64,000 bases of DNA, from positions 248,001-312,000 of the forward strand of contig MU128940.1 of assembly GCA_014904985.1 (NCBI GenBank), read 5' to 3'. Under the pieces are notes generated by a model. The model ran no database searches, was not told the DNA's origin, and saw only the letters and a program-made list of their open reading frames with translations. Below are positions 1 to 64,000 of the stretch, in pieces. Each line of letters starts with the position of its first letter. Within the stretch, counting starts at the first letter, position 1. Made by a program: the position numbers and the translations under genes. The DNA comes from Hydnum rufescens UP504. Lineage: Eukaryota; Basidiomycota; Agaricomycetes; Cantharellales; Hydnaceae.

Positions 1-1692
1 TGAGAGCGCCGCGTATGAATTCACGACGCTTACAGCGATCCCCGTGGGTCTTTGCATCTCTTTTGTTCGGTTCAACATCTGCTTCTCTGCTTACTCTGAA
101 TTATCAATAGGGTGTGATGGAATACCACGGTGCGAGAATACAATTGCTAGATCTTCCGGTGAGTCTGCCCTATCTCGCCCCCCTTGTAGCTTTGTAATCT
201 CGATCACATCATCAGGGGATCGTGGAGGGCGCTAGCCAAGGTGAGCCACATGCCTCAATCGTAACTATGTGAGTGATAACCGTCCTCCGCGCTTCCGCAG
301 GGAGAGGACGCGGGAGACAAGTTGTTTCCGTAGCAAAGACTGCTGATTTGATTATCATCATGCTTGATGCGACAAAATCTTTGGAGCAAAAGCATTTGCT
401 AGAAGTGGAGTTGGATACTGTCGGAGTCCGCCTGAACAAGACCAAACCAGACGGTACGTTCATGTCGCCCGGAATCGCCTCACCTGGATGAATACATTCT
501 ATGTACTCTGATCCATAACAGTCGTATTCAAGCAGAAGCCTGCTGGTGGAGTAAGTATCATATGCTTGGGCGTCTTCCTCCCCTTAGTAATAAATTGTCT
601 CATTCCTTTTACATCTCCCAGATTACGGTCCGAACGTTCTTTGTTATCAGATATTCTGATATGATCTCAGCTTTTGAAATTCCTCTGCAGCTCAATACAA
701 CTGTAAAGCTGACGAAAATGGACGAGAAGACGGTTCGGACAGTCCTTGCTGGCTACAAGATTCATAATTGTGATGTGATGATTCGCGAAGATGTACGGAA
801 TTTCAAAGTCTTTTGTCCTTGACGTGCTCTTAACGTGCTAGTTCTGTGCCATAGATCACCGTCGATGAGTTCATTGACGTACTACTTGGGAATCGAAAAT
901 ACATTCCATGTTTGTATGTCCTCAACAAGATTGATGGTATCAGCCTTGAAGAGGTAGATCGCCTGGCCCATCAACGTAACACGGTCGTGATTAGTTGCGA
1001 AATGGGCCTCAAGTATGGCTTTTCCTATCGCTCAGTGTCTTCGAAGCAACAATTTAATTGATTCCATGTATGTAGCTTGGACTATCTGGTGGAGCGTATA
1101 TGGGAGGTAAGTTTTCACAGCATCCATACTAACAGTCCAATTTTCCATATTGGTAACCTTGTTTCTTGCGATTCTCCCGGAATGGTTCACCAGATGCTCG
1201 GTCTCGTAAAAGTGTACACGAAGAAGCGTGGTGCTCACCCGGATCTAGAAGATCCTATATGCATGCGGAAAGGTTCAACAATTGAGGTAGCTAAAACGTC
1301 TCTTTTGCTTGTAACAGCGCTGCTCCCCGCCCACCTTCTCACCAGAACATACATAAGGCATCTCTACTGACGGAGCTCTTTCTTTGACAGGACGTCTGCC
1401 ATGGCATTCATAAATCGCTGGCGGCCAATTTCCGCTATGCATTAGTCTGGTCCGTATCTCTCACTAAACTGTTATCATTACAGAACGACGATATCTCAAA
1501 CGTATCCCATTGGCTGATCTCTCACAATCCAAATCTCAGGGGCAAGTCTTCAAAATTTTCTCCACATGCGCAAAAGGTGAGGCACCCAATGCCCGAGGCG
1601 AAGGGGCGTGATTTAATGCCGGAAAAATCAAAATCGTGACCATTATTGCAATTGAATTGGCAGGTCGGTCTAACGCACCTCGTCCAAGATGA
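1..1692 (+). CDS. DRG1: DRG1/RBG1-type GTP-binding protein, 5' truncated by window edge
   Basis: Developmentally regulated GTP-binding protein, an Obg/DRG-family translational GTPase that works with a DFRP partner on ribosomes (family knowledge). The window opens inside the G domain. Exons read as 1-43, 111-158, 216-240, 301-453, 522-550, 622-627, 691-792, 855-1012, 1076-1106, 1194-1286, 1391-1449, 1540-1576 and from 1673. They give the family strings [30 protein letters not shown] (G3 and switch region), NKID (G4), SCEMGLNLDYL (G5 area), [11 protein letters not shown] and the TGS-type end [12 protein letters not shown]. The 6-nt exon at 622-627 is needed to keep GGITLNTTVK in frame. Two introns (628-690 and 1450-1539) start with GTCCG. 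The final residues and stop lie somewhere after 1692, behind a pyrimidine-rich and GT-rich stretch, and I could not place them. Family assignment is firm; the 3' end is open. Confidence 0.9.
622..627 (+). other. DRG1: 6-nt microexon of DRG1
   Basis: ATTACG lies between CTCCCAG and GTCCGAACG. It supplies I and T of GGITLNTTVK, which aligns with the conserved GG-I-x-N-x-T-V segment of the family. Confidence 0.8.
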
Positions 1693-1699
1693 GGATGTG

Positions 1700-3032
1700 G
1701 TCAGCAGTGAGTGTTGTTGCCCTCCCTCCCCTTGCCCTCCCCTCTTCCCCGCACGTTTGCATTAAGCAATCAAAACAACACACGTCTCACTTACAAACTG
1801 CCCTTCCTTCTTTTCCGCACGACCGATGCGTTGCCGTTCCTGTTTTACCTTTGTGTCCACGCACCCCGAAGTTTTCACCAAATGAAGGATTCGAGCGCGC
1901 CCCTCACCTTCGTGCGCGTACGTGTGCGCGCGCGTGTGTGTGCGTGTAATTGTGTATGACCATACATACTGTATGCATTGTGGCTCGACTGATAAGCATA
2001 GGGGATCCACGGGTGAATCCATTTCTCACATCCCTCGTGTGTGGAATTGATTCCGCGGCAAAAACACAATCGCCATGTTATCGCATTAAGTTGGTCGCAC
2101 ACACGTTCCTGCATCATGTCGATCGAATTATGCTTAGATTGGTGGCAACGAGTGCGAGATTAGATCAAACACAAATTTCCCCACGTTAAGATTGTTCTTA
2201 GCTACCAAACAAAGCGATGAAAGGTCTAGAAAAATGGGCCAGCGACGAAAGGGACGGATGCACGGGTTGCAATGCTAAAACGTTACTTGGTGTATATGAA
2301 CATATGAACAGGAGGGGCGAAAGGGGGCGCCAGAGACCAGTGAGTAGGGGACATTACGCCAGAATAGCAAGCGGAAGACACGGTACGCAGTGCAATGTTT
2401 GGAGGCTAGAACACATCCTATGATAAGGGATTTGTTAAGCTACGAATAACGGCCTCATCACCATATACGGGTAGGGGCTTGCGATATGGACATGAGTAGA
2501 GTAGGAGCAAGCGAATATCGATGTGCAACGAAATTGCCTATCGATAAGGGCCGGGGATAAGGCATATCGAGAGTGTGAGGGTGAATATAGGGGCCTGGAG
2601 ATTAAGGCCGTCTAACCGTAGCGGAGTTGGATCCAGACCGGTCGTACATACAAATCCCGGATAGCATGAAACCGACGGGTACGGAATCCGGATGGGTCAG
2701 AGAGCTAGCGTTGAGGGGCCCAGCCGTCAGGGGTACGGAAGAAGCGGAATAGTGTCCCAGGTGAACGGAGAGCGCGCACCCGGAAATCAATGCGCTAGGG
2801 AGATACGAGATATGGCAAAGAAGAGATAAGTTATGGGGGTGTTGGGCCAGCAAATGAGCCAGATGGAGACAGCAGGACCGGTTAGATAACTGAGGGCAGG
2901 GTGAGTGTGGATGAAATATCCATAGTGATAAAGTGATACAAATGTCACTCAAATCGCTGTACCAGTTGAACCGATCATCTGTGAAAGGACAATATGCTCA
3001 GTCACAGGGTATGTGACGACTCGGAGACAGAC
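1700..3032. other. 3' region of DRG1 and intergenic DNA
   Basis: This stretch holds a C/T-rich tract (about 1725-1880), an alternating purine-pyrimidine GT/GC run (about 1918-1950), and otherwise ordinary intergenic sequence. The last exon of DRG1 probably lies near its start. Open frames here are short and show no recognisable motif. Confidence 0.5.
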
Positions 3033-4034
3033 TCACAGAGAGTTGTATAATGGAAGGGCGTCGTTGAGATAGCGAGCAACCATGTTCGCACCTTCTTTGA
3101 CAGCTGCACGGTCGCTTTCACGCACTCGTTCGAGCAAGCGAGTCTCGAAACGATCCGGATGGAAACGCAAGAGTTGCTCCCGCAAGAGGTGCTTATGCGA
3201 CTTGTTCTGAGAATGGGCGGGGGACAGGATAAATGACTTGATGCGCTCGGCATTCAGGTCTTGGACGGAAGCCGGCTGGGGATTCATAGGCCATGGAATG
3301 GATGCGAAAGTGAGATTGGACTCGTTCAAGTCGCCATTGCCGATAGCTTCCCAACGGCGTTCGTATTCATTCCAGGCTTCAAAAGGATCCAGAGGGCTGG
3401 CCTGCTGCTGTTGTTGACGTTTTAAGCGTTCGCGAGCGAAATCTTGTGCACGCCGTTCGGCGGTGAACCGAGCTTCTTCGGCGCGGCGCTGATCCTCCGC
3501 TTGCCTACGGGCGGCCTCCTGGGCGCGCAGATCAGCTTCCGATTGTCTGCGAAGCTCTTCGGCGCGTTGTCGCTCCTCTTCGACACGCTTCCTCAGTTCC
3601 TCCTCGCGTACGCGCGCCTCCTGGGCTAGACGACGGGCCTGTTCTTCTCGCTCTAGACGCTCCCGGCGTTGCAGATACGCGGCTTCGGCTTCCAACTTCC
3701 GCCTCTCATCGTCCACTCTCTGCTGAGCTCTCACGTCGGAGTAGGATTCATGGAGACCTTGGCCATTCTGTCGTTCGAAGCCTGACTGGGAGAATAGAGG
3801 CTGGCGTCGCGATTGCTCATCCTGTCGGGGTCGGTCATCTGCGGGGTCCTCTGCTGTACGGTAGAGGGGGGTTCGTCGCGTGGTATACCGGGGGAAAGTG
3901 CCAGTTACCCGGGATGGGACAGGGTTCGAACGCTCTGCGAGAGGGGGAGGGGGCTGACGCATAGAAATAGGGGAGGACTGGGTTCGCGACAACGATGGTG
4001 GTACGGGGTTTGCATTCATAGTGACAGTGGGCAT
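3033..4034 (-). CDS. Coiled-coil protein with NFKBIL1-like C-terminal domain
   Basis: A single-exon reading frame of 333 aa. The start ATG at 4034 follows a pyrimidine-rich leader typical of fungal starts. Residues about 1-100 are disordered and rich in Pro, Ser and Arg. Residues about 105-215 form a highly charged Glu/Arg/Ala heptad region, a long single helix or coiled coil. The C-terminal 115 residues contain FEAWNEYERRWEAI, LTFASIPWPM and LRFHPDRFETRLLERV, followed by a helix ending near ARYLNDAL. The tryptophan-proline and HPDRF pattern resembles the C-terminus of NF-kappa-B inhibitor-like protein 1 (a J-domain-like HPD motif), known in fungi as an uncharacterised family. The assignment rests on pattern similarity only and the function is unknown; it may be nuclear and RNA-associated, by analogy. 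A J-like co-chaperone is the alternative. Confidence 0.55.
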   Translation of the reverse strand: MPTVTMNANPVPPSLSRTQSSPISMRQPPPPLAERSNPVPSRVTGTFPRYTTRRTPLYRTAEDPADDRPRQDEQSRRQPLFSQSGFERQNGQGLHESYSDVRAQQRVDDERRKLEAEAAYLQRRERLEREEQARRLAQEARVREEELRKRVEEERQRAEELRRQSEADLRAQEAARRQAEDQRRAEEARFTAERRAQDFARERLKRQQQQQASPLDPFEAWNEYERRWEAIGNGDLNESNLTFASIPWPMNPQPASVQDLNAERIKSFILSPAHSQNKSHKHLLREQLLRFHPDRFETRLLERVRESDRAAVKEGANMVARYLNDALPLYNSL

Positions 4035-4124
4035 TCTTGAAGAAGAAGAGAAGTAAGAAAAACAGAGAGTCCCAAGCTGGCGGCCGTGGAAGAGCTGGTG
4101 CGCACCCAGTCCATAGTGTCGACC

Positions 4125-4440
4125 CTTCCCTTCGTCTGTTCTCGTCCGTTTTCCACCATTGCCTTGACGAGGCAGCGAGTTCGCTATCGACAGTCAAGTC
4201 CAAGGGGGGCTTGATGCCCTTGGGCAACTTCTGGTCGTATTCGCGCCATCGCCGTTGGACTTCGTCCTTGACCTTGTCGTATTCTCCCCACTTGGACTCG
4301 GTGGAAGTGGCCTTATTGGCCTCGTATGCGAGCCAGGCCCTGAGCCAAGCCTTCTTGCGGTCCTCATAAAGGCGCCACCGGGCTTGTAGGAGACTTTGTC
4401 GCGGTCCTCCTGAGACTCGCGAAAGTCGCTAAAGATGATA
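4125..4440 (-). CDS. Uncharacterised charged ORF fragment
   Basis: A minus-strand frame upstream of the coiled-coil gene reads RWRLYEDRKKAWLRAWLAYE, then KWGEYDKVKDEVQRRWREYD and LPKGIKPPLDLTVDSELAAS. Its amphipathic, Trp/Arg/Glu-rich composition looks coded rather than random. A possible acceptor, ATCTTTAG, lies at its 5' edge near 4430. No start codon is visible in frame, and the frame runs into the leader of the downstream gene. It may be an alternative upstream exon of that gene, or the remnant of another. I do not recognise a family. Confidence 0.35.
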
Positions 4441-4749
4441 GGCTCTGATCTGTGGACTGATAGCGGCTCTGCACCCATCATGAGGACACTGGACCAGACA
4501 GGGCTGGTGCTCCAATCAGAGGTATTTCAGCGTCGTAGGAAGTGATCTATAAGACGGACGGAGGCCGGCAGTGAGCGGAGGTTATAAGGAGAGTCGCCCA
4601 ACTGCAGGAAGCTAGCTGGGGCTGATATTAGAGGAAAAGGGAATCACAAGGCAAGTGCCACGTAAGGATCCTAAACCAATTGGGAAAGAGCTCAAGTCCT
4701 CCTCCTGCCTCAAGTTTCCCTCATGTTTCCCATAATAGCCTTCATTTTT

Positions 4750-5064
4750 TTATCGCCTGCTTTCGCCCATCCTTGTATGCATTGCAGATCGCAAAGCAAA
4801 TCCCCACCGGCGACGGCTAGGTACATGGAAATAAGGAAATATCTGAGCCCAACCCAAGGCCCAAAGCAATACAGCACGGCATAAAGTCAAGGCACGCAAG
4901 GCACCACCGTCCGTGACCGTCCCAGAGTTACCCAAAAAGACCATGTATATGCACGCCAGATAATCAGAAGCTACTACAAGCTGGTAACACCGTGTATCCA
5001 GCGCAGAATTGACGATGCAAACTGAGCCTGTAACGATATCCTCACTACGTTCCATGGCTCCCAT
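4750..5064 (-). CDS. Small hypothetical ORF (104 aa)
   Basis: An ATG-started frame with two hydrophobic stretches (around LACIYMVFLGNSG and LCRAVLLWALGWAQIF) and an Arg-rich end. It could be a small membrane protein, but there is no motif, no intron and no family resemblance. A chance ORF is equally likely. Confidence 0.2.
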   Translation of the reverse strand: MGAMERSEDIVTGSVCIVNSALDTRCYQLVVASDYLACIYMVFLGNSGTVTDGGALRALTLCRAVLLWALGWAQIFPYFHVPSRRRWGFALRSAMHTRMGESRR

Positions 5065-5530
5065 TCTAGATCTTTCCGTGCCAATGGCTTCAACGAACGC
5101 GTAACGATAGTATGATGGGCACCTCGTCCCTCGGGTTTACTTCCGAAGCTTACGTAACGTTCTCTAACGTTTTTTTATCCTCTCTCTGTGTACACTCCAG
5201 CTTTTCGCTGTGGGCTGTCGCGACTCTGCGTTCGACTCGTCGCAAAGGGTATCCGTGAGAGGGCCCAATAAATACGCGCTCCATTAAGCCGGAACTACTC
5301 CGTCTCCTTCTCTTTATTGAGCTGGTGAAATGGATATCTGTTTGACTAGGCAGCTCACACATTCTCTCCAGTCCTGTATGTCCGTACCATAGGGAATATC
5401 ATTTCCTGCTTTCCGTCCCTGCTCCACCGTTTAGCGGTGCTAGCAAATTCACCGCTCTAAAAACTTCCTCAGATTATCTTTTGCGTCTGGGTATGACCCT
5501 CTTTGGAGACAGATAGTTCCCCATCGTAAC

Positions 5531-7199
5531 ATGTCTAAGGGTGAGCAGTGTCTCGGACGTTTCCGGTCAACGCGGGCGTTGTCACCTCCCCAAATGCCAA
5601 AGGCACCTGGCCGACGCCTCACACCACCCTTCCAGCAAATGGTACGTACTCAGATTCTCCGTGCATTGTCTACGGCTCCGAACGTGCACCGATGGTAATG
5701 GGAGCTTCCTGATCCCTGCTTGACATGTGGCCGTGATCAGAACACCCCAGGAGCTTGGGTGGGCTTCAACAGAGCTTTCTACTTTTGGAAACGGCAATGT
5801 TATCAGCCCCTGGCCGTGATTGCCATTCCATATGCAGTTAGGTATGTTTCTCCGCCCTTGGGCCAATATCCCGCCTTTGCTTCTAATGTCATGCTCGATG
5901 TAGCGTGCTGTAGCAAATTCGCAGCTAGCGACATTCTCTGATTCAGCGACCCATGTGTTTTGAACCCTTCATCGTTGATATCTCAGTCAATTGGTATTTA
6001 TCTGATATAGATCTCTCTTTCTCCGCTCAGCTCTCCCCTGACAGAATGAAAGCAAGAACTACCAGGATAGCAAGTGTTATACTGGCGGACTCAAGGCCGT
6101 GACTGATTGACGAGTTTCGGAGATCGTTTTCATCAAGAGCTTTGAACAAAGCTTTGCACAAATGTGAATCCAATACCACAGAACGTATTCATTCAGTCGT
6201 GCCTGCACCTCGATGTCCTCGCCTTGAGAACGTTCTGGATCGTAACATGCTTTTCCTCCTGCTTCTGTCACCACTCCAGATCCACCTAAAGGCCCCCCTT
6301 TCTCGCAGGAATGATTCACTCCACCCGCGTCTCCACAGACCCTAGTCCACAGGATCTTGCATCTTGTTAGGCGGATGCATGCATGCATTCAGCCTCCGTC
6401 CCCCAGTCTGCTTCGTCCGTTGGATGCTTCCTGTCCCCCGAAAACTCATCTATGGGGGGGTTCAGAGAAACAACTCGTAAACATCCGCAAACTTCTGAGG
6501 CAAGTTCCCAATTTGATATGCCTCAGGATTTCTTGTAGAGCTGTTTGCGACTGGTTCACGATATCGGTAACGGCATCAATTGGCGCTCTAGGAATCATTA
6601 CTACACTCGCTCCGAGCCGCCTAGTGCTTTCCTCCCTGGAAAGCCATACTTGGAGTTGTTGGAAATGAGATTATCTTGGGGACTCTGCACAGCTCTGCGT
6701 CCGCCGCTCTCAATGCGTTTATTTACTATCCTGTGGGGCCGGCTGCCTTCAGATCCGCGGTGTTATTCCGCATCATATGCCGTGTTTCTAGATCTCCCCG
6801 CCGATACTCCTCTTCCGCCGCACGGCAACTTCAGAGGACTCCAGAGTCCTAGACGATCTCAGAGCTACGGGGGAATGTCCTAGTTTCCACGGCTTCCCTT
6901 GAACCCCACAAACTGATACTCCCTGGATGCATGCACCCTTACTTGGTTCGCTCCCTTTCAAACTCCGTGGTTCCTGAACGTATCCGGCATTGGGGCAACT
7001 TACCTCGACTCTCCACTGCTCGAATTCACCGGATAGCGAAAGATGGGGTCGCGTGGTTCGCGTATTCTTACTTGCGGGTTTCGTCTCCAACGTGTTGGCT
7101 TACTACAGTGAGGCGATGATCATGGGACTGACGCGGATGATCCACAAGTGGGGGTTACAACTCGAGGGGCATTCAAAGCTCCCCTCCCTCGGTAACTAA
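5531..7199 (+). CDS. Possible multi-exon membrane-protein gene, unresolved
   Basis: An ATG at 5531 opens a frame to a donor at about 5641 (GTACGT). An acceptor at about 5740 then gives NTPGAWVGFNRAFYFWKRQC followed by a hydrophobic run, LAVIAIPYAV, and another donor near 5840. Further coding-like hydrophobic pieces are SIGALGIITTLAPSRLVL (about 6570-6630) and VVRVFLLAGFVSNVLAYY (about 7040-7100). I cannot connect them into one frame. The region may be a small multi-span membrane protein with many introns, or a decayed gene. No family was recognised. The 6080-6390 stretch between the pieces shows nothing convincing. Confidence 0.3.
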
Positions 7200-7754
7200 A
7201 CACAAGAATTCTCCGTCGTGCGTGGTCTTGGTCCAGCCTTGTTTTTGGCGACTGCCGAAATATCGCTCGGATTCCCGTTCAACGCTCAATATTCATCCCG
7301 GTCCAAGACATTGTCGGGCGCATATATCTCGCTTTATCGTGCATCTCGCAGCAGCCTCGAGGATTATTTTTAATTGTTCTCACGTCCTGAACTTGAATCT
7401 TGAATCGCGCAAGTAAACGTGTCCAGGTGACCAGAATACAGTAGGTACAGCCGAGCCGCCGCATTAATCCCCACTTTCCACCACAGTACTGTAATCACTT
7501 ACATTGCCGCCCAATTTGCGTGGTCGGCGGAGCGCCTGAATTCCATATCATTCTTGCACAAGTTGTTATCCTCTGACTGAACATCCCATAGCGAACGCCA
7601 TTGCGGTGCGTATTATGTAATGAGCCCCTCCAACGTGTATACGTGCCCCTCTGCACTTCCATTAAATAAAGACAAATTCTCCGTCGAGGCAAGTGATTCA
7701 TGTTGTGTGGGCGTATAGATACGAACCATACTTGTGGGGAAGGTCTGTCTAATT
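7200..7754. other. Intergenic, nothing recognisable
   Basis: AT-balanced sequence between the unresolved plus-strand candidate and the 3' end of the GCNA-like gene. No motif or long frame was found. Confidence 0.5.
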
Positions 7755-10754
7755 CTACGAAGGCTGCACCCTCGAATTCGACCCTCCCAAACCCATCGTC
7801 ACGAATTCGCTTGCGAGAGCATCTACTTCGGCACCACCGGCACCGGCACTAGTCCCGGCCTCACGCTCTCGCCAAAGTTTTCCGAGCTCTTTCATGGCTT
7901 CTCCATGGGACAGTTCAGGTCTGGATGCCTTGAAAGACTGGAGGCGTTCCTTTAGAAAAGCTAATTGTCACGGCAGCGTGAGGTCAGCCGTCACAAACAG
8001 ACAAATAGAAGGCTAATCCACCCCCTGAAATGAAATGGGATAGTGAACAAGGACGAACCTCCCCATCCTGTTGACTTGGATCCCTCAAATAATGCGAGTA
8101 GCTCCCCCTTACAAACACCACAACGCTGATCTGCGAGATTGATGGATTTACTATGTCGGCCATAGCTAGTTTCCCGTTACGCATCGAGCAGAAGGATGTC
8201 GAGTAAGAATATGGAACGAAGAGAGAAACCATATACGTACACTTGACCGCACGACTTGCATTTCCATTCGAATTTGTACGTTATTTGGTATGCATGTGTA
8301 CTCTGCAATTCAGAGATCAGGGGCGGAGAGCAAAAACACAACAACGGACGCACTGTAATTTCGATATCCCGGCGGACCTTCATTACTCTCGCCGCCCATG
8401 CTTTGAAAGCACGTCCATGGCCACCATCCTTCCCCTGGTCGATCAGCCACACAGCCAGATGGCACATCTCGTGCGACAAGGTGTGTCGCACGCGTTCTGT
8501 AAATGCCAGCGGAGACGCCAAAACAATAGACATAAATACCTCTTTCATCAGATGAGGGTCCACAATCATTGAGGCGTACCATCAGAATCGACAACCTTGG
8601 TTGCTAGCTCAATCATTATTTTTCTCCGATGCTGTCCATCAGGAAGCAGCCCCTCACCCCTGAAAGTTCGCAGATAAATAAAATGTGGCTTCCAAACAAA
8701 AGAACCCCCCTACCTCTTCGTTATTGCACGCCCTGCTGTCGTGGTCAATGTCTTACTCCATACGATCTCACACATTTCGCGCACTGCCTCGTCCCCCTGA
8801 TCGTGGGCAGAATATCCATGAGGAAGTCTATTTCCAAAGACTTGGACATTTAGGGAATGATAGAGTTCGAGAGCGTATGCCATCAGGCGAGCTTTACTAG
8901 ACCCCTGCTTCTTATTCCCGGTGAAGCCAGAAACGGAGGCCGTGGCCAATCTCTGCGGTGTCCGTCCTGAAACTGGGGGCACCGTGAAAACATTTTTGCG
9001 CGGTGTACTTTTTGGCTGAGACTTGGGGGTGGACGAGTCGTATTTGAATGGGGGGCGAAGCAAGGGCACTGGCATTCTACGACGAGCAGATTCGTTGTCG
9101 TCGGAATCATTCTCCGATGATGACGACGAGGAAGAGATATTAATGACCTCGGCTTGATCCATGACCGACCAGACGGACATCCTCTTCCCCTTGCGTTTCC
9201 CTGCACGTGGAACTGGGGGTCGGAGTCCAATTCCACCACTATCTTCGTCACTGTCGGAATGTATGGAGATTATAGCCTCGCCAAGTTTTGAAGGGGAGGT
9301 GGTAACACTGAAAGAAGGGAATGTTCCTGGCATACGAGGCGTTCCATCACTGAATGGGACAGATGGTGCGTTCGTTGATGTCAATTTTTGCGGGACAGCA
9401 CGTTTTGTCGGAGAGCATGGCCTTCGATAACCTTTGGGTAGGTCCCTACAAATGCAGACGAATGATCTGTTCAGAAAAGCAAGGCATGCCTTGAAAATAT
9501 TGATGCCTACAATGTCAGGATACCAGCACTCGTGGAGTACTCAGATCTCTCGCTATCCGAGTGAATCCTGGATCTCTGCTCAGGGGATGAAAGCTCATAC
9601 GTCCACTTCTTTCCCGGTGATTGGTATGATTGGTATGGAAACAAGAATCGCTTAGAGGCGACTGGAGAATCATCCACCAAGGTTGAAGTAGTTTTCGAAT
9701 GGGACAGGTTTGATGACGATGCCTGTGTGCTATTCGCCCCATATGTCAAAAGAGCCGTGCAAGATGAACAGACACACGCACCTGGATGGCATATTCTCCA
9801 TGGTGTCACATTTTGAGGAGGGGTGAGAAGATTCGTCTGAAGATATATCTATTGTCTGTGGGCCCGCTTGAGAAGAGGTTGATGGTATTTGGTGTGATTT
9901 TGTCGTTGACCACGAAACATACTCGATGGGAGATGATTTTCCAACGGGGACATCTGAGGTAGCAGGGTGTTGTGGGGATAACATTCAGGGTCCGGGTAAG
10001 GAATGGTTTTGGGTTTCGGGTTTCTCCATCAGAGGATTCAGAATCGGACTCGATGCGCCCGCGAACGACGCGTATTTTAGAGAGTGAGGAAATAAAAGCT
10101 ACCTGGGTGGATGGGGGTGTTGGAGGAAGTTGCGATGAGGGAGCAGTCGCGTTAGGGAGAGGGGACTGCTGCAGAGGTGCTCGTGTTATAATCGGGGAGC
10201 CTGCTCGAGATCTCGAGGGAGTTTTGGCACCAGCGGAAGATCCAGAATCAGATATAAGTCGACGGCGGCGAACTTTGATCTGTGAAGAGGCAGGACTATC
10301 GGTCTGCAACAGAACAGAAGAGCTGGCTAGATTGAGAGCTGATCGATTCGGACTGGGCGGAACCGCGACATCTGAAGCAGGCTTGGGTTCACCACAGGGA
10401 AGCTCCGCACATATATTTTCCTGCCTGGAGATTGGCATTTTGAGCTAAAGCGCGAAATCCACCCCAAGTCTGGACACACCTAGTACCAGTAGTGAAAAGA
10501 TTAGAATCATTAGGTATGTGGATTTCCGGCGTCGCCTCAGGAAGCAGTAGTTCGCGAACACCTCGCTCGAGGGCATCATATGCATCTAGCGTTGGCGGGT
10601 ACTCGGTATGAGGCGGTACTACTTTGACTGGAGAGCGGCGGCGGCTGGTGCTGCTAAGCGGTGTGCAATTCTCCAAGATATGATCCCATGCCCGCAAAGG
10701 CACATTGGACGATGCCAGTTTACGCTTCCTAGGCGTACCAGATGCATTGTCCAT
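7755..10754 (-). CDS. GCNA: GCNA/ACRC-type SprT-like metalloprotease with HMG-like C-terminus
   Basis: A protein of the Spartan/GCNA class, which removes DNA-protein crosslinks in the nucleus (family knowledge). The ATG at 10754 begins MDNASGTPRKRKL. A long disordered, Ser/Asp/Pro-rich region with acidic Ser clusters (SDSESSDGE, ISSSSSSSENDSDD) spans about 10.4-9.0 kb over several exons. The SprT domain follows: ALELYHSLNVQVFGNRLP, IVWSKTLTTTAGRA, then after an intron HTLSHEMCHLAVWLID, which carries the HExxH zinc site, and GGHGRAFKAWAARVM with a third His. A zinc-ribbon-like tail has CKSCGQ, then across an intron YGRHSKSIN and CGVCKGELLALF. The last exon gives FLKERLQSFKASRPELSHGE and AMKELGKLWRERE, an HMG-box-like helix pair, and stops at 7755. 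This domain order (disordered region, SprT, zinc finger, HMG box) matches the GCNA family. The N-terminal exon joins are not individually resolved. Confidence 0.85.
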
Positions 10755-10969
10755 CGGTTGAACTGGCTTGGTTTGTTTGGTATTATTTGGCCTAACGCCA
10801 ATCGTCTATTAACCTCTAGTGGACACAAGTACCGAAATGAAAGGAAAAATAGCAGGAGCACCGTGAATAATATAAATGCAGACGTCCGATTTGTGTGTGG
10901 TGGGGGAGGGGGGAGGGAGACTATCGTACTGGATGTACGAATGTACCGCAGGTAGGCATCATAGCCGAA

Positions 10970-12533
10970 TCACCGAGCAAAGCGACCTGTCCAAGCCTTC
11001 TTCAATTGCTGTAGTAATTAACACAAGAACAAAATCAAACTGTGCTAAGTTCTCGATCTTGATAATGGTGGGAGGAAACGCACCTCCAGAACAACAAACA
11101 TCAGTACCGTGTTTGGGGCAAGACGAACAAAGGCTGGTGTCCACCCTTTAAACAGGCCTCGCACGCCCTGCTCTCGGAGCAGCTTCTGTGTCACCGCGAG
11201 GACAGATGAAGTCTAATCAAGGATAGAGTCCGAAGAGGATTCAACATAATCAATAACTCGCACAACATAATGCCTTACCTCCGAGACGTGCATTATTCGG
11301 GCCTTGATCACGTCGGCTGGCGAGCATACAGCTACGGAAATAATTGAGCAAAGAAGGATGCGACAATGTAAGGTTTTAATTCGCGCAACTTGTAGCCACG
11401 ACACCAGCCGCAGTACTGCAAATAACATGTAGACCAAGTCCATCCTTGAGCTTCCATGATCTTACTACAAAGGCCTTAAAATAGTCGTATCTGTTTAAAT
11501 TGGTGAGTGATATTCGCGAGACCCTATCAGAGACTAACGAAGCCAATTGCGAAGCCTGATATGAATGGAAGCAAGTCAACGCGGAGAGAGAAGCCCAAAC
11601 AGCATACACGCACGTTCATCAGCACCGCTCTAGTCTGGAGGTCAAACAAGAGAGAAATATGAGACCATGACAAATATGAATTGTGCTGGACTGTACTGAC
11701 TGTGTTAGCTCCGAGCCCACGGGCCAGCGCGCGCACACCCTCTTCTCTAACGAGACGAACAAGGCCATCTATAGCGTGTCTATATTTGTATTGGTCTGGA
11801 GGTTTTCGGAGCGAGTCCGACGTCATCCGAACGAGAAGGATATCGGCAGGATTGCCAGCTACACCCCCCAGACCACCAGCGATCGCGGCAGCAAGAATGA
11901 GGCGTGTGGGATTTTTGGCATCTTTCCCTATTCAATCATACGAATTTCAAGCAACACGTGATATGAGTGTATGAACCTCGCGAAGAGCGATGGTGGGAGG
12001 AAGTGGGAAAAGGGGGGGAGGCAGACCTCTCATGAATGGTCTCTTGATAGACTCGTACATGCCGATGCGAACAAGTGAGTAGGACATTTGCCGTAACAGG
12101 CATGCTGAAATCCCTGTGTATATGCTAGTCCAGCCCGTTTTCCGAATCGTATAACGTAGTGTCGAGAACATGGTAGGTTTCCGACCGGACGGTAATGGGG
12201 GCATCGTTTGCATGCGCCTATAGTGACATGGACGTCGAGATATGGGAAGTCGGGCAGCGAAAAAAGGCATCACATACACTTTTGTGAGGTCCAGAGGATG
12301 CGTAAAAGTAGCTGCTACTGCAAAATGTGTCAAAGAATGCGGAGGCGGACAGCTTGTTAATTCGTACTTGAAGCAGCGATGCCTGTGTTCACGGGGCACA
12401 TCTAGAGTGAGTGCACGGATTTCACGAGAGGCATAGTACAAACCTCCCAGCCTGGATAAAAACAGTTTGACATTATCACTTGAGACTCTATCGTCGTATT
12501 CGCTCACCAGAATGGGTACCGTGGCTCAGCCAT
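10970..12533 (-). CDS. DIC1: Mitochondrial dicarboxylate carrier (SLC25 family)
   Basis: An inner-membrane carrier exchanging dicarboxylates for phosphate (family knowledge). All three carrier signatures are present in order: HPLDLTKV (repeat 1), GNPADILLVRM (repeat 2) and SPADVIKARIM (repeat 3). Supporting strings are GWTSIYTGISACLLRQMSYS, YRHAIDGLVRLVREEGVRAL and REQGVRGLFKGWTPAFVRLA. The DIC-like C-terminus, FVVLEQLKKAW, is split by an intron, and the stop lies at 10970-10972. Start: the ATG at 12531-12533 opens a 26-nt exon, MAEPRYPFW, then an 8-nt exon at 12444-12451, then VAATFTHPL. The conventional start of this family (short N-tail, then the first helix) supports the join. About eight short introns. 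Divergent from SUB2, with about 560 bp between the start codons serving both genes. Confidence 0.92.
12444..12451 (-). other. DIC1: 8-nt microexon of the dicarboxylate carrier
   Basis: On the minus strand GCTGGGAG lies between TTATCCAG and GTTTGTAC. It joins MAEPRYPFW to VAATFTHPLDL through residues L and G, keeping the frame. Confidence 0.8.
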
Positions 12534-13093
12534 TCGAGCTCGAGGAAAAATACCCGAGTCTGTGCACGTGACCGGATGAGGCCGACGTTCAGGGGTGCCC
12601 AACAGCCAGGAAGGGCATAATCCTCATGTGCGGATCGCTGGGTGCTGGGGTTTCAGTACGACAGCGAATTTCGGTGCAGGACTGGAGAATCTTAGAGGTT
12701 GAATCGCTCGAAATTGGAACTTGGGCATCAACTCGCACTTTAAACACTTAGACCACCGAAGTACTAGATGCGATAACTCATCTATTCCAGAAATGACCCG
12801 GAAATACACAGTGAATCATCATTCTACGACTTTCCTAACCGAAAAAGGTCCAAAACGCCGTGTTGCCATGTCTCATATGAATCACCTTCAACGGAGCCTT
12901 GATCACTGTTCGAAAATCCGCCTACAAGAGCAGTTCCACTCAGTTATCCAGCGCAGCACTCTTTGGTGTATTCAATCCACCCGAAGATGCTTGAGAGACG
13001 CCTAGTTGCACATCATTTATTTGAGCGCCCTGCGCGGAGTTTCGGAGTTTGAACCTGAACTTTCTTTTCTTCCCCTCAACCTCTCTCACCACC
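12534..13093. promoter_or_regulatory. Shared divergent promoter region of the DIC carrier and SUB2
   Basis: About 560 bp lies between two divergent start codons. The SUB2 side ends in a C/T-rich leader (about 13060-13090) typical of highly expressed fungal genes. I see no clear TATA box or named factor site. The short frames here look like chance. Confidence 0.55.
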
Positions 13094-15110
13094 ATGTCTG
13101 CTCCAGAAAACGAAAACGACGAACTCATCGACTATGAGGAGGAAGATACCACTGTAACCACTGTTCCTACTGCTACCAATGGTCATGGCGCTGCCGTAAC
13201 CACCACATCGACTACGGCGGCAACTGACACCGACAAGGAAAAGAAAGGCTACGTTGGCGTGCACTCTACAGGATTCCGGTCAGTCTCTCTTTACTTCATA
13301 TTTTCCATGATGGCGGTGACTAACTCATCGTTGCAGAGACTTCCTCCTGAAACCTGAGTTACTACGGGCTATCAGTGATCTTGGTTTTGAGCACCCTTCT
13401 GAAGGTTCGCAGACCCTGCACTTATGGTTGGTTTGCTCAACTAATCGGATCGCTCACAGTACAACAAGAGTGTATCCCACAAGCTGTATTGGGCATGGAC
13501 GTGTTATGCCAGGCCAAGTCGGGTCACGGCAAGACTGCGGTTTTCGTCCTTGCGACTCTCCAACAACTGGAACCCATCGACGGCGAAGTCTCAGTTCTTG
13601 TACTGTGCCACACACGCGAGCTCGCGTACCAGATCAAGAACGAATATGGCCGATTCTCAAAGTACATGCCCGACGTCCGAACGTCCGTATTTTACGGGGG
13701 TACCTCTGTTGCCAAAGATGCCGAAGTGCTCAAGGACAAGTCAAAGTGCCCGCATATTATCGTCGCCACTCCCGGTCGTCTCAATGCGTTAGGACGGGAG
13801 AAATTACTGGACGCCACAAATGTTAAACATTTCGTATTGGACGAATGCGACAAAATGCTTGAGCAACTTGGTTAGTTCAAAACCTTCGGCCTCTCCCCCT
13901 TTCAAACTCCATCACACACACACACACACACACCCACATGTCGAGCACGATTCGATGTCGCGGCCAATGTTGCCCTAGGCCCCCTTTCCGAGTCCGAATC
14001 CGTTCGGATGCTAAGTCGTGGCATGCAGGGCCCGTCCTGAGATTGGGCTCAGGGATTGGAGTTTCGCGTTGGGGAGCTCTGTTATTTCATCGTTCCATCC
14101 TCCTTCTCTCTTATTTCACATTATGCGCCGCTCCTCGAAGTATTAAAGTTCTCACGCGGCCCACCTCCATCCCTCTACCTCAGACATGCGTCGGGACGTA
14201 CAGGAAATCTTCCGAATCACGCCACACCACAAGCAAGTCATGATGTTCAGCGCTACTCTGTCAAAGGACATTCGTGTCACCTGCAAAAAATTCATGACAA
14301 ATGTGGGTTCCAGACCTTGCGTCACTCTTCGTCGTCTGACTGTTTCCCCCCATTAGCCGCTCGAAATCTTCATTGACGATGAGTCCAAGTTGACTTTGCA
14401 CGGCCTTCAACAGCACTATATCAAGCTCGAGGAGACTGCGAAGAATCGTAAACTCAATGATCTGCTAGATCAACTCGAATTCAACCAGGTCCGACCGTCT
14501 GCTTTTTGCCTTGAGTGAGAATGCAGCTCACCCACTCGTCTAGGTGGTCATTTTCGTCAAATCGGTTACGCGTGCGAACGAACTGGATAAATTGCTGAGG
14601 GACTACAACTTCCCCAGCATCTGCATTCACTCTGGACTTGCCCAAGAGGAGAGGTGTGTCATGTTCTTGCCAATCACATGCTTCCTCTGAAGGGGCTCTG
14701 CAGAATCAAGCGGTATACCGCGTTCAAGGCATTTGAGAAGCGAATTCTCGTTGCGACAGATATTTTCGGACGTGGTATCGATGTGGAGCGCGTCAACATT
14801 GTTATCAATTACGACTCACCGCCTGACGCCGATAGCTATTTGCACCGCGTGGGGTAAGTTCCATGATACGTTGACATTCCTCCTGCTCACCATCATGCAA
14901 CTATTAGTCGTGCCGGTCGTTTTGGGACTAAAGGGCTTGCCATCACCTTTGTGTCCTCTGATGCCGACCAGGATGTCCTTGCCGCAATTCAATCACGGTT
15001 CGAGGTTGCTGTACCTGAGCTGCCAGAAGCCATTGATCCTACTACTTATAGTTTGTCTTATTTTGAAGTGTCTCTAATGTGCCAGCAGGCTGACTACTTT
15101 TCACCAGTGA
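13094..15110 (+). CDS. SUB2: ATP-dependent RNA helicase SUB2/UAP56 (DECD-box)
   Basis: Essential spliceosomal and TREX mRNA-export DExD-box ATPase (family knowledge). The ATG at 13094 begins [20 protein letters not shown]. The Q motif is [20 protein letters not shown] with VQQECIPQA. Motif I is [13 protein letters not shown] is DECD, III is [10 protein letters not shown] is [10 protein letters not shown], and VI is [13 protein letters not shown]. The C-terminus reads [17 protein letters not shown] and then a short exon stopping at 15108-15110; the last few residues depend on which of two adjacent AGs is used. About eight introns: one starts with GTCCG at 14489, and the DECD-side intron (after 13871) carries a (CA)n run at about 13912-13933. 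The motif I residue between the two glycines is His, where SUB2/UAP56 usually has Leu or Met. Gene length and motifs are otherwise complete. Confidence 0.95.
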
Positions 15111-15376
15111 CATCCTGAATAATTTTTCTTGTATGGACCTCCTCGCTGAAGGTTCCTTAGTGACGTGATCGTCGTACAAAATCCCCTAGCTTTCACTTGT
15201 CCAATTCCTTACCTGGTGTATATCTTATGCAACAATGAGTACTGTGAAAAAATTAAGGACTCCGGATGCGAATCCTCGCTCACTTCCGGTGGAATCCGTC
15301 AGCCTAAAACTACTTAACAAGTGGTCGTTTTCTCCAACACGTCTGAAGAACTAGCAGCAGTCCCGCAGAGGCACCA

Positions 15377-18300
15377 ATGGATGCCTCTCCGCGGTACTTT
15401 GAAGTGCAGGATCATGACGTCTCATCTAGCGATGGTGTAGCTGATCCTCAGACCGAACAAATGCAAGAACAATCTACCGTGAACGATCAAGCATCCAACA
15501 CACTGCTCGCTAATCTTAGAAAGGAGCTTGAACAAGAGCGTCCTTCTTCTACCTCTCTTTTTCCACCACCAGAGTTCGCGTCCTTGTCACCCTTTGACGA
15601 AGTACAGACTCGTACAGAGACTCCACCCATACAAACCTCGGTTGCCGTCCCAGAACCGCCCTCCGTCCCTCAAGAAGAGTCTCTTGGAGAAGCGCCCCCA
15701 CAAAAGTCAGAGTTCGATATACTCTCTGATCATCTTCTCAAAGATCCCCATGATGGAAATACGTGGCAATCGTTTATTCTCCTCGCCGAACAATCTGGCG
15801 ACTTAGAGATTATAGCCAAGGCATATGACCGATTGTTGGAAGCCTTTCCAAATACGGTTTGTCTTTTTTATTTGTTCATATATCACACCCCTATCTCATG
15901 GATGCTAACGGCTATTGGATGCCTCCTATTTGCTAGCCTTCGGCCCAAATCGCTTACCTTACGCACCTCCTCACTCCCTCCTTGTTTCCGAAGGCAGAAG
16001 CATTGTTCTCTCGTTTTCTGAGGCCATCTCCCTCTGTGGATCTCTGGAAATTTTACCTGATATACATCCGGTTAGCCTCGTTCTCTGCAATATTTTATCT
16101 CTTTTCTCATCTTCTGGTGCCACCTGTAGCCGGGTCAATCCTAACCCTACTGATTTGACTGCTCGACAGACCATCAAAAAAGCTTATGAGTTCGCATTGA
16201 ACCACATTGGACAGGACAAGGACTCTGGGGAAATCTGGCGTGACTACATTGACTTTCTCAAGACAGCAGAGGCTAGTGCCAAGCCATTTCTATCAAGGAT
16301 GAGCCACCTATTCATTTCTTCACTAGGCGAATACGACGTGGGATGCCCAGCAAAAAATGGATTCATTGCGCAGTGCGTATCATCGGGCTGTTCTTGTTCC
16401 AATAGAGAACGTCGAAACATTGTGGCGTGAGCTCGACGCATTTGAAACGAACTTGAACAAGATCACGGCAAGTCTTTGAAATATAGATGTCTACTTTCTA
16501 CCCTCTCATAGTGGAGGATCCACCCAGGCAAAGAAGTTTCTGGGTGATCTATCACCGTCGTATATGACGGCCAGAACCACATTGCGTGATTTGCGTCGAT
16601 TGACAGAATCATTGTCGATACCCACAATCAAACTTCCTTCTCCTGCGTCTGCGACGCCTCCTGCCTTGTCTTTACCCTCTCGTCCAACTTGGGTCGGAGA
16701 AACTGACCGTGCTCTCTGTCATGCTTGGAAGACATATCTCAAATGGGAAGAGAGTAATCCGCTTGATATCGAAGACAACGCAGTGTTACAAGCTAGAATA
16801 TCTGGAGCTTACAAGAAAGCAGTGATCCGAATGCGATTCTTCCCCGAGATCTGGTTCGCACACTATTACTGAGGCATCGTCAGTGTGGTTTCCCCTCGCG
16901 ACCCTCTGATGTTAGTGGCATGTAGGTTCATGGCATATACTTATACTGCCTCCCTGGGCAAGCCCGAGGAGAGCGCTGTTCTCCTCAAGCAAGGCATGGA
17001 TGCAAATCGATCATCGTGAGGACTTAAAGCTTCGATCATCTTCCTGAGGCTCACACTTCATATCCTCATTCCCTTCAATCCGACAACCAGGTTTCTGTTA
17101 CATTTCGCCTATGCTGAGCTTCAAGAATCTCAGAGCAAACTAGCAGAAGTACACAAAACGTTCGAGAGCCTTATTGGAGAACTTCATGATCAACTTGAAG
17201 GAACCGAAGCATCCATCAATGCCGAAGTGGAAGCTGCCCGTGCCTCTGTCCCTTCAACTGGGGTGGTGAATGGCGAACTTGCAATGGAGCGTGATGACCG
17301 TGCTAAACAGGTCCTCGATCGAAGAAACAAGGAACTTGAGGGCATGAAAGGTGAACTCGGTGTCGTGTGGACCATGCTTATGCGATTTGCGCGGAGAGCA
17401 GAAGGTCTCAAGCCAGCTCGTACAATATTTGGTAAAGCTCGCAAAGATAAATACTGTCCTTGGGGAGTGTATGAGGCTGCCGGTGCGTTACGATTCGTGA
17501 ACTCTCCCTGTTATCTTTGGACTCATTGTTTACTGGGAGAACCTCTTTAGCCCTGATGGAGTACCATTGCACCAAAGCCGCTGACGTTGCTACTAAGATT
17601 TTCGAGATCGGATTGAAGCTATTCGGAGATGACCCAGGTTTTGTTGTGCGATATCTCGGGTTCCTCATTTCCATCAATGATGAGAACAGTGAGTCTCCCG
17701 CTTGTGTCCTTAGTCCAGGGCTTGAATTTGTTGGACTAGATGCTAGAGCACTCTTTGAGAGAGTTGTCGGGACATTTTCACCTGAGAATGCTCGTCCTTT
17801 GTGGGAGCGCTGGGCCCGTTATGAATATCATTTTGGAGACCTTGCAGCAACTCAGAAACTGGAGAAGCGGATATCTGAAGTGTATCCAAATGGTGCGGAC
17901 GTCCGTTCACTTCCTCATGTCCTCATCCTCTCATGGTATTGCAGATCCTCCAATCAAGCGATTTGCCCAGAGGTACACGTATCTTGGTATCGACGCCATT
18001 GCTGACCGTGATCTTGGCTTCGCCTATCGTAACAAACAAACCAGTAGTCCTCCAGTAGCATCTACACCTGTGCCCACAGGACCTGCTGCCGACAGGAATG
18101 CTATAGCAGGAAGACGGCCGTCGCCAGAACCCCCGCGGAGACGACGTGACCCTTCCCCTCCGGTAGCTCCATCCAAGCGCTTCAAACCTTCATCACCGCC
18201 TCCGCCTCGGCGAGATCGTGAGCGTGAACGGGACCGCGACGATAGGAGGGATGAACGACCTCCACCTCCACGACGCCCCAGTCCACCTAGTTTCCCTCGC

Positions 18301-18712
18301 GAAAGAGATGATGACCGCAATGTGATTCCGAATCCCGTCCTATGGTTCTTGGGCACGATCCCCTCGGCTGCGGCGTTCGATGGTGAGGGTAGTGCTTTTT
18401 TATGCGAGCGAGGATGTTGACGCTTGAGAATCCATCATCTTGTAGGACCAGTCTTCCGGACTGATGATCTCATGGAGCTTCTAAGGCATGGAAACATTCC
18501 GGCGCCATCCTCTGCGAGCGGTACTACAGGTGTCCCGCCCTCAAGAGTCCGGTCTCCCCCTCCTGCACGAGGTTGGTGAATTTGCGTTGATGTATACTTT
18601 TTTTTGAGATTTCGGTCTGGTGTTGACCCTTTGTGCGATTAAAACAGGACGACCTCCTCCCGATTATGGTCCATATCAGGGCCCCGGTAGTTCAAGAGGG
18701 AGACGTTATTAA
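15377..18712 (+). CDS. RNA14: mRNA 3'-end processing factor RNA14 (CstF77, HAT repeats)
   Basis: Scaffold subunit of cleavage factor IA, which directs pre-mRNA cleavage and polyadenylation (family knowledge). The ATG at 15377 begins [20 protein letters not shown], a disordered leader of about 110 aa. HAT repeats follow: [149 protein letters not shown] and [15 protein letters not shown], ending with [16 protein letters not shown] (Suf domain end). A basic Pro/Arg-rich tail (about 18100-18310) and a last short exon, [20 protein letters not shown], lead to the stop at 18710-18712. About 13 introns; the one at 16468-16527 is a GC-AG intron (donor GCAAGT). Intact throughout. Confidence 0.93.
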
Positions 18713-18884
18713 GATGGAAGCGGGGGGGAGACCATTGGCTGTGTTGGAATGCAAGGACGCGCTTATTTAAGATAACCCGGTGGTGCTCGCTCTCCCTGTG
18801 CTTGTTTATTATTTCGCTACACGAAATCAATTTAATCTTTTTGAACTGGCACAGGTGTAGCTCAAGACGGAGGTGAAGCGAGGA

Positions 18885-19873
18885 ATTATTGCAACTTGCA
18901 AAACCGAAGGCGGCGGATGAAAAACACAAAATTTTGCATCAAAAAGTATTTGGGCGATTACTCCTCCAATTCCTGCCGGTTTGGCTTGCTATCAAGTGAG
19001 ACGGACTCGCCTTGATCGTCCGCAAGTGCTTGTGCCCTTTGCATAATAAAATTCAAAAATTTGAGATTTGAGGTTTTCCCCAATTTTATTTCCTTCATAG
19101 CTCTTGAACTACTGTGAATTGAGGAAAATAAACTATATCCTCCAAGAGCTGCCATGCCACTCTAGATTCCTGAAAAAAAAATCAAGACTGTTGGAGAAAA
19201 TTTGAGGCTGTAGGTTTCCGAGGGATACAACACAAATAGCCAAAGCATCTGCCTTGTTTGGGCTTCTAGTGTTGATGCTGTGATGGACAATGAAGTCCAT
19301 GAACTGGAGGATGCATATATGCTTGGTGGCTAGGCGGAAACATGCATTGGTTGGCTTTGAGATCGCCATTAATTTTTCCCTTCTGCGGGTATGGGCTCTT
19401 TGGATGTCTCACTGAGCTGTCAGGCAAAGATCATCCAGGAATTACATCCAGAGTGATGTAAGAGTGATAGGTTCAGTGTACAGGAAGTTTTATGGCTTCA
19501 CTGGCCATGCTATGGTCCTAAATTCCGTGCCGAATGGTACACCATCAAAATTCTGAAATTTGCTCCAATTGCCCTGATTTTTTTTGGAACACCTAGAGGG
19601 ACATAGCAGTTCTCAGGGGATATAGTTTATTTTCCTCAATTCACAGCAGTTCAAGAGCTATGAAGGAAATAAAATTGGGGAAAACCTCAAATCTCAAATT
19701 TTTGAATTTTATTATGCAAAGGGCACAAGCACTTGCGGACGATCAAGGCGAGTCCGTCTCACTTGATAGCAAGCCAAACCGGCAGGAATTGGAGGAGTAA
19801 TCGCCCAAATACTTTTTGATGCAAAATTTTGTGTTTTTCATCCGCCGCCTTCGGTTTTGCAAGTTGCAATAAT
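18885..19873. mobile_element. 989 bp element with ~257 bp perfect-looking inverted arms
   Basis: The left arm runs from 18885 (ATTATTGCAACTTGC) to about 19141; the right arm is its reverse complement at about 19617-19873. Over about 257 bp I noticed only one or two mismatches. The arms flank about 475 bp of unique interior. Each arm contains the same reading frame read toward the outside of the element, ending KPNRQELEE and stop. On the minus strand the interior adds a coding-like piece (RLATKHICILQFMDFIVHHS). No transposase motif is visible, so this may be a non-autonomous foldback or MITE-like element, or an inverted duplication of a transposon end. The flanking target duplication is ambiguous. 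Confidence 0.75.
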
Positions 19874-21538
19874 AATCACGATATCCTTGTACTTAGAGTA
19901 AAGATCCAGATCGATTTGCGTGAGAAAGTCCTAGTGATCTGTCACGTATGCCGGAGTTTTCCGAGGCTAAGAAGCTAGAATTTGCATGTATGGAAGTGGA
20001 ATTCTTGTTTACAGACTATAACTATAGACTCCCATAGAGGGCCAAGAGCACATGGCGGATCAGCACCTGAAATCTGAAGTTGGGTGGGGTATTGGTGAGA
20101 GTTACAGATATCTCCCCCTGATTACTAAGCAGATGAGGAGCTTATGCGAATAGGGGCAGTGACGGGAAGAATGTAGAATATTCTTGGTGAGCCATCTTTT
20201 ATAGTATTTACAGGAGATTAGAAAATCACACGCAAGTGGGATAAGGGAGAAAAAATGTCGGAGTACTGGTGGTGCCAGCGAGAAAAGAGGTAAACGGTCG
20301 CCGGCGAAACATAGCTACGAGATCTAAGGGAGATTATAGATTGGGGATCATAGCCCGGTCACGCTTGTCGCCGACGTCGGAAATTGTCCATCGCAACAGG
20401 TGCAAGGGGGTGTGGATTCTGAATTCTGGACTTCTAGTCCAGAATCAACTCACAGAAATTTCTGGTTTGGGCAAGAGGGCATGATAAAATAAATAAAAAT
20501 GAAACAACGGGCCGTGCTTTTGCCATATATGGCCATATGGAATTTATCAATAAAAGTATTGATGACTCAAGTGCATGTTACGACTCGACTTCTGACTCAG
20601 AGTCAGCAGAAGTCAGAAGTCAGAAGTCGCCCGAGCGGCAACACTAGGTTACGTTGTTCATGGAGGCTCATGTGATTTGGGAACCAATTAGAGCTGTCAT
20701 AATATGAAATTCGGCCATGCGATTGTATTCATTACATAAGGTAACCGGAACCAAATTACCCATAGAATTCGGTGGTGCTCTCAAGGATGCCAGGAATCAA
20801 GGAGAGGTACCTTTTAGGCCAAAATGCATCAGACTGATCAGAAGCACGTGAAAAATAAGGGAGTGGTACCGAGGCACGTTGCCGGAAATAGCCGCGGCAC
20901 GGCAGTTTACTGTGTACCTTGGCAAATATCAAATAGGCCAGCTATTTCAAATTAAATATATATATGTCGGGACCAGTCGGTGGTTCACGATTGGGCCTGA
21001 AGAGTTTTGTTTTGGCTCGAATATAGAGGAAAAAGGGAAAACACGACCAGTCTGCCCTGACTAATATATTCATCTTCAGGCACTGATGCTTTTCTGTTGG
21101 ATTGTGAGAATACTATTTCGGACAGGCGAAACTATTTGTAATTTTACATAAAAAGGAACTGTTGATTATGCAGGGTCGGGCAACGTTGCTCCTGCAGCCC
21201 AAGATGCAATGCACTGGTAGGATGTGCCGTCGATCCGTTTCCTTTGCGTCACGTCACGAGAGAGGAGCAGTGGCACCTATGACCCAGAATCGAAGTTGGT
21301 TTACAATTTCTGCAGTCGATTCTTGCGGCGTGAAGCCCGTATTATCATAGGTAGACATACGTAAATGGTGATTGTGAACGACGGGCGCGGAGGGACGCGA
21401 GCTCGGGGAACCCCAGAAAGTGCGATGGCCGCATTGCCCGGCGACAGGGGTGGGTGAGGACGGAGTTAGGCGGTTCCCATTCGACATTAGAATTGGACCT
21501 CAATCAAGTTTTCATCCACTCTTTCTTCCCCTTTCGTG
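19874..21538. other. Gene-poor AT-rich spacer upstream of the glucan synthase
   Basis: No protein motif was recognised. A short repeat cluster of AGAAGTCAG units lies at about 20590-20630, with an inverted copy (GACTTCTGACT) just before it. The final 50 bases before the glucan synthase start are C/T-rich, as expected of a fungal leader. Part of this is probably old transposon debris, judging from the neighbouring inverted-repeat element. Confidence 0.5.
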
Positions 21539-24500
21539 ATGCTTATCAGTTGGGGCAGCCCCCAGGCGCTGATCCTCGTTAGCATCCTAGCATGCCACTA
21601 CTTCACCCCAACTATAGCCCTCGTCTATAACGCCTCCCTCGTCGACTATAATCTCAACACGAACCAACAAGCAACTTTCGTTACCGATTATTCCACAACT
21701 CGTGCAAACCAGACTTATACTCCCTCACCCTCAAATTGGCGCGCTCTTCCTGTTTATACTATTCTGCTGGACAAGTTTGCCGATGGGGACCCGTCCAACA
21801 ATGACTTTTTCAAGACGATGCATGAGAATGATTGGCGAGAAACTCAGTTGCGATATGGCGGGGACCTCAAGGGGCTCGGAGCACACCTCGACTACATTGC
21901 CGGCATGGGCGTTGGTCTCATCTTCATTGCTGGGACACCCTTCTTAAACATGCCATGGCAGGCAGACAGTAAGTAACTTCTCTCCCCTGTTATTCCGGCG
22001 CTTATGATTTTTTTTTTCCAGGCTATTCTCCCATCGATTTCTCTCTCCTGGACCCGCACTGGGGTGTCATGAGCGACTGGGTTGACCTCATTGCTGACAT
22101 CCATTCTCGTGGGATGTATATCATGTTGGACTTCACCGTGGGCACTATGGGCGACTTCATCGGTTGGAAGCCGTGCGTCATCATGTCCCATACTCCTTAC
22201 TTCCATATATGATTTATTCTTCATATTCCTAGGTATCTCAATTCCTCTGCGCCCTTCTCCCTGAATGAGTACGACACCGAATGGAAGCACCCCCCTTACG
22301 CACCCTGGGGTTTCGACGAGTACCCGGATTTCAAAATCTCCAACGGCCATAATTCTACTTGTCAACTCCCTCCTTTCTGGCTGAACACTGGGGAGCCGAT
22401 CGCAACTACGCATGACGGATGTTATGATTCGGAGTTCGACCAGTACGGTGACGTAGAGGCTTTTGGTGTTTTCCCCGATTGTCAGGATACTTTTTTCTTC
22501 TGTGTATCACTGTGACTTAATCCGTTGTCTGGATAGGGCAACGTCAGTTGGCCAAATTTGCCTCCGTCCAGGATCGTCTGCGCGAATGGCAACCCAGTGT
22601 TATGGCCAAGATCCAAGTTTACTCCTGTCTCGCAATAGAAGCATTAGATATCGATGCTATCCGAGTGGATAAGTCCATCCAGGTCACTGTCGACGCACTC
22701 ACCGCCTGGTCCGTACATACTCGGGGCTGTGCCGTTGCTCTCGGCAAGAAGAATTTTTTGATCACTGGCGAAGTGACGGGCGGAGACACTTTCGGTTCAT
22801 TATATCTTGGGCGTGGGCGAACACCAACCCAAAGGACCACCTCAGTCCCAATAGCTGCGAATCTTACCGGCGCCGACAGCCAATACTTTCTTCGAAACAC
22901 CTCTGTGAACGCCCTCGATGCGATTGCATTTCACTACTCGATCTATCGTTATTTAACTCGATTCCTGGGCATGGATGGCAACCTTGAGGCCGGTTATGAT
23001 CTTCAACCCAACTTCGTAATTGCGTGGGACCAGATGTTCGTTGATAACGACTTTATCAATGCGAATACTGGACAGATCGATCCACGGCATATGTTTGGCG
23101 TTAGCAATTTCGATGTCTTCCGATGGCCTTCTGTTGTCAATGGGACGCGGCGGCAGTCCATTGCGTCCTTCATCACCACAATTATGATGCCTGGGATGCC
23201 ACTGGTATGTATCAAGATTTCGTCCATAGGTGTGTGCATCTCAGTGCTTTCCGTAGATTTTCTACGGCGAGGAGCAAGGCTTCTATGTCTTCGACAACGG
23301 TGCCTCCAACTACCTATTTGGGTAACTATATACGTTTCTCGAGCCCTCGCATTCACTTGACGACTTTCGTACAGTCGTCAACCAATGCCAAGTAGTATCG
23401 GATGGCAGAGGCATGGTTGCTACAAGCTCGGTTCTGCGCAATATTTCCATATGAATGTTGACAGAGCTCTGCTGGGCTGTGAAGATCCCTGGAATAGCCT
23501 TGACCATTTTGACCCGTATGTCTCAGTCTACTGGTGTGTTGGTTTCCTGGTGTTAACCCGAGGTCGTCTTGTTTCCAAGTACTGCGCCCCTTCGTCGTCA
23601 GATAGCACATTTTCACTATCTCCGGAGCCGATTCCCGTCCCTTCAAGATGGCTTTAATTTGGTTCAACTAGGGAATTGGACCTATGACCTCACGCGGACT
23701 GGCTCCAACGGTACAACTACTGAGATTGGGCTCTGGTCAATCGAACGAGGTCCCGTTCCCCAATCGCAGAACCTCACTTCAACTACCAGTACGACCGGCG
23801 TCGCCGAGTCGTTGTGGATCCTTATTACTAACGAAAATAAGACTACGGATTATACCTTCTCGTGCAATAGTAGTTCATGGATTTCATCTCCGTACCAGGC
23901 GAACACCGTACTTCGCAACCTTCTCCCCCCCTTTGAGAATTACACCCTGCAGGCGTCAGGGGAATCTTATTACAAGAACTCGAAGGCTCCTTATCGGGGA
24001 TGTTTGGAAAGTGTTAGCCTCGATCTCTTTGGCTTCAAGCTCTTGGTTCCTAGCAATATTTGGGTCCCTCCTCGTCCCGCCTCTCACCAAATTCACGCCT
24101 GGTCACGATGCGCGGATAAATTCGAATGCTACCACTATTGATATCACGTTGGAATTCAATTCTGTCATGAGCTGTGCTGGCGTCACACAAGCAATCTCTG
24201 TCAACGCTTCTTCCAATGGTCAGTTTACCGCGCCGACAGTCAACCAAGGCACATGTGGGGCAGTTACCAATCCGGATCCATCACCACTTACTGGAGGTCA
24301 AGTATCGGCTTGGTCCTGGAGCGGTACCCTCCAAAACGTCCCAGACGGAATCATCGAGATTGTCTTGACCAATGCGCCTAACGCTGCAGGGACAGATAAC
24401 ACCCACGTGCGTGGATTATTTCCTCATTCTCTCCCGTCGATGAGTACTTATCGGCTCGAAACCAGGTGACAGACCGGCTCTTACTACGCAAAGGCAACGC

Positions 24501-27500
24501 CGACAACGTCATGGTTTTCTCCACTTCCGATTATGACGCCCATGGGCTGAGTTTCTCCAGTGGGAAGTACATTTTTACGCACAGGGCTTTGGGTGCCGAT
24601 ACTTTTCGATATTCGTGGGACTATGGTCAGACGTGGTCCAGTTGGCAGCCTTGGGAGGCGACTACCACTGTCGATGCGAGCAAAGTACCATCATCTTCAA
24701 TATGGCCAGGGCGACATATCATCGTCCAATGTTAGTGAACCGTCGCCTGTGTCCTTGGTTCATCTGCTGACAGGCCTTCGTGTTGGAATTTCAGACTGGT
24801 CGAGCTTGGGTACTACTTCGTCTCACGTCGTCCATGCGGACAACGGATACAGTGGTGGTCAGCGCCGCATGCCTCGTTACATGGCTCGTGGAGCTTTCAA
24901 TCAATTTGGTTTCGACAAGGGAATCAATGCTATTATGGCACACAATGAGAAGGGTCTATGGGAACTGGAGGTCTGCCTACTCCTCTTCCTTATTTCGATC
25001 AGTGATAATTGGACGTCTATCTATGCCAGATCATGGCGCGGTGGCCCACTTCTGTTCAACTCAACGTCTTTGCTTATGACGACTTTTTCTACGGAGATAT
25101 AGATGGAGATGGCGTCATAGATCGTATTCCTCCAAACTCACCTGGTACGCGCGTAGTGATTTGCTACGGAAGACGTGAATCTCATGGATCTGAATTCAGC
25201 CCCTAATTATCTTAACATGTCTGCCGTACGTCCGTGTGCCATACTCACAATTTAGGTCGTGTTCATTTACCGTGATTTTACGGGCTCGGTCATAGCCTCC
25301 GCACCCAGTTCGTATTCTTTTCTGGACTCCATCTGTATGGCCGTTGCTTATCTATTTCATCCAATCCAGCATCTTTCCTGGGCATTACTTCTTGACGATG
25401 CAACCGGTCGATGGTCTTTAGAACCACGTGGTCGATCCTCGCTCGGTGCGACCATGTTTGCCCTGCTTCTCTCTATTCCCATCATCACTGCGTCATTGGC
25501 TGTTGCCGTCTTCCGATGGTCCTTCTATGGTATCAAATACAACAAGTATGGAGCAAAACCGAAGGAGTCGCGCTCCCACTATTTCCCCATTATCAGTGGG
25601 AATAAGGACAAAGAAGGGGGATCTACCGGCGAGAAATTTTTCAGCTTTGGCCATTCCAAAAATGTGGAAATCATTGGCTGGCCGGAAGATCCAAATAAGA
25701 GACGAAAAGTCCTCATTGCCACCTTGGAATACGAAATCCTCGACTGGAAACTCAAAGTCAAGTAAGTCTCTTGGGGGCTTATTTGACTCTTTGTAACACC
25801 ATGTTCTGGCTCTGACTCATGGTCCACAAGAATCGGTGGTCTCGGTGTCATGTCCTCCCTGATGGGGAAAGCTATGACGGACGTTGAGCTCATCTGGGTA
25901 ATTCCCAAAGTTAAGGATCTAGAATACCCCCCTGGCGACCCTGCGGACCCGATCGAGGTCATCATCTTCGGGCAGCCCTACCTTATCGAAGTGGAAACCC
26001 ACGTGCTTGACAATATCACATACGTTATTCTCGATAGTCCAGTCTTCCGTGCCCAAACCAAAACAGATCCGTATCCACCCCGCATGGATGATCTGAGTTC
26101 CGCCATTTTCTACTCCACTTGGAATCAGGCGATAGCGGCAACAGTCAAGAGGTTTCCACTCATTGACATCTACCACATCAACGGTTTGTCTCTCTTTGCC
26201 TTGGATGGGAATGCTCGTTTCATAGACATGGGCTTCAGATTATCACGGTTCTCTCGTTCCTTTATATTTATTGCCGAAAGTCCTGCCCGTCTGTCTTTCA
26301 TTACATAATGCTGAGTTCCAGGTGCGTACAGTGAAGTTGTGCTTGGGCAGTTCATTTTTCTCTTCTTCTCTTACGATATGTCGCGCACTTAGGGTTTATG
26401 GTGCAGTGCACATTTCATACCAGTCGTAGACATAGTACTCACACGCTGTTTTAGGCCATTGCGTACCAAAGAGGAGATGAAAGAGGTCTGTTCGGCCTTC
26501 AACATCAGTAAAGAAATCTGCACCAAAGTCAGTACACACCTCTCCGACCGTGAGTCCCTTACTTACACGAGTATGCCCTCAGTATGTTCAATTCGGCAAT
26601 ACATTCAATTTACTTCACGCTGGGGCTTCGTTCATCAGTGATCATCAAAAGAGCATCGGCGTTGCTGGCGTGTCGGATAAGGTCAGGTTGACTCCATGTA
26701 CTCCCGTTCATTTTTCATTATTGATGGTTGTGCCTTCAGTATGGGAAACGTAGTTGGGCTCGATATCCGGCTCTGTGGACCTTGAAACATGTTGACTCGC
26801 TCCCCAATCCTGGTAGGAGTCGTACTATTCGTTGCATCTTCTGATAGTTAAATCCTGCCCAGATCCCAGCGACATTGCTGCCTTGGATGAGACTACCGTC
26901 GATGCCAAGACCATCCAGATCGATGAAGCTGCCGAGGCACTTCGTCCGGAGGACAAGCGTCAGGCACAAGAGTGGGCCGGTATCAAGCAGGATCCTAACT
27001 CCAACCTCTTTGTGTTTGTGGGGCGTTGGTCCAAGCAAAAGGGTGGGTCTGATCGTGCTCTCTTATAATGGGATAGTGACAATCCTTTTAAACAGGGGTT
27101 GACCTGATCGCCGATGTTTTACCTTCTCTGTGCGTGCACTTCTGTCGCCACTGATCAATTGTGCATTAAGATGTTGTTCAGACTCTCCAAACGCGATGAC
27201 ATCCAAGTAATCTGTGTTGGTCCCGTCATTGATTTGTACGGTCGATTTGCCGCCGAGAAATTGGCACGCCTCATGGAGATGTATCCGGAGAAAGTCTTCT
27301 CGAAACCCGAGTTTACAGCACTTCCCCCATTCCTGTTTAGTGGAGCCGATTTTGCCTTAATTCCTTCTCGTGATGAGCCTTTCGGTCTCGTTGCTGTCGA
27401 GTTCGGACGGAAAGGCGCTCTCGGTGTTGGTAGTCGTCTCGGAGGCTTGGGTCTCATGCCAGGATGGGTGAGTGTAGCCGCAAACGATGTGCACAAGCCG

Positions 27501-30500
27501 GTACTGACGAGCTATCGTGCAGTGGTTCCCTGTCGAGTCGACATCAACAGCTCATATGCTTTCCCAATTGACAAAAACCATCAAAGCCGCACTCAAGTCC
27601 ACAGAACAGGAACGAGCTCTTTTGCGAGCACGATCGGCGCTCCAGCGGTTCCCGGTCATCGAGTGGCGGCAGCGGATGGAGGATTTCCACCGTCGGAGCA
27701 TAACAACAAGTCGCCATCTTGCGGGCACGAATGCCTTTAGAATGTCTGATTGTGATTACGCGTCCCCGCATCAAGCTATAGGGGTAGAGCACGAAGATTG
27801 GGAGCCCGAGCCTCAGAACGAACCTAGTCAACCTGAGTGGGACAATCAGAGCATCCGCACTGTAGTCGACTCGAACCATCTTTCTCCTTATTCATCCGCC
27901 GCGATGCATAGGCCGGGTAGCACGACAAGTCTCTCTTCAACTTTAGGCCCCCTTGATAGCCCACGGCGTGTCCCCGCCGGCGATCGACGGTCTGATGCCT
28001 CTGGGCCTGATTATTTCGCGCTACGGCCCTCTGAGGCTAATACACCCGCTGGTACGCCTCCAGAGTCACCTGGAAATTATGGTGACTTCCTGTCTCGCGC
28101 AAATAAACAAATCGCTCGAGATCAACGTCACGTTCCGGATCCTTTCCTGGACGAACCTGTTGCCCCGAACCGACCTTTCAGTAACAGTAACCACAATCGA
28201 TTGTCTTCAGTGGAATCAATATCATCGATTATGGACGAAAAGGGGGCCTCTTCACCATTAAACAAGGCGATTGCCTCTGTAAAGTTGCTTCTGTGGACTC
28301 TATGATACGTAATCTGAAGACAACTATCCACAGTTCACAGATGCGGACGGCGAAGTAGCTCAAAGTTTCGTTGCGAAGCTTCAGAACCTGTCTGCCGAGA
28401 ATTCAAGGGGGGAACTGTCTATCGAGAGGTTCCTGACTAAAAGTGAAGAATCGTTCTTCGATCATGTGAAAAAGGAGAAGATTTCGAGTGCCATCAGTAT
28501 CCGTTCTCACCGAGACTCAACTTGGGGGTCATCGGTGGAGTCTCGCCCGAGTTGTGAGTCCGACTTCAGTATATGTTTATTTTGGTTCTGATCGTGTGTT
28601 AAGCTCCGAGTGGATATGGTTCGACGTTCAACTTGGAGGATTATGCCGGTCCACTACCAAATGATACCACCGCACCGCCTCTCACTCGACTGCAAATCCT
28701 AATGCAACGTGAAATCGGAGGATGGCCAATCTATACTATCATCATTGCCGCAGGGCAGGTATGTTCGAAGCAAATGCATACGACAGATTACCGTGACATC
28801 ACTTTTACATAGATGCTGAGCGCAACCAGCTTCCAGATCACCCTTTTATCTGGTCAAAATTGGCAAGCTCCGTGGCAAGCATACGTCCTCGGCGGTATTT
28901 TCCTCATTTCATCTGGGATTTGGTATGGTATGTTCCGGTTGAAGCCCTCAGTCTGGATTCTTTCTGCACCCTGGTTCTTCTTTGCCCTTGCGTTCTTCCT
29001 CGTTGGTTTACCCTCCGTATCCTCGGTCTTCCGTGGCACGACGACCCATAAACTGCTCACTTCAACCGCTACGTGGTCGTATGCGGTTGCCTCAGCAGCT
29101 GCGTTCACTTTCTTCGGCCTCAATTTCGGAGAGGAGGCGGTAGGCAAATCACCTATTCAGTTTTTCATGATCTCATATTTGTACAGGGTGCAGCCACCGA
29201 AGTTTGGGCATTGCGGGCCACTATCGTCCAAGGCTCTCAACAAATCTGGGTCGCCGCTCTCTGGTACTGGGGCAATTCTCTGAACGGTGTAGCCGCGGTG
29301 TCTGCACCACCGTGGTGGGTCGTCTGCTTTTTGTGGCCTTTGGGAGCGATGTGTTTGCTTTTCGCATATTGCATGATGTTTGGATTACCAGGTATGAAGC
29401 AGTTCTCATTAATGCGGTTACTAGACTGAGTGATTTTTGCGAAGATTATTATCGACAAGTTCCTCCGAAAGTCCCGCATTTCCTTCGAACTCTCTTTCGC
29501 CGCAAGCTGGTCTTGTGGTATGTCCGTACCCTATGATTTGCACGCCAGCTTGACTGATTAGACTCTACATAGGTTTTTGGCTTCCGAGATTCTGAGAGAT
29601 TACTGGCTTAGTGGGGTAGATAGGTTTCGGGGCTTCGAAGTTGATTATGTGGCTCACGCGATATTATTTTAGCCGTATGGACGGAATTGGGCATTCCTTT
29701 GGAGCGCACCGATCCATAAGGCGGTTATTCTCGCCCTGGTCATCGTGTTCTTCATCGTAGTCTGGGGGCTCATGCTGTGGATCTTGACATATTACTCCAA
29801 GTCGCATACATGGCTTTTGGCGGTGTTTGCTGTGGGTCTCGGCGCCCCTAGGTGGTGTCAGGTAAAGTGTCGCGCAAAGCTATTGGTGTTTTGCTTCTTG
29901 ACCTTGCTTCGGCTATTTCAGATTCTTTGGAGCACATCATCCCTTGCTCTGTACATTCCGTGGGCAGGTAGTGCAGGTCCCTACCTTGGAACTTCCTTGT
30001 GGCTATGGCTAGGAGTGCTCGATGCTATCCAAGGAGTAGGGCTAGGCATGATCTTGCTTCAGGTTTGGATCTCGTCCTTCAGAAACTCGATTTTGGGACC
30101 TGATTCACATTTCATAGACTCTCTCTCGCCTACACGTGTGCGCTACCCTTGCGTTCTCTCAAGTCATTGGGTCAATTGCGGTCATGGTTGCGCACGGAAC
30201 TGCGCCCAATCGAATTGGTCCTGGGAGCGTCTTTCCAGATGCTTCCACCTGGGATTTCGCAAGTATGTGTTGTCGCTTTCTTGGCGGTATCCCCCATAAC
30301 TCAATTGTCTGTATTTTTAGATGGCTTGCAAGGCTAGTCCTTCGATCGTATCTTGAGAATTCATAGATTTTGACAGTTTGGTTACCACTTTACAGGCAGC
30401 CCAATTGCTTCGGCACCGTTCTGGATTGCTTTGTGAGTGGAATTGTATTCACAGCATGAGCAACCTGTGTCTGATGGTGACCGATTATGTAGAATCTGTC

Positions 30501-30752
30501 AGCTCGTCATTGTTGGTGAGGAACCGTTTTACAAATATCCGTAGTCACTCATTCTGATCCTCCTTATCCTTTCTATAGTTGGTCCGTCATTGTCTCGTGT
30601 AAGTGTGAAGTGCCATACTGACGCCTGTCTCATCATATAGGCTACTTTTGGTTCTACCGCAAAGAGCAACTGGGTTAGTCTGGCTGGCACTTGCTTTTAG
30701 GATGAGAATCTGATCTGATCTTTTCTTTGCTTATCTCACAGCGCGGCCATAG
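21539..30752 (+). CDS. AGS1: Cell-wall alpha-1,3-glucan synthase
   Basis: A large plasma-membrane enzyme making cell-wall alpha-1,3-glucan (family knowledge). The ATG at 21539 begins a signal peptide ([13 protein letters not shown]). The extracellular amylase-like domain (about 21.6-25.1 kb) has [24 protein letters not shown] (nucleophile region), [11 protein letters not shown] (acid/base) and [14 protein letters not shown] membrane span follows ([20 protein letters not shown], about 25.5 kb). The cytosolic GT5 synthase domain has [61 protein letters not shown] and [16 protein letters not shown] disordered Ser/Pro linker (27.7-28.5 kb) leads to a multi-span C-terminal region (28.6-30.75 kb) ending FYRKEQLARP and stop at 30750-30752. 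More than 20 introns. An 8-nt exon at 26393-26400 is required to read QGLWPLR. I found no in-frame break. Confidence 0.97.
26393..26400 (+). other. AGS1: 8-nt microexon of the glucan synthase
   Basis: The sequence GGTTTATG is flanked by CACTTAG and GTGCAG. Joined to the exon ending TTCCAG and the exon starting GCCATTGCG it reads EFQGLWPLR, the invariant synthase string. Without it the frame breaks and the GLW residues are lost. Confidence 0.88.
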
Positions 30753-31091
30753 GATGCTCTCTACACCAATTTCAATTTCCAAAAAAGCCTATTCTCGCTT
30801 TGTCTTGCTTTCTACTCTTCTGGCATTATTATCTGCGCACATCTCGGACCCTTTTTGCATTTGCAAAGTTTTATACTCTAGTTATGTCGGTCTACTCGCT
30901 AGTCTGTGCTGTTTGTATAGTATATCCTCGTCGGTGCACCATATGTGGTGCTCGATATCACGCATGCGTAAATGGATAGATATTGGGATGTTGGGATTAT
31001 TATGGAAAAGGTAACAAATTATGGGGAAAAACAGAGTACCGATGTCCATTGAGTCCGTGGGTGCAGTTAAAGTGTAAATTACAGATGATGA
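30753..31091. other. Intergenic space between convergent genes
   Basis: This short space separates the 3' ends of the glucan synthase (+) and the ferric reductase (-). It carries T-rich and AT-rich tracts that would suit 3' end formation on both strands. Nothing else was recognised. Confidence 0.5.
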
Positions 31092-34000
31092 TCAGAGTGA
31101 GAAGTCCTCAGAGATGAAGGCGATAGCACCCCTTTCGTCTCCATTGTACACGTGTGAAGGGTTGATTTGGGTAGAGACTACCTTGCGCACGACGTTTGAT
31201 AGTGATGTCGGCCCACAGCCTGGAGAGATTGGGAACATTAGCATGGTCATTACGTTGGGAGGACGTGTATGTGGGAGCACGCGCCCACGCGTGAGCTTGC
31301 GGAGTAAAACAAGAAAAAACAAAACAGGAGAGAAAAACCTGAAATAGCACGTACAGGCAACAGCAAGGGCACCAGAAGCCCGGTTCACTTCTTCGGCGAG
31401 TATACGATCTAGTTTCGGCCGGCCCGAGCGCGCGAGAGAGGCAACATATGCTAAGTCATCGAGCTCTGGATCGCCGATGTCGACGAGGGAGGGGGTGGGA
31501 GATATTACCCGGAGGCGAGTGCGTTCGTCAATGAAGGAACGCGTGTCGAAAGAGCGGTTCGTGCCATGGAGGGGTATGGTGGTTCGATTGGCTATGTCGA
31601 AGGGGTCGTCTGCGGAGAGTGTCGGTTGTCGACAGTCCCGATGGCGTATGTTGGTGGCGGGTGTGTGGATGATATTGGTGATATGGGGACGTGGGTGTAG
31701 GGGATGATGGAGTCCTGGCCTGGGACTGATATGTATGTTCAGTTATGATAGGAGGAACGGAAGGTCGTTGTCGATGTGACCAATCTTTGGGGGATGCCGA
31801 CGGCGGTGGAGGGTGTGGAAGCGGCAAGGATTGAAGGTCTGACCGCGGTGAGGAAGAGGGCACGGGTGAGGGAGAATAAGGAAACGAGGAGCCAAACACC
31901 ACACTGGCTGTTATACTGCCTTGTGAGTCCCTGTCTTCCTTCGCAGTCCTGTGGGTTGAACGACCGGGAGACTGCACTGGCGATCTCCGAGCTCTATCCC
32001 GGTCCCGATGGTACGACTTCATTCGGATGTGGCGTCCCTTGCGTTTCAGGGTCATGGAAAACTGAATTTCACCAGGAGCTCGAGCGTCCTCCTCGCCCTC
32101 GAAATTGGTCAATTCCGCGATGTCGTGCGTTTCCTCTTCTTCACTGTCGCTGTACACAGTGTGCTGGACCGCACCATCGTCTGCTCGTCCTTTGGCAGAG
32201 GGGTCGACTTCTTCGTTCATGTCCGTATCTTCGACATCGTCACTGCGAAGCCGTGGTCGACGACGGCCACGTCTCTGCGTCTGGGGCTTGCCTCTGGAAG
32301 CATAGGCGAGGTCGACTACGCTGTTCTCTGAGTCGGAATCCAAACTATCAGGGGAAAGTGATCGAGACCTATCCCTCGCGTGGGCCGCAAAATGTGGAGT
32401 GGGTGGGCTAGGGAGTCGGTACCTTGCACGTCTGGGTAGTACGAAGAATGTGGGGAAGGAATCTGCCACGGCGGCACGTTGGGAGCGAAATTAGTGACAA
32501 AGATATCGACTTGGACGACCCCAGGTCGGACCATTGCCATACATCGTCGTAACGCGGTTGCGCACCACGTAAGATGCGCTGTGGGAAAGTTGGGCGGGCA
32601 GACAGAATCAGAAAAGATGACGAAGAGAAGATCCAAATCGACATGACTGACAGTATTCACGGATCAACCATACAAAACGAACCCGTGTTGTCCGAGTATC
32701 GGAGTGCGCGAATGATGGACCTCTTCCAGGAAAGTATTCCCTACTCCGATCCGAAAGACATAAGCACAGATACTCCAGTATTGGTAAGCCAAAGGAAACG
32801 CCAGTCCCTCCAGTAATGATCAGTATCGTCGGGTAAGTCAACCACCGTGCACGTACCGCAGAGCCATAGGGCCCATCGACATGTGCACGGAACATAGGCG
32901 CATGGAGAGAGGGGAGGGGTGCGGAACGACCTTGGGGTCGATGGGCAGAAGGTTCGGGTCTTGTCCGACTGTGAGTCGCTGGATTTGGTTCCAGAGATCA
33001 AGGGTGAAACCCTGCTTCGCACGAATGAAGAAAACCAATTCGTGTGGACTGTCAAGTTTGGATTCGTCATCGCCAGGAGTAGACGAGCCCTTGACGTCTT
33101 CGCTGACGGATGCAATGGTGAAGGGGTGGCTGGTGAGCCGCGAGATACAGGGAATGTTCAACAGGGCGTACTGCCCAGGGGCCCATGTCATACGTCGTGG
33201 AGTCGAGATAGTGAGACGGATTGTTCGGCCGGGTAGAAGTTCGGCGCGTGCATATCCTGGGGGAGGTGGCTGCACGGTGCTTCGTGCATCATAATATTTC
33301 CCGAATCCACCAAGGGTGCTTAGGGACGGAGATGGAGAGTGAATACGGACATCCATTTCATAGGATGATCGGTCTTCGAATGCCATCCACGTGCTGGATA
33401 CCGATGATGATGCGGCTTGACTTGGGGCACCAGTAGTGACGCTCTTGGAATACACGGAACGCTTCGAGGGTGGAAGAACCCGGCCGTTGATCCAAAGTAC
33501 TCTGAGGAAGCGCCACAAGCGTTCTACTGCCCAGAGGATTAAAGAACCCAACAAAACCACCCCAAAGGCGGATAGTGCAGCGCGGAGAACACAAGGGTAG
33601 ACGAGACGAGGAGAAGGTGAAGGAAGTAGAAATACTCGAAACCCTTGTCGCGAAATCGGGAAGAGGAGAGTACGACCAGAAGGTTCATGGAGACAAACGC
33701 CTAAACAAGGTAATCAGGAGAAAAATCATAATGAGACCCTGTGGGGTGTCGAGAGTGATTTGTTCTCGCTCACAGCGATAGCGTAAATGAATTTGGGATA
33801 GATGAACATGAACTTCCATGCCGGACCAGCTTCAGCACGATGGTCGCGAGCAAGTTGAACGCTCCAAGTTGCGACATGTGCGACGGTACAGATGTAAATG
33901 ATTCTACCAAGCCATCGGTGGGCCCAGGCGAGTTTGTCCGAGTGAAGTTGCAACGGAAAGCGGAGTGCAAAAAGGGCGAATGGAGGGGCCTTGAGTGCGA

Positions 34001-34728
34001 TGAGGACGCAAAGGGGGATCAACGCGAAGGCCATTAAGCCTGGAAAAGAAATAGCTCTCTGAGTCGGGATTCTCCAGAGAGGAATAGGGGCTTACCAGTA
34101 CGACCACCAGCTGTCCACCACGCCTTTGAAACGATGTAGCTAGGCGATTGGGCAGTGACGGTTTGGTTGGAGCGTTTTTCAAGCACAAATGGGTCGATAT
34201 TCCGCGGGGTGACATCTCGCACGGGAGAGGGGCTTGTTCCGCCAGAAGGGATGTAGTCGGGACCAAGGGTACACAGTGCCGCTGTGACGATGATTAAAAC
34301 AACAAGGAAGAGCATCTGACTGTTGGTCGGTTTGTTGTACTGCAGCCTGGGAAGGCTCTTTCGCAGCTGCTGCTCTGAGGATGCCTTGGGAGGACCAGTG
34401 GCTAAGCGTTCGTACTTTCTCCGCCAGGTGGGGCGCCGGATACTCCATTGCGTCCAGATGGCACCTAGAGTGGTCTTTTCGCCCCCTAGGATACGCGCTA
34501 GCCCGCCTGCACTAGCAGCCAGAGCTACCAGAGCCCAGAAAATATAAGCGTAGCGATAACTAGACACTAAGTGAGCAACAGCATTCAGCATACTCACGGC
34601 AGCCCAAGAAATGACATCATACCAGATAGCTGGTGGACGGAGAGATAGTTGTGTACCCACTGGTAATCTTCGACGAAGTTGGGAGTTGTGGGATTCGGAT
34701 CTCCGTTCAGACGAATAACGGCGAGCAT
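31092..34728 (-). CDS. Ferric reductase (FRE/NOX superfamily) with charged disordered insertion
   Basis: A plasma-membrane flavocytochrome that reduces Fe3+ (or Cu2+) at the cell surface using cytosolic NADPH (family knowledge). The ATG at 34728 begins MLAVIRLNGDPNPTTPNF. Membrane helices include YRYAYIFWALVALAAS and MLFLVVLIIVTAAL. Two heme His pairs are visible: AHRWLGRIIYICTVAH and LHLLLVSSTLVFSALH. The FAD-binding string is HPFTIASVSED and the NAD-binding string is ILIITGGTGVSFGLP. The terminal exon reads CGPTSLSNVVRKVVSTQINP and ISEDFSL, stopping at 31092. Between the NAD-binding core and that end is a long Ser/Asp/Arg-rich segment (31.6-32.4 kb), with SDSENSVVDLAY, DTDMNEEVDP and SDSEEEETHD. 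The junction near 32.45 kb, from VDIFVTNFAPN into this segment, was not resolved and could hide an intron or a frameshift. Next to ATX1 on the same strand. Confidence 0.92.
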
Positions 34729-35401
34729 GAAGGGATACTACAAGAGGGTAATTGCTAGAGTAGGAGAACGCAATAGAGGGCGAAAAAACCCACAACATTT
34801 AAACAGCCATGCGCAGTCTTTTCAGATAAAAATTAGTGCTCGAAGGACAGCCTGTTTCCAAGGAATATGGGGCAAATGTATGAATATCACGTGCCAGTAA
34901 CGGTCTCGTGACTATTTTTCACCCCAATCGGCCGCCTAGATTGGGATCAATTCAATAACCTAACTCCCTTTGGGGCTAAAACTTATGGGTCACGTGTCTC
35001 GCCAAGCCTCTCGATGACATAAATACATGACATAAATACTCGAATACCTCCGTAGTCTCTCTCAAAATCACCCGATGATATCATTTCAACCAGGCTAAGG
35101 TACAATTTGACATCATTTTCTTGCCTACGGGCGGGCTGACCATCTGGGTCGGCTTAACCCAATTCTCCTGTGACTGGGCGCTTAGACACCTTATCCACAG
35201 ATACCGTAACTCACTCAAACAAATGACGTTCCCTGAGCCTGTCGGTCCTAGAGGACCATATCAACAAAGAAACAGCACTGAATTGGTACAACATCACAGC
35301 TAGGTAGAGAACAACAGCGGCGTATACACGAATGTGAGTGTCATGGGTGGTGGGTCTAACCAACGACCTCATACATCGATCTGGCTACTACGCGCCAGCA
35401 T
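34729..35401. promoter_or_regulatory. Upstream region of the ferric reductase gene
   Basis: About 670 bp between the ferric reductase start and the ATX1 stop, so it should hold the reductase promoter. An AGATAA sequence at 34824-34829 fits the HGATAR core bound by fungal iron-responsive GATA factors (Sfu1/Urbs1 type), but one copy could be chance. No other motif was assigned. Confidence 0.35.
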
Positions 35402-35935
35402 CTAATACACCGTCACGCCAGAGCGGACCTGAGTGGTTACGAGAATGGAACAGTAAGCCTGGTCAGTGTCCAGGGAAATTCCCCAAATAGAGTGTATGAA
35501 ATGCGGAGTTGGGGAACTCACTTCCTTTCCTGTCTTCTTGATAGTTGCCAAAACGTCCTCGTACGGGATATCCCCTTCCACGGTGACTTTCTGGGTGGGC
35601 AAATCTACTTTGAACGATTGAACGCCTGCGACGGTGTCATGTCAGGCCGCACAGATTCCAATCTGGGGGTGTCGTGTCGTTCAAGCATACCCTCTTTCTT
35701 CGAGAGCACCCGGGTTACAGCCCCCGAGCACCCCGAGCACGTCATCTACGCATCATTAAGAAAGGGAAGTCCTGCTGATTAGAACGCTGATGAGGAAGTG
35801 CAGCGACATTGGTCCTATACCTTGACATCGAACTCGTAGGAATGAGCAGGTTTCTAATTGGAGCAGGAATCTCAATCTCAGAACAGCGGGTCAAGAACCT
35901 AGCAAGTGAAGACCACGTACAGCGACAGCAGACAT
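35402..35935 (-). CDS. ATX1: Copper metallochaperone ATX1
   Basis: A small cytosolic Cu(I) chaperone delivering copper to the secretory-pathway ATPase Ccc2 (family knowledge). Five exons were resolved: 35921-35935 (15 nt, MSAVA), 35821-35853 (KPAHSYEFDVK), 35691-35745 (MTCSGCSGAVTRVLSKKE), 35522-35625 (VQSFKVDLPTQKVTVEGDIP and YEDVLATIKKTGKE) and 35402-35428 (VRSGVTVY, stop). They total 77 aa, the normal length. The metal site MTCSGC (MxCxxC) and the conserved Lys of KKTGKE, near the copper site in yeast Atx1, are intact. All junctions keep frame with GT-AG introns. Four introns in a 77-residue gene is dense even for this window. Confidence 0.95.
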
Positions 35936-36069
35936 GACTTCGCGAGTAAGAGAATATACAGAGAGATAAGAAGGGATGGTAGTGGTAGGGCAGCGGATTA
36001 GAAATGATGGTGGATCAGGCTTTATAAAGCTGTGGACCACATCATTCCGGCTTTTGCCGGTGATCCGCA

Positions 36070-38800
36070 TTATGCAGCAGCACACGTAAGCATTACTAGT
36101 ATGGTACTTGGCTGATCAATTTCTCCTTTCCAACATCTCCATAGTTTCCTCTTCGCGATCTCTTTGCGATAATCTAGGGGCTTCAGACCTCCCTCGTACC
36201 CTTGATACCAGACCGCCGAGGAATGCTGTTTAAAAAAAATTCCATGTAGACAGCCCTTAAGCACACGTGTTGAAATCGACCTACGAAACACTCGCAATAA
36301 GACGGGATCCTTGGAGATCTTTTTGGATGAATCGTCGCTACCGTGCCGGCCGCGGTGGGTGATATAATATACGGGGATACCAGCCAATATGAAACCTGCA
36401 TCGAGTAAATCCCGCGAAATGTTTAGCCACACCCCTTACCGACGACGAGCATTGCCTTGCTCACCTACTGCGGCGAGTGCGGAAAGGGGTGCCGCAAATA
36501 TTGGCATCAAAAGTAAGAAAAGGGCGACCTAAGAGTTAGTCAAATCAAGTAAGAATACTGGCCATCCTCAACATATAATCAACTCACGGCTGAGAACGTT
36601 AGAGGCGTAATCGTCCATGTTCTATAAGGTCTGCCGACGGGAATCACGCAAGCGTATATGTAGTGTATTCCATGGGACATGAGAAGGGCGCGGCTCACCG
36701 TTGCAGATTTGGCTCTTTGATTCTGAGGACTAGTAATCCTAATACCTTCATGTAGAACGCAGCAAACCATCAGAAAGGCGCGGACGTATGCCACAGCGAA
36801 GACCAATCAGTTACCGTTAAGAAATAGAAACCCCAGGACGCGACAGAGTAGAAATTAACTAGGTTTCGAAACCCACCGCCAAGTGCGATGAACGACGAGG
36901 TCATGAGCGCCTGGAGGGCCATCGCATTCAGTGGAGTTTTGCGAGTCGAGTGTAATCGACCGAATAACGACGGAAGGAAGCCTTCTTGCCCAGCAGCGTA
37001 TATTATTCTCGCGGAGGTGAAAAAACCCCCTACGACCATGGGGGAGGGTTAGGAGTGCATTCACAGGATTCATATTGAAGGAATGTAGCCACCATTGAGG
37101 GCCCCGAAACAACTGAATGCGACCATGGCGGAAAATACTATACCTCCCACGGAACCAAAAAAAGCCCGCCCAAAGTCCAGTGCCACTGTATTGCTAATCA
37201 TTACTGTAGACTCTCGAAATTAATATAAAAGGTAAGCAAAGGGACTGCACATAAACTGAACAATGGCAGATCCACCTTTTCCAACAAAATGAAGTAAGAC
37301 AGGTTTGCAGCAACAAAGAGGGCCTGTACAATTCCAGACCGTTAATTGCAAAGAGGACGGCATTCAGTAAGGGATAATACTCACCGTCACGATCGCCATA
37401 CTGATATGAATGACTCGCGGGAGAGTTCTCTCCACGTTCTTGAGCTCCCCTGCTACGTAATTCACCTGATCCCATCCATCGTAGGCCCTGTTGTGATGTG
37501 AATGGATCGATTGGGACATAAAACAGTGTTCCATACGGCAGCACTCACCAGAGCCCAGAATATAATGCTAACGCATAGGACGAGGGATTTGACGATGTCC
37601 CAGTGAATATTGGCTCGGTCAGAGATGAGGTCTCACGCCTGCGTATCAATTGCACAATGCCCAGTATCATGATAGATATCTGAGGTGGAAGAGTGACGTC
37701 GAAGGAGTTTCTATTGTTTCAATGAATGAGAGGCTCTCACTAAAGCAGCAACCTAGACATGCGACCGGAATTAATGTTGAACACAAGAAAACAAGAATGA
37801 GATTTTACTTTGACCACCATAAAAACTCCGGCGGCCCGAGTTCCCATCTTGGATGAGGCGACGCAGATAATGGATACGGCGAACACAGCCCCTACAGCGG
37901 TCAGTTTGATCGCCCACTGAGGAATATCATCTGGTGACGTATCCACGCCTGTTGCATGAAATATTAGTCGACAAGTGTACTCTCTGTAGGAGCATATAGA
38001 ATGATTCGCTCTAAAACACGGCTGAACGGAACTGAGCAAGGCTCACCCAAAAATGAGAGCGATTATGGCCGCTCCGCCAGGCTTCAGGACAGATATAGCT
38101 GTCCAAGCAAATAGGTAGGATGGAAGGGGGCCATAAGCGTACGCCAGGTATGCCTGGGCTCCACCGTTCAGAGGGATCATGGACCCCAGTTCTGCAAACG
38201 AGCTACAGGAAACTGCACAATAAGATGTACGTCGCGTCATAGGCCAGTGCCACTGACCTAGCACCTGTCCATGCCAGCAACCCTCCTACGATCCAGATCA
38301 ACAACGCTGCACCGACGGACTTTACGTTGGCGAGAACAACACCAGGGGAGGAACTTGCCAGCGGGACAACACGAATAAGTCTTCAATTGAACTCCCAGCT
38401 TGATGTTGACGGACTTACAATATTCCACTTCCAATTTGCGACCCGACAACCAGTGCAACACCTAATCGTGTTAAACGTATCACAGAAGGTACTCTGTAGT
38501 ATAGACGATGAGAGACTAATTACCGGTAAAAAGGCCCACAGTTTTCTCTGCAGGTTCCCCCTCCCGATCAGGCTCGCTCAAGCTGAGCGGGAGGAGGTCC
38601 GGCTGGAATGCGAACATCATGGTGCTCAATGTGTCGGAGCGGTGATGGCGTGGCCGGGGGATGTTGACGCCTTCAGCGGTCTCCAGAGCCTCGAGAGACG
38701 TCGAGGAAGAAGAAGCATAGGAATGTCGAGGGCTTGTTGAATACGAGGGAGGTTCACGTCGCGGAGATGATGGCGCTTCTTCATAGGGTGCTGCAGCCAT
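36070..38800 (-). CDS. APC-superfamily amino-acid permease (LAT/MUP1-like)
   Basis: A plasma-membrane amino-acid transporter of the L-type/methionine-permease group (family knowledge). The ATG at 38800 begins MAAAPYEEAPSSPRREPPSY, a cytosolic disordered tail of about 80 aa. The transmembrane core follows: LFTGVALVVGSQIGSGIL with SSPGVVLANVKS (the helix 1 GSGI unwound region), SSFAELGSMIPLNGGAQAYL, YLFAWTAISVLKPGGAAIIA, AIKLTAVGAVFAVSIICVAS, WAYDGWDQVNYVAGELKN, MVAFSCFGALNGGFFTSARI, IYAAGQEGFLPSLFGRLHST and GILAGIPVYYITHR. About ten introns. After ITHRG the frame stays open to 36070 with a basic tail (SKKISKDPVLLRVF), but the true stop may be nearer 36300 behind another intron. Substrate not determinable from sequence; methionine or neutral amino acids are likely. 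Confidence 0.88.
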
Positions 38801-39151
38801 CTGTGCTCATTTACAAGCGTGGGGTGGTGCAGTGGGGCGTTATAATGAGGGGAGGAATGTAAAGATCGTTCGCACTCGTTAGCTTCGCTGCAGCGATGTT
38901 GAACACGTGACCGTCTGTTGTCAGTCGAGAGGAAGTCGTGGGTCAATTTTTTACGGCTAACATCTGTCAATGTCCATTAGTTTGTCTTATTACATTTTTC
39001 ACATACACTACAGGTCCCTCGGTACCATTCGCCCTTATGAGACCGCCACAGCGCCTCCCGACGGCTGGGATCCTATGTCATCCAGAGGTCCTTTGTTTGC
39101 GTCTCCACATTCCATGCGCCGCGGGGGCCCTCGTCTTGCAGGATCGTCCTA
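38801..39151. promoter_or_regulatory. Upstream region of the permease gene
   Basis: Lies between the permease start and the 3' end of the coiled-coil gene. No recognisable site was found. The short plus-strand frames here have no motif. Confidence 0.4.
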
Positions 39152-40789
39152 CTATTTCCCTACATGATAAAGATAAAAGGGGAGATCATAGGATATCCAG
39201 GCCCCGCCGAAATGTACGAATAAGTTAACCTTGATCTTCTTCTTCGTGTGTTCGACCAGCTGTATTTCGCTTTCAAGTGGAGCACCGCCGGAGTTATCAT
39301 CCGACTTGCCAGACATCGCACGTAATGGGATGGATTGCCGTGGGCGAGAGATCGAAGACGAGAACATACGAGGGAGAGAAACGGAACATCCTTTGCTGAA
39401 GAGCGGGGATCCAGAGGCAGCGGAATGGACAGGGACAGGTGTGGCACTGAAAGGACGCTTCAGAGATTGTGGAGTGACAGAGAGCGCATGAGTGGTTGCG
39501 TGATTCTGGCTGGACGATTTATTGAGAGGAAATGATAGAACAGCTAGAGGAGACGATGAGCTTGGAGGCCTGAAATTATCGCGAGGGCTGGAGTGAAGTC
39601 TATGGGCACTGGTGCGAGATAAAGATCGATATTGCTGGGGATGTACTTGTGGAGGAAACATGACGTCAAAACCCCGCTGATCTGGCAGCTTCGGGTACGT
39701 AGTTCGCCGGGGATTTATGAGGCGAGTCAGGAATGTGCCTGGAGGCGCACTAGTATCACTGGGAGGCCCTGACACGTTCGATGAATTACGAGTTATTAGC
39801 TCCTCATGAAGTATGATTTCTGGGACATTGGTTGTGGGTCGCTCCAATAAATCCGGCTGAATCATAGTTGAAGCTTCTGGGCGAGAGTCTGGAACGGAAA
39901 ACCTTGAGCCCGTGCCCATCACAGGGTTGGCCATCGTCTTCGAAAGGATTGAAATATCTTCTTTGAGCGAATCAACACTTTCTCTCAAGGAAACAATAGA
40001 TGAAGCTTGTCCAGAGATAACAGTCTGTTGGTTTGCCAGTGTTTCCACGAGGGCACCGAAATCCAACTCGTGTTTCTGGAAAAAATGAGGGATGGAATAC
40101 AAATAGGAGAGAAGAACGGTAAGACAATACTTCGTTCCACCGTTTCTGCTCAATATCGTGCAGTCTCTTGGTTTCGTGCTCGATTCCCAATCGCTGAACT
40201 AGGGTCATGATTTGCTAATAGCGGGAATTCAGCTATGAGAGGCCGTTGCGGTACGCAGATCTCACTTACGTTCTGAAGGCTGTCTTGTCTAGAAAGAAAG
40301 GCTGCCTGTTGCGTGTCCGATTTCTCGATCAAGCTAGAAAGGGATGTGTTCACTAGATCGAGAGACTTGGTCACGCTGACTTGCATCCTCGAAACTGGGT
40401 GGTCGGGCAATCATACTGTAGGTTCACGTGCCATAGAGAGAAAGGAGGTACTTACGCAGTAGCCTGACATCTTCGGCCATCTTGATATGTCCGTCTTCAA
40501 CAATCTTGCCCGCCTCTTCGATCTGACGTTTGGCGTCGCCAAGATCTTTTGTCAGGGTCGTAATTTGGGAAGAAAATCCCTCCATGGTGTGCTGCGTGTC
40601 ACAGAGCAGAAGACGGAGGGAAGTAGACGTCTTGTCACGCGAATTGATGGAGATGGGAGGCAAGGACGCAGCGGGGTTAAGGTCCATCGTTGTAAGGGTA
40701 CCCACGTCTTTGGAAGGTCCGAGAAGTGTCCATAGCGGATGATCCTTGTTGCTTTTCGATACTTCGGTTGAACCGCGGCTGAGAGACAT
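39152..40789 (-). CDS. Coiled-coil protein with disordered basic tail, function unknown
   Basis: The probable ATG at 40789 begins MSLSRGSTEVSKSNKDHPLW. The first exon includes TSLRLLLCDTQHTMEGFSSQ and LTKDLGDAKRQIEEAGKIVE, a heptad-rich helix. Further exons give VTKSLDLVNTSLSSLIEKS, LVQRLGIEHETKRLHDIEQK and LVETLANQQTVISGQASSIV with SLRESVDSLKEDISILSKTM, all coiled coil. The C-terminal half (about 40.0-39.2 kb) is disordered and Ser/Pro/Arg-rich, ending in a KKKIK cluster. The stop at 39152 could instead lie behind an intron at about 39230. No family was recognised. A short coiled coil plus a disordered basic tail is seen in kinetochore, spindle-pole and meiotic recombination accessory proteins, but that is only an architectural analogy. 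Confidence 0.6.
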
Positions 40790-42766
40790 CTGGGATAGCT
40801 GTTGATGTCTGTTGATTTCGAGCGCGTCCCGGAGACATCCATTCGATCTTACTCGTGTTTCCCTAAGCCCCACGATTCTAGCAATGTGCTCCGAATATGT
40901 CCGCGTTGCTATTCCACGAGTCCCAAGCGATCTCCGTGGCGACTACTATCCTATGGGACGAGAGAAATCCCTCCAGACTCGGAGGGACTTCTTGCACTAG
41001 TCCGGGATATCATCACCTTTCATTCGGTTGCACCCATTAAATGCCACCCCTCCAGGCGTGGGTGACAAATTCAGCGAGCGTCCAAGAAGTTTGTACGAAA
41101 GCATGGGATTCACATCCGACCCAATTGTTAGGCGCGGAACTAGCGAGACTACAAGGGGGCCTCAAGATGGAAAATGAGCCTCTTGACGAGAGACTCATCG
41201 ATCTTGAGTTTTCTTTGCCCTTAGAAATGAAACCTTTGAAATTTATGTTCAAGAATACCTCTGGATAAACCTGTCCGAGATTTATACAGTGTGGCCATGG
41301 GGTTTATGTTGCAATACAGTAATCCACATTTCCCTGCACTGTTCCCCGCCTTTAACAAAGTGCCCCCACCCCAAGGGCCTTCTCCTGATACGAAACAACA
41401 TCTTAACCATGGAAAAGAGTTCCAAATATCTTTTGGCGATGTCTTCAGGAAAAATTAGAGATGCATATAATCTTGAGAGATACAAAGATTGCCCTGATTT
41501 TTCTAAGCTTTTCGTTGGGTCTTCCGCCATGTACTACAGTCATCCATCATTCCTTGCATCAGTAATCATATCTTCCCCAATTTTGCTCCATTTCCTATGA
41601 GGTCTTCTTTTAACAATTTGTAAATGTATGGATATGCTGTATACAAACTTTGGTCCAAATTGGATGTGTGTGTGATGAGATAGGGCATAATTACATTAAT
41701 TTTGGTGAAGTTTCATGCAGGATAAGTGACTGATTAGCCTCTATCTCATCCCAGCACTTAAGTTTGGGTTCAATGTTGAAGAACTGGTGTGGAACCACTT
41801 ATATTTGCACAACAAGAGGAAAGATAGAGGATTTGATCAGAGCTCAAGCAAACACTTGAGGGAACTTCAGTACATCCCGAGAAACCATATGCTGACTAAG
41901 CAATGAGCATTAGAGCTCACCCATCCCCAGTTCCAACATTCGGAACCTTTGAGAATCTGAGGATTGTATGCATGGCTGGGCTGCAGTGGATGATGAATCT
42001 TCAGAGAGTGATGAAGAAGAAGGTTCCTAGGTTGTCCGATCGGTTGATGCAAGGACCGATGCATCCGAAATACTACCAGTTTCACTAAACTCTCAATTTC
42101 TTGTGATCTCAATGATGGATTAAGCTGTAGGCCAGGATAAGGAATGTCAAGTATCTACGGTACACATCCCGGATAATAGAGACCCCCCAAGATGCTTTAG
42201 GACGATGTTATTCATGATCTACAACTTCTGATGCAAGGAACGATGGATGACTGTATTCCTCGTCTTTTCTATTATGACGCCTTCGAGAAGCCAGCTGTAG
42301 CCTCCGAAAAGCGTCCGTATTAGCAAAATTCAGATACCGGTCTGACTCATAGAGCACTACTCGGAATGAGAATGGATACATGGGAAGTGGCATAGAGTAG
42401 GTGAAGCTTCCCGTAACCTCTATCAACAAGACGACAAACCTCTCAGCCCCGTCTCGCTATATCGTGATTTGGCATTAATCCACTACATGGCTGTGGCGGG
42501 GAGCGCGGAATTCCGCGTCGTAGGCGGAACTACGGCGACTGGAATCTTGATTAATGGTATGGGTATGATTGTAGTGGAAGTTCCAGCAGCCGCTCGGATA
42601 TACCCTTAAATATCCTTCCAGGGGAAGGATGTATTTATTGTTGTGATTTATTTGGTGGGTAGGTACTTGCCGCGTCTGTTGCTCTGTTGTCCATACATCT
42701 TAGCGCTGCATTCGCCCATTACTTATCTCCCGCCGTCGCGCCACCCCGCTAGGCGTTTCACGCGCC
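40790..42766. other. Gene-poor region with decayed repeat sequence
   Basis: Several interrupted coding-like pieces: MENEPLDERLIDLEFSLPLE (about 41167-41225), LERYKDCPDFSKLF (about 41477-41520), and an acidic end, DDESSESDEEEGS (about 41990-42030). They suggest transposon debris. A 27-28 bp sequence, ACAGTCATCCATC followed by TTCCTTGCATCAG, occurs at about 41534-41561 and inverted at about 42229-42256. The last part before 42767 is the RecQ promoter. No intact gene is supported. Confidence 0.5.
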
Positions 42767-47213
<4,447 letters not shown>

Positions 47214-47368
47214 CCACACTGTAACCACTAGGGATAATTCTTGTTGCTCCGTACATATCATTACCATTACAGTATGTCTAATATCGTACAGCCAAATCAA
47301 ATTAGTACAAGGGACGGCCCCATGAGAATCACAACTGAGGGGAGCAGAGTGGTATATAGACCGCATCA

Positions 47369-48852
47369 TCACGTCTTGCGCTTTCGAGAGGGCTTCCCAA
47401 GGAGGACCTCACAATCGCGGCAAAACCAACGATGTTTGGGGGCTTCGGTCAACCCTGCACACCCATAATGGAACTGCGAGAAGGATGCAGGGGGCGTTAG
47501 TATAACTTTCGGCAACGCTATCGTGCCCTACACACCCATTCACGCGTGCACTCCTCATTATCGCATCCGACCATCTGTGAAAATAACACGAATGCAATCA
47601 ATGCATAGGTACATGAGTAAAATCCACGAAACTTACCACCCCATATGAAACTTGATTGCAATAGCAGTATCGTGGCTCATTCGGGTCTACAGTCATATTA
47701 GGGACCACAGGTAGGATGTCCCCATCGAGTTGCGAGACATCGCCCGTCGGTGGCTCCCCTTGATTTTGGGATTGAGCTATCTGCTGCTCCAGCTGAAACG
47801 TTTGCGCATTCTTGACGCCAGGTGCCCTGCGTCCGAAACGTCCTCCACGCTTTTTCCTCGTAGTCGAGCCACCCTCCCCACGGTTGGTCGCAGTAAGGGC
47901 GCTACCTCCATTCGCGACACCGTTTGCGCTAGGAAAAACAGACCGAGTTCCGGGCCGAAGACCGAGGACGAGAGCTGCTTCTTCAGATGTGATGACAGAG
48001 TCCAATGAGCGGACATGTCTGTCTACCTGCAATGTGAGAGACGTCGCGTGTTGATAAGGAACATTTATGAGGAAAAGGGTATGCCCTACCGAATTGTATG
48101 CCGTGGTAGCTAGGGCTAGTTTTTCCTCCGCAGCACGAACGCTCTCTGCGTTGAGCCAAGCAATACGATCGAGCATTTCGCGTGTTCTAGACTTTCCACT
48201 AGAGGGCTGAGATGTCCCTCCATGTGAGAGTCCAGCACAAATAGATGAACAGAATCCTACCGAAGGGCCATTATCGTGGTTCTGAAGTCCAGGATGAGCG
48301 GGGGGATGATCGAGAGCTGTGGCCGAGTCCGAGGTCTCCGAAGGTTTCTCGGAAGTCACCCTTTGGACATCGACTCCATCGGTCACCTCCCCATTCGATG
48401 CTGGGACCTGACTTCCGGACCCAGCAAGTACTTCTCGATATGCAACATAATCGCGAATCGTTGCTTCCAGCTCTTTTGTATATGCTATTTCGAAAGGTTA
48501 GTGTTTGCCAAAGACACAGCCCCAGAGATGCTGACACTGGTATTTATCATCCAATTCGCGCAACAACGCAAACATTCGGTGTAGTGAAAGTGGCAGCTGC
48601 TCAATAACTAACGAGTGATCTTGAGAACAGCGACGTGCAGAAAATTAGGCAGCTACCTTCGAATTGTTCCTCGCGAAATGCTTCCCACTGCTCCCGCTCA
48701 TCCTCAGGAACTTCCTCCTCGCCCTCATTATTGGCTTTGTCATCTCCACCATCGGGAGATTTAACGATCACGGACTCAGATTCCTGGCCAGCTTCATCTT
48801 CTGATGCCTGAGGTATGTGATGAGTCTTTCTCCTTTTTCTACCCGCTGCCAT
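47369..48852 (-). CDS. ING-family PHD-finger chromatin protein
   Basis: Subunit type of histone acetyltransferase or deacetylase complexes (Yng2, Pho23 or Yng1 class); the PHD finger reads H3K4me3 (family knowledge). The ATG at 48852 begins MAAGRKRRKTHHIPQASEDE, then an acidic stretch. The ING N-terminal domain crosses an intron: REEQFE, VIEQLPLSLHRMFALLRELD, DKYQ. A second helix, RTREMLDRIAWLNAESVRAA, precedes a Ser/Gly/Arg-rich basic region (KKRGGRFGRRAPGVK). The C-terminal PHD finger has the full C4HC3 set: RYCYCNQVSYGV, MVGCDNEECTREW, FHYGCAGLTEAP, HRWFCRDC, in three exons. A basic tail, KPSRKRKT, leads to the stop at 47369-47371. Tail-to-tail with RecQ, with about 155 bp between stop codons. 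Which complex it belongs to cannot be told from sequence. Confidence 0.93.
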
Positions 48853-48947
48853 CGAATATAGAACAAGGAGTGTTATATTTTGCTGGCCTATTCAATCGTT
48901 GTTCCTTCAGCGGCGTTTCCCGTTACATTTGGTTCCGACACTGTCCC

Positions 48948-50808
48948 ATGAGTGCGTCTAGCAGTCCCAAGGGTAATTTAAATTGTGTTCCCCGCTTTTC
49001 AACGCGTTTATGGGTGCTGTGTAGCATCTGGATCGCGAAAACGTAAGGGAGAAGATATGGCAGCGGCCTCTTCCAAAGCTTCAAAGCGTTCGTGAAACTT
49101 CAACTGTCCTGGCGAGCCACATTGTCGCTGATACAGCGGACCGCTGATTAGTCTACCCCTTGTTTACGCACTCTGCTTCCAAACAATCCCTCAGGTGGTT
49201 GGGGCCAATTGATGGAACGTGCTTACATGGACTAAACGGAGAACCCAAGAGTCTTTCTAAAGTAGCCATGTTCGATCTGGACGGGACCCTCATTCGACCC
49301 CAAGGTGGGAGAAAGCATCCACAAGATTCGAATGACTGGGAATGGTGGCATTCTCGAGTCAAAGCCAAGCTCAATGACGTGATTAAAGACGGGCAAGTCC
49401 CACCAGAAACGTGTAGGTAGGCCCCAAATAACATATTTTTGGTCCAGATTCTCTGTTATCTTGGTGTCAAATCAAGGGGGTTTTTCGCGGAAGAATGCTG
49501 AAAGGAAAATGACCCAATGGAAGCTGAAGATCTCCCAAATCGCTGCCCAGGTGATTCAGTAACAATATACCTCCCTGGCGTGGATTCTGAGACCCATTTT
49601 CCAAACCAGCTTCCTGAAGTACCATTCCGGGTATTTGCTGCGGGTCAATACGATTTTTACCGTAAGCCACTTCCAGGAACATGGAAGGCTTTGGAGCGAC
49701 TGTTTGGAGATGACAATGTGGAGATTGGTAAGGATTTCCCCTGGCGTTGATGTATCTGCGGTTCTGATATTTCAAAAGATAAATATTCTTCATTCTTTGT
49801 TGGTGACGCCGCCGGACGCGATGCAGACCACAGTTGTGTAGATCGCTTCTACGCCATGAACATTGGCGTAAAATTTTACACTCCCGAGGTTTGCTCATAT
49901 TGCATCAGCTCAATCCTGTGGCTGAACAGAATATCGTTGGTAGGAATATTTCTTGGGAGAGGCCCCCCAACCATATACACCGCCGGCCTTTGATCCCTCC
50001 ACACACCTTTCACAAGGTCTGTAACTATCTGCTCTCGCAAATATAAGAAATCTTGGGATCTTAACTATCACCTAGGGGCCCCACTCTACACTCCGACGGA
50101 TACACCTCTTGTCCCTTTCATGAAGAATGCGAGTTCATGTCCGTCTGAAATCGTACTTTTCGTAGGCTCTCCTTCATCTGGGAAGACTACATTTTATAGA
50201 AAGCATTTCGCTCCGCACGGATATAAACACGTCAACCAGGACACGTTACGTACCCTGGGGAAATGCCTGAAGGTGGTCCGGGACTGCATAGAGGGTGGAA
50301 GCCTGTGCGTTGTCGGCAAGTAGAATGTGTACGAAACCAATGACCTGCTAGCTGACGATCACCCCCAGACAACACAAATCGTGATCAGAATACACGAAAG
50401 GAATACATTAGTCTCGCACGGAGACTCAAAGTCCCTATTCGGTACCTCTCTCAACCTTCTGTCCCCAAGACAAATTCTAACTATAAAACATGCAGTTGCA
50501 TCTACTTTTCGATCTCCAATGAACTTGCAATGCACAACAATATTTATCGTGCATACTTGGCCCCACCGTCTTCTCCAGGCGAAGTGAGGTTTCTTTTTGA
50601 ACATTCCCTCCGTGTTACTCATATCAACTTTGGACTTCAAAAGCGCCGATCTTATCTACCTTCCGGAGCATTCTTCTCCTTCCAGAAATCGTTCGAGGCG
50701 CCTGACACAAATGAGGGGTTTGCCGAGGTCAAAACTGTGCAGTGGGTTTTCCAAGGGACGGAGGAAGAGAAAGCACTCTGGACCATGCGCACTGCGGGGT
50801 TCGACTAA
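48948..50808 (+). CDS. PNK1: Bifunctional polynucleotide 3'-phosphatase / 5'-kinase (PNKP)
   Basis: Cleans DNA break ends by removing 3'-phosphate and adding 5'-phosphate (family knowledge). The start is tentative: the ATG at 48948 gives MSASSSPK before an intron. A basic exon (SGSRKRKGED) may follow, then FTHSASKQSLRWLGPIDGTC. The HAD phosphatase domain has VAMFDLDGTLIRP (DxDGT), NQGGFSRK, VPFRVFAAGQYDFYRKPLPG and FFVGDAAGRDADHSCVDRFY. The kinase domain has VLFVGSPSSGKTTFYRKHF (Walker A), HVNQDTL and CVVDNTN, then ARRLKVPIRYL, NIYRAYLAP, and RRSYLPSGAFFSFQKSFEAP to the end. An apparent stop after the kinase Walker B-like strand is removed by a GC-AG intron, 50316-50368. Order phosphatase then kinase, without an FHA domain, matches fungal Pnk1. 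Divergent from the ING gene with about 95 bp between starts. Confidence 0.94.
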
Positions 50809-50939
50809 TCCCGGGCTTAGCTCATGAGTTGTAACATCTCTGATCAAAGGAGACGCGCGAGGCGCATCCTCTCTTATGTAAACATAAAACCTGGGCAATT
50901 CCCGTGACTCGGGAAGTCAAATTGTTACGCCGTGACTGA

Positions 50940-51215
50940 ATGCAAGCTCTCCGCAGACTTGCCTACATTCCATCCCGTGGTTTTTTGCCGCTTCAGTCTG
51001 CCATCTCCAGATGCTATGCCTCTGTGGTAGCAAGCGATTTCATAGAGAGGAAATCTTCCTATAAGCCAGTCGTTCTGAACATCGACCACGGGACTGTCAC
51101 CTTTCCCCGGCTCTCGAAAACATGTATGTGGATGTGTTTGCCTAGAATCCAGCATTGGTGTTACACATGGGGAGTTAAACATGAAGAGATCTATACACTT
51201 TGCACCTTCGGTTAG
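50940..51215 (+). pseudogene. Possible N-terminal fragment of a mitochondrial dioxygenase
   Basis: The ATG at 50940 gives MQALRRLAYIPSRGFLPLQS, then ISRCYASVVASDF, a basic amphipathic presequence. YKPVVLNIDHGTVTFPRL follows, which resembles the N-terminal domain of gamma-butyrobetaine or trimethyllysine dioxygenases just before their usual WLRD motif. That motif and everything after it are absent: beyond about 51115 the frame reads unrelated residues and no catalytic HxD is seen before the next gene. Either a truncated gene or a small unrelated mitochondrial protein. Low confidence. Confidence 0.3.
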
Positions 51216-51438
51216 GTTGACTTGCAGACGAAGAATCCCCCCCTCGGCCAGCAGGGGTCGAGAGAGCCAAGGCAGCGTACCCAGCTATAGAATCAGGATA
51301 TTATTCCTACGGGAGGCATAACTGGCGAATAATCGCCCGGAGGCCACCCAGATCCAAATTCAAGGAAAACGGGAACAGCCGTCGCCGCAACCTGAATCCC
51401 TCTCATTCGCTTGCTTCCCTCATCTTTCCAGGTGTTGG

Positions 51439-52638
51439 ATGCGGACGAGGAGGTACCACCACTGTGTAGCGTCCTCTGTCACTTCCTCTTAATTTTCTGC
51501 AATTCGCCCACGTGTTTTTTGCTTTATACGTCACTTGCGTCTTCTTCCTCCCTGGGAGGGCTTGGGAGTGCGGATCCTCGACACGACGATATTTCCTTGA
51601 GTCTGGAGATAGCTCCACGAAGGAACCCCAACAGTTCGTTCAAGAAACCACCAGAGCAAGAGTCCAAAGTCATCGATATTCTTCTAGTGCAGGATACGAC
51701 TGGACTGCCACCCCGGAAGGGCGATACTGGAAGCGTGTTCTGGAAAGCAGGGTGCTATCGAAGCTGTCCAGTTATTCTACTGTATTGTCTCAACGTCGTT
51801 TTGTATGACGATGCGTAGTGTCAAGCTAGCGCGCACTTTACTGAGGGACCAATACTTTCCTTCAACATCGGGCGCTCTACTGTTGGATCCTGACATGCTG
51901 CACCAAGCACATGTGCTTGAACTCAGTTCTGGAACTGGTCTATTGGGGATTCTTCTATCTCCCTTCGTCTCGCACTATACATTATCAGAGCTCCCATATC
52001 TCTTGCCCCTCATCCAAAAGAATGTCGCACGAAACAGCGGCGCAGTATTGTCTGTTTCTGATAGTCATAAAAGCCCCCCAAGAACATCTGGAATGCGGAA
52101 GAAAGCACCCCGCGCCCACCCGAACCCTAATCCGCCTTCGTCTCATCATGCTGGCGGCACACGGAGCCGCTCAACGTCGCAGACATTGCCACCATTTGGT
52201 TCGTCTCCGTCGTCGAACTGTACGGTGTCACTAGACTGGATTGCCCTTGCTGCAACCCCGGTGCATAGTTCAGCCCGCGCTCGTGCTAGAGCGGCAGTCC
52301 TACCCCCAGGCTCGACTTCTGTGGACCTCATCCTCGCCGTAAACACCATCTACAACGTTTCACTCATCCCCTCTTTCATCTCTGTGCTGGATGAATTTGC
52401 AAGAAGTGGGCCTGGAGTTGGTTCGGGGTCCAGCCCAGTAGTAGAGAACAAACCCAGTGACCAAAAACCGGCTACTGTCGTCTTGATAGTGTGCGAGCTC
52501 CGGGACGAGGACGTGATGCAGGCATTTTTAGACGCGTGGCTCTCTCCGAGAACGTGGGAGATCTGGCATGTTGGAGGCAATAGAGGGGAAAACGCAGATG
52601 CAGGGAGTGGCTTCTTAGAGGGTCCCTTGGTTGCATAG
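51439..52638 (+). CDS. METTL21/Rrg1-like protein-lysine methyltransferase (7-beta-strand)
   Basis: An S-adenosylmethionine-dependent methyltransferase of the METTL21/EEF2KMT group, which modifies lysines on translation factors or chaperones (family knowledge). The coding frame is clear from about 51541 (LGGLGSADPRHDDISLSLEI), through LPPRKGDTGSVFWKAG, a 67-nt intron (51752-51818), then VKLARTLLRDQYF and HVLELSSGTGLLGILLSPF (motif I, SAM binding), TLSELPYLLPLIQKNVARNS (motif post I), a Ser/Pro insertion, and VDLILAVNTIYNVSLIPSFI where the family has its D-x-Y-type motif. The end is WEIWHVGG and stop at 52636-52638. The start exon is unresolved; the ATG at 51439 is the nearest candidate and would need an intron. 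The insertion of about 60 aa after motif post I is longer than usual. Target unknown. Confidence 0.78.
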
Positions 52639-55600
52639 GCAGGGTATAAGGCGACGAGCGTGTAAATGCAGTGTGGTGATAGGCGTGCATATTTGGGGGG
52701 ATACTAAATAGAACACTGCCCTCACATTCTCTTGGTGCATGGCTGAATCTATCTCTCGTTGTCAAGGATTGAGCTTCTGAGTTTAAAAGGCCGTGCATGG
52801 TACATACGATGCTTCATGGTCCAAGATGTATGCATATTCATAAGCTTGGGCCTCACCCCTCCGGGAGCCTTGACTGCAAATCTCACAGTCCTTGGCCGCG
52901 AGCTTTCGATGAAACTGCGGGAGTAGCGACTTGCGATGCTCCGATTCCGGCGTCCCGTCTCCGAGCCTGGGGCTCTGTACGCAGGAGGCGTTGCCCCCGC
53001 CCCCCCGTCACCCCGAGGTCAGAGCCATCGAAGTAGCCTTGCTAGGCTAAGTGTCCCCCTCACCCGATACTCAACGTGAGTGACATAGTGCCGTAATACA
53101 ATATTCCGAATGGATGGAACATCTATAAATTACCAAGAGGCTCTCCTTTGCCAATAATGCCCTTGATCCTTAGCAGCCATGCACTGTCTCCTAACGCCCC
53201 TCATGCCTCATGCTCGCCAATACCATCACGTGATGGGGCAATATCATCCCGTCACACCAACTTCCAATCGGGGCGCGCCTATCTAGGATCTGACCGATTC
53301 CGCTGCATCAGTTCAGGTCTGGACTGGTGGCCGTCTCCTCACCCCAAGACCACATGGATATATCCACGAAATTTGAGCCATCCCCCTCCTCCCGCCTCTG
53401 ACGCGTCGACGTTATTCGTGGGGCGGATGGCAGGTGCGTGGGGTATACGACGCCCCCTTTTAGGGGACGTCTAGGCTTCAACGTACGCGTCTCTCGGGGA
53501 GGCTAAAAATGATAGGAAGATTATGGGGTGAGGAAAAGCGACCGGAAGCAGGTTCTAGCGCCGGAGGGACTTTCGCCTCGTTGATCGCCAGGAGGGAGGG
53601 CAGAATTTGTTGCTTGAGACAGAATAATAAATAATTTAAAAGGGATAGTTAATCTGAGTTGCGAAATCTCGTGTGTAGATCGTGGTCGGCCAATTCAATC
53701 AATAGATCATGTAACGAAATTTTAGCGGGGAGTCGTGTACTTGTCGTGGCTGGAGGGAACTACTTCCTAGAAAAGTGAAACTCAGAACAAAAAAACGCGG
53801 ATGGAGCAGTGGTGGTGGTCACTCCTGACACGTACGTATGCTCTAGGCGACCGGGTTACCCCCCTCCCGAATCTATAAAACTTGAGGCACCTTGGCCCTC
53901 GTCTCTCCCACTAACGCCCTCCATACCCTCACATCTTCTGCCCTTGATCTATCTGTCCGGAGGGATGCGAGATATTTCCCCTGCGCCCAACCGGGCGCCC
54001 GGGGACCTACCTCCAGCTGTGTGTCACCTGGAGGATGTCTCTATGAATTTCAGAATACCCTTGGATATCACCTACATTTTTCCGAAGGGAATAGGGCAAC
54101 ACCACGGATACCTGTCGTGGGCGACTAACGACATCTCCAAACATAACGAGGGAGATGAGAAACTCCCGGTGAGTCAGATCAATGTCTCTCATCATGACGG
54201 ACTCATTGATGAGAGAGACGGTGTAGCCCGAGGCACCTTCTGTAGCAGTAGGTATCGGGACTGATCAGTTGGGGACGCAGACGAAACCTGTACGCACGAC
54301 TCTCAAACTATTGTTTGGACGAGCATCGATCACTGAGATCTCTTCATGCCCAGGTAATCCCCACTGTCGCTTCGGCGACAGACCTTACATCGAAGGAGGC
54401 GGCTTCCAAAGGACAGCAGTTGAAAGTCCAGCGGAAGTCGCCCCACAGTGTTCAGGCACGTATCGCCGAACACAAGAAGTTAAGATACGGAAGCACGAGA
54501 GATCTCAAGACACGATCGCGAGGTCTGGAGGAGAGTCAAGGGGGGAGCGAGGAAATCGTAGTTGGTCGAGAAGCAGTCCTTCATCGGTTCAGAAGTGACA
54601 CACGTGACTCGGTGATTATTTCCTAATTCCTTGGGTCTTCGTCTCTAGACTGATCTCCAGCCCTCTAGTCCGAAATTGGGCTTCGAAAGAGGGCGAGGGA
54701 AGAGAAGGCACTGAGGACAAGCAGCGGTCATTGGGAAGCGCAAGAATTGGGTCCGCCCGAAAACTTCGTTATGGTAAATCGGTGTCGTCCAAGTTCCAAA
54801 AAGTACCAGCGACCGATCGCAAGAAAAACAGCCTCGGCGTCCTGGGGATGGGATGACGCGTCTCTCAGTGATTTTTATTCTTGTTTTACTTGAAGCGATG
54901 GTGTCTTGCTTGTTTAGTGTCCGTATGTGCATGTACTCATTCCTGCCTCTCGCAATTCGCATGAGAACTCCTGAAATATCGGAAGAATTATTATTTGGCC
55001 GGTGGGCAGACGGATCACGTGGAGCACCACAAAAAGAACGCTCTGAATGACGGGAAAGTCATTAAAGGAGCGCGGGAGGAAAGCGCAGCATTGATTTGTG
55101 CGACACCAAAGAAGGGGACATCATGGGAAAATAACAGGAGGCAGCCGGGACCATGATCTGTTCAGAAGCTTCGGATAGAACTTGACCTAGGCCGAGAGCT
55201 TCCTGCGGCGCTTGCAAAGTATTGGGTACTGATCCCAGGAGCAAACGAATTGCGGTATGCAGTATGGGAAAAAATTAAATAACAAGAGTGTCATTGAACT
55301 AAGCCCCCTTGGGATACAAATTCATATTGAGGACCGGGACGTTACACTGGGTTGCTTCCTCTAAGCGCCGATCGCTCCAATGCCCAGAAGTGTGGCTTCC
55401 ATTGGGGAAGCATCCCAGTCTCTTAATATATATGCATTACTTCGAGCCAGAGGCGCGAATTTATGGAGACAATAGCGCAGCATCTGGTTCGAGTTCAGCA
55501 TAAACAAAGATAACCCGGGGCACAGGCGGTTTTCTCATATCACTTGGGAACCCGGGAATATAATGGCCGGGAAGACAAAGGGCGATTAAGAGGAGGGAAA

Positions 55601-56577
55601 CAACCAACATGGGAGGAGGAGTCAATGAGGAAACTCTTGAAAAGGGTTTGCAGACGCCCAGAATCCTGTAAGTCGATTAGTATAAGTATAAGCACTAACC
55701 AGCTTCTGTGCACAAACGTCGGCGCGACCATCAGCCAGCAGCGTTTACGTACCGTTTCAGTTTCGGCGACATCGATAGTCGCAATAACTCGAGGAGGGGG
55801 AGCTCTACCCCTTTGTTGAAATGGGCGGTTATCGACTACAGCGTATGTCACGTGCCGCTCGATCTACCCCTCTCCGCTTGTCCGGCCTATCCTATGGCCG
55901 CCCTCCTTTTACTATATATAACGTAGGTATTTCATGTACATACCCCACTGGTTTGTACCTCCGCAACCGTACCCTGCACCGAGGTTCTTTTATCACACAA
56001 CCCTTCTATTCAGGAATTTCAGGTTGCAGCACTCAATCGGCACCCTGCCAAATCCGTATTGCCAACTATCTGACTCCTCTCATGCCTTTTTGTTGTACTT
56101 TGTGCTCTCAGCGTGCTCAATAATCTCCCTACAGACAGCCCATGGATAATTGAAGATTTCCTGCCAACCGGTTCATTACCATTCTAATCCTCCGCCCCCA
56201 CGAATGCCCTTCATATTGATTTCAAAGCCGAACTTTGGATTCAGTTCGAGCTCTATGGTAACCAGTTCCGATTTCGATCTGCCGACCAGGTAACGCGGAA
56301 GTCCAAGCCGAAGGACACTATCGAGTAGTGACATAAGTGTTATAAGTGTTTGGTGGTCGTGTTAGCAATGGGAGGCAAAACAATGTTAGGACTGCCTTTA
56401 CTGGTGCACTTGTGGGAAGTTCAAGCCATTCAGAGTGTCGCCTTGTTAGTTTGAGTTTTACCAGGGACCCAAATGGATTACTGTCAGATTCATTGCTCTC
56501 TCTTCCGCACTGCGTTCATTTCAAAATTACAGTATTATGCATGTAATATATGCTCCATGAAATATGAACGTCAAGAT
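52639..56577. other. Gene-poor region with only weak candidates
   Basis: About 3.9 kb with no recognised protein. The best candidate is a plus-strand frame from ATG 53964 (MRDISPAPNRAPGDLPPAV) to a donor near 54170. It might join a basic, Ser/Arg-rich frame at about 54350-54625 that ends in RFRSDTRDSVIIS, but neither has a family match. The rest, including 55-56.5 kb, shows no motif on either strand. It could hold untranslated RNA or old repeats; I see no evidence for either. Confidence 0.4.
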
Positions 56578-58800
56578 TCAGATCGTATCTGGAGGGATCC
56601 ACTTTTCTTTATTGTCGAGGGGTCTTGAGGCGGATAATATCACTGCCGCATGAAGTTCCCTGTACTGCTCAACCTTGACAAGCTCAGAGATCCGGTCGAT
56701 TACGCGCTTCGGTCTCAACCCCGGGAGCGTGGTGTCGGTGACGTACGATTTGACCTGCTCATGGATGCTGCCCTTATGCTGTGAATACTCCCTCAGCACG
56801 AGATTGACCATCGCAAGAGATATCCGATCCAATCCACGGGAATCTACCAATGCAAATAAACAGCTCATCACAATGATCATGTCGATCACATATCCTATCA
56901 GATATCGGAGGATTTCCGGACTATAGTATGCATGATTTAACTGGAGCTTCGTCTATGCATGATGGGCACCCACGTTCTTCGGTATTTTCCATAGACCATG
57001 AGGCCAGGGCCACAGCTGCTGCAGCCGGAAGGACAAATGGCGCTGCAGGCGGGACACTCGTAGCCACCGCAACCGCGGGAGTCATAATCTTTATGGCGTT
57101 CTCAAGGCTGAGGTATTTCAGTCTCAGACTTTGTCATTTGCATTTGAGGACAGGGTAAATGCTTACAGACTCGGAGGATTCGGACGCTCGCTTGCAAGAT
57201 CTTTGAGCAGATGCATCATCAGGCTTCGGAATTCTGTCGACTTTAGACACTACACCCAAAAACTCGATGCGTCCGAAGAATCGTCACGGCTGATGCAAGA
57301 CGTGCCTGATGATTCGGATCATTAAAATTCCAGACGTTGACGATATCATCATGAATGACCCCAACGCATTCATCCAGGGGGATGCCGTTAAAGGTTCCAG
57401 AGAACATATAGCCCCAATACTCTATAGAAGCGAAAAGGTGGACGTGAGGTCGGCATCTCTCGCGCTTCCAAAATGGACACACTGTGTTTCCCGACGCTTG
57501 GAAGATCTCATATCAGAATGTGAACGTTAGACCAGCAATAGTGAATACACTGGACTGACCCAATCGATGTTGAAATCTTTGTTTCGAGACTAGCTCTTTG
57601 AGCAACTGCGAAGAGCAAGCCTTGAAGATTCGGTTGCTCTGAATCGGCAGTACCCTAGGCCCAGTCGTTGTCTGGGGTTTCGGATCAGTGGCCGCAAGGA
57701 TAGAGTTCATGGTGAGGTCGATTAGTCTCCTGATAGTGTCTTTGTGCTCGTTCTCGCTGGAAATCAGACTCTATTAGTCGAGAATAAAGGTCGTCCAACC
57801 GATAGAATGCACTGGAAACCTCGGTCCATGTATGTCTACTGCCTGCTACGGCGTCGAGGGCTTCTCGCAGCGAACTTTCACTTCCTCGGTAGCAGCCTCT
57901 TCAGCTCGACGCACCCATTCCGCTTTGTCATCATTAGCAAGGGACCGTGGGAGAATAAACTTCTTTTGGATCACAAGCTGGTCATACTTGGTGAATACGA
58001 CAATGATGGGAACTTGGGGGATGCGGGGATGGTACGTTTCCAACTTAGCACGGGAACACCAGTTTCGAGAGAAGCGATCACTATACCCTTGATTGGCATT
58101 GTCCTTGAGAAGCATTTCATCTCCTAATTCAAAAACTCGACCTCCAGAAACGGGAATCTCGCAGCACAATCTAGAGCCACGAGAAGTGAAATGTCATGGC
58201 GGTACTCTGGAGAAAAGATTATATGCACCAAATAGCATGTAGCCTGTCTTTAAGCTCCCTTTCGGCGCTCCTCCTCTTGATGAACTCTTGGACTGTACGA
58301 AGATTCCCAATATCTCCACCAACGAATCCTTGTGAATCGTGTAGAATGAGTCGATGGTTATCATCAGAGGCGAGTTCTTGATCAACATCGTGTTCAATGG
58401 CCTGGTCATCGGAGGTTTTCTGTAACATGCATTGGAATCGAATAATGTGAGATTTTGGGGGAGCAGAGGACGTACAGTGAGGTTGTTGACACGGAATACT
58501 GCATTGATCAAAGAGGATTTTCACACCCCTGACTGCGAATCCATAGTGAGTGAGGTGGATCGGAGAGGATACATGGCTTACTTTGGCCACAACGAGTACC
58601 CTGAACCTAGCGACACTACTTGAACATGGAAGGGGTTATGGATGAAGAGCCTGGCATACCTAGAATCCTCTAGGAGAGAGTCGGTGGTGGGCCTGAGCGG
58701 GAGGTGTCCTGCGCGACGTTGGCGGGATTGGTTGATGCTGATGCTTGAGGAATCTCAGCCTCGCGCGACGATGCCTGGATGAGTGGAATCCACAGTATAA
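56578..58800 (-). pseudogene. Fungal G-domain protein gene with a stop codon in its P-loop
   Basis: A P-loop GTPase-like protein of the family common in agaricomycetes, related to the gene at 59484. Read on the minus strand: a first exon near 58.7 kb, then FRVLVVAK, an intron, and GV-stop-KSSLINAVFRVNNLT, where the Walker A glycine codon GGA appears as TGA at 58521-58523. After that come KTSDDQAIEHDVDQELASDD, RLILHDSQGFVGGDIGNLRT (G3), QEFIKRRSAERELKDRLHAI, VPIIVVFTKYDQLV (G4), a hydrophobic Ala/Pro segment (about 57.05-57.1 kb) and a C-terminal helix, MIDMIIVMSCLFALVDSRGL, ending at 56578. The body looks otherwise well kept, so the gene is either recently dead or the TGA is bypassed by alternative splicing. 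Biochemical role of the family is unknown. Confidence 0.72.
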
Positions 58801-59483
58801 GGGCTAGCTGCTCGATCTGGCATAGGAGGGCAGTGCGATCGACGGAGGGACTTGAAGAGAGGCATCATTGGCTAACGGATGGAGTACAGCGACAGTTTGA
58901 TTGTTGGTGTATCCTGGATTGGGGACACGCGGAGGCCACGTTCTTACCCATCGGAATAGAAGCTACAGAAAGCTACGTACTGCCCGAATGAGCCGTGGGA
59001 TCCTAGGGGATGAAGCGTGCAAAGGTCAACAAGGAGAACTGAGGTCGAGCACGTCTCTCTCCCATAGCCGCAGCTGTCTGATATGGCGATTGGTATCTGC
59101 CAGACTCCGTCCTGGTCACTCAGGCAAAGTCGGCTGTGTCCAGTGCGGTCAGGAGTAATCAGTGCGATCAGATCTGGCCACTTCCAGGCATCGATATTAA
59201 ATCCGTCATATCATAATATTTCCCTCTCTGGTTTGCCCATGTTGCCTGGTTCACTCTTTCCGAAGCAGGCCGTGGCACTCGGCCACCTGTTCCAGAAGCA
59301 CTCTATCTCGATGAAGCGTCCACGGAGAAGTCCGTGCTTCTCCGTCAGGAGCTACTCAAGTTGACATAACAGGAATGCTCCTGCTGCCTGGCTTTTGACG
59401 GTGTGTGGTACGTAATCGATGAAACATTTCACACACACCTACATACGCAGACGCCTCTCTCTCTCTTCTCTAGTCCATCGACC

Positions 59484-61018
59484 ATGTGGAAATCTATCTG
59501 CAAGCGTTTTAAACTCCCCAAGAAACCCAAGAAACAAGTCGCCGACGAACAAGTCGCCGGCGAACAAGTCGCTGATGAACAAGTCGCTGATGAACAAGTT
59601 GCCGATGAACAAGTCCCCGACGAGCAAGCCCCCAACGAAGAAATCCGCGACGAAGAGGTCCCTGATGAAGAGGTTTCCGATGAAGAGGTTTCCGATGAAG
59701 AAGTCTCTGATGAAGAAGTCTCCGATGAAGAAGTCTCCGATGAAGAAGTCTCCGATGAAGAAGTCACCGACGAAGAAGTCACCGACGAAGAAGTCACCGA
59801 CGAAGTCCCCCTCAAAGACAGGGTAAGAACCAACCGCTTCAGGATCCTCATACTTGGACCGGCGAACGCAGGAAAGACCACTCTGCTGGAACGACTAACA
59901 GACAGCCCTGCCGGTGCGGCCATAGTGACCCGGAAGGGACAACGTGTAAGTACTACAGTTGTTCGAACTAAGTAGAGATACTGGTCTAATGCATCCTTTT
60001 ATCTCTTAGATCCAGCAGGCCCCCAAGGGAGACGATCAAGTGAAGAGCCATCCTAGCAACGGTGCCAGGGTGCTTGACGTTTCCCTACCATCTAGCGAGG
60101 GATCCACAATATTGACGATGAAATCACGTACGCATCAAACCCTGACTTCGTTTTCCATGACTCTGGTGGTTTCGAGGCGGGAGGTGTCAAGGAGGTCGAG
60201 GCCGTCTGGAAATTTATTCGCGACCGCTCGTCAGCTTCGCCTTCACAGCAGTTGCATGCGATTTGGTGCGTTTGTCCATGCATGTTCTCACGTCATCATA
60301 CTTCAACTCATCGATTGCTACAGGCTCTGCATTCCAACAGATAATGATAGGCCCTTTGCATTCCTGCGGTCAGGTTTTTTCACGAAACCCACAGCGTCAG
60401 GTATGTCTCATGAGTCCCTGCGAATCGACCCTACGTGTGACGCAGTGGTCCGTGCATCCCTCAGTGCCTGTTATCGGGATTTTCACCAAGCTGGATGGAA
60501 GAGAGACGAAAGTGATGAGTGAGGTTGTCGGCGCTGATCCCAGTCAATCCGATTTCCTCGATTGTGCCCCGAAGGTGGAGCAGAAGGTGGCTGAATTTGT
60601 TAATCGGACTCGAGACACAATTTCGGGACCACCAGCACCCACCTGCTGGTTTCATCAGGGTCAGAGGTATGCATACTCTATCTGAGCCACAATTTTGGCA
60701 CTTAAATCTATGGCTTGAAGACATGGACAAAGTTAGTGAGCAGAGTGTGGCATTGTGCAACCAACTTCTTCAAGCCACTATGCATGCTCTTCCCAATGAG
60801 ACCCAGAGAGAATTGCTCAAGCTCACAGTTTGGAAAAGAAATCGCCGGGTTCATACCATATATGTTTTAGAACGGTGAGTCTGGATGTTCAATGGATTGA
60901 TAGTGATTAACAGCCATGGTTATTTTGTAGTGTCCTTGACAGTGGAGCTGAAGGTTCTGTCTCAAGCTGTATCAATGAGATAATGGTACAATTTGACTAT
61001 GTTCAGGGAACATTGTGA
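59484..61018 (+). CDS. Fungal G-domain protein with acidic pentapeptide repeat tail
   Basis: The ATG at 59484 begins MWKSICKRFKLPKKPKKQ, a basic N-terminus, then about 19 tandem 15-bp units encoding DEQVA, DEEVS and DEEVT pentapeptides (about 59537-59806). The G domain follows: FRILILGPANAGKTTLLERL (G1), GIHNIDDEITYASNPDFVFH with DSGGFEAGG (G3), WKFIRDRSSASPSQQLHAIW, LCIPTDNDRPF and VPVIGIFTKLDGRETK (G4). Helical C-terminal strings are QLLQATMHALPNETQRELLK and HTIYVLER, before an intron at 60875-60930. If the next exon is read through, the stop is TGA at 61016-61018. If instead a 53-nt intron (60954-61006) is removed, the frame stays open through GNIVTRIPGPGEDEE, QLHADSGFRILM and reaches the intron-like array at 61090 in frame. 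Paralogue of the adjacent, divergent pseudogene. Role unknown. Confidence 0.8.
59537..59806 (+). repeat. 15-bp tandem repeat encoding DEQVA/DEEVS pentapeptides
   Basis: About 18-19 in-frame copies. The 5' copies read GAACAAGTCGCCGAC-like (DEQVA), the middle GAAGAAGTCTCCGAT-like (DEEVS), and the last GAAGAAGTCACCGAC-like (DEEVT). Identical neighbouring copies in the middle show recent expansion. The product is a very acidic spacer between the basic N-terminus and the G domain. Confidence 0.9.
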
Positions 61019-61089
61019 CCAGGATCCCAGGACCTGGGGAAGATGAAGAAACCCAGTTACATGCAGATAGTGGATTCAGGATTCTCATG

Positions 61090-63981
61090 GTGAGTGACTC
61101 TGTCACTTGTGAGCAATGTACTGACTGTATCATATGCTGTAACTGTGGTAACTGGTTGTGACATTATTGGGTCATTGGATGGCATTGACAACATAGGAGG
61201 TATGGCAGCAGGCACTAAAATTTGTTCCATGATCACTGGCTTACATCATCTCTATTTGTGGCATTGACAATGCAGTTGGTCAGTCTAAATCTCCAACAAT
61301 GTGATACATGGTAGCTGGCTGATATATTTCCTGATGTCATTGGGAGCACAGTATGTGAGTGTGAACCTCCCACCATTTGATGCAGGCTGTTCTCTGATAC
61401 AACTTCTGGTGGAATCTGCAATGCAGGGGGTGAGTTTGCATCTCTTGGAATTTGATGTGAGATTGTTGTGATTACATCTTTGGGTGGCATGGAAAACCTA
61501 GCATGTGAGTGTGCATTTCTCACCTTTGGATCTGCACCATTGCCAGCTGATATATCCCCTTGGTCATGTGAACAATGTAGGAGGTAAGACTGCACCTCAC
61601 ATCTTGATATATGGTCACTAGTTGATAGAACTTTTGGTGGGATGAACACATAGAATGTGGGTTGGCTTCCCATGCCATTTGATGTATGATTAGTGACTGC
61701 CTATCTTTTGGTGGCATTAACACCATAGTTTGTATGTCCAGATGTCTTGGAATCCAATGCATGGTTGCTGACTGACAAATATTTTGTTGACATTCACAAT
61801 ATAGTATGTGAGTGTAGATTCAATATGAGGTCCTTGGCTGATATGCCATTGGTGGGATCAATAAAATAGGAAGTATGTTCATATTTCCAAGTATTCATGG
61901 GAGGTTGCTGGCTGATGCATCATTTGATGACATGGACACTGTAGTATGTAAGTTGGGGATTCCTATGAGTTGGCAGATGGTTACTAGCTGATCTGTCATT
62001 GGATGATGGATGATGGATGATGGACACTGTAGGAAGTCAGTGTAGATCTCTTGCAATTTGATGTGTGTGTGGGCTGATATTCCTTCCACTGTCATGGACA
62101 ATGTAGGCAGTAAGTCCAGTTCTCTCACAATTTGATCTGTGGTCCTTTGTTGATAGTTGATACATTGTTTGGTTCCATTGACACTTGCAGGCTGTATGTA
62201 TAGATATCTTCCAATTTGATGTGTGGTCACTAGTGGATTGTTTGGTGACACTGATAACATAGGATGTAAGTGTGGCTCTCCACCTTGATGCACCATCCCT
62301 GGCTGACACATCACTGGATAACATTGGCAACCAAGAATGTGGGCTCCTTTATGATTTTGTCTGATTGCTGGTTGATCCATTTTTGGTGGCATTCACCATC
62401 ACATAGCTGGTGGCAGCTTCTCTTACAATTTCATGCAGGATCACAGGCTGATACATCAATGGGTCAATGGGTGGTATTCACAATGTAGGATGTGAGTCCA
62501 TGCCCCAATCATTAGATGCTAGTTGATACATTGTTTTCAATGTCATCAACAATGTAGGATGTGAGTCTGGGTACCTCCCAGTTTGATGTGTGGGTGCTGT
62601 CTGATATATCATTGGGTGGGGTTGAGGAAATAGAAAGTAAGTCAATGTCACCCACCATCCATGGGTGATTGTGGGACTGATATGTTCATTGGTGGCACTG
62701 ACAACATAGAATGTAAGTCTAAATTCCTTAGTATTCAATCAATGCTGGTTGGCTGATATAGATTTGGTGGCATTGACAATGTAGGTTGTAAGTCTGGTTC
62801 TCCAATGTGACACACAAGTGTGGAGTGATATTTCTTTGTCTCACATGGACAATGTAGGAAGTAAGCCTGAATCTCCTACAATTTAATGCATGGTCACTCT
62901 CTGATACATTGTTTGGTCCCATTGACAATGTAGCATGTAAGTTTGGATCTCCTTTAATTCAATGTGGGGTCACTGCAATATATTCTTTGGTGACATTAAT
63001 AATGGAGGATGTAAGTTCTAATTGATACCTCCTTCATGCACAATCACTGGCTCATACATCTCTGGATGACTGTGACAACCTAGGCAGTAAGCCTGGCTCC
63101 CTTTCAATTTAGTGTGTGGTGCTGGCTGATCCCATCAATGGTATCAACATTGTAGCTGGTGGGTTCAGGACTCTCACAATTTGATGCAGGATTGCAGGCT
63201 GATTCATCATTTGGTGGCATTGACAATTTAGGAAGTGAGTTGCATTGCCCACCATTTGATATATGGGTGTTGGCTAATACATTCATTGCCTGGTATTAAA
63301 AATGTAGAGAGTATGTTGAGGTCTCTGGCAATTGAATGCATACTCAGTGGCTGACACATTCTTGGTGGCATGGACAATGTAAGGTGTGAGTTTGTGTCTC
63401 TGACCATTCATGGGGAGGTACTTAGTTGAGGTATCTTGGGTGACATTTTAGTATGTAAGTCCAGATATCATATTGATTGAGGCATGATTTCTGCCTGATT
63501 CATCTTTGGCATTGGCAACAAAGGGGGTAGGTCTGGAGGGTTCAATTCCATACCACTGCTGGCTGATTTCTCTTGTGAATGGGGTTGACAACATAGGGGG
63601 TAAGCTGGGATCTTTTAGAATTTGATGCAAAGGGCCTGGCTGATGGATGCTTGGTCACCTGAACACTGTAGGATGTAAGTCCATATCACACACCCTCAGA
63701 AGAATGGTTAACAGTTTATACATCTTTGGGTTGGCATTAACAATGTAGGAAGTAAGTGCAGATGTCTTAGAATTCAATGCATTGTCCCTTGCTGATTCCA
63801 TCTTTGGTGGCATTCAACAACATAGGGTGTAAGTTCTGGATGTCCTTAGAATGTGAATGCATGTCCCTTGCTGATTCCATTTTTGGTGCATCACAACCAT
63901 TAGCGTGTAGTCTGGATGTCTTAAGAATTGAATGCATTGTCCCTTGCTGATTCATCTTTTGTGGCATTCACACCATAGTAT
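61090..63981 (+). repeat. Array of 38 intron-like units separated by single triplets (candidate single-codon microexons)
   Basis: From the GT at 61090 to the AG at 63978 the DNA is a head-to-tail series of 38 related units. A typical unit starts GTAAGT or GTGAGT, contains ATTTGATG near its middle and GGCTGATA about 30-40 nt before its end, and closes ACAATGTAG. Lengths are 62-107 nt, mostly 66-76. Exactly three bases sit between each AG and the next GT at 36 of 37 junctions; at 63384-63385 there are two. First triplets: gag 61197, ttg 61276, tat 61352, ggg 61427, cat 61502, gag 61581. Of 37 triplets, 17 kinds occur (gat, gaa and tat five times each) and none is a stop. The unit start GTGAGTCTGGATGTTC is shared with the ordinary intron at 60875. 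The last junction (tat at 63979) lacks a following GT, and the array meets the window edge. Whether the units are spliced is not shown by sequence alone. Confidence 0.9.
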
Positions 63982-64000
63982 TAAGACCTGGATGTCTAGG

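Follow-up and report, generated by a model that had tools for sequence, protein, structure and literature searches.

In recursive splicing and in stwintrons, introns are removed in successive steps, each yielding the donor that the following step uses. Single exons of 1–3 nt are already known, and exons of one codon or less are reported as spliced, among them those of Arabidopsis APC11, Fusarium CYP621A and Drosophila hth and plant cases (PMC12940212, PMC7392893). A neighbouring pair of micro-exons, 5 and 12 nt long, has been described (PMC8831610), as have three micro-exons in RPS24 (PMC11162997, PMC12686416). The schistosome micro-exon genes (MEGs) are characterized by micro-exons of <36 bp, of which 26/33 are described as symmetrical, and many MEG proteins as secreted (PMC4671649). 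Introner-like elements are reported as near-identical spliceosomal introns that have multiplied in fungal genes (PMC4457414). A run of dozens of exons of 1–3 nt was not found among the open-licence papers listed in literature searches.

Here we analyse a 64,000-nt stretch of the Hydnum rufescens UP504 genome (contig MU128940.1, positions 248,001–312,000; hereafter the window), for which a preliminary description made from the letters alone had proposed a gene segment built from single-codon micro-exons. That proposal is supported by JGI-sourced proteins of paralogues and by constraint on the splice signals, on the length of the triplets and on their lack of stops. With a probability of about 0.92, we hold that the array in question forms the 3′ coding region in a family of P-loop GTPase genes and is spliced codon by codon.

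Gene structure and genomic copies

Table 1 Features of the GTPase gene and its intron array in the window copy
Feature	Position	Strand	Remarks
P-loop GTPase gene body, 8 exons	59484–61089	+	Hydnum rufescens UP504, window numbering
Exon 1	59484–59945	+	Start codon, acidic 5-residue repeats ([PS]DEEV type), P-loop ILGPANAGKTTLLERL
Exon 2 (IQQAPKGDDQ)	60010–60039	+	Adjoining AG/GT kept in 19/19 aligned copies
Exon 3 (RGIHNIDDEITYASNPDFVFHDSGGFEAGG...)	60096–60265	+	
Exon 4	60324–60400	+	
Exon 5 (VPVIGIFTKLDG...)	60465–60666	+	Window copy with extra base at 60604
Exon 6	60721–60874	+	Join with exon 5 present in JGI proteins P0032, P0035
Exon 7	60931–60953	+	Paralogue comparison, NCBI models, JGI proteins
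Exon 8, ending ...GFRILM; meets the array in phase 0	61007–61089	+	Phase-0 end in 11 open-frame copies
Tandem array, ~38 introns between single-codon exons	61090–63998	+	Introns GT...CTRAY-like...AG
Exceptional junction, TAAG, GT, GTGAGT	63382–63385	+	2-nt exon; 1-nt deletion private to window copy

Exon 1 was placed by its open frame and GT donor, and its structure is shared with the paralogues and with NCBI paralogue models such as P0004. As a model of the window copy P0004 itself was rejected, its GTPase sequence being identical to that of L002, the copy at 8–13 kb of contig C32. By eye, the N-terminus, MWKSIRKHFK followed by the acidic repeats and the P-loop, is unlike a signal peptide. 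The frame of exon 5 is broken in the window copy because of the base at 60604, which is absent in 18/18 other aligned copies. A different acceptor for exon 6, picked to suit this broken frame, was dropped after paralogue comparison.

A homology search returned one H. rufescens protein at E = 1.5e-160 and proteins of other Agaricomycetes at 6.8e-41 and weaker, with named GTPase relatives in Laccaria, Pisolithus, Mycena and Botryobasidium. P0005 matched Pfam Arf at 7.7e-5, just above the cut-off, and the P-loop pattern GxxxxGKT is present as GPANAGKT. By homology, the 5′ part belongs to the G-domain (Arf/MMR_HSR1-like) GTPases of Agaricomycetes.

Within the H. rufescens genome the GTPase part was matched at 49 places and the 3′ end region of the array at 39, and the architecture of GTPase plus array recurs in many loci on several contigs. 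The GTPase frame is open in 11 of 19 aligned copies and broken in the other 8. One complete copy, on the same contig as the window (C32:9049–12700), parses into 46 single-codon exons and a single 6-nt exon, none of them a stop. At the DNA level the ELYG... tail was found in H. rufescens only, the sole fungal genome searched, and among the proteins examined it occurs in those from JGI contigs only. The exons that follow the array are predicted from conservation: a 36-nt exon encoding GIKASVPLLKVL is open in 16/16 copies and the TAA after it is kept in the same number, and the intron assumed before the terminal codons would, at 30–35 nt, be short for a spliceosomal intron.

The array in the window

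The counts in the preliminary description were reproduced from the sequence: AG and GT are exactly 3 nt apart at 36 of 37 junctions, the triplets take 17 forms without a stop, and unit length drifts between 62 nt (intron at 61808–61869) and 107 nt (61090–61196). The AG-NNN-GT junctions span 61195 to about 63907, and the triplets read, in order, GAG TTG TAT GGG CAT GAG AAT TTT TAT GAA TAT GAA GCA GCT GAT AAT CTG GAT GAT AAA AAT GTT GAA CAT GAT GCA CTG GAA AGA and so on. A strict CTRAY lies 15–50 nt before the intron end in 20/32 window introns, and a relaxed branch-point motif is present in 31/34 units. The array resembles a CpG-poor repeat.

At the exceptional junction (AG 63382), 12/12 other aligned copies have 3 nt. 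The array extends ~3.7 kb beyond the window and ends near 67651 on the window's scale (G000:C32:315651). A parse over this longer extent gave 79 junctions, 57 of 3 nt, 4 of 6, 12 of 2 and 6 of 4, and beyond about 63.9 kb the units of the window copy show many 2- and 4-nt spacings. The window copy is probably partly degenerate rather than intact, and it is plausible that it is itself decaying.

Constraint on the repeat units

We used a parser-free test, taking the first strong donor after each strong acceptor, at 33 loci from which overlaps had been removed. The distance was 3 nt in 1139/1195 cases. The remaining 56 included 32 of 2 nt and 11 of 4 nt, and for 277 additional strong acceptors a search of 15 nt met no strong donor. 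Spacing was poorer at L012 (47/57 of 3 nt), L015 (54/67) and L026 (8/15) and in the distal half of the window copy, which may reflect either decay or errors of assembly. Zero-nt recursive sites, with AG directly on GT, were rejected as an interpretation, given that a distance of 0 occurred in only 2/1195 cases. None of the 1139 3-nt exons is a stop, against 36.3 expected from composition; control triplets pooled from introns of 15 loci gave 1372 stops in 27,000 (5.1%), with a composition expectation of 5.7%. In the parsed arrays, for which the parser favours 3 nt, 1353/1444 exons are of that length and 4 stops stand against 45.5 expected; this count lacks L011, L014, L017, L035, L036 and L043 (no parse) and L032 (the window locus again).

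Conservation was assessed in an alignment of 13 copies, with junction counts taken at 34 of the 37 window junctions in the 12 other copies, leaving out the broken junction near 63382 and the last two. The splice flanks that had been described as conserved are so: GT is unchanged in 408/408 cases and AG in 402/408, compared with 1553/1860 and 718/900 for interior control dinucleotides. Variable columns number 0/68 at junction GT, 4/68 at junction AG and 702/1956 in intron interiors, where control GT and AG sites vary at the ordinary rate (112/310 and 55/150). The corresponding pi values are 0.000, 0.009 and 0.094, and in the branch-point-like motif pi is 0.014 at the T, 0.028 at the A and 0.13–0.14 at the first and third positions. 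Gap cells amount to 0.276 per intron site and to 1 in total over 100 triplet sites, counted at window positions only. A neutral minisatellite, doubted from the outset, was rejected because substitutions and indels are uneven over the unit. Constraint is evident in the splice signals, in the length of the triplets and in their lack of stops, and the units have the properties of U2-type introns, with GT...AG ends and a CTRAY-like branch-point motif whose T and A are near-invariant.

The preliminary description had also suggested comparing strains: conserved triplets beside freely drifting introns would support coding, and triplets and AG/GT motifs that drift like the unit interiors would count against it. 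In the paralogues AG and GT do not drift like the interiors; the triplet bases themselves drift about as fast as introns in the 13 close copies, position 1 faster (pi 0.166/0.082/0.083 by position versus 0.094), which by that yardstick counts against coding. Such drift at constrained length and without stops is what would be seen if a runaway intron repeat were spliced but idle, its codons forming a tolerated, functionless tail by constructive neutral evolution, and its units having to splice cleanly in frame solely to preserve the downstream C-terminus. The great divergence of paralogue tails in their middle and in length fits an idle tail, as do the self-matches of the C47 array over long stretches at several offsets, whereas the two ends of the tail speak against it: the first codons (ELYG.E..YEY) are conserved in ten paralogue copies and the last (SMDLDD) in 11/11 parsed ends among L032–L045, though not in L046 and L047, and the first 11 triplets, compared across ten copies of greater divergence, are less variable (0.162/0.127/0.093 by position) than introns (0.236). 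An idle tail, which concerns function and is compatible with the proposed splicing mechanism, has in our view not quite an even chance of being correct.

Proteins that read the micro-exons

Nine JGI-sourced proteins (P0031, P0032, P0035, P0121–P0125 and P0128) join exon 8 to the first micro-exon, E, and pass on into the predicted one-codon series, with 131 joins in total. The single-codon run is 4 long in P0031, P0125 and P0128, 8 in P0124, 9 in P0123, 11 in P0122, 29 in P0035 and P0121 and 33 in P0032; none of the nine extends beyond 33 micro-exons. P0035 and P0121 read ...FRILM followed by ELYGCENDYEYKASDNLDHEKAEHDALED, and P0032 reads ...FRILM followed by ELYGLEDLYEYKTPQAHNLENENEEQHQLETVY, which is the series predicted from the DNA of locus L021 save for the additional codons TPQ and a single micro-exon (V) missed by the parser. 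All nine come from paralogues. The transcript that the preliminary description had named as decisive, joining base 61089 to a run of the triplets, has its equivalent in paralogue proteins (P0032, P0035, P0121) and none from the window copy itself.

The tail of P0035 (residues 140–168) has no contiguous genome match, because among the matches listed none passes query residue 145; on the same observation, a processed retrocopy was rejected as the source of the JGI proteins. The missing introns suggest that the contigs behind the nine proteins are cDNA. With the contigs taken as such, array introns are removed from RNA and the flanking codons joined, through up to 33 consecutive single-codon exons. 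No micro-exon skipping was seen within the 131 joins, which are protein records and not reads.

The endings of these proteins raise the question of incomplete splicing. Each of the nine finishes on an aberrant join or reads into an intron that was retained: in P0125, P0123, P0124 and P0032 the final stretch is retained intron sequence that exactly matches loci L030, L013, L018 and L021, respectively, and at the ends of P0035 and P0121 two micro-exons are omitted and a different AG is used. Five more JGI or ENA proteins (P0017, P0129–P0132) read directly into the first array intron. If retention were purposeful, an array intron would supply stops and act as an off-switch or provide an alternative C-terminus. 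A candidate site follows ELYG: there 3/9 proteins retain the same fifth intron and end in VSLxLxVxVRxLGVYLLxAWIT. The nine-for-nine record of such endings is in line with this, but an excess of retention is expected in any case because a protein record ends at the first stop by construction, and stop avoidance and the conserved distal C-terminus would be left unexplained; we consider purposeful retention unlikely.

The same proteins bear on an alternative named in the preliminary description, an intron-derived satellite removed as one long intron, with triplets that never reach mRNA. NCBI gene models do skip the array or read through it (in P0002, P0004, P0005 and P0011 exon 8 runs directly into the first array intron), and a likeness to CpG-poor repeats would suit a satellite, but removal as a whole would leave the internal GT, AG and branch-point bases free of any need for conservation, and it is contradicted by P0032, P0035 and P0121–P0125, which carry triplets as codons, unless these are artefacts. 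We regard it as very improbable. Hardly credible, lastly, is an assembly or pseudogene artefact of a single locus, which the private base and the poor distal spacing of the window copy might suggest, given the many loci of like architecture on different contigs and the open frames in 11/19 aligned copies.

Discussion

We propose that every repeat unit comprises a full U2-type spliceosomal intron and a single codon. The ~73-nt introns would be taken out singly by the spliceosome via intron definition, and the upstream exon would therefore gain one codon per step, presumably from 5′ to 3′. Entire arrays of about 48 to over 100 units would be spliced in this way, and the joined codons would be translated as a C-terminal tail in which Asp, Glu, Tyr, Gly, Leu and His are abundant. 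Intact copies would stay in frame through the array to a final 6-nt micro-exon (mostly Asp-Asp), the GIKASVPLLKVL exon and the stop. The units may derive from the gene's own intron 6, which matches them with z = 8.6, against −1.0 to 4.4 for the other six introns (null of single-base shuffles); for this origin the comparison is suggestive only.

Unequal exchange between the repeat introns may lengthen or shorten the tail. Exchange inside them would change whole codons without a frameshift, and dozens of paralogous GTPases would therefore gain private, fast-changing tails. Whether sequential splicing of an intron satellite thus serves as a coding device, with one codon per exon across about 48 to over 100 tandem introns and with unequal exchange adding, deleting and reshuffling codons, is a tentative proposal to which we give slightly less than even odds. 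If true, it amounts to exon shuffling with the single codon as its unit.

Should codon-by-codon splicing be right, the C-termini of a large gene family escape standard annotation, and the arrays mark a far limit for the smallness and number of spliceosomal exons, show intron definition operating with almost no exon and offer a natural test bed for splicing order and fidelity; the satellite would string together introns and codons at once.

Where AG abuts GT in a zero-nt recursive site, or where introns are nested, nothing is left behind, whereas each step in Hydnum would leave one codon. Introner-like elements occur in hundreds of copies across unrelated genes; the Hydnum introns examined stand in tandem within one gene family, one codon apart. 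Like the schistosome MEGs as reported, the Hydnum genes have a coding region mostly of tiny exons, with lengths that are largely multiples of 3, flanked by longer exons at the 5′ end and, as predicted, at the 3′ end, and are missed by gene finders (PMC4671649). Unlike in MEGs, the exons are nearly all exactly 3 nt, dozens consecutively, the introns repeat one another in tandem and the protein that carries the tail is a P-loop GTPase. Genes of the APC11, CYP621A, hth and RPS24 type are ordinary genes with one to three ultra-small exons, whereas in Hydnum about 48 to over 100 follow in series.

Results

The preliminary description had placed at 61090-63981 a tandem of intron-like units separated by single triplets. 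This is confirmed in the window (G000:C32:248001-312000, in the 63.2 Mb assembly of Hydnum rufescens UP504, Cantharellales), where the tandem directly follows exon 8 of a P-loop GTPase gene, with approximately 38 units up to the window end, 36 of 37 AG-to-GT gaps exactly 3 nt long and 17 triplet forms that include no stop. The GTPase exon structure matches NCBI models of paralogues as far as exon 8, which ends ...GFRILM in phase 0, and the public protein record P0005 matches Arf weakly in Pfam (7.7e-5, just above the cut-off). Of the 19 aligned copies, 11 (L002, L006, L007, L009, L011, L013, L018 and L027-L030) keep an open frame to the end of exon 8; L012 has no stops, yet its length breaks the frame. 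Several stops are found in the remaining 7, including the window copy, although some may be due to alignment in the repeat-rich exon 1. An extra base absent from the 18 other aligned copies also breaks the GTPase frame of the window copy, through either an assembly error or pseudogene formation. Exon 1 varies strongly in length among paralogues, some of which read its repeat in another frame (KSPTK), and in L005 (C243) the GTPase 5' half, upstream of ~60776 (window numbering), is replaced by ~1.4 kb of unrelated sequence that by eye looks like a DNA transposon.

Features of the window locus and its continuation (window numbering)
Feature	Coordinates	Description
Tandem repeat	43152-43283	21/42/63-bp, TCGAGTACATCCCTTGCATCC
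P-loop GTPase, eight ordinary exons	59484-61089	comparison of 19 copies
Repeat in exon 1	59536-59805	15-bp repeat x18, encoding [PS]DEEV-type acidic repeats
Extra base	60604	only in window copy
Intron 6	60875-60930	similar to array units; begins GTGAGTCTGGATGT; z 8.6 versus single-base shuffles
CpG-poor domain	60900-69600	observed/expected 0.00-0.20 per 200-nt bin, one bin 0.41; beyond 64000 in L031
Array	61090 to ~67651	extends beyond window
Homogeneous part of array	63900-67400	frequent 1-nt indels, with exon spacings of 2 and 4 nt among them

Besides the window copy, the matches listed for this assembly include at least 12 near-full-length copies of the region, 82-93% identical. Counted from search rows, the GTPase part lies at 49 distinct places in the genome, and the array 3' end region is found at at least 39 (40 candidates scored), 38 of which extend into the last units. 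All eight stretches retrieved by protein search contain the array start (five by the parser, which splits arrays into introns and micro-exons, and three by junction pattern), with only C127, C9 (occurring twice) and C147 being loci new to the comparison. Among the complete copies, the array at C32:9049-12700 can be parsed all the way from ELYG to DD, giving 46 exons of 3 nt plus a single 6-nt exon, and one long gap contains a V micro-exon that the parser skipped because its acceptor is TAAG. In C221 (L047), 88 of 90 exons are 3 nt, one 4 and one 6, without stops; in C47 (L046), 94 of 104 measure 3 nt, three 9 nt, five 2 nt and two 4 nt, and long stretches of its array align with other parts of the same array at several offsets. 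The codon series ends SMDLDD in 11 of 11 parsed loci among L032-L045 (the remaining three gave no parse), and differently in L046 (PED) and L047 (PEDLHN). The many 1-nt indels in the homogeneous part of the window copy set it apart from several other arrays and reflect either real decay or an erroneous consensus of near-identical repeats; the window copy is probably decaying.

Downstream of the 6-nt exon, 16/16 copies have an open 36-nt exon that reads GIKASVPLLKVL or a variant of it. Next come 30-35 nt bounded by intron-like sequences (acceptor CAT, not CAG, in L036), then a two-codon end and a TAA, the latter also kept in 16/16. These exons are deduced from conservation, and 30-35 nt is short for the putative last intron.

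The claimed conservation of the splice-type flanks holds in a 13-copy alignment, in which GT columns vary at 0/68 and AG columns at 4/68 versus 702/1956 for intron interiors, and the T and A of a branch-point-like motif show almost no variation. Across 34 junctions, GT is kept in 408/408 and AG in 402/408 cases, compared with 1553/1860 and 718/900 for interior GT and AG; L009 accounts for four of the six AG losses, partly through misalignment. Triplet length is 3 in 440/442, and the single stop in 440 lies within a misaligned L009 unit. The parser, biased to 3 nt by construction, gives 1353/1444 exons of 3 nt, with 4 stops versus 45.5 expected from composition. In a parser-free test on 33 loci (overlapping loci removed), whose score matrix was built from the 13-copy junctions and is hence not blind to them, acceptor-donor distance is 3 in 1139 of 1195 cases (the rest comprising 32 of 2 nt, 11 of 4 nt and 13 of other lengths), with 0 stops in 1139 versus 36.3 expected from composition; 277 strong acceptors lack a nearby strong donor. 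Given that the copies are related, the events behind such counts are not independent. Control triplets taken from introns (15 loci, 40 offsets) contain 1372 stops in 27000 versus 5.7% predicted, with single offsets ranging from 0 to 32%.

Evidence for selection on the protein is divided. Among close copies, triplet pi by position is 0.166/0.082/0.083 versus 0.094 for introns (13-copy alignment), with position 1 faster, and this drift at roughly the intron rate counts against strong protein selection. Ten more diverged copies share ELYG.E..YEY as their first 11 codons, with one amino acid in 10/10 at codons 1-4, 9 and 11 and in 9/10 at codons 6 and 10; here pi is 0.162/0.127/0.093 versus 0.236 for introns, and the lower variation speaks for protein selection.

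CpG observed/expected is 0.008 in the array versus 0.91 for window positions 1-59000, and both TG (1.58) and CA (1.91) are in excess. CpG depletion with TG/CA excess is a mark of methylated, deaminated DNA, and base composition thus suggests that the array is such DNA. The third codon base is C in only 4/1353 triplets because C|GT would be a CpG. The CpG-poor domain is sharply bounded (the rest of the window is at ~0.9), begins at GTPase exons 7-8, spans the array and extends beyond the conserved 3' end.

Proteins from JGI contigs, located via one search with the GTPase and two with the tail, provide the joins. The preliminary description had sought a transcript joining base 61089 to the triplets; equivalent joins occur in nine proteins of paralogues, and not for the window copy itself. 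These pass from exon 8 into 4 (P0031, P0125, P0128), 8 (P0124), 9 (P0123), 11 (P0122), 29 (P0035 and P0121, probably the same allele) or 33 (P0032) predicted codons. As P0032, P0035 and P0123 cross ordinary exon joints without introns, they derive most simply from spliced RNA. For L021, genomic DNA predicts the series ELYGLEDLYEYK-AHNLENENEEQHQLET-Y and P0032 reads ELYGLEDLYEYKTPQAHNLENENEEQHQLETVY, with the V missed by the parser and three more codons after K, probably extra units in the source strain. Its tail VSPDPY* is a read-through of the next L021 intron, and retained introns likewise match P0123 to L013, P0124 to L018 and P0125 to L030; P0016, whose contig is as long as that of P0125, is identical to L030 exons 1-5. 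No skipped micro-exon is found within 131 joins of the nine proteins, relative to the matching or nearest locus, and after their 29 codons P0035 and P0121 seem to omit two micro-exons and splice to an AG located eight bases downstream. Five JGI or ENA proteins (P0017, P0129-P0132) run directly into the first array intron, so either splicing is often incomplete or those five are genomic. Protein records end at the first stop and are therefore silent on any intron beyond the one that is retained first. Where the fifth array intron is retained after ELYG, P0031, P0125 and P0128 (loci L030, L025) share a similar hydrophobic end, VSLxLxVxVRxLGVYLLxAWIT, a possible alternative C-terminus.

Discussion

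Sequence constraint and public-contig proteins of paralogues together support the proposed reading of the array as single-codon micro-exons. A comparable run of single-codon exons was not found among the matches listed in the open-licence literature, and a word search of the main text of the genome paper (PMC7550596) returned neither 'exon' nor 'intron'.

Intron 6 is a possible founder of the array, judged from its similarity to the units. Unequal exchange between repeat introns would alter the tail by whole codons. Such exchange is consistent with the three additional codons in P0032, with the differing numbers of units and with the internal similarity of the L046 array.

Short fungal introns are recognized by intron definition. 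A 3-nt exon hardly fits two splicing complexes at once, hence the introns must leave successively: once intron n is removed, its codon would end an exon of normal length, and intron n+1 would become an ordinary intron. We infer this order, and the completeness of splicing, for the Hydnum arrays; a comparable argument has been made for the 1-nt exon of APC11 (PMC4674806).
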